Shown here: piece by piece, positions 1 through 36,138 of the stretch | Position numbering within the stretch: the stretch's first letter is position 1 | Layout of the letters: every line of letters starts with the position of its first letter | Source: Chloroflexota bacterium | GTDB lineage: Bacteria > Chloroflexota > Dormibacteria > Dormibacterales > Dormibacteraceae | DNA length: 36,138 nt | Direction of reading: 5' to 3' | Assembly: GCA_005889495.1 (NCBI GenBank) | Contig: VBHA01000071.1 | Coordinates: forward strand, 1 to 36,138 | The notes under the pieces: generated by a model | The model's input: only the letters and a program-made list of their open reading frames with translations | Databases searched by the model: none | Told to the model about the DNA's origin: nothing | Translations under genes and position numbers: made by a program

Positions 1-428
1 CCGGCGTCTTCCCCCCGGTGAGCATCGGCCGCCGCGATTACATCGACGGGGGCGTCGCCAACCACACGCCGATCACGGTGGCGATCGAGCTTGGGGCGAG
101 CACGATCTACGTCCTGCCGGTCGGTTATCCCTGGCTCAACCGCGAACCCACAAACGCGCTGGGCATGGCACTCCACGCGCTGGCGCGCATCGTCGAGCAG
201 AAGCTCGACGCGGAGGTCGAGGCGAACCGCCAGGTGGCTGACATCCACGTGCTCCCGGCGCTGGACCTCGCCGACGTGTCACCCGCCGACTTCAGCCACA
301 CCAAAGAGCTGGTCGAGTGGGGCCACCGGGCGGCGCGGCGCTACCTGGGCGCATCGGCCAACGGGCGCGGGGTCGTACCCGAAAAGGCCAGGCGGACCCT
401 GCGGCTCGACCCGGTCCGCGCGGCCTGA
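1..428 (+). CDS. Patatin-like phospholipase, C-terminal part (5' end outside window)
   Basis: The frame is open from base 1 and reads GVFPPVSIGRRDYIDGGVAN, ending at TGA 426-428. The D-G-G of YIDGG is the catalytic-Asp motif of patatin-like serine/aspartate acyl hydrolases (RssA type), and the preceding GVFPPV is typical just upstream of it. The nucleophile G-x-S-x-G motif would lie before the window. After the motif come about 120 residues with no other recognisable domain. The GTG at 18-20 is an internal Val, not a start. Proteins of this family usually hydrolyse acyl esters of membrane lipids; the substrate here is unknown. Confidence 0.8.
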   Translation, partial: GVFPPVSIGRRDYIDGGVANHTPITVAIELGASTIYVLPVGYPWLNREPTNALGMALHALARIVEQKLDAEVEANRQVADIHVLPALDLADVSPADFSHTKELVEWGHRAARRYLGASANGRGVVPEKARRTLRLDPVRAA

Positions 429-452
429 CTCGCGCTGCGCGCGCGACTTCTG

Positions 453-788
453 TCAGAGAGCTTTCTTGACGCGCTCGCGCAACTGGTCGCGCCAGTCCAC
501 GCCGCGTTCGCGCAACTGGTCGCGCCAGTCGACGCCGAGGTCGCGCAGCTCGCTCATCCTGTCAGGCAGCGCCGCCTGCAGCTGCTCGAGCAGCGTGCGC
601 CGGCGCCGGCTCCGGTAGATCAGCCAGCCCAGCAGGCCGAGCCCGATCACGGCGGCGCCCACGCCGGCCGCGATCACGGCCGGAGGCACCCGCCTCGGCT
701 CCAGCTCGTCAGCTTCCTCGGTCGACATGGCGATCGTCTTGCGCCCGGCGTTGACCTGCTCGTTGATGTCGTCGGCCATAGTGCTCAT
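453..788 (-). CDS. Small single-pass membrane protein with 11-residue C-terminal repeats
   Basis: This 111-residue protein is not a family I recognise. The ATG at 788 has a GGAG six bases upstream, which supports the start. Residues 1-32 are polar, about 35-58 form one hydrophobic membrane segment ending in a basic RSRRRR stop-transfer stretch, and the tail is charged and helical. The tail holds two exact copies of GVDWRDQLRER in tandem, with a partial third just before them (ELRDLGVDWRDQ phase). The DNA repeat unit is 33 bp (about 471-536). An 11-residue period fits a hendecad-type helix or coiled coil. The layout (short N-terminus, one membrane helix, charged helix) resembles the DUF3618 protein at 6709-7143, but I see no clear sequence identity. 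Confidence 0.7.
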   Translation of the reverse strand: MSTMADDINEQVNAGRKTIAMSTEEADELEPRRVPPAVIAAGVGAAVIGLGLLGWLIYRSRRRRTLLEQLQAALPDRMSELRDLGVDWRDQLRERGVDWRDQLRERVKKAL

Positions 789-873
789 GTCATTCTCCTC
801 GTTTCCAGCCTCTCCCTCCGAATTGAGAACGAACTCGAGCCCGGTAGCGGCGATGCAGCGCGCGTTTAACAGG

Positions 874-907
874 TGAGGCGCTCAAGCCGCAAGGCACGAG
901 CGCCTCA
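874..907. repeat. 10-bp inverted repeat upstream of small zinc-finger gene
   Basis: TGAGGCGCTC (874-883) and GAGCGCCTCA (898-907) are perfect inverted copies separated by 14 bases. They lie 26 bases before the start at 933, in the gap between two divergent genes. This could be an operator or a 5'-UTR hairpin. There is no T-run, so a terminator is unlikely. Confidence 0.6.
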
Positions 908-932
908 TACCTCATGCGGGAGGTGAACCGCG

Positions 933-1097
933 ATGAAGTGCGAAGTCTGCAACGCCGAGATCGCCAACTCGGAGGACATGAAGGCTCACATGGAGCGTGA
1001 GCACCCTCTGGACGAGCGAGGCGACGAGGAGCTCGAGGCGCCCGACATGCTCCGCGAGCAGGAGCAGCGGGCACCGATCGTACCGGGCAAGAACTGA
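933..1097 (+). CDS. 54-residue zinc-finger-like protein
   Basis: ATG at 933 is preceded by GGAGGTGA (918-925), a strong ribosome-binding site, and the frame ends at TGA 1095-1097. The protein starts MKCEVCNAEIANSEDMKAHM and continues with EREHP, giving Cys3, Cys6, His19 and His24. This C-x2-C...H-x4-H spacing is that of a C2H2-type zinc finger. The rest is acidic and unstructured-looking, ending APIVPGKN. A rho-independent terminator follows 28 bases after the stop, so this looks like a complete single-gene transcription unit. Such short C2H2-like proteins are common in Actinomycetota-like genomes; a role in nucleic-acid or protein binding is inference only. Confidence 0.75.
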   Translation: MKCEVCNAEIANSEDMKAHMEREHPLDERGDEELEAPDMLREQEQRAPIVPGKN

Positions 1098-1124
1098 CGC
1101 CCGGGTCGATTCAGTCGGGTCCAA

Positions 1125-1155
1125 AGCCCGGCGGCGCGAAATGCGCCGCCGGCTT
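1125..1155 (+). terminator. Rho-independent terminator after the 54-residue zinc-finger gene
   Basis: AGCC(C)GGCGGCGC at 1125-1137 pairs with GCGCCGCCGGCT at 1143-1154, with one bulged C and a GAAAT loop. Five T residues follow the GC stem. Because the convergent anti-sigma gene ends at 1164, this hairpin also separates the two transcription units. Confidence 0.85.
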
Positions 1156-1163
1156 TTTCATGT

Positions 1164-1907
1164 CTAGGCCACGTTTCCATAGAGCCGAGGCTGCTGGCTG
1201 GGCTGCGGCGAACCATCCGGCGCCGGCTCGTTGGTCACGGCCATCACCGCGTATCCGGCGAGCGCCCGGTTGACCAGGACCACCTTGCCTCCGCCGGCGT
1301 CCGGCACGAAGACCGCCGCCGGGACAGGGCTCCCCTGGGCTGGGACGAGCCACACCTCGTAGACCCGGTTCGCGCCGGGCGGCGGGAGCCCGCGGAAGTC
1401 GAGCAGCGCGACCCCGTCCGCCTTCAGGTCGACGACGGTCGCCTTGGCGCCCGCCATGTCTTCGTGGCCGGTCAGGGTGAAGCGCGCCACCTGTTCCTGC
1501 GCCGTCCCCTGGCTGCGCTGGGCCGCGATCTGGCCGACGAGCACGCCGATCAGGAGCGCGACCACGGCCACGGCCGCCATCGCGTACAGGGGCATCCTCT
1601 GTGCCGTAGATCGGGGCACCGGCACTGGCCGCGGCGGCCGGCGCATCGCGATCGGCCTTTCGGTCCGACCTCGCGAGGCCGCTGCGGCGGCCAGCAAGCG
1701 CCCCCGCAGCCGGGCCGGCGGCGTCACCTCGTCCACCGCCACAGGCAGCGCGCCGACCACGCGGCGCAGGCGCACCGCCACCTCCCGACAGGTGGCGCAC
1801 CCTTCGGCGTGCGCGGCGATGGTCTGGGCCTCGGCCGGCTCGAGCGCACCGAGCACCCACGCGGCGACCGAAGCCTCGAGCTCGTCGTGCCGGGTGCCGT
1901 CAGACAT
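1164..1907 (-). CDS. Anti-sigma factor, RskA-like, with zinc-binding N-terminal domain
   Basis: This 247-residue protein should bind and inactivate the ECF sigma factor encoded just upstream until a signal at the membrane releases it. The N-terminal anti-sigma domain carries H33-x3-C37-x2-C40 (HAEGCATC), the zinc-binding ZAS motif. A proline/arginine linker is followed by one membrane helix at about 106-128 (start PLYAMAAVAVVA). The external domain (about 135-247) has the RskA-type ending with RVYEVWLVP and a final GSPQPSQQP-rich tail. The ATG lies inside the end of the sigma gene (8-nt overlap), so the pair is translationally coupled. Confidence 0.9.
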   Translation of the reverse strand: MSDGTRHDELEASVAAWVLGALEPAEAQTIAAHAEGCATCREVAVRLRRVVGALPVAVDEVTPPARLRGRLLAAAAASRGRTERPIAMRRPPRPVPVPRSTAQRMPLYAMAAVAVVALLIGVLVGQIAAQRSQGTAQEQVARFTLTGHEDMAGAKATVVDLKADGVALLDFRGLPPPGANRVYEVWLVPAQGSPVPAAVFVPDAGGGKVVLVNRALAGYAVMAVTNEPAPDGSPQPSQQPRLYGNVA

Positions 1908-2562
1908 CGACCAGGCCTCGACCGCGCAGGTATGAGCTGAGCTTTTCGAGCCCGAGCCGCATCCGGCCCTTGACCGTGCCGAGCGAGACGCGGGTCATGT
2001 CCGAGATCTCTGAGTGCGTATACCCGCCGAAGTACGCAAGCTCGATCGCCTGTCGCTGCTCCGCCGGGAGGCTCGCCATCGCGTCGCGGACCGCGGCGCG
2101 CTCGAGCGAAAGCGCCACCTCGCGCCACGGGTCTGGCGGCCCTTCGCCGTACGCGACCTCGGGCTGCAGCTCCTCCTCCCGGCGCTCGTGGGCGCCTCGA
2201 CCGCGGAGGTAGTCGATCGAGCGGTTGCGCACCGAGGCGAGCAGCCACGCCCTGAGCGAACCTCGCTCCCCATCGAAGCTGGACGCCTGCTTCCAGACGT
2301 TCATGAACGCTTCCTGGACGGCATCTTCGGCGCGTCCCGGGTCGCCGAGAACCCGCATCGCGACTCCGTAGGCGAGGCCTGCATAGCGGTCATAGAGCTC
2401 GGCGAGAGCGTCCTGGTTGCCGGCCACGAGCTCCGCGGCGAGCTCGGTGTCGCCCCCGGCGGCTACGACGTGCCCGCCTCCACCGGCTCCGCCTCGACCT
2501 CTCGGCTTCGCCGCGTCGTCAGCTCGCCGACCGGCGACTTCTTCGGCGGCTTGACGGCCCAT
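1900..2562 (-). CDS. ECF-type RNA polymerase sigma-70 factor (SigK-like)
   Basis: Region 2 is clear in LYDRYAGLAYGVAMRVL and AEDAVQEAFMNVWK; region 4 is clear in LPAEQRQAIELAYFGGY followed by the helix-turn-helix HSEISDMTRVSLGTVKGRM. With the RskA-like partner this is an ECF19/SigK-type pair. The start is uncertain. Region 2 begins near base 2450, but no ATG, GTG or TTG in frame lies between there and the end of the upstream ferritin-like gene. The nearest candidates are ATG 2562 (used here, about 100 nt inside the upstream gene), TTG 2592, or an internal GTG 2427 that would cut the first helix. The N-terminal 45 residues from 2562 are Gly/Arg-rich and look unlike a sigma factor. Confidence 0.85.
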   Translation of the reverse strand: MGRQAAEEVAGRRADDAAKPRGRGGAGGGGHVVAAGGDTELAAELVAGNQDALAELYDRYAGLAYGVAMRVLGDPGRAEDAVQEAFMNVWKQASSFDGERGSLRAWLLASVRNRSIDYLRGRGAHERREEELQPEVAYGEGPPDPWREVALSLERAAVRDAMASLPAEQRQAIELAYFGGYTHSEISDMTRVSLGTVKGRMRLGLEKLSSYLRGRGLVDV

Positions 2563-3398
2563 TCTTCGTTCTCGATCAAGCGCCAGGCCCAACGAGGGTT
2601 GCGCTTCACGCGTTCGCGCGCCGCGTACAGCGCCTTCGACATCAGCTTGATGCCCGAGAGGCCGGGCAATTTTCCAATCCTGGCGTCGAGCTCGAGCAGC
2701 TCCTCCTCGCCCTGCTCATCGTCGAAGAGGTAGATGGCCAGCGCGTCGACCTCCTCCTGCGTCTTGACGCCCTGGCCGACCGGCACCCAGACGCGGTCGA
2801 GCATCCAGCGGTCGATCTTCTGCGCCCTGGCGTTGCCGCTGAGCCACTCCTTGGCGGAGTTGTAGTAGAAGGCATAGTGCCGTCTCTCGTCTTTGATGAT
2901 CCTGCCCAGAAGGTCCTTCAGGACGGGGTGGCCGGATTTGCGGATGAGCGCGCCGTACCCGGTCAGGGTCGCCAGCTCGTTGATGGCTCCGATGGAGAGG
3001 TAGACCGCGGAGAAGTCCTTCATCAGCCAGGACCCGGCCATGGTCGACAGAATGCTCAGGCTGTTCTGAAGGCCGAGATTCGCGCGCACGTTCGCGATGC
3101 GCTCCTGGGTGTCGAACTCGATGCCGTACAGGTTGAGCAGCCGGCCGATGTTCTCGCCGTGCCACAGCTCTTCGTAGTTCCAGCATGCGAGGAACGCCGT
3201 GAGGATCGGGTCCATGCACGCCCTCGTGACCAGCAGATGGGAGAGGTAGAGGGGGACGTGGTTCTCGATGTCCATCATGTAGTGAAGGCAGAAGAGGTCG
3301 CCTCTGGAGAGTGGGCTGGCGGTGACCTCGTCCCACTCGATGCCGGTGACGTCGACCTTCCTCGACTCTTCCTTATAACGCTCGATGCTGAAGCTCAT
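2463..3398 (-). CDS. Ferritin-like diiron protein
   Basis: This 311-residue, mostly helical protein has two E-x2-H motifs, E77-L-W-H80 and E171-R-R-H174. Single glutamates in the other two helices (E45 in DIENH and E141 in NEL) complete a four-helix diiron carboxylate site. The arrangement is that of acyl-ACP desaturase/ferritin-like oxygenases or oxidases. The exact reaction cannot be told from sequence. ATG 3398 is preceded by AGGGG. The gene leads an apparent operon with the sigma and anti-sigma genes, so the sigma pair may regulate it. The last 30 residues (PPKKSPVGEL to VEAGTS) are a charged tail outside the fold. Confidence 0.8.
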   Translation of the reverse strand: MSFSIERYKEESRKVDVTGIEWDEVTASPLSRGDLFCLHYMMDIENHVPLYLSHLLVTRACMDPILTAFLACWNYEELWHGENIGRLLNLYGIEFDTQERIANVRANLGLQNSLSILSTMAGSWLMKDFSAVYLSIGAINELATLTGYGALIRKSGHPVLKDLLGRIIKDERRHYAFYYNSAKEWLSGNARAQKIDRWMLDRVWVPVGQGVKTQEEVDALAIYLFDDEQGEEELLELDARIGKLPGLSGIKLMSKALYAARERVKRNPRWAWRLIENEEWAVKPPKKSPVGELTTRRSREVEAEPVEAGTS

Positions 3399-3536
3399 AT
3401 CAACCCCTACGAATCAATGTCTGCATCGGATCACCGGACCAAGCCAACTCACAGCCTCTTCCCAAGGCCTTCGGAGCGACCGTCGCCAGTCTAGGTCTCG
3501 ACGCTCTGGTTGGGCGATCAAAACAAGGAGGCCAGC

Positions 3537-3797
3537 ATGGTAAACGGAGTTCGAAGATTGGTCGTGGCCGGGGTGGTTACCGGCTCGATGCTGATCGGAG
3601 GGGTCGGAGGCGCGGCCCTGTACGCGACGACGCTCGCGGCAGCGGCGGCATCGCCGTCGCCGAGTCCTTCCAGCGGTTCGAGCGGCAGCACGTCGACGGG
3701 CAAGTTCGTCCCGAACGAGGACCCGGCCCACGAGGCCGGCGAGAGCGCCGCGCGCGAAGCGCAGGAGAACGCCGGACAGGTTCCGACCGTCCCCTAG
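3537..3797 (+). CDS. Small secreted or membrane-anchored Ser/Pro-rich protein
   Basis: ATG 3537 follows AAGGAGG (3525-3531) and is preferred over the in-frame start further upstream at 3510. The 86-residue product begins MVNGVRRLVVAGVVTGSMLI, a signal peptide or uncleaved anchor with basic residues before a hydrophobic stretch up to about residue 38. A low-complexity linker SPSPSPSSGSSGSTSTG and an acidic, Ala-rich tail follow. I recognise no family. It stands alone between the divergent ferritin-like operon and the convergent proline dehydrogenase gene. Confidence 0.65.
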   Translation: MVNGVRRLVVAGVVTGSMLIGGVGGAALYATTLAAAAASPSPSPSSGSSGSTSTGKFVPNEDPAHEAGESAAREAQENAGQVPTVP

Positions 3798-3801
3798 CCG
3801 C

Positions 3802-4713
3802 CTAAGGTAGGAGCTGCCTCGCCACGAACCACATGTTGGCGGGGCGCTCCGCCAGGCGACGCAGGTACCACGCGTACCACGCGTCGCCCCATGAGATCAG
3901 GTCGCGCACTGAAAATCCTTCCCGTGCGAGCCGCAGCTGCTGGTCCGTGCGGATGCCGTAGAGCATCGCGATCTCGAAGTGCGCAGGGTCGATCGCCAGC
4001 GCCTTTCCGAAACCCCAGGCCTTCGCTATCAGGTTCGTGTCGTGCGTCGCGATCACTAGTCGCAGGCTGCGGCGTTTGACCTCGGGCAGCATCAGCGCAC
4101 ACAGCGCAAGGTAGTTCTCGTCGACCTCTCGCCTGGCGGTGAACGCTATGTCGGCAGGCTCCGCGTATGCGCCCTTCACCAGCCGGATCGCCGGCTTGAG
4201 CGGCATCAGGCTCGCGACGTCGCTGACGGTCCGATGCAGGTACGCCTGCAGCGCCAGGCCGACGTGGGAGTGCTCCGCGCGGAGGGTCTTGTAGAGGTCG
4301 ACGGTGCGCTCGGTGTAGGCGCTGCCCTCCATGTCGATCCACAGAAAGCTCTTCGCATTGGCGGCCGCGCGCGCAAGCCGCCGCAGGTTCGCGTAGGCGG
4401 CTTCCGGGTCGATGTCGAGACCCAGCTGGGTGGGCTTGACCGACACCTCGGCCTGGACCCCGGTGGCCGCGGCGAGGACTTCCTCGTAGTGCTCCACCAC
4501 GCGGTTGGCGTCGGCCAGGTCGATGACGTTCTCGCCCAGGAGGGTGAAGAGCGCTCCGATCCCCTTGGACTTGAATTCGACCGCCGCCTTCAACGCCGCC
4601 TCGAAACCCTCTCCCGGAAGGAAGCGCCTGACCGCCCGGCGGGCGAACCGCCAGCGCGGAACGTGCGTGGCGAGCCACGGATTCTGCGCGCACCACAACA
4701 GCAGCCGTCGCAT
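3802..4713 (-). CDS. Proline dehydrogenase (monofunctional, FAD-dependent)
   Basis: It oxidises L-proline to delta-1-pyrroline-5-carboxylate with FAD, feeding electrons to the quinone pool at the membrane. At 303 residues it is the short monofunctional type rather than PutA. The TIM-barrel motifs appear in order: SVKPTQLGLD, WIDMEGS, LQAYLHRT, RLVKGAYAEP, VIATHD, EIAMLYGIR, and near the end AWYLRRLAERPAN, which carries the substrate-binding Arg pair. The start ATG lies in one arm of a 9-bp inverted repeat (4711-4745) and has no obvious ribosome-binding site. A zinc-ribbon gene lies 43 nt upstream on the same strand. No P5C dehydrogenase is present in the window. Confidence 0.93.
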   Translation of the reverse strand: MRRLLLWCAQNPWLATHVPRWRFARRAVRRFLPGEGFEAALKAAVEFKSKGIGALFTLLGENVIDLADANRVVEHYEEVLAAATGVQAEVSVKPTQLGLDIDPEAAYANLRRLARAAANAKSFLWIDMEGSAYTERTVDLYKTLRAEHSHVGLALQAYLHRTVSDVASLMPLKPAIRLVKGAYAEPADIAFTARREVDENYLALCALMLPEVKRRSLRLVIATHDTNLIAKAWGFGKALAIDPAHFEIAMLYGIRTDQQLRLAREGFSVRDLISWGDAWYAWYLRRLAERPANMWFVARQLLP

Positions 4714-4745
4714 CAGGCCCGCACAACGGTAAAGCAGGCCTGATG
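4711..4745. repeat. 9-bp inverted repeat containing the proline dehydrogenase start codon
   Basis: CATCAGGCC (4711-4719) and GGCCTGATG (4737-4745) are perfect inverted copies 17 bases apart. The 3' arm on the minus strand ends with the ATG of the proline dehydrogenase gene. It could be an operator or a hairpin that hides the start codon. Confidence 0.6.
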
Positions 4746-4756
4746 CGCGCGACTAC

Positions 4757-4993
4757 CTATGCAGGTCGATTACCCCCCAGCGAGCACTCGACGCTGCAAA
4801 AGACCTCCTCCCCGCGCCACACGGCTCCGAAATCGACCGGGGCCGCGCACGCGGCGCAGAACTTCGGCCCGGGTTGCTCGGTGATCACCCTGAGCGCGGG
4901 CCGCCCGGTGTTCATTCGAGCCAGGCCCTGGCGGAAGGCTGCGCGCTCTCCCTGCCCCGTGAGCCTCCCGACCGGGAACTGCACGATCCCCAT
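4757..4993 (-). CDS. Small zinc-ribbon protein
   Basis: The 78-residue product has FCAACAAP and, about 20 residues later, FCSVECS, giving C-x2-C and C-x3-C pairs as in zinc-ribbon or MYM/TRASH-like metal-binding modules. I chose ATG 4993 because GGAGAGG lies eight bases upstream; a longer frame from GTG 5065 (102 residues) is possible. The first 40 residues (MGIVQFPVGRL onward) resemble no domain known to me. It lies 43 nt before the proline dehydrogenase gene on the same strand, so they are probably co-transcribed. No function is proposed. Confidence 0.6.
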   Translation of the reverse strand: MGIVQFPVGRLTGQGERAAFRQGLARMNTGRPALRVITEQPGPKFCAACAAPVDFGAVWRGEEVFCSVECSLGGNRPA

Positions 4994-5074
4994 TCGCCCT
5001 ACCTCTCCAAGCTCGGACTCCAGTCGACTTATTGGCAAGTATCGGCGCGCCGGGGATTCTGTCACCGTACCGAT

Positions 5075-5094
5075 GTAGGAGACGACTCTCCTAC
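5075..5094. repeat. 8-bp inverted repeat GTAGGAGA-cgac-TCTCCTAC
   Basis: A perfect 8-bp stem with a four-base loop lies upstream of the zinc-ribbon gene and about 130 bases past the stop of the next minus-strand gene. It has no T-run on either strand, so an operator is as likely as a transcript-end hairpin. The rest of 5095-5223 shows no gene that I can support. Confidence 0.5.
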
Positions 5095-5223
5095 CCTTCG
5101 TAAATTCTCGTGAATAAAACCAAAGAGGTCAGGCGCCTTGCCCCCGTGCTCGGCGCGGTACAAAGCGAAGGGGCCGGTCCCGATGGACTCGGCCCCAGAG
5201 CTCCCCTGAGGAGGGTCAGGGAT

Positions 5224-5559
5224 CTACTTGGACGGCGACGGTTGCGCGCTAGGCGAGCCGTTGCCCCCACCGCTGGGGCTCTGCTGCCCTTGCTGCGGCG
5301 AGGTGACGGCCGGGTTGTTCTGCACCCCGGAACGCGTGCCGAACCAGTTCCACTGCGTGAAGCCGAAGAACAGGAGTATCAGCACCAGCAGAGCGAGGAC
5401 TGCCGCGGCAATGCCCGCGCCTGCTCCCGTACCGGTGTCACCACCCTCGATGACCTCGGTGCCCGCCGGGCTCCAGTACCGGCGAACGCTGTACCCGCCG
5501 GCTCCCAGGAGCACGGCGAGCACCAGGACGATGAGCATCACGAATAAAAGGGTTCCCAA
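5224..5559 (-). CDS. Small membrane protein, two predicted helices
   Basis: The 111-residue protein has membrane segments at about 2-24 (GTLLFVMLIVLVLAVLLGAG) and about 49-68 (IAAAVLALLVLILLFFGF). The tail is a hydrophilic Gln/Ser/Pro/Gly-rich stretch ending PSAQPSPSK. The start is TTG 5559, backed by AAAGGAGG seven bases upstream. I recognise no family; small proteins of this shape occur next to envelope genes in many high-GC bacteria. The 125-bp gap to the YihY gene holds no ORF; a short inverted repeat, GCCCGA-AC-TCGGGC, lies at 5671-5684 just past the YihY stop. Confidence 0.65.
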   Translation of the reverse strand: MGTLLFVMLIVLVLAVLLGAGGYSVRRYWSPAGTEVIEGGDTGTGAGAGIAAAVLALLVLILLFFGFTQWNWFGTRSGVQNNPAVTSPQQGQQSPSGGGNGSPSAQPSPSK

Positions 5560-5684
5560 ACGCGAACCTCCTTTCGGTTCTATACGACCCTTGCTTCCTC
5601 GCGAGTTGCCGCTTGGGCCGCTCGTTTCGGTAACGCCCAGAGGCCGCCTGACTACCTTCGGGTGAGTTCAGCCCGAACTCGGGC

Positions 5685-6698
5685 CTAGGGGACGGTTTTG
5701 GGCCGCCGCCGCCTGACCACGCCGGCCGCCAGCGCAAGGCCGACGACCCCCGCCAGGGCCGCGCGCTGGAAGATCGAGCGCCGCGGGGGCTCGGGTGGCG
5801 CCGCCTCAGCCTGCTTCTGCTTGATCTTCTCGACAGGCTTGCTCTTGTCCCGGGACTCGCGCATGGGGCTGGCGACGATGCCCAGGGCGGCGGGGTCGCC
5901 AAGGCGAAAGCGGTTGTAGACCGCACCCAGGAGGACGAGCTGGCTGAGGAGATAGAACCAGGTGGCGAGCAAGAAGAACAGGGCGAACTGCGCCCCGTAG
6001 GTGTTGAAGCCGCCGGCGATCTTCGCGTACAGCGGAAAGACGAAGGTGAGGGCCTCGATCAACACGCCGGCGAGCAGCGCCCCGGGGAGCACGTCCTGCA
6101 GCCGAAACGTTCGGTTGGGCACGAAGCGGTACAGCGCGACCAGGAGCGCGACCATCACGATGGCACCGGCGACGAACCCGACGATCCACGAGATCCAGGA
6201 GGCGAGCGGGAAGAACGCGGCCACCGCGTTGATGGCCACGGTCAGGACGATGGCCGCGACCAGCAGGACCATCATCACCAGGCCCATCAGCCGCTGGCGC
6301 AGCATGTCGCGCTGCCTGGTGCCGAAGATCTGGGTGAGCGCGAACTCCATCGTGGCGAAAATGCTGCTGGCGCTCCACAACAGGCCGGCGAGTGAGACCA
6401 CTCCCAACCAGCCGGCCGACTGCTTGACGCCGCTGAGTGCCTTCTGCAGCTCGGGCTGCGCGCTCGCTGGAAACACCTGCAGGATCAGGGACTGAAAGTG
6501 CGCCTCGGTGGCGGGGTCGCGGATGGCGAGGCCGATGACCGACAGCGCCCCGAGCATCATCGGGAACATGGCCATGAAACCGGCAAACGCAAGGGCGAGG
6601 GCATAGTTGCTCGCCTGGCTCTCGCCGTAGGCGGTCAGGACGCGCGCCGGCAGCGTGCCCTGCGCGCGCTCGACCAGCCGCTGCACGCGACGCTTCAC
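5685..6698 (-). CDS. YihY/BrkB family inner-membrane protein
   Basis: This 337-residue integral membrane protein has about six hydrophobic segments and the family hallmarks: ASNYALALAFAGFMAMFP near the start, LWSASSIFATMEFALTQIFG, ALYRFVPNRTFRLQDVLPGA and FNTYGAQFALFFLLATWFY. The family (formerly called RNase BN) has no settled biochemical role. The start is GTG 6698. The C-terminus is a charged tail with one more hydrophobic stretch (AALAGVVGLALAAGVV) before RRRR. It is the last gene of a three-gene operon after the holin-like and DUF3618 genes, a neighbourhood that recurs in high-GC bacteria and suggests a shared envelope function. Confidence 0.9.
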   Translation of the reverse strand: MKRRVQRLVERAQGTLPARVLTAYGESQASNYALALAFAGFMAMFPMMLGALSVIGLAIRDPATEAHFQSLILQVFPASAQPELQKALSGVKQSAGWLGVVSLAGLLWSASSIFATMEFALTQIFGTRQRDMLRQRLMGLVMMVLLVAAIVLTVAINAVAAFFPLASWISWIVGFVAGAIVMVALLVALYRFVPNRTFRLQDVLPGALLAGVLIEALTFVFPLYAKIAGGFNTYGAQFALFFLLATWFYLLSQLVLLGAVYNRFRLGDPAALGIVASPMRESRDKSKPVEKIKQKQAEAAPPEPPRRSIFQRAALAGVVGLALAAGVVRRRRPKTVP

Positions 6699-6708
6699 GT
6701 CGCGGACG

Positions 6709-7143
6709 CTACTCCGCCTGTGGCGCGGTGTACTGGTCGTCGGACGCGGTTGCTACTCGCTCCAGGAGGGCCGATCCCGCCGTGCCGACCAGCGCGGGCG
6801 CGACCTTGCGCAGGATGCTTTCGACCGTACCCGGTTCCTCTTCGCTCTTCTCGTTGACACGCACCGTGACGGAGGGCAGCTTGTCCTTGAGGTCGGCGGC
6901 GAGCGACCGCAGCCTGTCCAGCGACAGGTCGTCAAGCCGGTCGCGCAGCGTCGGCCGGTGCAGACGGCGGTAGACCAGCAATGCCGCGCCGGCGACCGCG
7001 AGCACGCCAAGCCCGATCGCCGCGATCCGCCCGTAGCGCATCGCGTTCGATTTGGTCCGACCCTCGAGCTGGGTGAGGTTCTCGTCCATGCGGTCGCGGG
7101 TTTCGTTTATCTGCCGTTCGATCTCACGCGCCGAAGCGCCCAT
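6709..7143 (-). CDS. DUF3618 domain membrane protein
   Basis: ATG 7143 has AAGGAG upstream, and the longer frame to 7254 is rejected. The 144-residue product opens with REIERQINETRDRMDENLTQ and then LEGRT, the DUF3618 signature helix. A single membrane helix follows at about 37-55 (IAAIGLGVLAVAGAALLVY), then a long charged region with LDDLSLDRLRSLAADLKDKL. Its 5' end overlaps the upstream holin-like gene by 37 nt, implying coupling. YqjD/ElaB-like proteins with similar shape bind ribosomes at the membrane, but that role is not shown here. Confidence 0.85.
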   Translation of the reverse strand: MGASAREIERQINETRDRMDENLTQLEGRTKSNAMRYGRIAAIGLGVLAVAGAALLVYRRLHRPTLRDRLDDLSLDRLRSLAADLKDKLPSVTVRVNEKSEEEPGTVESILRKVAPALVGTAGSALLERVATASDDQYTAPQAE

Positions 7144-7517
7144 TCCTTGTTCTCCTTCAGCGTTTCGACCGTGCGCGGTGGAAGGCCGATCCGCATACGC
7201 GCCTTGCCGGCGATGATCAAAAGGAGGCCGATGAGGACGTACGCGCCGATCCACACCGCCGCGGCCTCCCAGTGCCAGGGCACCAGAATCACCACCAGCG
7301 AGGGCACCGCGACCAGGACGGCGAGCAACACGAGCACGCCGCCGAATGCCATCAGCCCGGCGGCGATAGCGTTGCCGGTGGCCAGCTCTTTGATCTCCTG
7401 CTTCGCCAGGGCGACCTCGAGGGACACCAAACGCTGCGCGTCGCTGATCACGGATCCGATCAGGCCGCGCGAGCTCAGGCTGCGGTCATTCCTGGCTGTC
7501 TCGACGGGCGCTCGCAC
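7107..7517 (-). CDS. Phage_holin_3_6-like (YqjE-type) membrane protein
   Basis: The 136-residue protein has an amphipathic N-terminal stretch (ISDAQRLVSLEVALAKQEIK), then two membrane helices at about 50-75 and 84-104, and a basic tail. This is the pattern of the actinobacterial holin superfamily / YqjE group. Start GTG 7517 has GAGGT five bases upstream. The family name comes from distant similarity to holins; with DUF3618 and YihY downstream and no phage genes nearby, it is a host envelope protein rather than a lysis gene. Confidence 0.85.
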   Translation of the reverse strand: MRAPVETARNDRSLSSRGLIGSVISDAQRLVSLEVALAKQEIKELATGNAIAAGLMAFGGVLVLLAVLVAVPSLVVILVPWHWEAAAVWIGAYVLIGLLLIIAGKARMRIGLPPRTVETLKENKEWALRRVRSNGR

Positions 7518-7584
7518 TCGTACCTCACTGGTTCAACGCGTCGCGTATTGGCCATACGCGCGCGCGTTAAAGACTTCAGTGGCG

Positions 7585-8574
7585 ATGAAGCGAGGCACCG
7601 GCCGCAGCCTGGAAATCGGCTACACGCTGTCGAGCGAAGAGCGGCAGCCGGAAGAGCTCGTCAAGCTGGCGCAGAGGGCCGAGTCGGCAGGCTTCACCTA
7701 CGCCCTCATCTCGGACCACTACCATCCCTGGACGGACCGCCAGGGCAGCTCGCCCTTCGTCTGGGCGGTGCTCGGCGGGATCGCCGCCAGCACCAAGCGG
7801 CTGCGCGTTGGGACCGGGGTGACATGTCCGATCATGCGCATCCACCCGGCGATCGTCGCCCAGGCATCCGCCACGATGGGCTGCCTCATGCCCGGGCGGT
7901 TCTTCCTCGGCGTCGGCAGCGGTGAGAGCCTCAACGAGCACGTGGTCGGCCAGACCTGGCCGCCGCCCGACATGCGCCAGGACATGCTCGAGGAGGCGGT
8001 CGAGGTCCTGCGCCTCCTGCACCGAGGCGGCGAGCAGAGCCACCACGGCAGGTTCTTCCAGGTCCACGACGCGCGTGTCTACAACCTGCCAGAGGAGCCC
8101 GTACCGATCTACTTGGCCGCGGCCGGCCAGCAGGCGGCGAAGCTTGCGGCGCGGGTCGGGGACGGGCTCATCTGCTCGGCGCCCTCGGCGGAGAGCGTGG
8201 CGGCGTTCGATGCGGGGGGCGGCGCGGGCAAGCCGCGGATCGGCCAGCTGACCGTCTGCTGGGCGAAGACCGAGGACGAGGCCGTGCGCACCGCGCTGGA
8301 GCTGTGGCCGATCTCCGGGCTTGGCGGGCAGTTCAAGAACGAGCTGCCGCGACCGGCCTATCTCGAGCAGGCGGCCAGGACCGTGACGCCGGACGTGATC
8401 AAGAAGGAGATCGTGTGCGGACCCGACGCGCAGCGGCACCTGGACGGGATCGCCGAGTTCGTCAAAGCCGGCTTCGACCACGTGTACGTGCACCAGGTCG
8501 GCCCCGACCAGGAAGGGTTCATGCGGTTCTACGAGCGCGAGATCTTTCCGAACGCTGGGGCGATCGCCGCCTAA
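7585..8574 (+). CDS. F420-dependent LLM-class oxidoreductase (TIGR03557, glucose-6-phosphate dehydrogenase-like)
   Basis: The 329-residue luciferase-like TIM-barrel protein closely follows the TIGR03557 family: [89 protein letters not shown]. These enzymes use cofactor F420; the true substrate of this subgroup is not settled. ATG 7585 is chosen, with GTG 7579 also possible; a frame reaching back to 6655 only antisense-reads the neighbours. It ends in a 4-nt overlap (CTAA) with the convergent Nramp-like gene. It implies that the organism makes F420. Confidence 0.92.
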
Positions 8575-9869
8575 GCAGGCAGGCCTTTGGCCGCGACCTG
8601 GAAGACCAGCGCCAGGTCGGCGAGCACCATCACGACCGCGGTCGCCCAGCCGATCACGTTCGTCAAGGTGCTGTTGACGAAGTCGCCCATCAGCTTGCGG
8701 CTGGAGGTGAGCAAGAGCACCAGGACGATGATCACCGGCGCGGCCAGGCCGTTCAGGACCTGGGAGTAGAACAGAGCCTTCACGGGATCGATCGACGAGA
8801 CAGCGAGCTCCATCGCGACGAGGAAGGAGAGACCGATCACGATGTAGAACTGAGGCGCGTTCTTCGGGTTGCGACCAAGTCCTCGCCGCCAGCCCGCCAG
8901 GCCCGCCACGCCATAGGCCGACGCCGCCGCCAGCACCGGAATCGCGAGAAGGCCTGCGCCGATGATGCCAATCGCGAATATCGTGGTGGCGTAGTGCCCG
9001 GCGAAGGGCTCGAGGGCACGGGCGGCGTCACCGGCGGTCCTGATGTGCGCGTGGTGGGAATAGAGCACCGCGCCGGTGGCGACGATGACGAAGAACGCCG
9101 TGACGTTCGACCAGACGGCACCCGCGGCGATGTCGACCTTCGCGCGGCTCAGCTGTTGTACGCCGCGCCTTTCCTCGACCTCTCCGCTCGTCTGCCAGAA
9201 GAAGAGGTACGGGGTGATCGTCGTCCCGAGCATCGCAACCGCGGCCAGGAAGTAGTCCGGGGTCAGGCTCACCTGGGGGACGAGCGTGCTTCGGGCGACA
9301 TCGAGCCAGTCAGGCTTGGCGAGAAAGGCGGCGACTATGTACATCCCCAGGAAGCCGACCAGCCAGAGCAGGTAGCGGCTCACGACGCGATAGTCGAGAA
9401 AGATCGTGACGAGGGCCATCAGCGCGGCCATCGGCACGACCGAGTAGATGTAGCGGATGCCGGTCAGGAGTTGAAATGCCGCTGCCATGGCCAGGAGGTC
9501 CGCGCCCATCGTGATGACGCTCGGGACCACCATCAGCAGCACCGCCGGCGTGGCCACCGCCCGCCCGAAGGTGGTGCGCAGGAGAGTCGCGAGGTCGCTC
9601 TTGGTCACGTTCGCCACCCTCGCCGACATCTCGATGACCACGATCAGCATCGGCGTCGAAAGCAGGAGAAGCCAGTTCTGCGCAAAACCCGCGGTGGCGC
9701 CGACGATCGAATAGCTCGTTATGCCCGACGGGTCGTTGTCCGCGCCGCCGGTGATGACCCCGGGGCCGATCGAGCCCACGACCTCGCGGGCGGAAAGCTT
9801 TCGGCTCGCGACATCGGCGGCCGAGGTGGGTCGGCCAGACCGTGCCTGGCGGCCGTGGATCTCGGACAT
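8571..9869 (-). CDS. Nramp-related divalent cation transporter with altered metal-site motifs
   Basis: The 432-residue, about 11-helix protein begins its core with [20 protein letters not shown], the TM1 region of the Nramp (SLC11) family. Where classical Mn/Fe transporters have D-P-G-N, this protein has D-P-S-G. In the TM6 region, [20 protein letters not shown] has no M-P-H motif. It therefore belongs to a divergent branch, and its ion may not be Mn2+. The ATG abuts the TAG of the upstream BON-like gene (TAGATG), so the two genes are one unit. Confidence 0.88.
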
Positions 9870-10442
9870 CTACCTGATCACCTGCGGCGGGACGGCGACG
9901 GTCCAGGTGCTGCGGGTCTCCTCCTCGAGCAGCTGCCGCACCTTGAAGGCGGCCGTCTCGTCCACCGTGAGGATCAGCAGTGCGTCGCCGCCGGCCAGGC
10001 GCGCGCGCGCGTCGCCGGCGTAGTCCCCAGGCAGCATCTCTCGCAGCCTGGGGTGCCCGGCGCGGTCGATGATCGCGTCCTGGCGAGGCTTCACCTGGCT
10101 GTGCTCGAGGACGAACTTCCGCGCGAGCTCGGCCGTCGACCGGTCCGGGTAGGCGGCCACGAGCGTCTGCTCGAGGAGGCCTTTCTTCTCGTGCCGGTCC
10201 ACGACCGCCAGCTTCGAGTGGTCGACCTGGCCGAAGCCGCGCCCGATCCTGGCCCGTGCCTGCCTGACGACGGCGTCGCGCTCCTCCTGGGTGTCGAGCG
10301 TGCCCGAGAGCACGAGCCGCTCGCCGTCCAGCCGGACCGCGATCCGGTCGCCGTGGATCGGATGCGGTTCGTCCGTCTCCCCGGCGAGCACGTCGTCCCA
10401 CCAGGCGTCGAGGCGCGTGCGCACGCCTTCCTTCCGGTTCAT
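9870..10442 (-). CDS. Hypothetical protein with BON-like N-terminal segment
   Basis: ATG 10442 (MNRKEGVRTRLDAWW) gives 190 residues; the longer frame to 10727 overlaps the PAP2 gene and is rejected. Residues about 30-70 (DRIAVRLDGERLVLSGTLDT followed by QEERDAVVRQARARI) have the alternating pattern of a BON (OsmY-like) domain. The rest is a soluble alpha/beta region with GDALLILTVDETAAFKVRQL near the end. The stop codon directly touches the start of the Nramp-like gene, so it may be a soluble partner of that transporter. Function is unknown. Confidence 0.7.
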   Translation of the reverse strand: MNRKEGVRTRLDAWWDDVLAGETDEPHPIHGDRIAVRLDGERLVLSGTLDTQEERDAVVRQARARIGRGFGQVDHSKLAVVDRHEKKGLLEQTLVAAYPDRSTAELARKFVLEHSQVKPRQDAIIDRAGHPRLREMLPGDYAGDARARLAGGDALLILTVDETAAFKVRQLLEEETRSTWTVAVPPQVIR

Positions 10443-10501
10443 CCCAACTTGCAAACGCCCGCGCCGGCAGCCTTTACCGGGCGCGCGCGTTCTTCTTTCT
10501 G

Positions 10502-11059
10502 ATGGAGACGCCAGCCCTCGACGTGCCGCGCATCCTGCCCGAGACCGTCGACAGGCACCTTTACAGGAGGATCCACGGCCTGCCCCACTCCCCCGTCGGG
10601 GACAGGTACGTGACCATCCTGTCCGACCTTGGCGAAGGCCTGGGTTGGGTCGTGGCGGGGGTTGCCCTGGCCTGGCTCGACGGATCCAGGGGCCGGCGGG
10701 CAGGCATCGCCACGTCGATCGCCTCACTTGGCACGACCTACGTGGTCCAGCGGCTGATCAAGCCGGTGTTCCGTCGCAACCGGCCCTGGGTCGGGCGCGA
10801 CGTGCTGGTGGTCGGGATTCGGACGACGGATGCGTCCTTTCCGTCGGGCCACTCGGCGTCGTCGTTCGCGGCAGCGACGGCGCTGGCGAGCTTCTATCCC
10901 GGAGCGGCACCCCTGGTGTTCGCGCTCGCCACGGGAGTCGGGCTGTCGCGCGTGCACCTCGGTCATCACTTTCCGAGCGACGTCGCGGCCGGCGGGCTCA
11001 TTGGAGTCGTGAGCGGCAGCTTGCTCGCCTGGATCTTCCGGACGCCAAAGGTCTTGTAG
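10502..11059 (+). CDS. PAP2-family membrane phosphatase
   Basis: The 185-residue protein carries all three PAP2 motifs: K87-x6-R94-P95, P114-S115-G116-H117, and S149-R150-x5-H156-x3-D160. These residues form the phosphohistidine active site. Such enzymes remove phosphate from lipid phosphates such as phosphatidic acid or undecaprenyl pyrophosphate, with the active site on the outer membrane face. About four hydrophobic segments are visible. The start ATG 10502 lacks a clear ribosome-binding site. It diverges from the BON-like gene 59 bases away and is followed by a terminator. Confidence 0.9.
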   Translation: METPALDVPRILPETVDRHLYRRIHGLPHSPVGDRYVTILSDLGEGLGWVVAGVALAWLDGSRGRRAGIATSIASLGTTYVVQRLIKPVFRRNRPWVGRDVLVVGIRTTDASFPSGHSASSFAAATALASFYPGAAPLVFALATGVGLSRVHLGHHFPSDVAAGGLIGVVSGSLLAWIFRTPKVL

Positions 11060-11107
11060 GCCGGAAACAAGTGGAGGGCTCGGCCATTGCTGGCCAAGCT
11101 CCCCCAA

Positions 11108-11120
11108 CTCGTTAAACGAG
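11108..11120. repeat. Short hairpin CTCGT-TAA-ACGAG
   Basis: A 5-bp inverted repeat lies between the PAP2 stop and the stronger terminator at 11128. It has no T-run of its own. Confidence 0.4.
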
Positions 11121-11127
11121 CGGGGCG

Positions 11128-11150
11128 GGCCGATTACTCTCGGTCTTTTT
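11128..11150 (+). terminator. Rho-independent terminator after PAP2 gene
   Basis: GGCCGA (11128-11133) pairs with TCGGTC (11140-11145) with one G-T wobble across a six-base loop, and five T residues follow at once. It separates the PAP2 gene from the CBS gene on the same strand. Confidence 0.75.
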
Positions 11151-11208
11151 GCGCCCGGGTAAGCGTTTTTTCTCGTAGAGGAATCCCTGCGAAGAAGGAG
11201 GCGCCTCA

Positions 11209-11628
11209 ATGGCCCAAACAGTTCGTGATGTCATGACCAAAGACCCCGTGTCGATGAGCTCCGACGCCTCCGTGATGGACGCCGCCAAGGCGATGAGCGA
11301 CATGCGCATCGGCGCGGTCGTCGTCATGGAAAAGGACAAGCCCTGTGGCATCGTCACCGATCGCGACATCACCGTCCGCGCCGTCGCCACCGGCAGCGAC
11401 CCGGCAAAGACGAAGCTTGCCGACATCTGCAGCCACGACATCGCGGCCGTGCGCCCCGATCAGACGGTCGACGACGCCGTGCAGATGATGAAGTCGCACG
11501 ACGTCAAGCGCGTGCTCGTGATGGACGACAGCAAGATCGAGGGCATCGTCTCTCTCGGCGACCTGTCGCGTCTCGGCAAAGACCAGGACGTCCAGGAGGA
11601 CATCAGCCGCGCCGAGCCGAACAACTAG
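11209..11628 (+). CDS. Tandem CBS-domain protein
   Basis: The 139-residue protein consists of two CBS domains (about 7-62 and 73-130). The first starts VRDVMTKDPVSMSSDASVMD and has MRIGAVVVMEKDKPCGIVTD; the second has DIAAVRPDQTVDDAVQMM and KRVLVMDDSKIEGIVSLGDL. CBS pairs bind adenosyl ligands such as AMP, ATP or SAM and act as energy sensors. No catalytic domain is attached, so it should act on a partner. ATG 11209 has AAGGAGG upstream. It stands alone after a terminator and is convergent with the next gene. Confidence 0.92.
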   Translation: MAQTVRDVMTKDPVSMSSDASVMDAAKAMSDMRIGAVVVMEKDKPCGIVTDRDITVRAVATGSDPAKTKLADICSHDIAAVRPDQTVDDAVQMMKSHDVKRVLVMDDSKIEGIVSLGDLSRLGKDQDVQEDISRAEPNN

Positions 11629-11636
11629 CGCCCGGG

Positions 11637-12134
11637 TCAGGCCTCGGGTCGGGGCCGCCCTTGCTGGAGCGGCGCCTCGACTGGAGCCGCCTCCATGGCG
11701 CCGGCGGCCAGGAGGACCGCGCGAGCGTTCTCCAGCCCGGGCGGCGCGACGCTGACCAGGTAGCGCCCCGACTCGACCTCCTGCTCGTAGAAAAGCGCGC
11801 GGTCGCCTGACGCCGCCATGCTGACCAGGGCGCCCGCGAGGCCACCCGTGGCCGCCCCCGCCACCGCGGCGAAGGCAAAGGTGGCCAGCAGGTTGCCCGA
11901 GATCAGCGGGTGGACGCCGGGCACCATCCCGGCCACCACCGCCCCCACGATGGCTCCGATCAAGGTGCCGATGAGGATCCCGGCCAGCACCTTCAGGCCG
12001 TAATGGCCGCGGCGGCCGATCCGGGGCGTGGAGACCGAGACCTGGTCTGGGCCGAACCCCGCCTCCTCGAGTTTTCGAAGGGCCCCGTCAGCCTCGGAAC
12101 GGGTCCGGAACAGACCCACGACAGTCTCTGGCAT
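11637..12134 (-). CDS. General-stress/DUF1269-like membrane protein
   Basis: The 165-residue protein begins ETVVGLFRTRSEADGALRKL and continues EEAGFGPDQVSV, a small ferredoxin-like alpha/beta domain as in the general stress protein 17M group. Two Gly/Ala-rich membrane segments follow (LAGILIGTLIGAIVGAVVAG and FAFAAVAGAATGGLAGALV). A second alpha/beta piece (ALFYEQEVESGRYLVSVAP) then leads into a Pro-rich tail. The arrangement suggests gating or sensing at the membrane, but no function is established. No ribosome-binding site is evident at ATG 12134. Confidence 0.75.
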   Translation of the reverse strand: MPETVVGLFRTRSEADGALRKLEEAGFGPDQVSVSTPRIGRRGHYGLKVLAGILIGTLIGAIVGAVVAGMVPGVHPLISGNLLATFAFAAVAGAATGGLAGALVSMAASGDRALFYEQEVESGRYLVSVAPPGLENARAVLLAAGAMEAAPVEAPLQQGRPRPEA

Positions 12135-12179
12135 TTACAGAGGTAACGCCCACCGGCCCGCCCTTATCCTGATCCGGCC

Positions 12180-12665
12180 ATGGCCGTACGTTCCCAGCTT
12201 CCCGGCTTCAGCGCCGCCCAGGCCCGAGCTGTCCTGGAGGGCCTCCCCCGGTGCGACTACGACATCGTGGTTGCGCCGCTGCGCTACCGCTGGGCGCCGC
12301 ACCTGGCGGCGCGGTGCGAGTTCGAGGAGAGGCGGATCGTGCTCCAGGTCCCCATCCCCTGGCGGCCTTTCAAGGAGCCCGTCATCTACGCGGCCCGGCG
12401 CAAGCGCGGTGTAGGGATGCGGTTCGCGTGGGCGTCGGAGACGGTCTATTTCCGCGGCCGGCGCGACGTGCTGCGCTTTCTCTACTGCCACGAGTGGATG
12501 CACTGGTACCTGCACGAGGTGCTCGGCAAAGGATCGGCCGCGGAGACGGCGTGCGACAGGTTCGCGCTCCGCAACTTCCGCCGTCGCTATGTCACGACCG
12601 ACGACGCTGACGTGGCTCTCAGGCGGCGTCCGTCGAGGGCACGCGCGTCGGCGTCAGCCCGCTAG
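12180..12665 (+). CDS. HExxH zinc metalloprotease-like protein (SprT-like)
   Basis: The 161-residue protein contains H104-E-W-M-H108, the zinc-binding and catalytic motif, with H112 close by and E122/D126 in the following helix (AAETACDRFAL) as likely further ligands. This is a minimal gluzincin/SprT-like fold with no signal peptide, so a cytoplasmic enzyme is expected. ATG 12180 diverges from the DUF1269-like gene 45 bases away. The last 16 codons overlap the 3' end of the convergent DUF72 gene by 47 nt, and the basic tail (RRPSRARASASAR) may be a by-product of that overlap. Confidence 0.75.
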   Translation: MAVRSQLPGFSAAQARAVLEGLPRCDYDIVVAPLRYRWAPHLAARCEFEERRIVLQVPIPWRPFKEPVIYAARRKRGVGMRFAWASETVYFRGRRDVLRFLYCHEWMHWYLHEVLGKGSAAETACDRFALRNFRRRYVTTDDADVALRRRPSRARASASAR

Positions 12666-13380
12666 CCGCCGCGAGCTCGGCGAATGTGACCGCGTCCCGG
12701 ATCGCATAGCCGGCCGTGTCGTTGTTGAAGTAGACGAAAACGTCATCACGCGCGTCCCACATGAGGGCGATTCGCTCGACCCAGCGGCGCAGGACATCGC
12801 GGTCGTAGCCAGGCGCATCCCGGCCCGCGCCCTCGTGAAAGCGCACGAAGCCCCATGCCGCCGTCCGCCATGCGGGCTGTTTTCGCCGGGGTGTGTCGGC
12901 GAGGCACAGCGCAACGCCTCGTCGCTCGAGCAGCGCGGCCGTCTCGCTCACAAACCAGCTCTCATCGCGAAACTCGACCGCCACGCGCATCGAGGAGCCG
13001 AACAGCCGCAGCGTCCCGTCCAGCATGTCCAGGTTTGCCGTGTAGCGCGGAGGCAGCTGAATGAGCACCGGCCCGAGCTTGGACCCAAGTCCCGCGGCGC
13101 GCTCCATGAATCGCTGGACCGGTTCCGCCGGTTCGTTCAGGCGCTTGAGGTGGGTCAGGTAGCGGCTCATCTTCAGCGCGAACATGAAGTCGGGCGGCGA
13201 GTGGTCGCGCCAGTGCTCGAAGACGGACCGCTCTGGCAGGTTGTAGAAGGTGTTGTTGACCTCGACGGTCTGGAACCTCTCAGCGAAATAAGGCAGCCAC
13301 AGACGCTGGGGCAGCTTCTCGGGGTAGAAGACGCGCCTCCAGTGCGGGTACTGCCAGCCTGAGGTGCCGACGAAGACCAC
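12619..13380 (-). CDS. DUF72 (YecE-like) TIM-barrel protein
   Basis: This 253-residue protein has the DUF72 signatures: VGTSGWQYPHWRRVFYPE at the start, FQTVEVNNTFYNLPE, FALKMSRYLTH, GPVLIQLPPRY, VAVEFRDESWF, and VFVYFNNDTAGYAIRDA near the end. The family is widespread and TIM-barrel shaped, but its activity is unknown. Start GTG 13380 lies four bases after the stop of the upstream membrane-protein gene on the same strand. Confidence 0.92.
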   Translation of the reverse strand: MVFVGTSGWQYPHWRRVFYPEKLPQRLWLPYFAERFQTVEVNNTFYNLPERSVFEHWRDHSPPDFMFALKMSRYLTHLKRLNEPAEPVQRFMERAAGLGSKLGPVLIQLPPRYTANLDMLDGTLRLFGSSMRVAVEFRDESWFVSETAALLERRGVALCLADTPRRKQPAWRTAAWGFVRFHEGAGRDAPGYDRDVLRRWVERIALMWDARDDVFVYFNNDTAGYAIRDAVTFAELAAASGLTPTRVPSTDAA

Positions 13381-13384
13381 GCCT

Positions 13385-13762
13385 CTATGAAAACGCTTCG
13401 GTCGAGTCCTTGCGGAGGAGGACGATCACCGCAACCGGCAGCGCGACGTTGACCATCACCGACACGACCCCGCTGTTGAAGCCGATGGGGAGCAAAAGCA
13501 GGATCGCCGTGCCGGCCAGGCACACCACCTCGAGCGCGATCGCCCACCCACGCGCGCGGTGCCGGCGCCAGAGCACGCCGACCCCGAGGAGCAGGGTCGC
13601 CAGCGCAAGCAGCATCGTGGCCAGCGCGAGCGCGCCCATGAACACCTCGCCGCCCAGGACGAAAGGCGCGGCCGAGATGCCCGCGATCAGCCAGAACAGG
13701 CTCTGCATGAGCAAAAGCACGAAGGCGGCCTCGGGACGTGACGACTCCTCAGCTCTGATCAA
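13385..13762 (-). CDS. Four-helix small membrane protein
   Basis: The 125-residue protein has hydrophobic segments at about 13-35, 42-63, 73-92 and 96-115, and a short charged tail. I recognise no family. The start is TTG 13762, inside the last codons of the upstream gene (14-nt overlap), so translation is coupled; the DUF72 gene follows four bases later. The three genes 14822 to 12619 form an operon-like string. Confidence 0.6.
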   Translation of the reverse strand: MIRAEESSRPEAAFVLLLMQSLFWLIAGISAAPFVLGGEVFMGALALATMLLALATLLLGVGVLWRRHRARGWAIALEVVCLAGTAILLLLPIGFNSGVVSVMVNVALPVAVIVLLRKDSTEAFS

Positions 13763-14822
13763 TCTTTCTCACCAACCTGTCATCGATGTCGACGGCGAAC
13801 CTGCCGCCGGGGTTGTCGACGATCCACACGTGCAGCATCGGGGGCACGGAGATGTCTATCGATCCGATCGGGCACGTCGCCGTGGGCGTCATGAGGCTGA
13901 ACTCCAGGCCGAACGGAGTGAAGCAGATGTTTTCGTGCTGGTGCCACGCCGTCAACGGGCCGCCAGGATCTGGACCGAACTGACCGATGCGCCTCATCTG
14001 GAACATCGCCCCAATCAGCTCGGGGCCGTGCTTCGTGTTGGCGTACACGAGGCCCTGGGGATGGTGTGGGTCCATGACGTAGCCCGAGTCGACGTACCGC
14101 TGGTTCATCCAGTGCGTCGACGGCAAGGTTTGGGAGCCGCCTGGACGGTAGCCGGCGGCCCAGGCGTTGCGCCAGTCGGCGTATGGCGCGATCGCGGCTG
14201 CCGTCTCGTCGTAAAGCCTCTGCGCGGCCGCGGTCTGTTCCGGCGTCGCAACGTCGTTGGTCGCCTGCAGGACAGCGCCGGCATGCGCGTGCTGTGCGTC
14301 CGGTCGCGCTAGAGCATCGATCCACACGGTCGCCACGGTCACGACGGTCAGGATCGGGATGGCGGCCCCGAGCGCGGTCCAACGCAACCTGCGCCAGGGC
14401 CTTTCTCCTCGGACGGGAACCAGCACGAATCCCAGGGTGGTGAGCTCGAGCAGCTTCGTGGCGATGGCGACCTGGTCGGGAGTGTCGAAGTCGAGGACGA
14501 TGTAGCCGAGGTAGCCGAACAGCGTGACCGCGATCACGGATGCGGACGCGATACGCCACCATCTCCAGGAATACATCTGCGAGAGGGCGATATAAGCGAC
14601 ACCGTTCGCCGCAAACAGGGCGGCGGTGAGAATCTCGTCCAGGTGAGTCCCCACGAGGCCGAGATGGATGGCGCCTGACATGGCCATCAACACCGATGCG
14701 GCGCGCACCGTGCCCGGCATCCCGCGCGAACCGGTCCGGAGCCTCAGGGCAACGAGCGCGAGCGGAAGGGCGACGAGGGCCGCGTAGAGACCGACCGCGT
14801 GGTCGGGTGCGATGTCGAACAT
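13749..14822 (-). CDS. Membrane protein with conserved His-rich extracytoplasmic domain
   Basis: The 357-residue protein has about six membrane helices in its first 175 residues (from VGLYAALVALPLALVAL to ALGAAIPILTVVTVATVW). A globular domain of about 180 residues follows, probably outside the cell. That domain has many His and aromatic residues in motif-like groups: THWMNQRYVDSGYVMDPHHP, LVYANTKHGPELIGAMFQM, AWHQHENICFT, TCPIGSIDISVPPMLHVWIV. The WHQHENIC and MLHVWIV pieces look like metal-ligand strands of a beta-sandwich or cupin-like fold, but I cannot name the family. ATG 14822 is 22 bases past the stop of the sensor kinase gene. Confidence 0.75.
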   Translation of the reverse strand: MFDIAPDHAVGLYAALVALPLALVALRLRTGSRGMPGTVRAASVLMAMSGAIHLGLVGTHLDEILTAALFAANGVAYIALSQMYSWRWWRIASASVIAVTLFGYLGYIVLDFDTPDQVAIATKLLELTTLGFVLVPVRGERPWRRLRWTALGAAIPILTVVTVATVWIDALARPDAQHAHAGAVLQATNDVATPEQTAAAQRLYDETAAAIAPYADWRNAWAAGYRPGGSQTLPSTHWMNQRYVDSGYVMDPHHPQGLVYANTKHGPELIGAMFQMRRIGQFGPDPGGPLTAWHQHENICFTPFGLEFSLMTPTATCPIGSIDISVPPMLHVWIVDNPGGRFAVDIDDRLVRKIDQS

Positions 14823-14844
14823 GCGACGAGAGTCGCCGCTCCGT

Positions 14845-16179
14845 TTAAGAAGCGCGTAAGAGAGGCAGGTCGACGAGAAACGCCGCGCCGCCGAGCTTCG
14901 CCTCGCCGGCGACTATGCGGCCGTGGTGTTGAGACACGATCCAGCGGGCGATCGACAAGCCCAAACCCGAGTGGGAGCCCGCACGCGACTGGTCGATCCG
15001 GTAGAAACGCTCGAAGATGCGCTCGCGATGATCCGACGGCACCCCGGGTCCATCGTCCGTGACCAAAAGGCGCGCCCACCCGTCCTCGGTCGTGAGCCCC
15101 ACAGCAACGGCCGACGTCGCGTATCGGAACGCGTTGTCGAGGAGAATCCACAACAGTTGCCGGAGCGCGTCATCATCCCCGTCGACCGAAGCCGGCGCGG
15201 CCTCGACCACCAGTTCTTGCTCCGCGTGCTGCGCCGCCGCCTGGCGGCAGACCTCCTCGACGAGCGGCGCCAGGTCGAGAGGCGCGCGAACGAGCCGCAG
15301 CCCGGAGTCGGCGCGGGCGAGCGTCAGCAGCCGGTCGACGAGCCTCGCCATCCGGCTGCTCTCCTGGACGACGTCGGCGGCGGCGGCCCGGCGGACATCC
15401 TCCGTGACCGAGCGTGACGCGAGCAGCCCGGCGTTGCCCTGGATCGTGGTGAGCGGTGTCCGGAGCTCGTGCGACGCGTCGGAGACGAACCGCCTCTGCG
15501 ATTCGAACGCGTCCTGCAGGCGGACCAGCATGCCGTTGAAGCTCGAGGCGAGCAAGGCGACCTCGTCGCGCGTGCGGCGGATCGGCAGCCTGCGCGCGAA
15601 GTCGCGGGTGCGGCCGATCTCCTCAGCGGCGACCGCGACGTTCTTCAGAGGGGCCAGGGCGAGCCCGGCGACCACCCAGATGGCGATCAGGGCCGCGACC
15701 AGGCCCGCGATCGCCGAGATGACCAGGAAGGCGAGGACGCCCGAGAGGTTGTTCTGGGGCACGCGGGTGGATTGGCCCGCCATCACGTATCCGCTTGGGA
15801 TGGGAAGCAAGTAGACCCGCAGGGGCCCGACGTTGCCGAATGTCCCATGCCGCGTTTGGGCCTGGCCCAGCAGGGATTGCGGCGCCAGCGGCGGTGAGCC
15901 GTCGAGAATCCCTGTGCTGTAGAGCACCGACCCGTCATCGGAGATCACCTCGACGAAGATGTCGCCGTCCTTGCCTAAGTCCACCGGCGCCACCGGAGAT
16001 CGCGCCGCGGGTGGGGACGTCATCGAGGCCGCCGCGGCATGCGCCCTCACGCGCAGGGCGTCGTCCTGGTTCGTGAGCACCCCGCGCGCGAACAGGGCGT
16101 AGAGCACCACGCCGAAGACCAGGAGCGCGAGCGCGACCAGGCCAACGCCAAAGAAAGCGAGCCGCAGCCGGAGCGACAA
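14845..16179 (-). CDS. Sensor histidine kinase (HAMP-HisKA-HATPase)
   Basis: The 444-residue kinase has a membrane helix at about 8-30, an external domain to about 145, a second helix at about 148-176, HAMP (about 177-230), the phospho-acceptor H237 in SDASHELRTPL, and an ATPase domain with the N box (LLWILLDNAFRYA), G1 (VTDDGPGVP), F box and G2 (HSGLGLSIARWIV). It should autophosphorylate and pass phosphate to D55 of the regulator just upstream. The start is TTG 16179, directly after the TAG of the regulator gene. The signal sensed is unknown. Confidence 0.93.
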   Translation of the reverse strand: MSLRLRLAFFGVGLVALALLVFGVVLYALFARGVLTNQDDALRVRAHAAAASMTSPPAARSPVAPVDLGKDGDIFVEVISDDGSVLYSTGILDGSPPLAPQSLLGQAQTRHGTFGNVGPLRVYLLPIPSGYVMAGQSTRVPQNNLSGVLAFLVISAIAGLVAALIAIWVVAGLALAPLKNVAVAAEEIGRTRDFARRLPIRRTRDEVALLASSFNGMLVRLQDAFESQRRFVSDASHELRTPLTTIQGNAGLLASRSVTEDVRRAAAADVVQESSRMARLVDRLLTLARADSGLRLVRAPLDLAPLVEEVCRQAAAQHAEQELVVEAAPASVDGDDDALRQLLWILLDNAFRYATSAVAVGLTTEDGWARLLVTDDGPGVPSDHRERIFERFYRIDQSRAGSHSGLGLSIARWIVSQHHGRIVAGEAKLGGAAFLVDLPLLRAS

Positions 16180-16839
16180 CTATTCGCGCAGCGCATAGCC
16201 TGCCCCTCGCACAGTGTGCAGGAGGCGCGGCTCGCCAAGCTTCTGGCGCAGGTATCCGACGTAGACCGCGACCACGTTGTCGCTCTCCGCTTCGCCCTTC
16301 CAGACCGCATCGACCAGTTGCTCCCGCGACAGCACCTGCCGCGGATGCCGCATGAAGTGATGAAGCAGGTCGAACTCGGTCGTGGTCAGGTCGAGGGCGC
16401 GCTCCACCCTCCATGCCTGCCGCGTCGACGGTTCGAGGCGAAGCTCGCCGAAGCGGAGGTGCTCGGGAGGAGCCGTGCGCCGGAGGAGGGCCCGGACTCG
16501 GGCGAGCAGCTCCTCGTTGGCGAACGGCTTCGTCAGGTAGTCGTCCGCGCCCGAGTCGAGGCCCAGGACGCGGTCTTCGGTCCTGGCCCTCGCCGTCAGA
16601 AGGAGGATCGGAATCGTCCCGCCGGAGCGCAGCCGCCGGCAGACCGCGATCCCGTCGAGGCCGGGGAGCATGATGTCGAGCACGACCAGGTCGAAGGGCC
16701 GGTCGCGAGCCCGGCGCAGCGCCTCGCTTCCGTCCGCCGCCAGCTCGACGTCATAGCCCTCCTCGCCGAGAACGCGCTTCAGCATCGCCGCCAGCGGACG
16801 GTCGTCTTCGACGACGAGGACGCGGGAGGAGCCTGCCAT
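16180..16839 (-). CDS. OmpR/PhoB-family response regulator
   Basis: The 219-residue protein has a receiver domain with acidic pocket E11-D12-D13, phospho-acceptor D55 (VVLDIMLPGLDG) and K104 (DYLTKPF). It is followed by a winged-helix DNA-binding domain (about 128-219) with LTTTEFDLLHHFMRHPRQVL, SREQLVDAVWKGE and the terminal HTVRGAGYALRE. It forms a two-gene operon with the kinase (zero-base gap). Its targets are not evident; the His-rich membrane-protein operon just downstream is the nearest candidate. Confidence 0.95.
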   Translation of the reverse strand: MAGSSRVLVVEDDRPLAAMLKRVLGEEGYDVELAADGSEALRRARDRPFDLVVLDIMLPGLDGIAVCRRLRSGGTIPILLLTARARTEDRVLGLDSGADDYLTKPFANEELLARVRALLRRTAPPEHLRFGELRLEPSTRQAWRVERALDLTTTEFDLLHHFMRHPRQVLSREQLVDAVWKGEAESDNVVAVYVGYLRQKLGEPRLLHTVRGAGYALRE

Positions 16840-16885
16840 CCGGTCGATTTATAGACCGCCGGGTGTGATTTCGATAAGAGTTGAT

Positions 16886-16905
16886 CTTCCCCGTTCATGG
16901 GGAAG
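16886..16905. repeat. Inverted repeat CTTCCCC-N6-GGGGAAG (copy 1)
   Basis: A perfect 7-bp inverted repeat with a six-base spacer, GTTCAT, lies in the 91-bp gap between two minus-strand genes. It is followed by a second stem, GGCCGGAGGCC (about 16909-16919). A near-identical element with the same arms and spacer length occurs at 24332-24351. Here it may end the transglutaminase transcript (minus strand), although there is no T-run. Confidence 0.55.
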
Positions 16906-16930
16906 TCCGGCCGGAGGCCGGGATGGGGCT

Positions 16931-17794
16931 TTACTCCAGGTCGGTCAGGGTCACCCGCTTGGTGGCCGTCAGGCTCCCCCGCGCGCCCGACCTGTAGGTG
17001 CCCGAGGTCGGGGCCACGTCCGAGTAGTCGGCCCCCACCGCCACGGTCACGTAGCCAAGTCCGCCCCGGCTCGCGTGGGTCGGGTCGAAAGCGTGGGCGA
17101 TCGCGTCGCCGGTCCCGTCGCGGGTCGGCAGCACCACCTCCACCCAGGCGTGCGTCCCGCCCTGGCCGAGCAGGTGCCCGGACACGTACCGCGATGGCAG
17201 GCCGCACACCCGGCACACCGCGAGCATCACATGGGCATAGTCCTGGCAGACGCCGGCGCCCAGCGCGAGCGCCTCGGCCGCGGTCGTCCGCACGCCGGTC
17301 AACCCGTGCCGGTAGGTCATCGACTGGTACACCCAGTCGTTGATCCGGTCGGCCAGCTGAAGCCCCCAGTCCCCCGCCCCGGCCAGGTCGTCGGCCGCTC
17401 GCAGGATGCGGTCGTCCGCCGCGGTCAGGCGCGAGGGTTCGAGCAGGTAACCGTCGGCCAGCCAACCGTCCGGCAGCCGGTTGGGCTGTGAGGCCTGGCG
17501 GAGGACCGACACCTCGGCCGTGAACTCGATCGCATTGGGCACCCGGGCCGCGAAGACATCGAGGATGACGTTGCCGAAGCGGTCGCTGCGGTTCTCGACC
17601 GTGGCGCCGTCCAGGGCCACCGAGAACTGGTGGGCGAGCCGGCGCTGGTCGCCGAACCGCTCGGGCGGGATGACGATCAGGCGGTGGCTCAGGTCCCGGA
17701 TCGGCTGGGAGTACTCGTAGCGGAAGGTCTGCCGAACCAGGTACGAGGCGCGCCGCGCGCTCGCCCAGTCGACGGATTGCGGCTTCATCGCCAT
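16931..17794 (-). CDS. Transglutaminase-like cysteine protein (BTLCP type), paralogue 1
   Basis: The 287-residue protein has an N-terminal bacterial transglutaminase-like beta domain (TFRYEYSQPIRDLSHRLIVI) and a transglutaminase core. The full catalytic triad is visible: Cys in GAGVCQDYAH, His in GGTHAWVEV and Asp in HAFDPTH. ATG 17794 overlaps the stop of the upstream paralogue as ATGA. Proteins of this group (COG1305) act as peptidases or amide-bond-forming enzymes. In neighbourhoods with alpha-E and circularly permuted ATP-grasp proteins they are predicted to work on a tagged peptide or metabolite. Like the others, it has no signal peptide. Confidence 0.9.
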   Translation of the reverse strand: MAMKPQSVDWASARRASYLVRQTFRYEYSQPIRDLSHRLIVIPPERFGDQRRLAHQFSVALDGATVENRSDRFGNVILDVFAARVPNAIEFTAEVSVLRQASQPNRLPDGWLADGYLLEPSRLTAADDRILRAADDLAGAGDWGLQLADRINDWVYQSMTYRHGLTGVRTTAAEALALGAGVCQDYAHVMLAVCRVCGLPSRYVSGHLLGQGGTHAWVEVVLPTRDGTGDAIAHAFDPTHASRGGLGYVTVAVGADYSDVAPTSGTYRSGARGSLTATKRVTLTDLE

Positions 17795-18609
17795 CAGCTC
17801 GCCGTGTCCTCCCTGTCCGCCCAGACCACCATGGACTTGAACGCTGCAGGACCGAAAGTGGTCAGCATCGCCACGTCGAGGGCGTCCCGCCCGCGGCCGA
17901 TCAGGACCCGGCCCACCCTCCGCATGTTGTTGCGCGGGTCGAACGTCCACCACCGGTCGCCGAGGTAGACCTCCATCCAGGCGGCGAAGTCCATCGGGCT
18001 GTCGGGCGGCGGCACGTACAGGTCCGGCAGGTAGCCGAACACGTAGCGGGCCGGGATGTTGAGCGCCCGGCAGAAGGTGATGGCGAGGTGGGCCAGGTCG
18101 CGGCAGACGCCCTTGCGCTGCTCGAGCACGTCCACCGCCGTGGTCATCGGATTGCTCGTGCCGTACTGGAACTTGATGTTGTCGTGCACCCAGTCGCAGA
18201 CCGCCTGCACCCGCGCCCCGCCTGGGTCGGTCTGGCCGAAAAGCTCCCAGGCCATGCCCAGCAGCTGGTCGGAAAGGCAGTAGCGGCTCGGGAGGGTGAA
18301 GTGCAGCAGCTCGCCGGGTATGTCATCGACCGGCGGCTGCGGCGCCCCGGTGCCGTCGAGGTCGGGCTCGTCGGGCACGTTGACCACCGCGTCGTATCGC
18401 AGGACGAGCTCGCCCGGGGCCATCACCAGCCTCTTGACGGGGTTGCCGTAGAAGTCCGAGTACTCGTCGATGGGAACCGGCGGCCGGGTGCTCCACGTCT
18501 CGGTGACCAGCTGGTGGCGGGCATCCGAGCGGGGGCGGACCTGGACGGTCGCGACGGTCGGCGCGCTGACGTCGTACCTGAACTCGCAGCCGACCCGTAG
18601 ATTGAGCGT
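17794..18609 (-). CDS. Transglutaminase-like protein, paralogue 2, catalytic His replaced, non-standard start
   Basis: The beta domain starts LRVGCEFRYDVSAPTVATVQ and the core contains Cys (KGVCRDLAHLAI) and Asp (WWTFDPRNNMRRVGRV). At the place of the catalytic His, the other two paralogues in this locus read HAW and this one reads AAW (DFAAWMEVYL), so the usual triad is incomplete. No ATG, GTG or TTG occurs in frame near the expected N-terminus. ACG 18609, one base from ATG, would give LNLRVGCEF in the family position and is used here. The first ordinary start (GTG near 18425) would remove the whole beta domain. It diverges from the ATP-grasp gene. Confidence 0.8.
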   Translation of the reverse strand, partial: TLNLRVGCEFRYDVSAPTVATVQVRPRSDARHQLVTETWSTRPPVPIDEYSDFYGNPVKRLVMAPGELVLRYDAVVNVPDEPDLDGTGAPQPPVDDIPGELLHFTLPSRYCLSDQLLGMAWELFGQTDPGGARVQAVCDWVHDNIKFQYGTSNPMTTAVDVLEQRKGVCRDLAHLAITFCRALNIPARYVFGYLPDLYVPPPDSPMDFAAWMEVYLGDRWWTFDPRNNMRRVGRVLIGRGRDALDVAMLTTFGPAAFKSMVVWADREDTAS

Positions 18610-18645
18610 CTTCTCAGGTTGCGGGATGGCGCAGACACTATAGCG

Positions 18646-20097
18646 GTGGCTTTCGCCAATCTCGATGCCAACTACAAGGTCAACGGGCTCTATGACGAGA
18701 TGCTTGCGGCCCCTGGCAAGCCAAGACCTCCCTACCGACGACTGTACGAGGAGCTCAGCCGGCTCGGCCCCGCCGAGCTCCAGCGGCGGGCGGCGCTGGC
18801 GATGGAGATGTTCCGCAACCACGGCATCACGTTTGCGGTCTACCCGGACGCCCAGGGCACGGAGAAGGTCTTTCCGTTCGATGTGATCCCGCGCCTCATC
18901 GACGCCGACACCTGGGAGCGCCTGGAGAAGGGCCTCACACAGCGGCTGCGGGCGCTCAACCTCTTCCTGGACGACGTTTACGGGCGCAAGCTGATCCTGA
19001 GGCAGCGGGCCATCCCGCCCGAGATCGTGCTCAGCAGCTCCCTCTACATGCGCGAGATCGAGGGCCTGGCGGCCCCCCACGGCATCCACTGTCACGTGGC
19101 CGGGATCGACCTGGTGCGCGACGAGAAGGGCGACTTCTTCGTCCTCGAGGACAACCTGCGCACTCCGTCCGGCGCCTCCTACGTACAGGCGAACCGCTAC
19201 GTGATGAAGCGGATCCTTCCCGACCTGTTCGCCGGCTACCCTGTGCGTCCGGTCGAGGGCTACGTCCATGAGCTCCTGCGCCACCTGAGATGGCTTGCGC
19301 CCGCGGGCGTGGACGACCCCACCGTCGTCCTGCTGACGCCTGGGATCAACAACTCGGCCTACTACGAGCACCTCTACCTCGCCAAGCAGATGGGCGTCGA
19401 GCTCGTCGAGGGCAGCGACCTGGTGGTCGACGAGGACAAGGTCTTCATGCGCACGACGCGCGGCCTGCGGCCGGTGCATGTCATCTACCGCCGGATCGAC
19501 GACGAGTGGCTCGACCCGATCTTCGGCCGCCAGGAATCGCTGGTCGGTGTGGCGGGCCTGGTCAACGCCTACCGGGCCGGCAACGTCGCGATCGCCAACG
19601 CGCTCGGCAACGGCGTCGCCGACGACAAGGCGGTCTACGCGTTCGTGCCGAAGATCATCCGCTACTACCTCGACGAAGAGCCGGTCCTGCCCAACGTCGA
19701 GACCTACCTCTGCGCCATCGACTCGGAGCGCGAGCACGTGCTCGCGAACCTCGAGCGGCTCGTCGTCAAGACCACCGACGCGTCGGGAGGCTACGGGATG
19801 CTCATCGGGCCCGCCTCGACGAAGGAGGAGCGGGAGGAGTTCGGCCGCCGGATCGTGGCCCGCCCGCGGGCGTTTGTCGCCCAGCCTGTCGTCGCGCTCT
19901 CCGTGCAGCCGGTGCTGGATGGGGGGACCTTCCGGCCCGGGCACCAGGACCTGCGGCCCTTCGTGCTGACGGGCCCCGACGTGTATGTCACCCCCGGCGG
20001 CCTCACCCGCGTCGCCCTCATGCCTGGCTCGCTGGTGGTGAACAGCTCGCAGGGCGGCGGCAGCCGCGACACATGGGTCATCGCCGGCGATGCTTAG
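18646..20097 (+). CDS. Circularly permuted ATP-grasp protein (CP_ATPgrasp family, DUF404/DUF407 type)
   Basis: The 483-residue protein carries the family motifs in order: YDEMLAAPGKPRPPYRRLYE, ITFAVYPDAQGTEKVFPFD, LNLFLDDVYG, DFFVLEDNLRTPSGASY, INNSAYYEHLYLAKQMGVEL, HVIYRRIDDEWLDP, NALGNGVADDKAVYAFVP and LVVKTTDASGGYGM. ATP-grasp enzymes join a carboxylate to an amine using ATP; this permuted group is predicted to make peptide-like bonds together with alpha-E and transglutaminase partners. GTG 18646 is the likely start; TTG 18619 is an alternative. The next gene's ATG lies 8 nt inside this gene's 3' end. Confidence 0.92.
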   Translation: MAFANLDANYKVNGLYDEMLAAPGKPRPPYRRLYEELSRLGPAELQRRAALAMEMFRNHGITFAVYPDAQGTEKVFPFDVIPRLIDADTWERLEKGLTQRLRALNLFLDDVYGRKLILRQRAIPPEIVLSSSLYMREIEGLAAPHGIHCHVAGIDLVRDEKGDFFVLEDNLRTPSGASYVQANRYVMKRILPDLFAGYPVRPVEGYVHELLRHLRWLAPAGVDDPTVVLLTPGINNSAYYEHLYLAKQMGVELVEGSDLVVDEDKVFMRTTRGLRPVHVIYRRIDDEWLDPIFGRQESLVGVAGLVNAYRAGNVAIANALGNGVADDKAVYAFVPKIIRYYLDEEPVLPNVETYLCAIDSEREHVLANLERLVVKTTDASGGYGMLIGPASTKEEREEFGRRIVARPRAFVAQPVVALSVQPVLDGGTFRPGHQDLRPFVLTGPDVYVTPGGLTRVALMPGSLVVNSSQGGGSRDTWVIAGDA

Positions 20098-21040
20098 CCG
20101 CGCCGCGACCTCGCTCACGCTGCTCGGCCGCCACCTCGAGCGAGCGGACCACCTCGCCCGCATCCTCGGTGTGCATGTCTCGCTCTCGCTCGACCGTTCG
20201 GACGAACCAGGGTCGGAGTTCTGGGTGCGGTTCATGGAGCTGGCGGGCTGGAGGGGAAGCGACACCGGCCGCCGCGAGCAGGCCGTGGAGTTCGTGGTCG
20301 CGGGCACGCTCGGGCCGTCGGTGCGGTCGAGCATCGCCGCCGCGCGCCTGGCCGCCCAGGCGGTCCGCCCCTCGCTGCCAAGCGAGCTGTACGAGCAGGT
20401 CAACGCCCTTCACTGGCGCGTGCAGGAGGCGGTGTGGCAGCCCGACCTCTACCGCTTCCTGATGGACGTCCAGATGAGCATCCGCCTGGTCGACGGCCTG
20501 CTCGAGGACACGATGTTCCACGACGAAACGCGCGACTTCGTGCGCCTGGGTAAGTTCGTCGAGCGCACCTCGAACGTGACCGCGGTCGTGACTCACAAGG
20601 TGGCGGAGCTCGCGGACACGCCGGAGGATGCGCTCGAATGGACCGCGGTGCTGAAGTCATGCTTCGCGTTCGAGTCGTACCAGGCGCGGTATGGCGGCGG
20701 GGTGACCGAGGACCGTGTGATCGAGTGCTTGATGCTCGACCCCGCGCTGCCACGGTCGGCGCGGTTCTCGGCCTCGACGGCGCTCGAGGCGGTGGCCCGC
20801 ATCGAGGGCAACACGCGCCGCTCCAGGCCGCTGAAGCTGCTGATCCGGCTCAACGGCATGTTCCAGGAGGCGAACACCAAAGCGATCGCCGAGCAGCCAC
20901 TGGACTTCGACGGTGAGTGCCGGGCGATCCTGCGCATGCTGGAGATCGCGCTGCGGGAGACCTACTTCCATCCGAGCAAGGTGCCGGCGGCGGTGACGGG
21001 CGAAGAGGGCCGGGGCATGCCCCAGCAACAGCAGCAGTGA
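20090..21040 (+). CDS. Alpha-E domain protein
   Basis: The 316-residue, all-helical protein has the alpha-E (DUF403) pattern: LTLLGRHLERADHLARIL at the start, DQMSIRLVD-like VQMSIRLVDGLLEDTM, FVRLGKFVERTSNVTAVV and CLMLDPALPRSARFSAS. This repeated E-rich helix family almost always travels with the permuted ATP-grasp and transglutaminase genes and may hold the substrate. ATG 20090 overlaps the ATP-grasp stop by 8 nt, and its own TGA overlaps the next GTG (GTGA), so three genes are tightly coupled. Confidence 0.92.
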   Translation: MLSRAATSLTLLGRHLERADHLARILGVHVSLSLDRSDEPGSEFWVRFMELAGWRGSDTGRREQAVEFVVAGTLGPSVRSSIAAARLAAQAVRPSLPSELYEQVNALHWRVQEAVWQPDLYRFLMDVQMSIRLVDGLLEDTMFHDETRDFVRLGKFVERTSNVTAVVTHKVAELADTPEDALEWTAVLKSCFAFESYQARYGGGVTEDRVIECLMLDPALPRSARFSASTALEAVARIEGNTRRSRPLKLLIRLNGMFQEANTKAIAEQPLDFDGECRAILRMLEIALRETYFHPSKVPAAVTGEEGRGMPQQQQQ

Positions 21041-21849
21041 GGCTCGACATCGTGCACAACACCCGGTACCGCTACACAGCCCCGATTGCGGAAACCGTCA
21101 TGGAGGTCCGCCTTCGTCCGATGGACGGGAACGGGCAGCGATGCCTCGACTTCCGGCTCGAGCTGAGCCACGGCGTGAAAGCGCGCGCCTACGTGGACGG
21201 TTTCGGCAACCACGTCCACTACTTCAACCTCGTGCGTCCCCATTCGGGGCTCAGCGTGATCAGCCGGTCGACGGTCGAGACGGGCCTGCCGCCGGACGAG
21301 CAACCGGGCGAAGAGCTCGTCAACGACTTCCTGCGCTTCCGCTCGCCGGTGAAGGACGTCGAAGGCGTGCGCGAGCTGGCGGACCGCCACGCGATCAACG
21401 ACCCGTCGTCGCCCGAATCGGTCGAGCACGCGCTGGACGAGCTGACGGAGACGATCAGCCGCGAGTTCAACTACGACCGCACCGTGACGAACGTCTACAG
21501 CGCGGTGGACGACGTGCTCACGCTGCGCGCGGGAGTGTGCCAGGACTTCGCCCACCTGTTCATCGCCGTGGCGCGCGCCATGGGCGTGCCCGCTCGCTAC
21601 GTCAGCGGCTACATCCACTTCCCCGGCGAGAAGGCATTGACCACCGCATCCCACGCGTGGGCGGAGGCATGGGTCGCGGGCCGGGGATGGATCGGCTTCG
21701 ATGCGACGCATCCCATCAGGACCACGCCGCACCACGTTCGCCTCGCGGTCGGACGTGACTACACGGACGCCGCGCCGACGCGCGGCGTCTACGTCGGGTC
21801 GGCCGGGAGCTCTATGTCGATCAGCGTGAGGACGCGCGCGGCCGGCTAG
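21037..21849 (+). CDS. Transglutaminase-like cysteine protein, paralogue 3
   Basis: GTG 21037 (overlapping TGA of alpha-E) gives a 270-residue protein: beta domain (DIVHNTRYRYTAPIAETVME), then the transglutaminase core with Cys (GVCQDFAHLFIAVARAMG), His (TASHAWAEAW) and Asp (GFDATHPI). The catalytic triad is complete. It closes the plus-strand arm of the locus and ends in a 4-nt CTAG overlap with the convergent ACT-DUF5612 gene. As with its homologues, a role as protease or amide-forming enzyme on the ATP-grasp product is prediction, not proof. Confidence 0.93.
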   Translation: MRLDIVHNTRYRYTAPIAETVMEVRLRPMDGNGQRCLDFRLELSHGVKARAYVDGFGNHVHYFNLVRPHSGLSVISRSTVETGLPPDEQPGEELVNDFLRFRSPVKDVEGVRELADRHAINDPSSPESVEHALDELTETISREFNYDRTVTNVYSAVDDVLTLRAGVCQDFAHLFIAVARAMGVPARYVSGYIHFPGEKALTTASHAWAEAWVAGRGWIGFDATHPIRTTPHHVRLAVGRDYTDAAPTRGVYVGSAGSSMSISVRTRAAG

Positions 21850-22529
21850 AACCTCTTGCCGCGGACGTGCTCGATGTCGAACTTCGCCGTGTCGGCGATC
21901 AGCATCACCGCCATCACGCCCGCCTCGACAGGGTCGCTGACGACCACGTCGGCGGCGTCCGGCACCGAGCCTGCCATGTTCGTGCAGAGGACGATGATTC
22001 CCGCCTCACGGATCTCGCGCACGGCGGCCGTGATGTCGCCGCCCATCAAGGCTCCCGCCAGCACCAGGGCGCGCGCCCTGTGCAGCCGGGCCACGGCGCG
22101 CACGGCGTCCGCGAGCTGCTCCTCGCCGACCAGCGGGATGGTGTCGACCGAGATCCGCTCGCCGCGGATGTTGTGGCGGTCCGCCTCCGAGATGGCGCCC
22201 TGCGCGACCATGCCGACCTGCGCCCCGCCCCCGATCACGATCACTCGTTTGCCGTAGATCGCCTGAAAGGTCGGCACCAGGCCGACATGGGTCACGCCGT
22301 GCACAGCCTCCAGGTCAGCGATCAGGCGCCGCTCGTCGGGCGCGCCCGAAACCTCGAGCTGGAGCTCGGCGACCGCCTCGCGTCGGGCGCCGCCCGCGAC
22401 GTACGTGATGTTCCCGCCCTGCCTGAAGATGGCCTCGGTGATCCGGTAGAGAACCCCGGGTTCATCGCGGCACTCCACGAGCAGACCGGTCGCCGGCGAG
22501 CCTGGGGGCTGAGCCATGGCCGAGACCAT
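21846..22529 (-). CDS. ACT domain-DUF5612 protein
   Basis: ATG 22529 (or 22517, MAQPPGSPATG) gives about 227 residues. Residues about 12-80 are an ACT amino-acid-binding domain (GLLVECRDEPGVLYRITEAI then FRQGGNITYVAG). The remainder matches the DUF5612 type known mainly from methanogens: GKRVIVIGGGAQVGMVAQGA, ISEADRHNIRGERISVDTIP and LAGALMGGDITAAV. The second half has a glycine-rich nucleotide-binding look. Its ligand and role are unknown. It is divergent from cimA, whose leader senses isoleucine, so an amino-acid-linked role is plausible. Confidence 0.8.
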   Translation of the reverse strand: MVSAMAQPPGSPATGLLVECRDEPGVLYRITEAIFRQGGNITYVAGGARREAVAELQLEVSGAPDERRLIADLEAVHGVTHVGLVPTFQAIYGKRVIVIGGGAQVGMVAQGAISEADRHNIRGERISVDTIPLVGEEQLADAVRAVARLHRARALVLAGALMGGDITAAVREIREAGIIVLCTNMAGSVPDAADVVVSDPVEAGVMAVMLIADTAKFDIEHVRGKRF

Positions 22530-22606
22530 AGCTGTTAGCCCTGACCGACTAACGCGCAGGTCCTGAGTTGGGGACCGAAGCCATACCATCGGCGCCCGGC
22601 ATGCCT

Positions 22607-22612
22607 TAGGCT
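22607..22612 (+). promoter_or_regulatory. Possible -10 element TAGGCT for the cimA leader transcript
   Basis: TAGGCT lies nine bases before the leader ATG (22622), a distance that would start the RNA at or very near the ATG (leaderless mRNA). No convincing -35 is seen 16-19 bases upstream, so this is only a candidate. Confidence 0.35.
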
Positions 22613-22621
22613 TGCGGCCAC

Positions 22622-22678
22622 ATGCGCTACGACCGCGCGATCGGGATCGAGATTACCCGGGGAGGTCCCCCGACTTAG
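22622..22678 (+). CDS. cimA leader peptide with clustered isoleucine codons
   Basis: The 18-codon ORF encodes MRYDRAIGIEITRGGPPT and ends at TAG 22676-22678. Codons 7, 9 and 11 are Ile (ATC, ATC, ATT). Isoleucine is the end product of the pathway that the downstream cimA gene starts. The Ile codons lie just before the 5' half of an antiterminator stem, the geometry of a ribosome-controlled attenuator. No Shine-Dalgarno site is evident, and a TAGGCT nine bases upstream suggests leaderless translation. Confidence 0.7.
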   Translation: MRYDRAIGIEITRGGPPT

Positions 22679-22733
22679 CGCGCGTCGCTGATGTCGGTTG
22701 GACCTCCCGGCCATAAGGTCGGGAGGTTTTTTT
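22659..22733 (+). promoter_or_regulatory. Transcription attenuator of cimA: antiterminator/terminator switch
   Basis: Terminator: ACCTCCCG (22702-22709) pairs with CGGGAGGT (22720-22727), extended inward by G-U, C-G and C-G to an AUAA loop, then a run of seven T (22727-22733). Antiterminator: GGGAGGTCC (22660-22668) is perfectly complementary to GGACCTCCC (22700-22708), which includes the terminator's 5' arm, so only one of the two can form. A ribosome at the leader stop (22676) would cover the 22660 segment and favour termination; a ribosome stalled at the first Ile codons would leave it free. The T-run touches the cimA ATG, and GGGAGG in the terminator 3' arm is also the cimA ribosome-binding site. 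Confidence 0.85.
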
Positions 22734-24368
22734 ATGTCCGATTGGCAAGAAGTGCGCCCTGCGCGCGCCCGGCGGAAGATCGTGGTCTACGACACCACCC
22801 TGCGCGACGGGGCACAGGGTCCGGACGTCTCGTTCTCGGCCGCCGACAAGGAGCGCATCGCGCGCCTGCTCGATGGCCTGGAGTTCGACTACGTCGAGGG
22901 CGGCTTCCCCGGGTCCAACCCGAAGGACGAGGAGCTGTTCGCGCGCCTCGCGGCGGAGCCGTTGCGTCACGCCCGGCTCGCGGCATTCGGCGCCACGCGG
23001 CGCGCGGGTGGCCGCTGCGAGGACGACGCCAACCTGAACGCCCTGGTCGACAGCCGCGCGCCGGTGTGGACGCTCGTCGGCAAGAGCGACACGTGGCAGG
23101 TGTCGACCGTGCTGCAGACCACCAACAACGAGAACCTGGCCATGGTCGAGGAGTCGGTCGCGTATGGCGTGAGCAAGGGCCGCGAGGTGATCTTCGACGC
23201 CGAGCACTTCTTCGACGGATACGCGCGCGACGCCGAGTACGCCGTCGAGGTGTGCCTGTGCGCCGCCCGCGCCGGCGCGACGTGGGTGGTGCTTTGCGAC
23301 ACCAACGGAGGCAGCCAGCCCGAGGCCGTACGAGGCGGGGTCGAGGCGGTGGTCAAGGCTCTGGCGGGCTCGGGCAGCGTTGCGCGCGTCGGCATCCACA
23401 CCCACAACGACTGCGAGCTCGCCGTCGCCAACTCGCTCGAAGGAGTGATGGCGGGCGCCGGCATGGTCCAGGGGACGATCAACGGTTATGGCGAGCGCTG
23501 CGGCAACGCCAACCTCGTGTCGGTCGTCTCCAACCTCGCGCTCAAGCTGGACCTCGACGCACTGCCGGCAACCTCGGTGCGGCGGTTCAGCGAGCTGTCG
23601 CGCACCGTCGCCGAGATCGCCAACCTCGCCCTGCCGCTGCAGCAGCCGTTCGTCGGGCACGGCGCGTTTGCGCACAAGGGAGGCCAGCACGTCGCGGCGG
23701 TGCTGAAGCACAAGGACGCCTACCAGCACATCGAACCCGGGCTGGTGGGCAACGAGGCGAGGGTGCTGGTCTCGGAGCTCTCGGGACGGGGCAACGTGCT
23801 GGCGAAGGCACGGGAGTTCGGGCTCGAGCTCGACCGCGACGACCCGCAGACGCGCTGGCTGGTGCAGCACTTGAAGGAGCTCGAGCACCAGGGCTACGCG
23901 TACGAGGCTGCCGACGCGTCGTTCGAGATGCTGCTCCGGCGCCTTCAGCCCGGCTACGCCGCGCCCTGGGCGGTCGCGGACTTCACGACCCAGGTCCGCA
24001 AGAACGGCGGGTCGGTGCACGCGGAGGCGACGGTGAAGGTGGAGGTGGCCGGGACGACGTATCACACGGCCGCCTCCGGCAACGGCCCGGTGAACGCGCT
24101 CGATGCGGCGCTGCGCAAAGCGCTCAGCCCGCAGTTTCCCGCGCTCGACGGCGTGAGCCTGCACGATTACAAGGTGCGCATCCTCAACGGTGACGCCGGG
24201 ACGGCGGCGACCACCCGCGTGCTGATCGAATCGGGGAGGGGCACGACGCGCTGGACCACCGTCGGGTGCTCGGCGAACATCATCGAAGCGTCGCTGCTCG
24301 CGCTGCTCGACTCGCTGGAGTTCGCGATCATCTTCCCCACCCGTGGGGAAGTCGCCCCGCTCGCTTAG
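22734..24368 (+). CDS. cimA: (R)-citramalate synthase
   Basis: The enzyme condenses pyruvate with acetyl-CoA to (R)-citramalate, the entry step of the threonine-independent isoleucine route. The 544-residue protein has the HMGL-like barrel (VVYDTTLRDGAQGPDVSFSA, FDYVEGGFPGSNPKDEELF, HTHNDCELAVANSLEG, VQGTINGYGERCGNANL, GHGAFAHKGGQH) and the C-terminal LeuA-type regulatory domain (about 410-530). The CimA/TIGR00977 features separate it from LeuA. ATG 22734 follows GGGAGG by eight bases; that site lies within the attenuator terminator. ppc follows 12 bases downstream. Confidence 0.92.
   Translation: MSDWQEVRPARARRKIVVYDTTLRDGAQGPDVSFSAADKERIARLLDGLEFDYVEGGFPGSNPKDEELFARLAAEPLRHARLAAFGATRRAGGRCEDDANLNALVDSRAPVWTLVGKSDTWQVSTVLQTTNNENLAMVEESVAYGVSKGREVIFDAEHFFDGYARDAEYAVEVCLCAARAGATWVVLCDTNGGSQPEAVRGGVEAVVKALAGSGSVARVGIHTHNDCELAVANSLEGVMAGAGMVQGTINGYGERCGNANLVSVVSNLALKLDLDALPATSVRRFSELSRTVAEIANLALPLQQPFVGHGAFAHKGGQHVAAVLKHKDAYQHIEPGLVGNEARVLVSELSGRGNVLAKAREFGLELDRDDPQTRWLVQHLKELEHQGYAYEAADASFEMLLRRLQPGYAAPWAVADFTTQVRKNGGSVHAEATVKVEVAGTTYHTAASGNGPVNALDAALRKALSPQFPALDGVSLHDYKVRILNGDAGTAATTRVLIESGRGTTRWTTVGCSANIIEASLLALLDSLEFAIIFPTRGEVAPLA
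24332..24351. repeat. Inverted repeat CTTCCCC-N6-GGGGAAG (copy 2)
   Basis: Same arms and spacer length as the copy at 16886-16905, here inside the last codons of cimA with spacer ACCCGT. With the spacer it extends to a 9-bp stem (CTTCCCCAC / GTGGGGAAG). Confidence 0.55.
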
Positions 24369-24380
24369 CGAGCCGGGCGG

Positions 24381-26805
24381 ATGGGGCTGAGCCGAGCTAG
24401 AAAGACCGCCCGCCAGGAGATCCCGCCGGAGCTGCGGCGCGACGTGCGCCTGCTCGGCCAGGTGCTGGGTAACGTGATCGCGGATTACGGCGGCGCGGGG
24501 CTGCTGCGCGACGTCGAGCGCCTACGGCGGCTCGTGATCCGCGCCCGGGACGAAGGCCGCTTCGAGCGGGATGCGGAGAGGTTGGTCGCGTCCTGGAAGC
24601 TCGAGCGCGCCGAGCTGGTCGCGCGCGCGTTCACGTGCTACTTCCACCTCGCCAACCTCGCCGAGGAGCACCATCGCGCCAGGGTGATCCGGGAGCGCGA
24701 CCGGGGCCCGTCGCCGCTCCCGGAGTCGCTCGCCGCGAGCATCGCGGAGCTGGGGCACCGGCTTGGCCGCCGGCGCCTGGCCCAGCTCGTGTCCGGCCTG
24801 GGGTTCCATCCCGTCTTCACCGCTCACCCGACCGAGGCGCGGCGCCGTGCGGTCGTGACCGCGATCCGCCGCATCGGAGAGCAGCTCGAACGCCTCGACG
24901 ATCCACGGATCTCCGATGGTGAGAAGGTCGAAGCCGATCGCAGGCTGGGCGAGGAGGTCGACTCTTTGTGGCGCACCGCCCAGATGCGGACGGCGCAGGT
25001 CCAGCCCCTGGACGAGGTCCGCTCCTTCATGGCCGTCTTCGACGAGACGCTCTTCCGCATGGTGCCCGAGGTCCTTCGCGCGTTCGACACGGCGCTCGGC
25101 ACGCCGGCTCCGGCCTTCCTGCGTTTCGGCAGCTGGATCGGAGGCGACCGGGACGGCAATCCCGCGGTCACGGCGCAGGTGACCGCCGACGCGATGGCGA
25201 TCCACCACGAGCACATCCTCCTGGCCCTCGAGGCAGTCGCCGACCGTGTCGGCCGCGCCCTCACCGTCGACGCCCAGACGACCCCGCCTTCGCGCCCGTT
25301 GAATCGCCGCCTGAAGGGTCCGGTTGCCGAGCCCCACCGCGAGTTTCTGCTCGAGGTCGCGCGCCGTCTTCGCGCGACACGGCTCAACGAACGGGACATC
25401 GCGTACCGGTCTCCGGCCGACTTGGTCGAAGACCTTCGCCTTCTGCGCGACTCACTGGCTGCCGCCGGCGCGCCGCGACTCGCTCACGGTGAGGTCCAGC
25501 ACCTTGTCTGGCAGGCTGAGACGTTCGGCTTCCACCTCGCGGAGCTCGAGGTCAGACAACACAGCCACGTCCACGAGACGGCGCTTGGCGAGGTCCGGGC
25601 CGGCTCTGTGTCCGCGGCCACCCGGGAGGTGCTCGACACGCTCGGCGTGATGGCGTCGCTGCAGTCGCGTTACGGCCTCGACAGCTGCCGCCGATACGTG
25701 GTCAGCTTCACGCGCGGCGCCGGCGACATCGCCGCCGTGTACGAGCTGGCGCGTCACGCCACCGGCGGTCGCGCCCCCGCGCTCGACGTCGTGCCGCTGT
25801 TCGAGACGCTCGACGACCTCTCGCGCGCGACCGCGGTGATGGACGATGTCATCCGGCTCGCCCCCGTGCGCCGGAGGCTGGCCGCCAACGGCCGCAGCGT
25901 CGAGGTGATGCTGGGTTACTCCGACTCCGCCAAGGAGATCGGTCCACTGTCCGCGACCATCGCCCTCCACGACGCGCAGGCCGCGCTCACGGCCTGGGCG
26001 AAGCGGAACCGGTTGAAGCTCGTCCTGTTTCATGGTCGAGGAGGCGCGCTCGGACGCGGGGGAGGCCCGGCCAACCGCGCGGTGCGCGCCCAGGCGCCGG
26101 GGTCGGTGGCGGGACGCTTCAAGGTCACCGAGCAGGGCGAGGTGATCTTCGCGCGCTACGGCAACCGGGCGATCGCCCGCCGCCACGTCGAGCAGGTCGC
26201 CTCCGCGGTGCTCGAGGCGTCCGCCCCCAGCCATGCGCGCGTCGACCCGGCAAACGCGTTTCGCGGTCTCGTGGAGCTGATCGAGGGCCCGTCGCGGGCG
26301 GCCTATCGGGCGCTTGTGGAGGCGCCCGGGTTCGAGGACTGGTTTCTCGAGGTCAGCCCACTGGAAGAGCTGGGCCGGCTGCGCATCGCCTCCAGGCCCG
26401 CGCGGCGCGCAAGGAGCAGGCGGCTGGAGGACTTGCCCGCTCTTCAACTCCATGCTGGACAACGCCGAGATGAGCCTGGCCAAGACCGACCGCCGGATCG
26501 CCCAGCGCTACCTGGCCCTGGGCGACCGGACCGACCTCGCTCAGATGCTGCTGCGCGAGTACGAGCTGACCATGAAGATGGTGCTCGCCGTCACCGGCCA
26601 CCGCCGCCTGCTCGAGGACAGGCGAGTGCTGTCATGGGCCATCGAGCTGCGCAATCCTTACGTGGACGCGCTCTCGCACCTGCAGCTGCGCGCGCTCCGT
26701 GCGTTGCGGGACCGGAAGACGTCGCGGCCAGACCGCGCGAAAGCCGAGAGAGTGTTTCAGCTGAGCGTGAACGGAGTTGCCGCGGGCCTCCAGAACACAG
26801 GCTGA
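24381..26805 (+). pseudogene. ppc: Phosphoenolpyruvate carboxylase, interrupted by an internal deletion and frameshift
   Basis: PEP carboxylase makes oxaloacetate from PEP and bicarbonate. Key motifs are present in the first frame: TAHPTEA with the catalytic His, FGSWIGGDRDGNP, VMLGYSDSAKEIG and FHGRGGALGRGGGP. After RRLEDL (near 26435) the frame becomes nonsense, while the next frame continues with family sequence from CPLFNSMLDNAEMSLAKTD to the canonical ending AAGLQNTG at 26805. The block normally between these parts (LRAIPW..FAWTQ..LPGW to a W before PLF, roughly 45-50 residues) is absent, and the frame differs by one base. The single open frame to 26831 is therefore not a true product. 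It lies 12 bases after cimA, so the pair is probably one operon. It is either a genuine pseudogene or an assembly fault. Confidence 0.88.
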
Positions 26806-26809
26806 CCTC

Positions 26810-27769
26810 TCAAGCAGCGCCTAGATGGTGAAGCGTGGGCAGCTCGCTCGCCAGCAGGTCGACAGTCTCTGGATCCCACTGAGTGCCCGCACCCGCGCGA
26901 AGCACCGCCAGCGCCTCCTGGGTCGACCGCCGCGTCCGGTAGGGGCGGTCGTTGACGAGCGCGTCGAACGCGTCGCAGACGGAGACGATGCGCGCCATCC
27001 TCGGGATCTCGCGGGCGCGCAGCCCATCCGGATATCCCGACCCGTCAAACCGTTCGTGGTGGTGACGGATGATCGGGAGCAGGCCTGAGGTCGAGTGCAG
27101 CGGGCGGACGATGCTCTCGCCGATCGCCACGTGGGCCTGCATCTGCGGAAGCTCGATCGCGTCCAGCGGGCCCGGCTTGTGCAGAATCGAGTCGGCGACG
27201 CCGATCTTGCCGATGTCGTGGATGATGCCTCCGCGATACAGCGTGTCCAGGGTCTGCTCGGGGAGTCCCAGCTTTTCGCCGAGGAGCCGTGCCGATTCAC
27301 CGACCCTCTGCGTGTGCCGCTCGGTGAAGGAGTCCTTGGCCTCGACCGCGGTCGCGAGCGAGAAGATCACGTGCTCGGCGCTGTCGAGGGTGTTGTAGAG
27401 CTCCTTCAGACGCAGCGCCGAGCGCACCCGGGCGATCAGCTCCGCGCCCTCGACCGGCTTGGCCATGAAGTCGTCGGCGCCGGCCTCGAGCGCCATGACC
27501 CGGTGCGTGGTCTGGCTCAGCCCGGTGATCATCACGACCGGCAGAAGGCGACCGCGAGGCATCGCCTTGATGCGCCTGCACACTTCGTACCCATCCATCC
27601 GCGGCATCCGCACGTCAAGCAGGACGAGGTCCGGCGGGCTGGCCTCGATCAGCGCCAGCGCGCTGGGCCCGTCTTCGGCCAGCATCACATCGCAGTCGAT
27701 GGTCGCCAGGAACAGACGAATCAACTCGCGATTCGCCGCGCTGTCGTCCACCACGAGCACGACAGGCAT
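26810..27769 (-). CDS. Response regulator with HD-GYP phosphodiesterase domain
   Basis: ATG 27769 gives 319 residues. The receiver domain has D52 (LLDVRMPRMDG) and K104 (FMAKPVEG). The HD-GYP domain carries H184-D185 (IIHDIGKIG), H237-H-E-R and G245-Y246-P247 (HHERFDGSGYPDGL), all needed for cyclic-di-GMP hydrolysis. Phosphorylation would switch the activity of a c-di-GMP phosphodiesterase. No cognate kinase is adjacent, but an orphan PAS kinase lies 1.9 kb away. The open frame to 28147 is an artefact. Confidence 0.93.
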   Translation of the reverse strand: MPVVLVVDDSAANRELIRLFLATIDCDVMLAEDGPSALALIEASPPDLVLLDVRMPRMDGYEVCRRIKAMPRGRLLPVVMITGLSQTTHRVMALEAGADDFMAKPVEGAELIARVRSALRLKELYNTLDSAEHVIFSLATAVEAKDSFTERHTQRVGESARLLGEKLGLPEQTLDTLYRGGIIHDIGKIGVADSILHKPGPLDAIELPQMQAHVAIGESIVRPLHSTSGLLPIIRHHHERFDGSGYPDGLRAREIPRMARIVSVCDAFDALVNDRPYRTRRSTQEALAVLRAGAGTQWDPETVDLLASELPTLHHLGAA

Positions 27770-27804
27770 CAGTTCAACGACGCTCTCAGAGCCACAGAGT
27801 CCGG

Positions 27805-27850
27805 CCCAACGTACTCCAGGGTGCCGGGCGCCCGCAAGTACAACGTTGGG
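27805..27850. repeat. Compound inverted repeat in the 97-bp gap before the HD-GYP gene
   Basis: CCCAACGTAC (27805-27814) pairs with GTAC-aac-GTTGGG (27838-27850). The loop has its own GC-rich stem around GGGTGCCGGGCGCCC. It lies between the TPR gene and the HD-GYP gene on the minus strand and may be a transcript-end or 5'-UTR structure. Confidence 0.5.
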
Positions 27851-27866
27851 GGTTACCCACCGACCG

Positions 27867-29036
27867 TCAGGCGATCGCGATCCGGGCGGCCTCCAGGTAG
27901 GTACTGGGCCGACCGGCCGCCGCGAGCGCCCGCCTGAGCTGGCGGTTGGCCCCGGCAAGGTCCCCGCGGGCCTCGAGGATCTCCGCGTACAGCGCATGGC
28001 CGCGTGCCTGCCAGTCGGCGGCACGGGTCTGGTCGAACCTGTCGAATGCGATGGCAAACTCCGCGTCAGCGGCCGAGTCGTCGTCCTGCGCCGCGGCGAT
28101 CCGGCCGAGCCACATGTGGGCCTCTCCGGCGTTGGTGTTCTCGCCAAGCCTTTCGGCCAGCTCGACGGCCGTCCTGGCGTACGCGGCCGCGGCCTCGTAG
28201 CCCGACCGCTCCAGCTCCAGCTCGCTGAGGGTCATGAGCACGTTGGCCCTGCCTGCTTCCAACCCGATCTCTTCGAGCTGGCGGAGCGATCTTTCCGCGT
28301 GGCGCACCGCCGAGGCGAGGTCGCCCTGCTTGAAGATCAGCAGAGCGAGGTTGTTCTCGCCGAATGCGATCAACACGCGGTCCTGCAGCGTCTCGTCGAT
28401 CGCCATGGCCTTGCGCGCATAGTGCCCAGCCTGGCCGAGATGACCCAGCTCCTGATAGGCGAGGCTGAGGTTGCCGTACACGTAGGAGAGCCTCCGAAGG
28501 TCGGCGAAGTTCGCCCCGACGGCGATCGCCTCCTCGTAGGCATCGATGGCTCTCTGGTACTCGTGGCGCGCGACGAGAACATGCCCAAGCATGGCCAGGA
28601 GCCTGGCCTCGGTCGTCGGTGGAACGGGGTCGAGGGAGCGGCAGCGCCGGAGTGCCTCCGTGGCGAGGTCGACAGAGACCGGGTCGTCCATGACACGAGC
28701 GGCCGCGGCCTCCCAGCCGAGGCTCTCCGCCGCCATCAAGACATCGCCTGCCTGCTCGAAGTAAGCCCGCGCCGCCGATGCCTGGCTGCGCGCCCGGACG
28801 CCCTGGCTCAGCCTGACCAGCGCGGTGCACATCAAGACGCGGACGTGTGCAGCGGTCCGCCGATCCGTGCTCCTGGCCACGAGCGACTCGGCCGCATCCA
28901 CCGCGGCGGCGTTTTCGCCCACCGCGACCAGGCGCTCGACCTCGGCCAGGCCGGCCTCGTCGCCGGACGCGGCGTCACCGAGAAAGTACTCCAGGGGCTT
29001 GTTCGTCCTGGCGGCGATCAGCTGGAGTGTCTCCAT
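27867..29036 (-). CDS. TPR-repeat regulator with incomplete N-terminal XRE helix-turn-helix
   Basis: From ATG 29036 the product has 389 residues and is built almost wholly of TPR-like helix pairs (e.g. RRLSYVYGNLSLAYQELGHL, LIAFGENNLALLIFKQGDLA, TNAGEAHMWLGRIAAAQDD), a peptide- or protein-binding superhelix. Its first residues (METLQLIAARTNKPLEYFLG) are the end of an XRE DNA-binding domain whose recognition helix (ISRTAIYFVETGKARPS) is encoded in frame upstream of the ATG. No usable start exists for that longer frame, so the HTH appears broken. XRE-TPR proteins of this form (RRNPP group: PlcR, NprR, Rap-like) are receptors for small exported peptides; a candidate peptide gene lies directly upstream. 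Confidence 0.75.
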   Translation of the reverse strand: METLQLIAARTNKPLEYFLGDAASGDEAGLAEVERLVAVGENAAAVDAAESLVARSTDRRTAAHVRVLMCTALVRLSQGVRARSQASAARAYFEQAGDVLMAAESLGWEAAAARVMDDPVSVDLATEALRRCRSLDPVPPTTEARLLAMLGHVLVARHEYQRAIDAYEEAIAVGANFADLRRLSYVYGNLSLAYQELGHLGQAGHYARKAMAIDETLQDRVLIAFGENNLALLIFKQGDLASAVRHAERSLRQLEEIGLEAGRANVLMTLSELELERSGYEAAAAYARTAVELAERLGENTNAGEAHMWLGRIAAAQDDDSAADAEFAIAFDRFDQTRAADWQARGHALYAEILEARGDLAGANRQLRRALAAAGRPSTYLEAARIAIA

Positions 29037-29151
29037 CGAGGGCCTTGCCTTGCCCGTTTCGACGAAGTAGATCGCGGTCCGGCTGATGTCGCCCTTGAGC
29101 GGAAGCCTCTGGCATCTCGCCAGCTTAACGCAGCCTGCTTTGACTTGACAT
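29037..29151 (-). pseudogene. Degenerate start of the XRE helix-turn-helix of the TPR regulator
   Basis: In the frame of the TPR gene, residues LARCQRLPLKGDISRTAIYF then VETGKARPS continue upstream of ATG 29036. They match the third helix of XRE domains, but the frame has no ATG, GTG or TTG before the in-frame TAA at 29157-29159. An ATG at 29151 in another frame encodes MSSQSRLR then stops; SRLR is a typical first XRE helix. Four or so residues of helix 2 also seem to be missing. The simplest reading is a small deletion with frameshift in the HTH. Confidence 0.55.
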
Positions 29152-29169
29152 AACGTTTACAACGTCAGG

Positions 29170-29265
29170 TCAGCAGCAGCGGCCGATGCCGTCGGCGGAC
29201 ACGGTGGCCGCCATGGTCATCAACGCGGACAGCGCGAGGATGGCCGCAACGAGAAACTTGCGCAT
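29170..29265 (-). CDS. 31-residue secreted peptide precursor (candidate signalling peptide)
   Basis: ATG 29265 is preceded, seven bases upstream, by AAAGGAGGTGA, an 11-base match to the 16S anti-Shine-Dalgarno and the best site in the window. The product starts MRKFLV, continues with a hydrophobic stretch to about residue 21, and has VSA before position 25, a good signal-peptidase site, leaving DGIGRCC. The stop TGA at 29170-29172 lies 19 bases before the old HTH start of the TPR regulator. Short precursors of the form signal peptide plus 5-8 C-terminal residues next to a TPR regulator are how RRNPP pheromones are encoded. Bacteriocin-like or stray secreted peptide are other options. Confidence 0.65.
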   Translation of the reverse strand: MRKFLVAAILALSALMTMAATVSADGIGRCC

Positions 29266-29323
29266 CTAAATCTCACCTCCTTTGCCGGTCGGCCCAGGTT
29301 TGGAAGAGACGGGTTTTGTGCGG

Positions 29324-29521
29324 TCAGGCGATGGAGGCCGGGACGGCGGCCGGGAGGGTGACCAGGCCGACAGCGACGGCCACAGGCAGCAAGGTGAGGA
29401 TCACAGCCGCCGCGATGACGGCCAGCGTCGCGAGGGTCGTGCGGGCGCCGGCCGGGGCCACGTCGAAAGACACGAAGACCTGGGCCGCCGACCCCTCCCT
29501 GGTGACGTCCGCCGGAATCAC
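29324..29521 (-). CDS. 65-residue membrane protein upstream of the peptide gene
   Basis: GTG 29521 follows GGGAGG closely, and the frame runs to TGA 29324. By my count about 60 of 65 codons end in G or C, as expected for a real gene in this genome. The first 30 residues (IPADVTREGSAAQVFVSFDV onward) are soluble, and the rest is one long or two short membrane helices (LATLAVIAAAVILTLLPVAV then AVGLVTLP). It lies 58 bases before the peptide gene on the same strand, so the two may be co-transcribed. I recognise no family. Confidence 0.5.
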   Translation of the reverse strand: MIPADVTREGSAAQVFVSFDVAPAGARTTLATLAVIAAAVILTLLPVAVAVGLVTLPAAVPASIA

Positions 29522-29645
29522 AGTCCTCCCGTAAGCCGTGATCCACTCCCTCGCGGCTGTGCTACAAGTAACTGCTCCGCCATGTTAAATGAAAATGGCT
29601 TGACTTAACGGTGGTCGGCCGATTTTTCGTATTCAGTACGCGACC

Positions 29646-31844
29646 ATGAGCACCCAGGCCTACCCTCGCGGGGTGCAGCAGAATCCGCCCCTGGCCCTGG
29701 TCCGCCGACGTCCTCTGGCGGTCAAGGGGCTAGGCATCGAGACCTGGGCTCCCTTTGCGGCCGCGGCCGCGGCTGCGGCGATCGCCTCGATCCTCTTCAT
29801 CGCGTGGACCGCCAACCGCTGGGTCAGCGACGACGCGACGATCGGACTGGACGACATCGGCGAGGGGGTCGCGGCCCTGATCGCGGCCGCAAGCTGCGGC
29901 TTCGCCGCCTGGCGCAACGTGGGCCGGGTCAGGCTCGCCTGGACCTTCTTCGGCGTCTCAGCCCTGAGCTGGGGGATCGGCGAGATGATCTGGTCCTGGA
30001 ACGAGGTGGTCCGGGGCGAGGCCCTCCCCTTCCCCTCGATCGCGGACGCCGGCTACCTCCTGGCCATCCCGTTCGCGATCCTCGGCGTCTTCGCCTTCAC
30101 CTCCGCGCCGAGCCGGCTCGCGTCCCGGGGCGAGTCGGTGCTGGCCGGCTCGATCGTCGCCCTGTCCCTCCTCTTCATTGCCTGGGTGTTCGGACTGGGC
30201 AAGGTTTACGAGGCATCGGCCTCGTCGCCAGAGGCGCTTCTGATCGCCCTCGCGTACCCGCTTGGCGACATCATCACCGCGACCGTGCTGATCGTGGCGC
30301 TCGGGCGGGCCAGGCACGGCGAGGTCGGGCGGATGCTGCTGCTCCTCGGCGGCCTCGCGAGCAACGCCCTGGCCGACAGCGCGTTTGCCTTCCTGACCGC
30401 AAACGGTACTTACGGCGCCCAGGGCAGCGTGCTCGACGCCGGATGGGTGATCGGCTATCTGATGATCGCGCTGGCCCCTCTGTGGCCGGCACGCGAAGTC
30501 TCCGAGCACCGTCAGGACGGCCCCCTCCAGCTCTGGCAGCTGGCCCTACCGTGGGTGGCCGTCCTCGCGGGGGCGCTGACCGTGACCTGGCTCGCGGTCA
30601 CCAACCACAACCTCGACCAGTTCGAGACCGCGCTCGCGGGAGGAATCGGCGTCCTGTTCGTCGCCAACCAGGTCCTCACGCATCGCGACTCGCTCGACCT
30701 CCTGGGCAAGAGCCAGCACGCGGAGGCCCAGGTCGGCCGGAGAAACACCCTGCTCAACGAGATCATCGCGCACGCGCCGCTCGGGATCGCGCGCGTCAAC
30801 ATCGACATGAATGTCATCGATGTCAACCCGCGAATGGCCGCGCTCCTGAGGATGGGGACGCAGGAGATGATCGGCACCCCGGTTGCGCGCTATCTCCACC
30901 CCGACGAGTTCGCGCGGGTCTTCGAGATCTTCCAACCGCTGTGGAAGGGCGCGGTCGACAACATCGAGTCCGAGAGCAGGGCCATTCGCTCCGACAACAG
31001 CGAGGTGTGGCTGCACTGGAGCGCCACGGCCGTGAGAAACGCGGCCGGCAACATCGCGTATTTCCTGGTGATGTACGAGGACGTCGACGCCGAGCACGCG
31101 GCCAACGAGGCTGCCGCGGCGCACCTGGCCGGCCTGGAGCGCCTGAACAAGCTGAAGAGCGAGTTCGTGTCCCTCGTCAGCCACGAGTTTCGGACGGCGC
31201 TCGTCGGGATTTCCGGGTTCAGCGAGATGATCCGCGACGAGGACGTCGCCCTCGAGGAGGCAAAGACCTACGCGGCCGACATCAACAAGGAGTCGGAACG
31301 CCTGAACAGGATGATCAACGACATGCTCGACCTCGACCGGATCGAGGCCGGACGCCTCACGCTCCACACCCAACCCGTGGACCTGGACGAGGTGCTGGAA
31401 GACGCGGCCGACCGGGCTCGCGCATCCAGCTCACGGCACTTCGTCATCGTCAAGCTCGACGGGCGTCCCACGGTGCAGTGCGACCCCGACCGTATCGCCC
31501 AGGTCGTGGCCAACCTGCTGAGCAACTCGATCAAGTACTCGCCCGACGGAGGCGACATCGCCATCACCACCGCCGTGCGCGACAGCGTGATCGAGGTCAG
31601 CATCCGCGACCACGGCATGGGCATCGCGCCGGACTTCGTGCAGAAGCTCTTCAACCGCTACGAGCGATACGAGAAGACCTCCAACAAGATCATCGGGACG
31701 GGTCTTGGGCTGGCGTTGGCACGCCAGATAGTCGAGATGCACGGCGGCAAGATCTGGGTCGAGAGCGAGGTCGGCAAGGGTTCTGACTTTCGATTCACGC
31801 TGCCGTTGAGCACGGTCCCCGCCGCGGAGCCCGCGAAAAGCTAG
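29646..31844 (+). CDS. Membrane sensor histidine kinase with PAS domain
   Basis: The 732-residue kinase has an N-terminal block of about eight membrane helices (35-340) including an Ala-rich run encoded by GCG/GCC repeats (29757-29785). A PAS domain follows (about 375-490: [17 protein letters not shown]-like [20 protein letters not shown]). HisKA has H513 in [10 protein letters not shown], with Ala where most kinases have Pro. The ATPase domain has the N box [15 protein letters not shown]1 DHGMGI and G2 [14 protein letters not shown]. It is an orphan kinase, divergent from the peptide/TPR genes; the HD-GYP receiver protein nearby is a possible partner. It ends in a 4-nt CTAG overlap with the Rieske gene. 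Confidence 0.92.
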
Positions 31845-32938
31845 GTCGCTTCGAGGAACTCGGTGACCAGGGACTGGAAGTGGTACACCCCGTTCTCGCG
31901 CAACGCCGAGAAGCGGCCCCGGCTGTAGGAGCGCGAGCGCAGCCCGCGCTGCACCTGCTCGCAGACGGCGATGTCTTCCTGCTGGATCTCGTCGGAGAAG
32001 GCGATGGTCTGCTGCATCGACTCCCAGCCCGCGCCGGTCCCGGGTTCGGCGAAGTACCACTCGAAGACTGTTAGCGTGCGCCCCGGCCCGTTGGGCAGGA
32101 TGACGTTGGTGCTCAGGTTGTCCTGATAGATGTTCAGCATCGTGTTCGGGAAGATCCAGTAGTAGAGGGCGTCTTCCTCAGCGCCCGGCATCCGGATGTA
32201 GCGCCTGTCGCGGCCCGGCACCTCACCGGGCTTCAGCTCGCGGATGGGCGCGTGCTGCTTCGAGTAGTAGCGAAAGGTCTCGACGCGGTAGTTGTCGTAC
32301 TCGAGCTCTTTGAAGAGCCCCGGGTGCGCGATCGGCAGGTGGTAGCCCTCGAGGTAGTTGTCGACGTAGACCTTCCAGTTGCAGGCGATGTCGTAGTCGC
32401 GATGCTCGATGAGCCGCATCGAGTCGAGGTCGTAGCCGGCCTTCGCGATCTCCGACGGGATGGCCCCGATCCAGTCGGCGAGGGGCGCCGCGCCCGGGTC
32501 GAGGTTGGCGAACACGAACGGCCCCAGCGTGTCGACCCGGATGGGCACGAGCCCGAAGTCGGCCCTGTCGAAGTCCTCGGTGCCTTCCATCTCGCGTGCG
32601 GTCTGCAGCCTTCCGTCGAGTCCGTAGACCCAGCCGTGGTAGCCGCACTGCAGCGACTTGCGGTTGCCGCGCGTCGTCACGACCTGCGCGGCGCGATGCC
32701 GGCACACGTTGTAGAACCCGCGCAGCTTTCCGTCCTGCCCGTGCGTCAGCAGGATCGGCTCGTCGAGGATCGTGGCCGGTTTGAAGTCGCCCGGGCGCGC
32801 CAGCTCGCTCCGATGGGCGACGAGCTGCCACGTGCGGGCGAAGATGCGGTCCTGCTCGCGCTCGAGGACCGCCGGGTCGAGATACATGTTCGACGGAAGC
32901 GTCGACGCGCGCGCGACCTCGGTCTCGAGCTTCGCCAT
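31841..32938 (-). CDS. Rieske-type aromatic-ring/choline-type oxygenase, alpha subunit
   Basis: ATG 32938 gives 365 residues. The Rieske [2Fe-2S] ligands are C79-x-H81 (NVCRHRA) and C98-x2-H101 (LQCGYHGW). The mononuclear iron site has H200 and H205 in [16 protein letters not shown]. The N-terminus [20 protein letters not shown] is that of the choline/glycine-betaine/carnitine monooxygenase-like branch. It hydroxylates or demethylates a small organic substrate, using electrons from a reductase not found here. Its start codon and the ATG of the amidohydrolase candidate start share CATG (32936-32939). Confidence 0.92.
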
Positions 32939-32960
32939 GCCCGAACATTGTCGCTCGACG

Positions 32961-34264
32961 GTGGCATCGCTGGCGGTGGTCAACGGCAGGGTCTGGAGGC
33001 GGCCGGGTGCGACTGCGGTGGTCCTCGACGGCGACCGCATCGCCGCCGTCGGAGCGGGCCGATTCGATGCGGCCCGTGTGATCGATGCCGAGGGCGCGTG
33101 GATCCTCCCCGCCTTCAACGACGCGCACGTCCACTTCCTGATGGCCTCGCGCTCGCTGGGCGAGCTCGACCTGTTCGGTATCGAGACGCAACCCGAGCTC
33201 GAGCTGCGCGTCGCCGGCTACGCGCGCGGCCACGACGGCCCCTGGGTGGTCGGGAGGGGCTGGTTCTACTCGGCATTTCCGGAAGGCATGCCGACGGTGG
33301 AGCTCCTCGACCGGCTGGTGCCCGACCGCCCCGCCTACCTCGAGTCGTTCGACGCCCACACCGGATGGGCCAACAGCCGCGCCCTCGCGATCGCGGGAGT
33401 GACGACCCGCGACGTGCTGAGGGAGGCGGCGCTGCTCGGCGTCACGCGCGTGATGCCCATACCGACGCGTGAGCAGGACCTGGACGCGGTGCGGGCGGGC
33501 ATGCGCCTGGCCGCCTCGCGTGGGGTCGGCTCGGTGCAGGAGGCCGGCGACGGGCAGAACCAGCTCGAACTGTGGCAGGCGCTGCGGGAGTCAGGCGAGC
33601 TGACTCTTCGCGTCCGGCTTGCGTTTGACCTCACCCCGGGCCGCGACTTCGAGGTCTATGCAAGGCTGCGCCAGGATGATGACCCCTGGGTATCCACCGG
33701 GATCCTCAAGGCCTTCGCCGACGGCGTCGTGGAGTCGAAGACGGCCGCGATGCTGCATCCGTACGCCGGCTCGGATGAGCGGGGCGATCCGATCTGGGGA
33801 CCGGACGAGCTTCGCGAGGCCGTGCACGCCGCCGACGCTCGTGGATGGCAGGTCCAGGTCCACGCCATCGGCGACGCGGCGATCCGCCAGGCGCTGGATG
33901 CGTTCGAGGGCACGACGCCAGGTCGGCCATGGTCCAGGTGTGGCGGCGCCACCTCGGTCCGGAGCGCGCCGCGCGTGGGTGGCCATGGAAGGCCATCAAG
34001 GACTCAGGTGCCCGCCTTGCCTTCGGCACCGACTGGCCGGTCGTCCCGCTCGACCCGATGGCGAGCATCGCCGAGGCGAGGCGAGACCTGAGCCTGGAAG
34101 ACGCCGTCGATGCGTGGACGGCGGGGGGCACCTTCGCCGAGCACGCGGAATCGCGCAAGGGTGAGCTGCGAGAGGGCCTGGCGGCGGACATCGCGATCGT
34201 CGACTTCGAGAGCGCGCAGGTGAAGGCGACGGTCGTCGGCGGCCGGCTGGTCTACGAAGGCTGA
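32961..34264 (+). pseudogene. YtcJ-like metal-dependent amidohydrolase, interrupted by deletion and frameshift
   Basis: The first frame (GTG 32961 or ATG 32937) holds the amidohydrolase HxH (NDAHVHF), the likely carbamylated Lys (ILKAFADGV) and the third ligand in VQVHAIGDAAIRQALDAFEG. Past about 33920 this frame turns to nonsense, and another continues with VWRRHLGPERAARGWPWKAI, GTDWPVVPLDP (catalytic Asp) and the usual end LAADIAIVDFESAQVKAT. The piece between them, normally containing R-x-E-H (a metal His) and the S-M-Q-P strand, about 30-35 residues, is missing and the frame changes by one. The active site is incomplete as written. Either pseudogene or assembly error. Confidence 0.8.
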
Positions 34265-34290
34265 GGGGCTGGGCCGCGGCCCAGCCCCTC
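34263..34290. terminator. Perfect 28-bp palindrome between convergent genes
   Basis: GAGGGGCTGGGCCG is followed directly by its exact reverse complement, giving a 14-bp stem with no spacer between the amidohydrolase stop and the APC permease stop. It probably ends transcription from both sides, although neither strand has a T-run. Confidence 0.65.
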
Positions 34291-34297
34291 GGTCGAA

Positions 34298-35818
34298 TTA
34301 CTGCTGCCCGGTGGCTCCCGCGGGCATAGGCGCGATGCCGACCACGCCTTCGCCGGGCTGGGTGTTGACGGCGTGTCCACGTCCGATCGCCCAGAAGACC
34401 ACCGCCAACCCGAGCAAGAACACTATGGCGATGATGTTGTAGAGCTCGAACGTCGTCCGGCTGACGCCGGCGTAGTCGCCGTTCCAGGCCGAGGTGAACA
34501 GGCCGGGCCAGATCGAGAACACGGTCGCGAACAGGACCCACAGGGTCGCGAGGATGACGCAGGCCCAGGCACCCGCGTTCCCGCCAGGGATGACGAACGG
34601 CCGCCGGACGTTGGGGTACTTCCGGCGCAGCGTGATCAGCGCCGGGAAGATGAGGATGTACGAGAAGGTGGTCGTCGAGATGACCAGGCCGAGGACTGCC
34701 GCAAAGAAGCTGTGCAGCCCTCCCCCGGTGACATAGAAGGTGATGATCATGAAGACCGTGCTGATCACTCCGGACAGCACGTTCACCACGATCGGCGTGC
34801 CGAAAGTCCCCGAGAAGTAGCCCAGCTGCTTCGGACCCGATCCGGCCAGGGCACCGATGGCCATGAGCCGGTCCGATCCCATCAGCCAGGTCGTGCCGCT
34901 CGACAGCAGGACGAAGACAAACGCCAGCGCGGCGATGTGGTTGAAGAACGGGGCCGCGTCGCCGAACACGGTTTGCGACCCGAACTGGTAGGCGTTGACG
35001 AAACCGGAGACGTTGCTCAGCTGGTCGGAGGAGAGGATGAGCACGACGCCGAGGATGGGGATCGCGTAGCTGAGGAACGAGATCAATCCCGACGCATAGA
35101 CCGCGCGGGGGATGTCGCGCTGGGGGTTCTCCATCTCCTCGCTCGCATTGGTCTGGAGCTCGAATCCGATCCACTGGAAGACGATGACCCCGATGACCCC
35201 GATGATCACGACGAAGTCGGTCGGGAAGAAACCGCCAAGCCCGCCGTGGAAGCCGCCCTTGAGCCCGGCGACCACGACCAGGAGGGCAAAGAAGGCGAGG
35301 AGGGCGAGGCGGACGATCGCGCCCAGGTTGGGCACCCACTTCATGTAGCGCAGGGAGAGGATGTTCATGGTCACGGCGCCCCAGATGAAGAAGAAGCCGA
35401 TCACCGTCTCCCAGCCTTGCTGGCCGTTCAGCTGGCTGCCCCAGAGCGCGTCGAGGGCCGCGATCGTGGTCGCGGTCAGCGTGCCGCCGAGCCAGATCGG
35501 GTTGGAGAGCCAGTAAAGGACGCTGACGACCGCGCCGGCGAAGTGGCCGTACGCAAGCCGGACCCAGTCATAGGTGGCGCCTTCGGTCGGAAAAGCCGCG
35601 CCCAGCTCGGCCGTGATCAGGCCGTACGGGATGAGGAACGTGAGCGCCGAGACGATGAGCCAGAAGACCGCCTGGGCGCCGTATGAGGACGACTGCCCGA
35701 TGGTGTCCAGCGCCACGATGGCGCACACGGTGAAGAAGATCATGTCGAAGCGGAAAAGCGACTTCTTGAGCTTGCGCTTCTCCGCCACGAGCCCGGCTAC
35801 CGCGGCGGATTCCCCCAT
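34298..35818 (-). CDS. APC-superfamily amino acid/polyamine permease
   Basis: The 506-residue protein has about 12-13 membrane helices, with FDMIFFTVCAIVALDTIG in TM1, FPTEGATYDWVRLAYGHFAG after TM2, and FQWIGFELQTNASEEMENPQ in TM6, all typical of APC (COG0531) carriers of amino acids or amines. ATG 35818 has GGGGAGGG six bases upstream, and a good promoter lies at 35870-35898. With a Rieske oxygenase of the betaine type and a class III aminotransferase next door, a role in uptake of a nitrogen compound is likely, but the substrate is unknown. Confidence 0.9.
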   Translation of the reverse strand: MGESAAVAGLVAEKRKLKKSLFRFDMIFFTVCAIVALDTIGQSSSYGAQAVFWLIVSALTFLIPYGLITAELGAAFPTEGATYDWVRLAYGHFAGAVVSVLYWLSNPIWLGGTLTATTIAALDALWGSQLNGQQGWETVIGFFFIWGAVTMNILSLRYMKWVPNLGAIVRLALLAFFALLVVVAGLKGGFHGGLGGFFPTDFVVIIGVIGVIVFQWIGFELQTNASEEMENPQRDIPRAVYASGLISFLSYAIPILGVVLILSSDQLSNVSGFVNAYQFGSQTVFGDAAPFFNHIAALAFVFVLLSSGTTWLMGSDRLMAIGALAGSGPKQLGYFSGTFGTPIVVNVLSGVISTVFMIITFYVTGGGLHSFFAAVLGLVISTTTFSYILIFPALITLRRKYPNVRRPFVIPGGNAGAWACVILATLWVLFATVFSIWPGLFTSAWNGDYAGVSRTTFELYNIIAIVFLLGLAVVFWAIGRGHAVNTQPGEGVVGIAPMPAGATGQQ

Positions 35819-35869
35819 TGGCTACCCTCCCCATGGTTACCAACTGACAGTGGGCTGAAATTCGGGACA

Positions 35870-35898
35870 ATTAGAGCCTCACCGCAGGAACCTGTCAA
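35870..35898 (-). promoter_or_regulatory. Sigma-70-type promoter of the APC permease gene
   Basis: Read on the minus strand, TTGACA (35898-35893), a 17-base spacer and TCTAAT (35875-35870) form a near-consensus promoter. The expected RNA start is about 45 bases before ATG 35818. Confidence 0.75.
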
Positions 35899-35925
35899 GG
35901 CGGCTTTCAGGGGAGGAACCGGCAA

Positions 35926-36138
35926 ATGGCCACGACGAAGACCCGCGAGGTGCCCGCCGGCCGCGTTTCCGAGCTCGTCGAGGCAGAGGAGGAGAGGTTT
36001 CGCAAGGCGCGGCCGCGCTCCCACGAGCTCTGGACCGAGGCCCGGGAGCTGCTGCCACGCGGGGTGCCTTCCTCGTTCCAGGACGCCGCGCCCCAGCCGA
36101 TCTTCATGGAGCGCGGCAAGGGAAGCCGGGTCTGGGAC
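35926..36138 (+). CDS. Class III (glutamate-1-semialdehyde aminomutase-like) aminotransferase, N-terminal part
   Basis: ATG 35926 is preceded by GGGAGGAA, and the frame is open to the window end. The 71 visible residues include ELWTEARELLPRGVPSSFQ and IFMERGKGSRVWD, which match the N-terminal arm of PLP-dependent class III aminotransferases of the GSA-aminomutase type (..LPGGV.., P..F.RG.G...WD). The catalytic Lys lies beyond the window. It is divergent from the permease gene, whose promoter sits in the shared gap. Confidence 0.85.
   Translation, partial: MATTKTREVPAGRVSELVEAEEERFRKARPRSHELWTEARELLPRGVPSSFQDAAPQPIFMERGKGSRVWD

Follow-up and report, generated by a model that had tools for sequence, protein, structure and literature searches.

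A probable isoleucine-sensing attenuator whose terminator carries the ribosome-binding site of citramalate synthase in a Chloroflexota family

We describe an RNA element, directly upstream of the citramalate synthase gene cimA in a Dormibacteraceae genome, that is in our estimate a ribosome-mediated transcription attenuator sensing isoleucine through charged tRNA-Ile, with a probability of roughly 87%. The window analysed is a 36,138-nucleotide stretch of one contig from a 2.73-Mb assembly in 201 contigs. Our reading is built on the anatomy of the element, its conservation, the covariation of its stems between families and its link to cimA.

The initial annotation had proposed an 18-codon open reading frame with isoleucine at codons 7, 9 and 11, a 9-bp antiterminator competing with an 11-bp terminator that ends in T7, and the cimA start codon directly behind it. 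Reading the sequence and translating the leader showed all of its coordinates to be correct to the base. The leader peptide frame (MRYDRAIGIEITRGGPPT*, ATG to TAG, 22622-22678, plus strand, as are all parts of the element) has its isoleucine codons at 22640-22642, 22646-22648 and 22652-22654. Downstream of these, the 5' arm of the antiterminator (GGGAGGTCC, 22660-22668) is a perfect 9-bp complement of the 3' arm (GGACCTCCC, 22700-22708), and the stem is extended by two inner helices (22670-22674 with 22693-22697, and 22677-22680 with 22686-22689), at the junction of which lies the leader stop codon. The antiterminator 3' arm overlaps the 5' arm of an intrinsic terminator hairpin (22702-22727; arms ACCTCCCGGCC at 22702-22712 and GGTCGGGAGGT at 22717-22727; 11 bp, one of them a G-U pair; loop ATAA), and the two structures, with one strand in common, are mutually exclusive, as the parts of an attenuator should be. 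The hexamer GGGAGG (22721-22726) is at once part of the terminator 3' arm and the cimA Shine-Dalgarno sequence, 7 nt from the ATG, and the U-tract T7 (22727-22733), whose first base is also the last base of the terminator stem, doubles as the spacer between Shine-Dalgarno sequence and start. The whole arrangement is compact, with -10 box, sensor, terminator, Shine-Dalgarno sequence and start codon within about 130 nt.

When the leader was shuffled with its dinucleotides preserved, 1 of 3,000 sequences gave a terminator whose 5' arm also belonged to an 8-bp antiterminator, and a terminator scan found one terminator against a shuffle mean of 0.2. The folding energy of 22590-22745 is by itself mildly unusual (z = -1.87; equalled by 6 of 200 shuffles); we regard conservation in all 29 cimA leaders as the strong evidence. 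Within the antiterminator arm lies a local hairpin, CGGGG-AGGUC-CCCCG (22658-22672), a possible pause or anti-antiterminator hairpin. In 22 leaders 93.6% of its cells are paired with no double changes, and two slid registers outscore it on covariation; the hairpin is therefore weakly supported; it could pause the polymerase.

The gene that follows (22734-24368, plus strand, 544 aa) is cimA, as had been proposed, scoring 627 bits against the TIGR00977 equivalog, for which the cut-off is 450. Citramalate synthase opens the route from pyruvate to isoleucine, which places cimA in the biosynthesis of the very amino acid that the leader encodes. The best named relative of the window's CimA, in the Chloroflexi-labelled metagenome-assembled genome CF_54 (78% identity in the best segment), has the same element in its cimA leader. 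As to another possible isoleucine route, through threonine deaminase, TIGR01127 matched in 42 of 42 genomes of the window's family, none of them above the curated cut-off. A phosphoenolpyruvate carboxylase gene (24381-26831, plus strand; PF00311, 572 bits) begins 12 nt after cimA and is possibly co-transcribed with it, so that the attenuator may govern oxaloacetate supply too. On the other side, a divergent minus-strand gene (21846-22589) encodes an ACT domain and DUF5612 and is a candidate for an amino-acid-sensing protein adjoining cimA. Its orientation also bears on whether the element could be a constitutive terminator preceded by a chance reading frame. One strong terminator is indeed present, but the upstream gene is divergent, so none of its transcripts needs ending there, and such a reading leaves unexplained both the position of the terminator against the ATG and an antiterminator conserved in 29 of 29 leaders; we give it hardly any credence.

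Conservation in relatives had been named beforehand as one of two tests that could refute the proposal, and the isoleucine-rich frame and both stems are present in every one of the 29 cimA leaders examined from the window's family (f1; a second family of the same class, not necessarily the nearest, is called f2). A survey of 60 relatives and G000 included 37 f1 genomes, of which 25 had a CimA match at E < 1e-100 and 12 did not. A covariance model (R1) built from 22 leaders placed the element in 29 of 42 f1 genomes, namely the 25 CimA-positive ones and G061, G062, G064 and G065, where it likewise lies 5' of cimA; the same search did not find it in G063. The resulting link, 25 of 25 genomes with a CimA match against 0 of 12 without, calls for caution on two counts: gene and leader adjoin, so that one assembly gap removes both and the link is in part built in, and the 12 genomes are all incomplete, some more than others (59-96%). 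Second copies were sought in the 29 genomes under laxer filters, and none was convincing. Partial matches on the minus strand were rejected as further copies, because they read the stem in antisense. There were two additional weak matches, one in G017 (E = 0.42) and one in G020 (E = 0.062), whose locus we read and which sits 5' of what we take to be an aspartate carbamoyltransferase gene.

At its isoleucine codons the leader frame changes among relatives much as a coding sequence would. Counted from the stop, codon -12 is isoleucine in 25 of 29 leaders, codon -10 in 27 and codon -8 in all, and each leader has 3 to 6 isoleucines after the start, an enrichment fitting a short sensor peptide. At these three codons pairwise differences fall mostly on position 3 (0.223, against 0.108 and 0.108), a coding-like pattern; the neighbouring codons -11, -9, -7 and -6 show no such excess (0.270 at position 3, against 0.304 and 0.413). 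Other properties of the frame say less. Leader lengths (17-20 codons in 27 leaders, 28 and 29 in the other two) are multiples of three through the choice of frame and hence no evidence; openness is weak evidence, as frame +1 is also open in 23 of 29 and +2 in 13; and conservation of the C-terminal RGGPPT is no evidence for a peptide, because the stem that it encodes constrains it. The Shine-Dalgarno hexamer varies (GGGAGG in 21 leaders, TGGAGG in 5, CGGAGG in 2 and GAGAGG in 1), and GAGG+T7+ATG is invariant in all 29. This invariance bears out the claim that the terminator 3' arm is the cimA ribosome-binding site, with the U-tract as its spacer.

Transcription of the leader is predicted to start very close to its first codon. 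A predicted -10 box, TAGGCT, lies at 22607-22612 on the plus strand, as judged from the spacing of TANNNT across leaders, and would place the start at about 22619-22622, making the leader mRNA leaderless. All 29 cimA leaders have TANNNT 7-12 nt 5' of the chosen start and all 15 f2 leaders have it at 7-9 nt, a result partly built in, because the choice of start required a box at a distance of 6-13 nt. The box is, however, conserved in itself, reading TAGGCT in 12 and TAGCCT in 6 of the 29. A sigma-70 scan found no promoter. No Shine-Dalgarno sequence is visible by eye ahead of the window's leader start, and translation of the leader may therefore begin at a leaderless end, as in ilvBNC of Corynebacterium glutamicum (as far as the available part of PMC11857589 goes). 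Further upstream, a conserved motif TTGG(N9)CCA (22568-22583) begins 39 nt upstream of the leader -10. Anchored on that box, its TT at -39/-38 is kept in 27 and 29 of 29 leaders, its GG at -37/-36 in 23 and 27, and its CCA at -26/-25/-24 in 25, 28 and 23. Lying between divergent genes, it is possibly an operator or part of the divergent promoter, and it suggests that the start of the minus-strand gene lies further inward than 22589.

Both stems are supported by covariation only once f2 leaders are added to the cimA set. The first alignment, of 22 cimA leaders, has 97.6% of the cells paired in the antiterminator and 95.9% of those in the terminator, with no double change in the former and one in the latter, too little variation for a covariation test; such constancy is expected, because one strand must pair with two others. 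A further alignment (A2) had 33 rows, 23 from cimA and 10 from f2, with 10 of 43 leaders omitted to thin close relatives. Here the antiterminator is 94.1% paired; its double-change cells number 21, compared with 7.1 in shuffles, and its covariation score is 0.202 against 0.141, neither reached in 500 shuffles, and the terminator is 93.9% paired, with 9 double-change cells against 2.1 and a score of 0.173 against 0.128, again reached in none of 500. Counted by pairs, the antiterminator does not exceed shuffles (3 pairs with a double change against 3.1; 11 pair types against 12.4), and the terminator has 3 against 1.6 (a value reached by 61 of 500 shuffles) and 11 against 8.8 (reached by 33 of 500). 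Because cells count related rows repeatedly, we consider this support good rather than overwhelming.

From this architecture we infer the start site, translation, stalling, termination and dual control that make up the proposed mechanism. RNA polymerase would start at or just 5' of 22622, and a ribosome would begin the leader peptide on the leaderless end. With isoleucine scarce, the ribosome would halt at isoleucine codons 7 or 9 (or 11), leaving 22660-22668 unpaired; once 22700-22708 is made the two would pair, the terminator would be blocked, and cimA would be transcribed with its Shine-Dalgarno sequence exposed. With isoleucine plentiful, the ribosome would instead reach the stop at 22676 and prevent the antiterminator, the terminator at 22702-22727 would close, and polymerase would stop within the U7 next to the ATG. 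When the terminator forms, its 3' arm is base-paired, whereas the antiterminator leaves that arm free; read-through RNA in the terminator fold would have its Shine-Dalgarno sequence paired. By this geometry, one fold may block both transcription and translation.

The initial proposal, that stalling at isoleucine codons allows transcription, is supported overall, with three refinements that concern the untranslated leader, the third isoleucine and the kinetic nature of the switch. We assumed a footprint extending 12 nt past the A-site codon and kept all RNA 5' of the ribosome edge unpaired, under which a ribosome at the stop covers about 22658 to 22688 and so takes up the antiterminator's entire 5' half. 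When the transcript is cut off ahead of the last terminator arm, the antiterminator is the dominant fold in 28 of 29 cimA leaders without a ribosome and in 28, 29 and 28 with stalls at -12, -10 and -8; with the ribosome at the stop it dominates in none, and the basal terminator pairs form in all 29. The corresponding f2 counts, in the same order, are 15, 15, 15, 14 and 0 of 15. An untranslated leader should thus form the antiterminator until a ribosome at the stop removes it, unlike the trp leader of Escherichia coli, which terminates when untranslated. A ribosome stalled at the third isoleucine would overlap the start of 22660-22668, and stalling at either of the first two should therefore be most effective. 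Full-length RNA behaves differently. Of the 29 cimA leaders, 12, 11, 8, 0 and 0 favour the antiterminator and 17, 17, 21, 29 and 29 the terminator, in the order no ribosome, stalls at -12, -10 and -8, and ribosome at the stop. For the window, the full-length fold gives the terminator a probability of 0.97 without a ribosome and 0.67-1.00 with a stalled one. At equilibrium the window's full-length RNA therefore favours the terminator, and the switch would have to be kinetic, set by the order of synthesis; the modelled folds support a kinetic rather than an equilibrium switch.

The same geometry could be read as a switch that is mainly translational, in which the hairpin at 22702-22727 hides the cimA Shine-Dalgarno sequence, the leader ribosome opens or closes it, and termination is secondary. 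The terminator 3' arm is the Shine-Dalgarno sequence, at 7-nt spacing, in 29 of 29 leaders, and T-boxes of actinobacterial ileS genes sequester theirs (PMC1262725, in the part available). A spacer need not be T7, yet T7 is invariant in all 29; and in the f2 leaders, where T7+ATG is found in 9 of 15 and the remaining 6 vary, at least 4 consecutive T persist in 15 of 15, as an intrinsic terminator needs. We consider a mainly translational switch unlikely.

The scaffold also occurs before other genes. A survey of 110 genomes of the class found it in 44, 29 from f1 and 15 from f2. The seven cimA loci from f2 and f4 (L105-L111), where cimA sits after what appears to be the end of a leuB-type gene, yielded no element. 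Instead, a threonine-synthase paralogue lies downstream in 14 of the 15 f2 cases (L145-L153, L155-L158 and L183), identified in G089 by TIGR00260 (257 bits against 167) and in the others by reading, and in all 14 the leader has methionine at -10 and -8 from the stop and methionine or isoleucine at -9. In the remaining f2 genome, G039 (L154/L193, G039:C16), a leader with isoleucine and valine codons (MCSTRIRGIVGPGGSRT) lies 5' of ilv genes: a small ACT-like protein with a weak IlvM match (E = 0.019, below the cut-off), and next the large subunit of acetolactate synthase (TIGR00118, 628 bits against 538). The copies would have in common the module of terminator, Shine-Dalgarno sequence and U-tract, and the leader C terminus (GG..T-stop); the leader codons differ among genes that share this scaffold and so would predict the product of the downstream enzyme.

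This change of codon identity with the downstream gene also bears on whether isoleucine might be sensed by a T-box, through tRNA, or directly by an amino-acid riboswitch, the reading frame being incidental. An antiterminator with a terminator is typical of both, and the class of gene fits. Against this, no Rfam family reached its gathering score anywhere in the window, and an incidental frame sits poorly with codons that follow the gene; we think sensing of this kind very improbable. Sub-threshold Rfam matches over the element, considered as possible signs of membership, name neither class, the best reaching 20.2 bits against 50.

What the threonine-synthase (ThrC) paralogues do is suggested by their leaders. 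In each of the 25 genomes searched there are two or more ThrC-type matches, some of which are pieces of one gene, and one may therefore serve another reaction. MetM, a ThrC homologue, has been reported as a homocysteine synthase in Streptomyces (cited in the available part of PMC12172450), and we hypothesize that the methionine-led paralogue is a MetM-like homocysteine synthase. A search for SAM riboswitches 5' of orthologues of the paralogue, whose presence would have favoured a role in methionine synthesis, gave no Rfam match in 14 stretches (11 from f1, 2 from f2, namely G039 and G059, and 1 unrelated). No attenuator was found before the paralogues of G039 and G059, and the methionine leader is thus not universal in f2. 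Taken as one proposal, that this Chloroflexota class has a single recodable attenuator scaffold in which one hairpin locks transcription and translation, with a MetM-like ThrC paralogue among its targets, is tentative, and we would put it at somewhat under even odds.

A search of 400 genomes across the phylum, with stricter filters that lose weak matches, returned strong matches (E = 2.9e-14 or better) in 20, all from f1 or f2, and 10 weak matches (E = 1e-4 to 0.01), of which we read seven (all but G299, G330 and G447). One of these, at E = 1e-4 in G245 (L184:519-660, G245:C19), from another Chloroflexota family, has an aromatic-rich leader (MPRFFWGYYYFTFSRHPGGLGMA) before a DAHP synthase gene (NF006421, 388 bits against 335) and a complementary triple, CCGGGAGG/CCTCCCGG/CGGGAGG; its terminator does not adjoin the start codon, and it may be related to the cimA element or convergent. 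G132 (L188:475-617, G132:C430) has a leader frame MVMRLFFFLPAPP... (MRLFFFLPAPP...) with a terminator adjoining a start-like codon; the nearby gene is, from a motif, presumably ABC-transporter-like, and the leader, by its resemblance to such systems, is possibly an attenuator induced by ribosome-stalling compounds. A trpE-like leader and a terminator were seen in G331 and G367 (L190 and L189; another Chloroflexota family), together with a GGTGGCACCACG motif that we take to be T-box-like, and a pyrR-like gene lies downstream of the weak match in G370. Inspection of G113 and G150 by eye revealed no comparable element.

Attenuators of the trp, ilv and leu operons of proteobacteria belong to the same mechanism class. 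So does the ilvB uORF motif, a known attenuator (PMC11109978, available part). Among the closest known parallels is ilvBNC of C. glutamicum, for which the available part of PMC11857589 describes a transcript starting one nucleotide from the start codon of a short leader peptide, MTIIRLVVVTARRLP, with isoleucine, valine and leucine codons. The two systems share branched-chain codons in the leader, a transcript start (predicted for cimA) next to the leader start codon, an antiterminator that overlaps with the terminator, an additional anti-antiterminator hairpin (weakly supported at cimA) and a branched-chain pathway gene downstream; they differ in phylum, in gene, in the isoleucine-based leader of cimA and in the distance from transcript start to gene, 292 bp in ilvBNC against about 112 nt for cimA (PMC11857589, same part). 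PMC11857589 uses neither 'Shine-Dalgarno' nor 'RBS', so under these terms it describes no terminator arm that doubles as a ribosome-binding site. Actinobacterial attenuators combine a leader peptide carrying regulatory codons with a complementary triple, gGCC-rGCy-GGCC in trp; the cimA element has a like triple, GGAGG-CCTCC-GGAGG, common to antiterminator and terminator, but its third strand doubles as the Shine-Dalgarno sequence of the gene (comparison with PMC1262725, available part, where 'cimA' is absent). Actinobacterial ileS T-boxes use hairpins that hide the Shine-Dalgarno sequence in place of terminators, and to that extent resemble the cimA hairpin before another isoleucine-related gene, whereas the cimA element has a leader frame and a terminator (PMC1262725, same part). 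Neither a cimA attenuator nor a Chloroflexi attenuator of this kind was found in the open-licence literature searched, which does not prove absence. The mechanism class is known; the novelty lies in the gene and the lineage, in the fusion of terminator, Shine-Dalgarno sequence and spacer, and in one scaffold reused with changed codons.

Within that literature, this would be the first attenuator described for cimA, and it offers a testable circuit of amino-acid control in a lineage known here from assemblies alone. The reading of leader codons bears in turn on the role of ThrC paralogues: if the recodable scaffold is real, methionine codons predict that the paralogue downstream makes homocysteine and not threonine.
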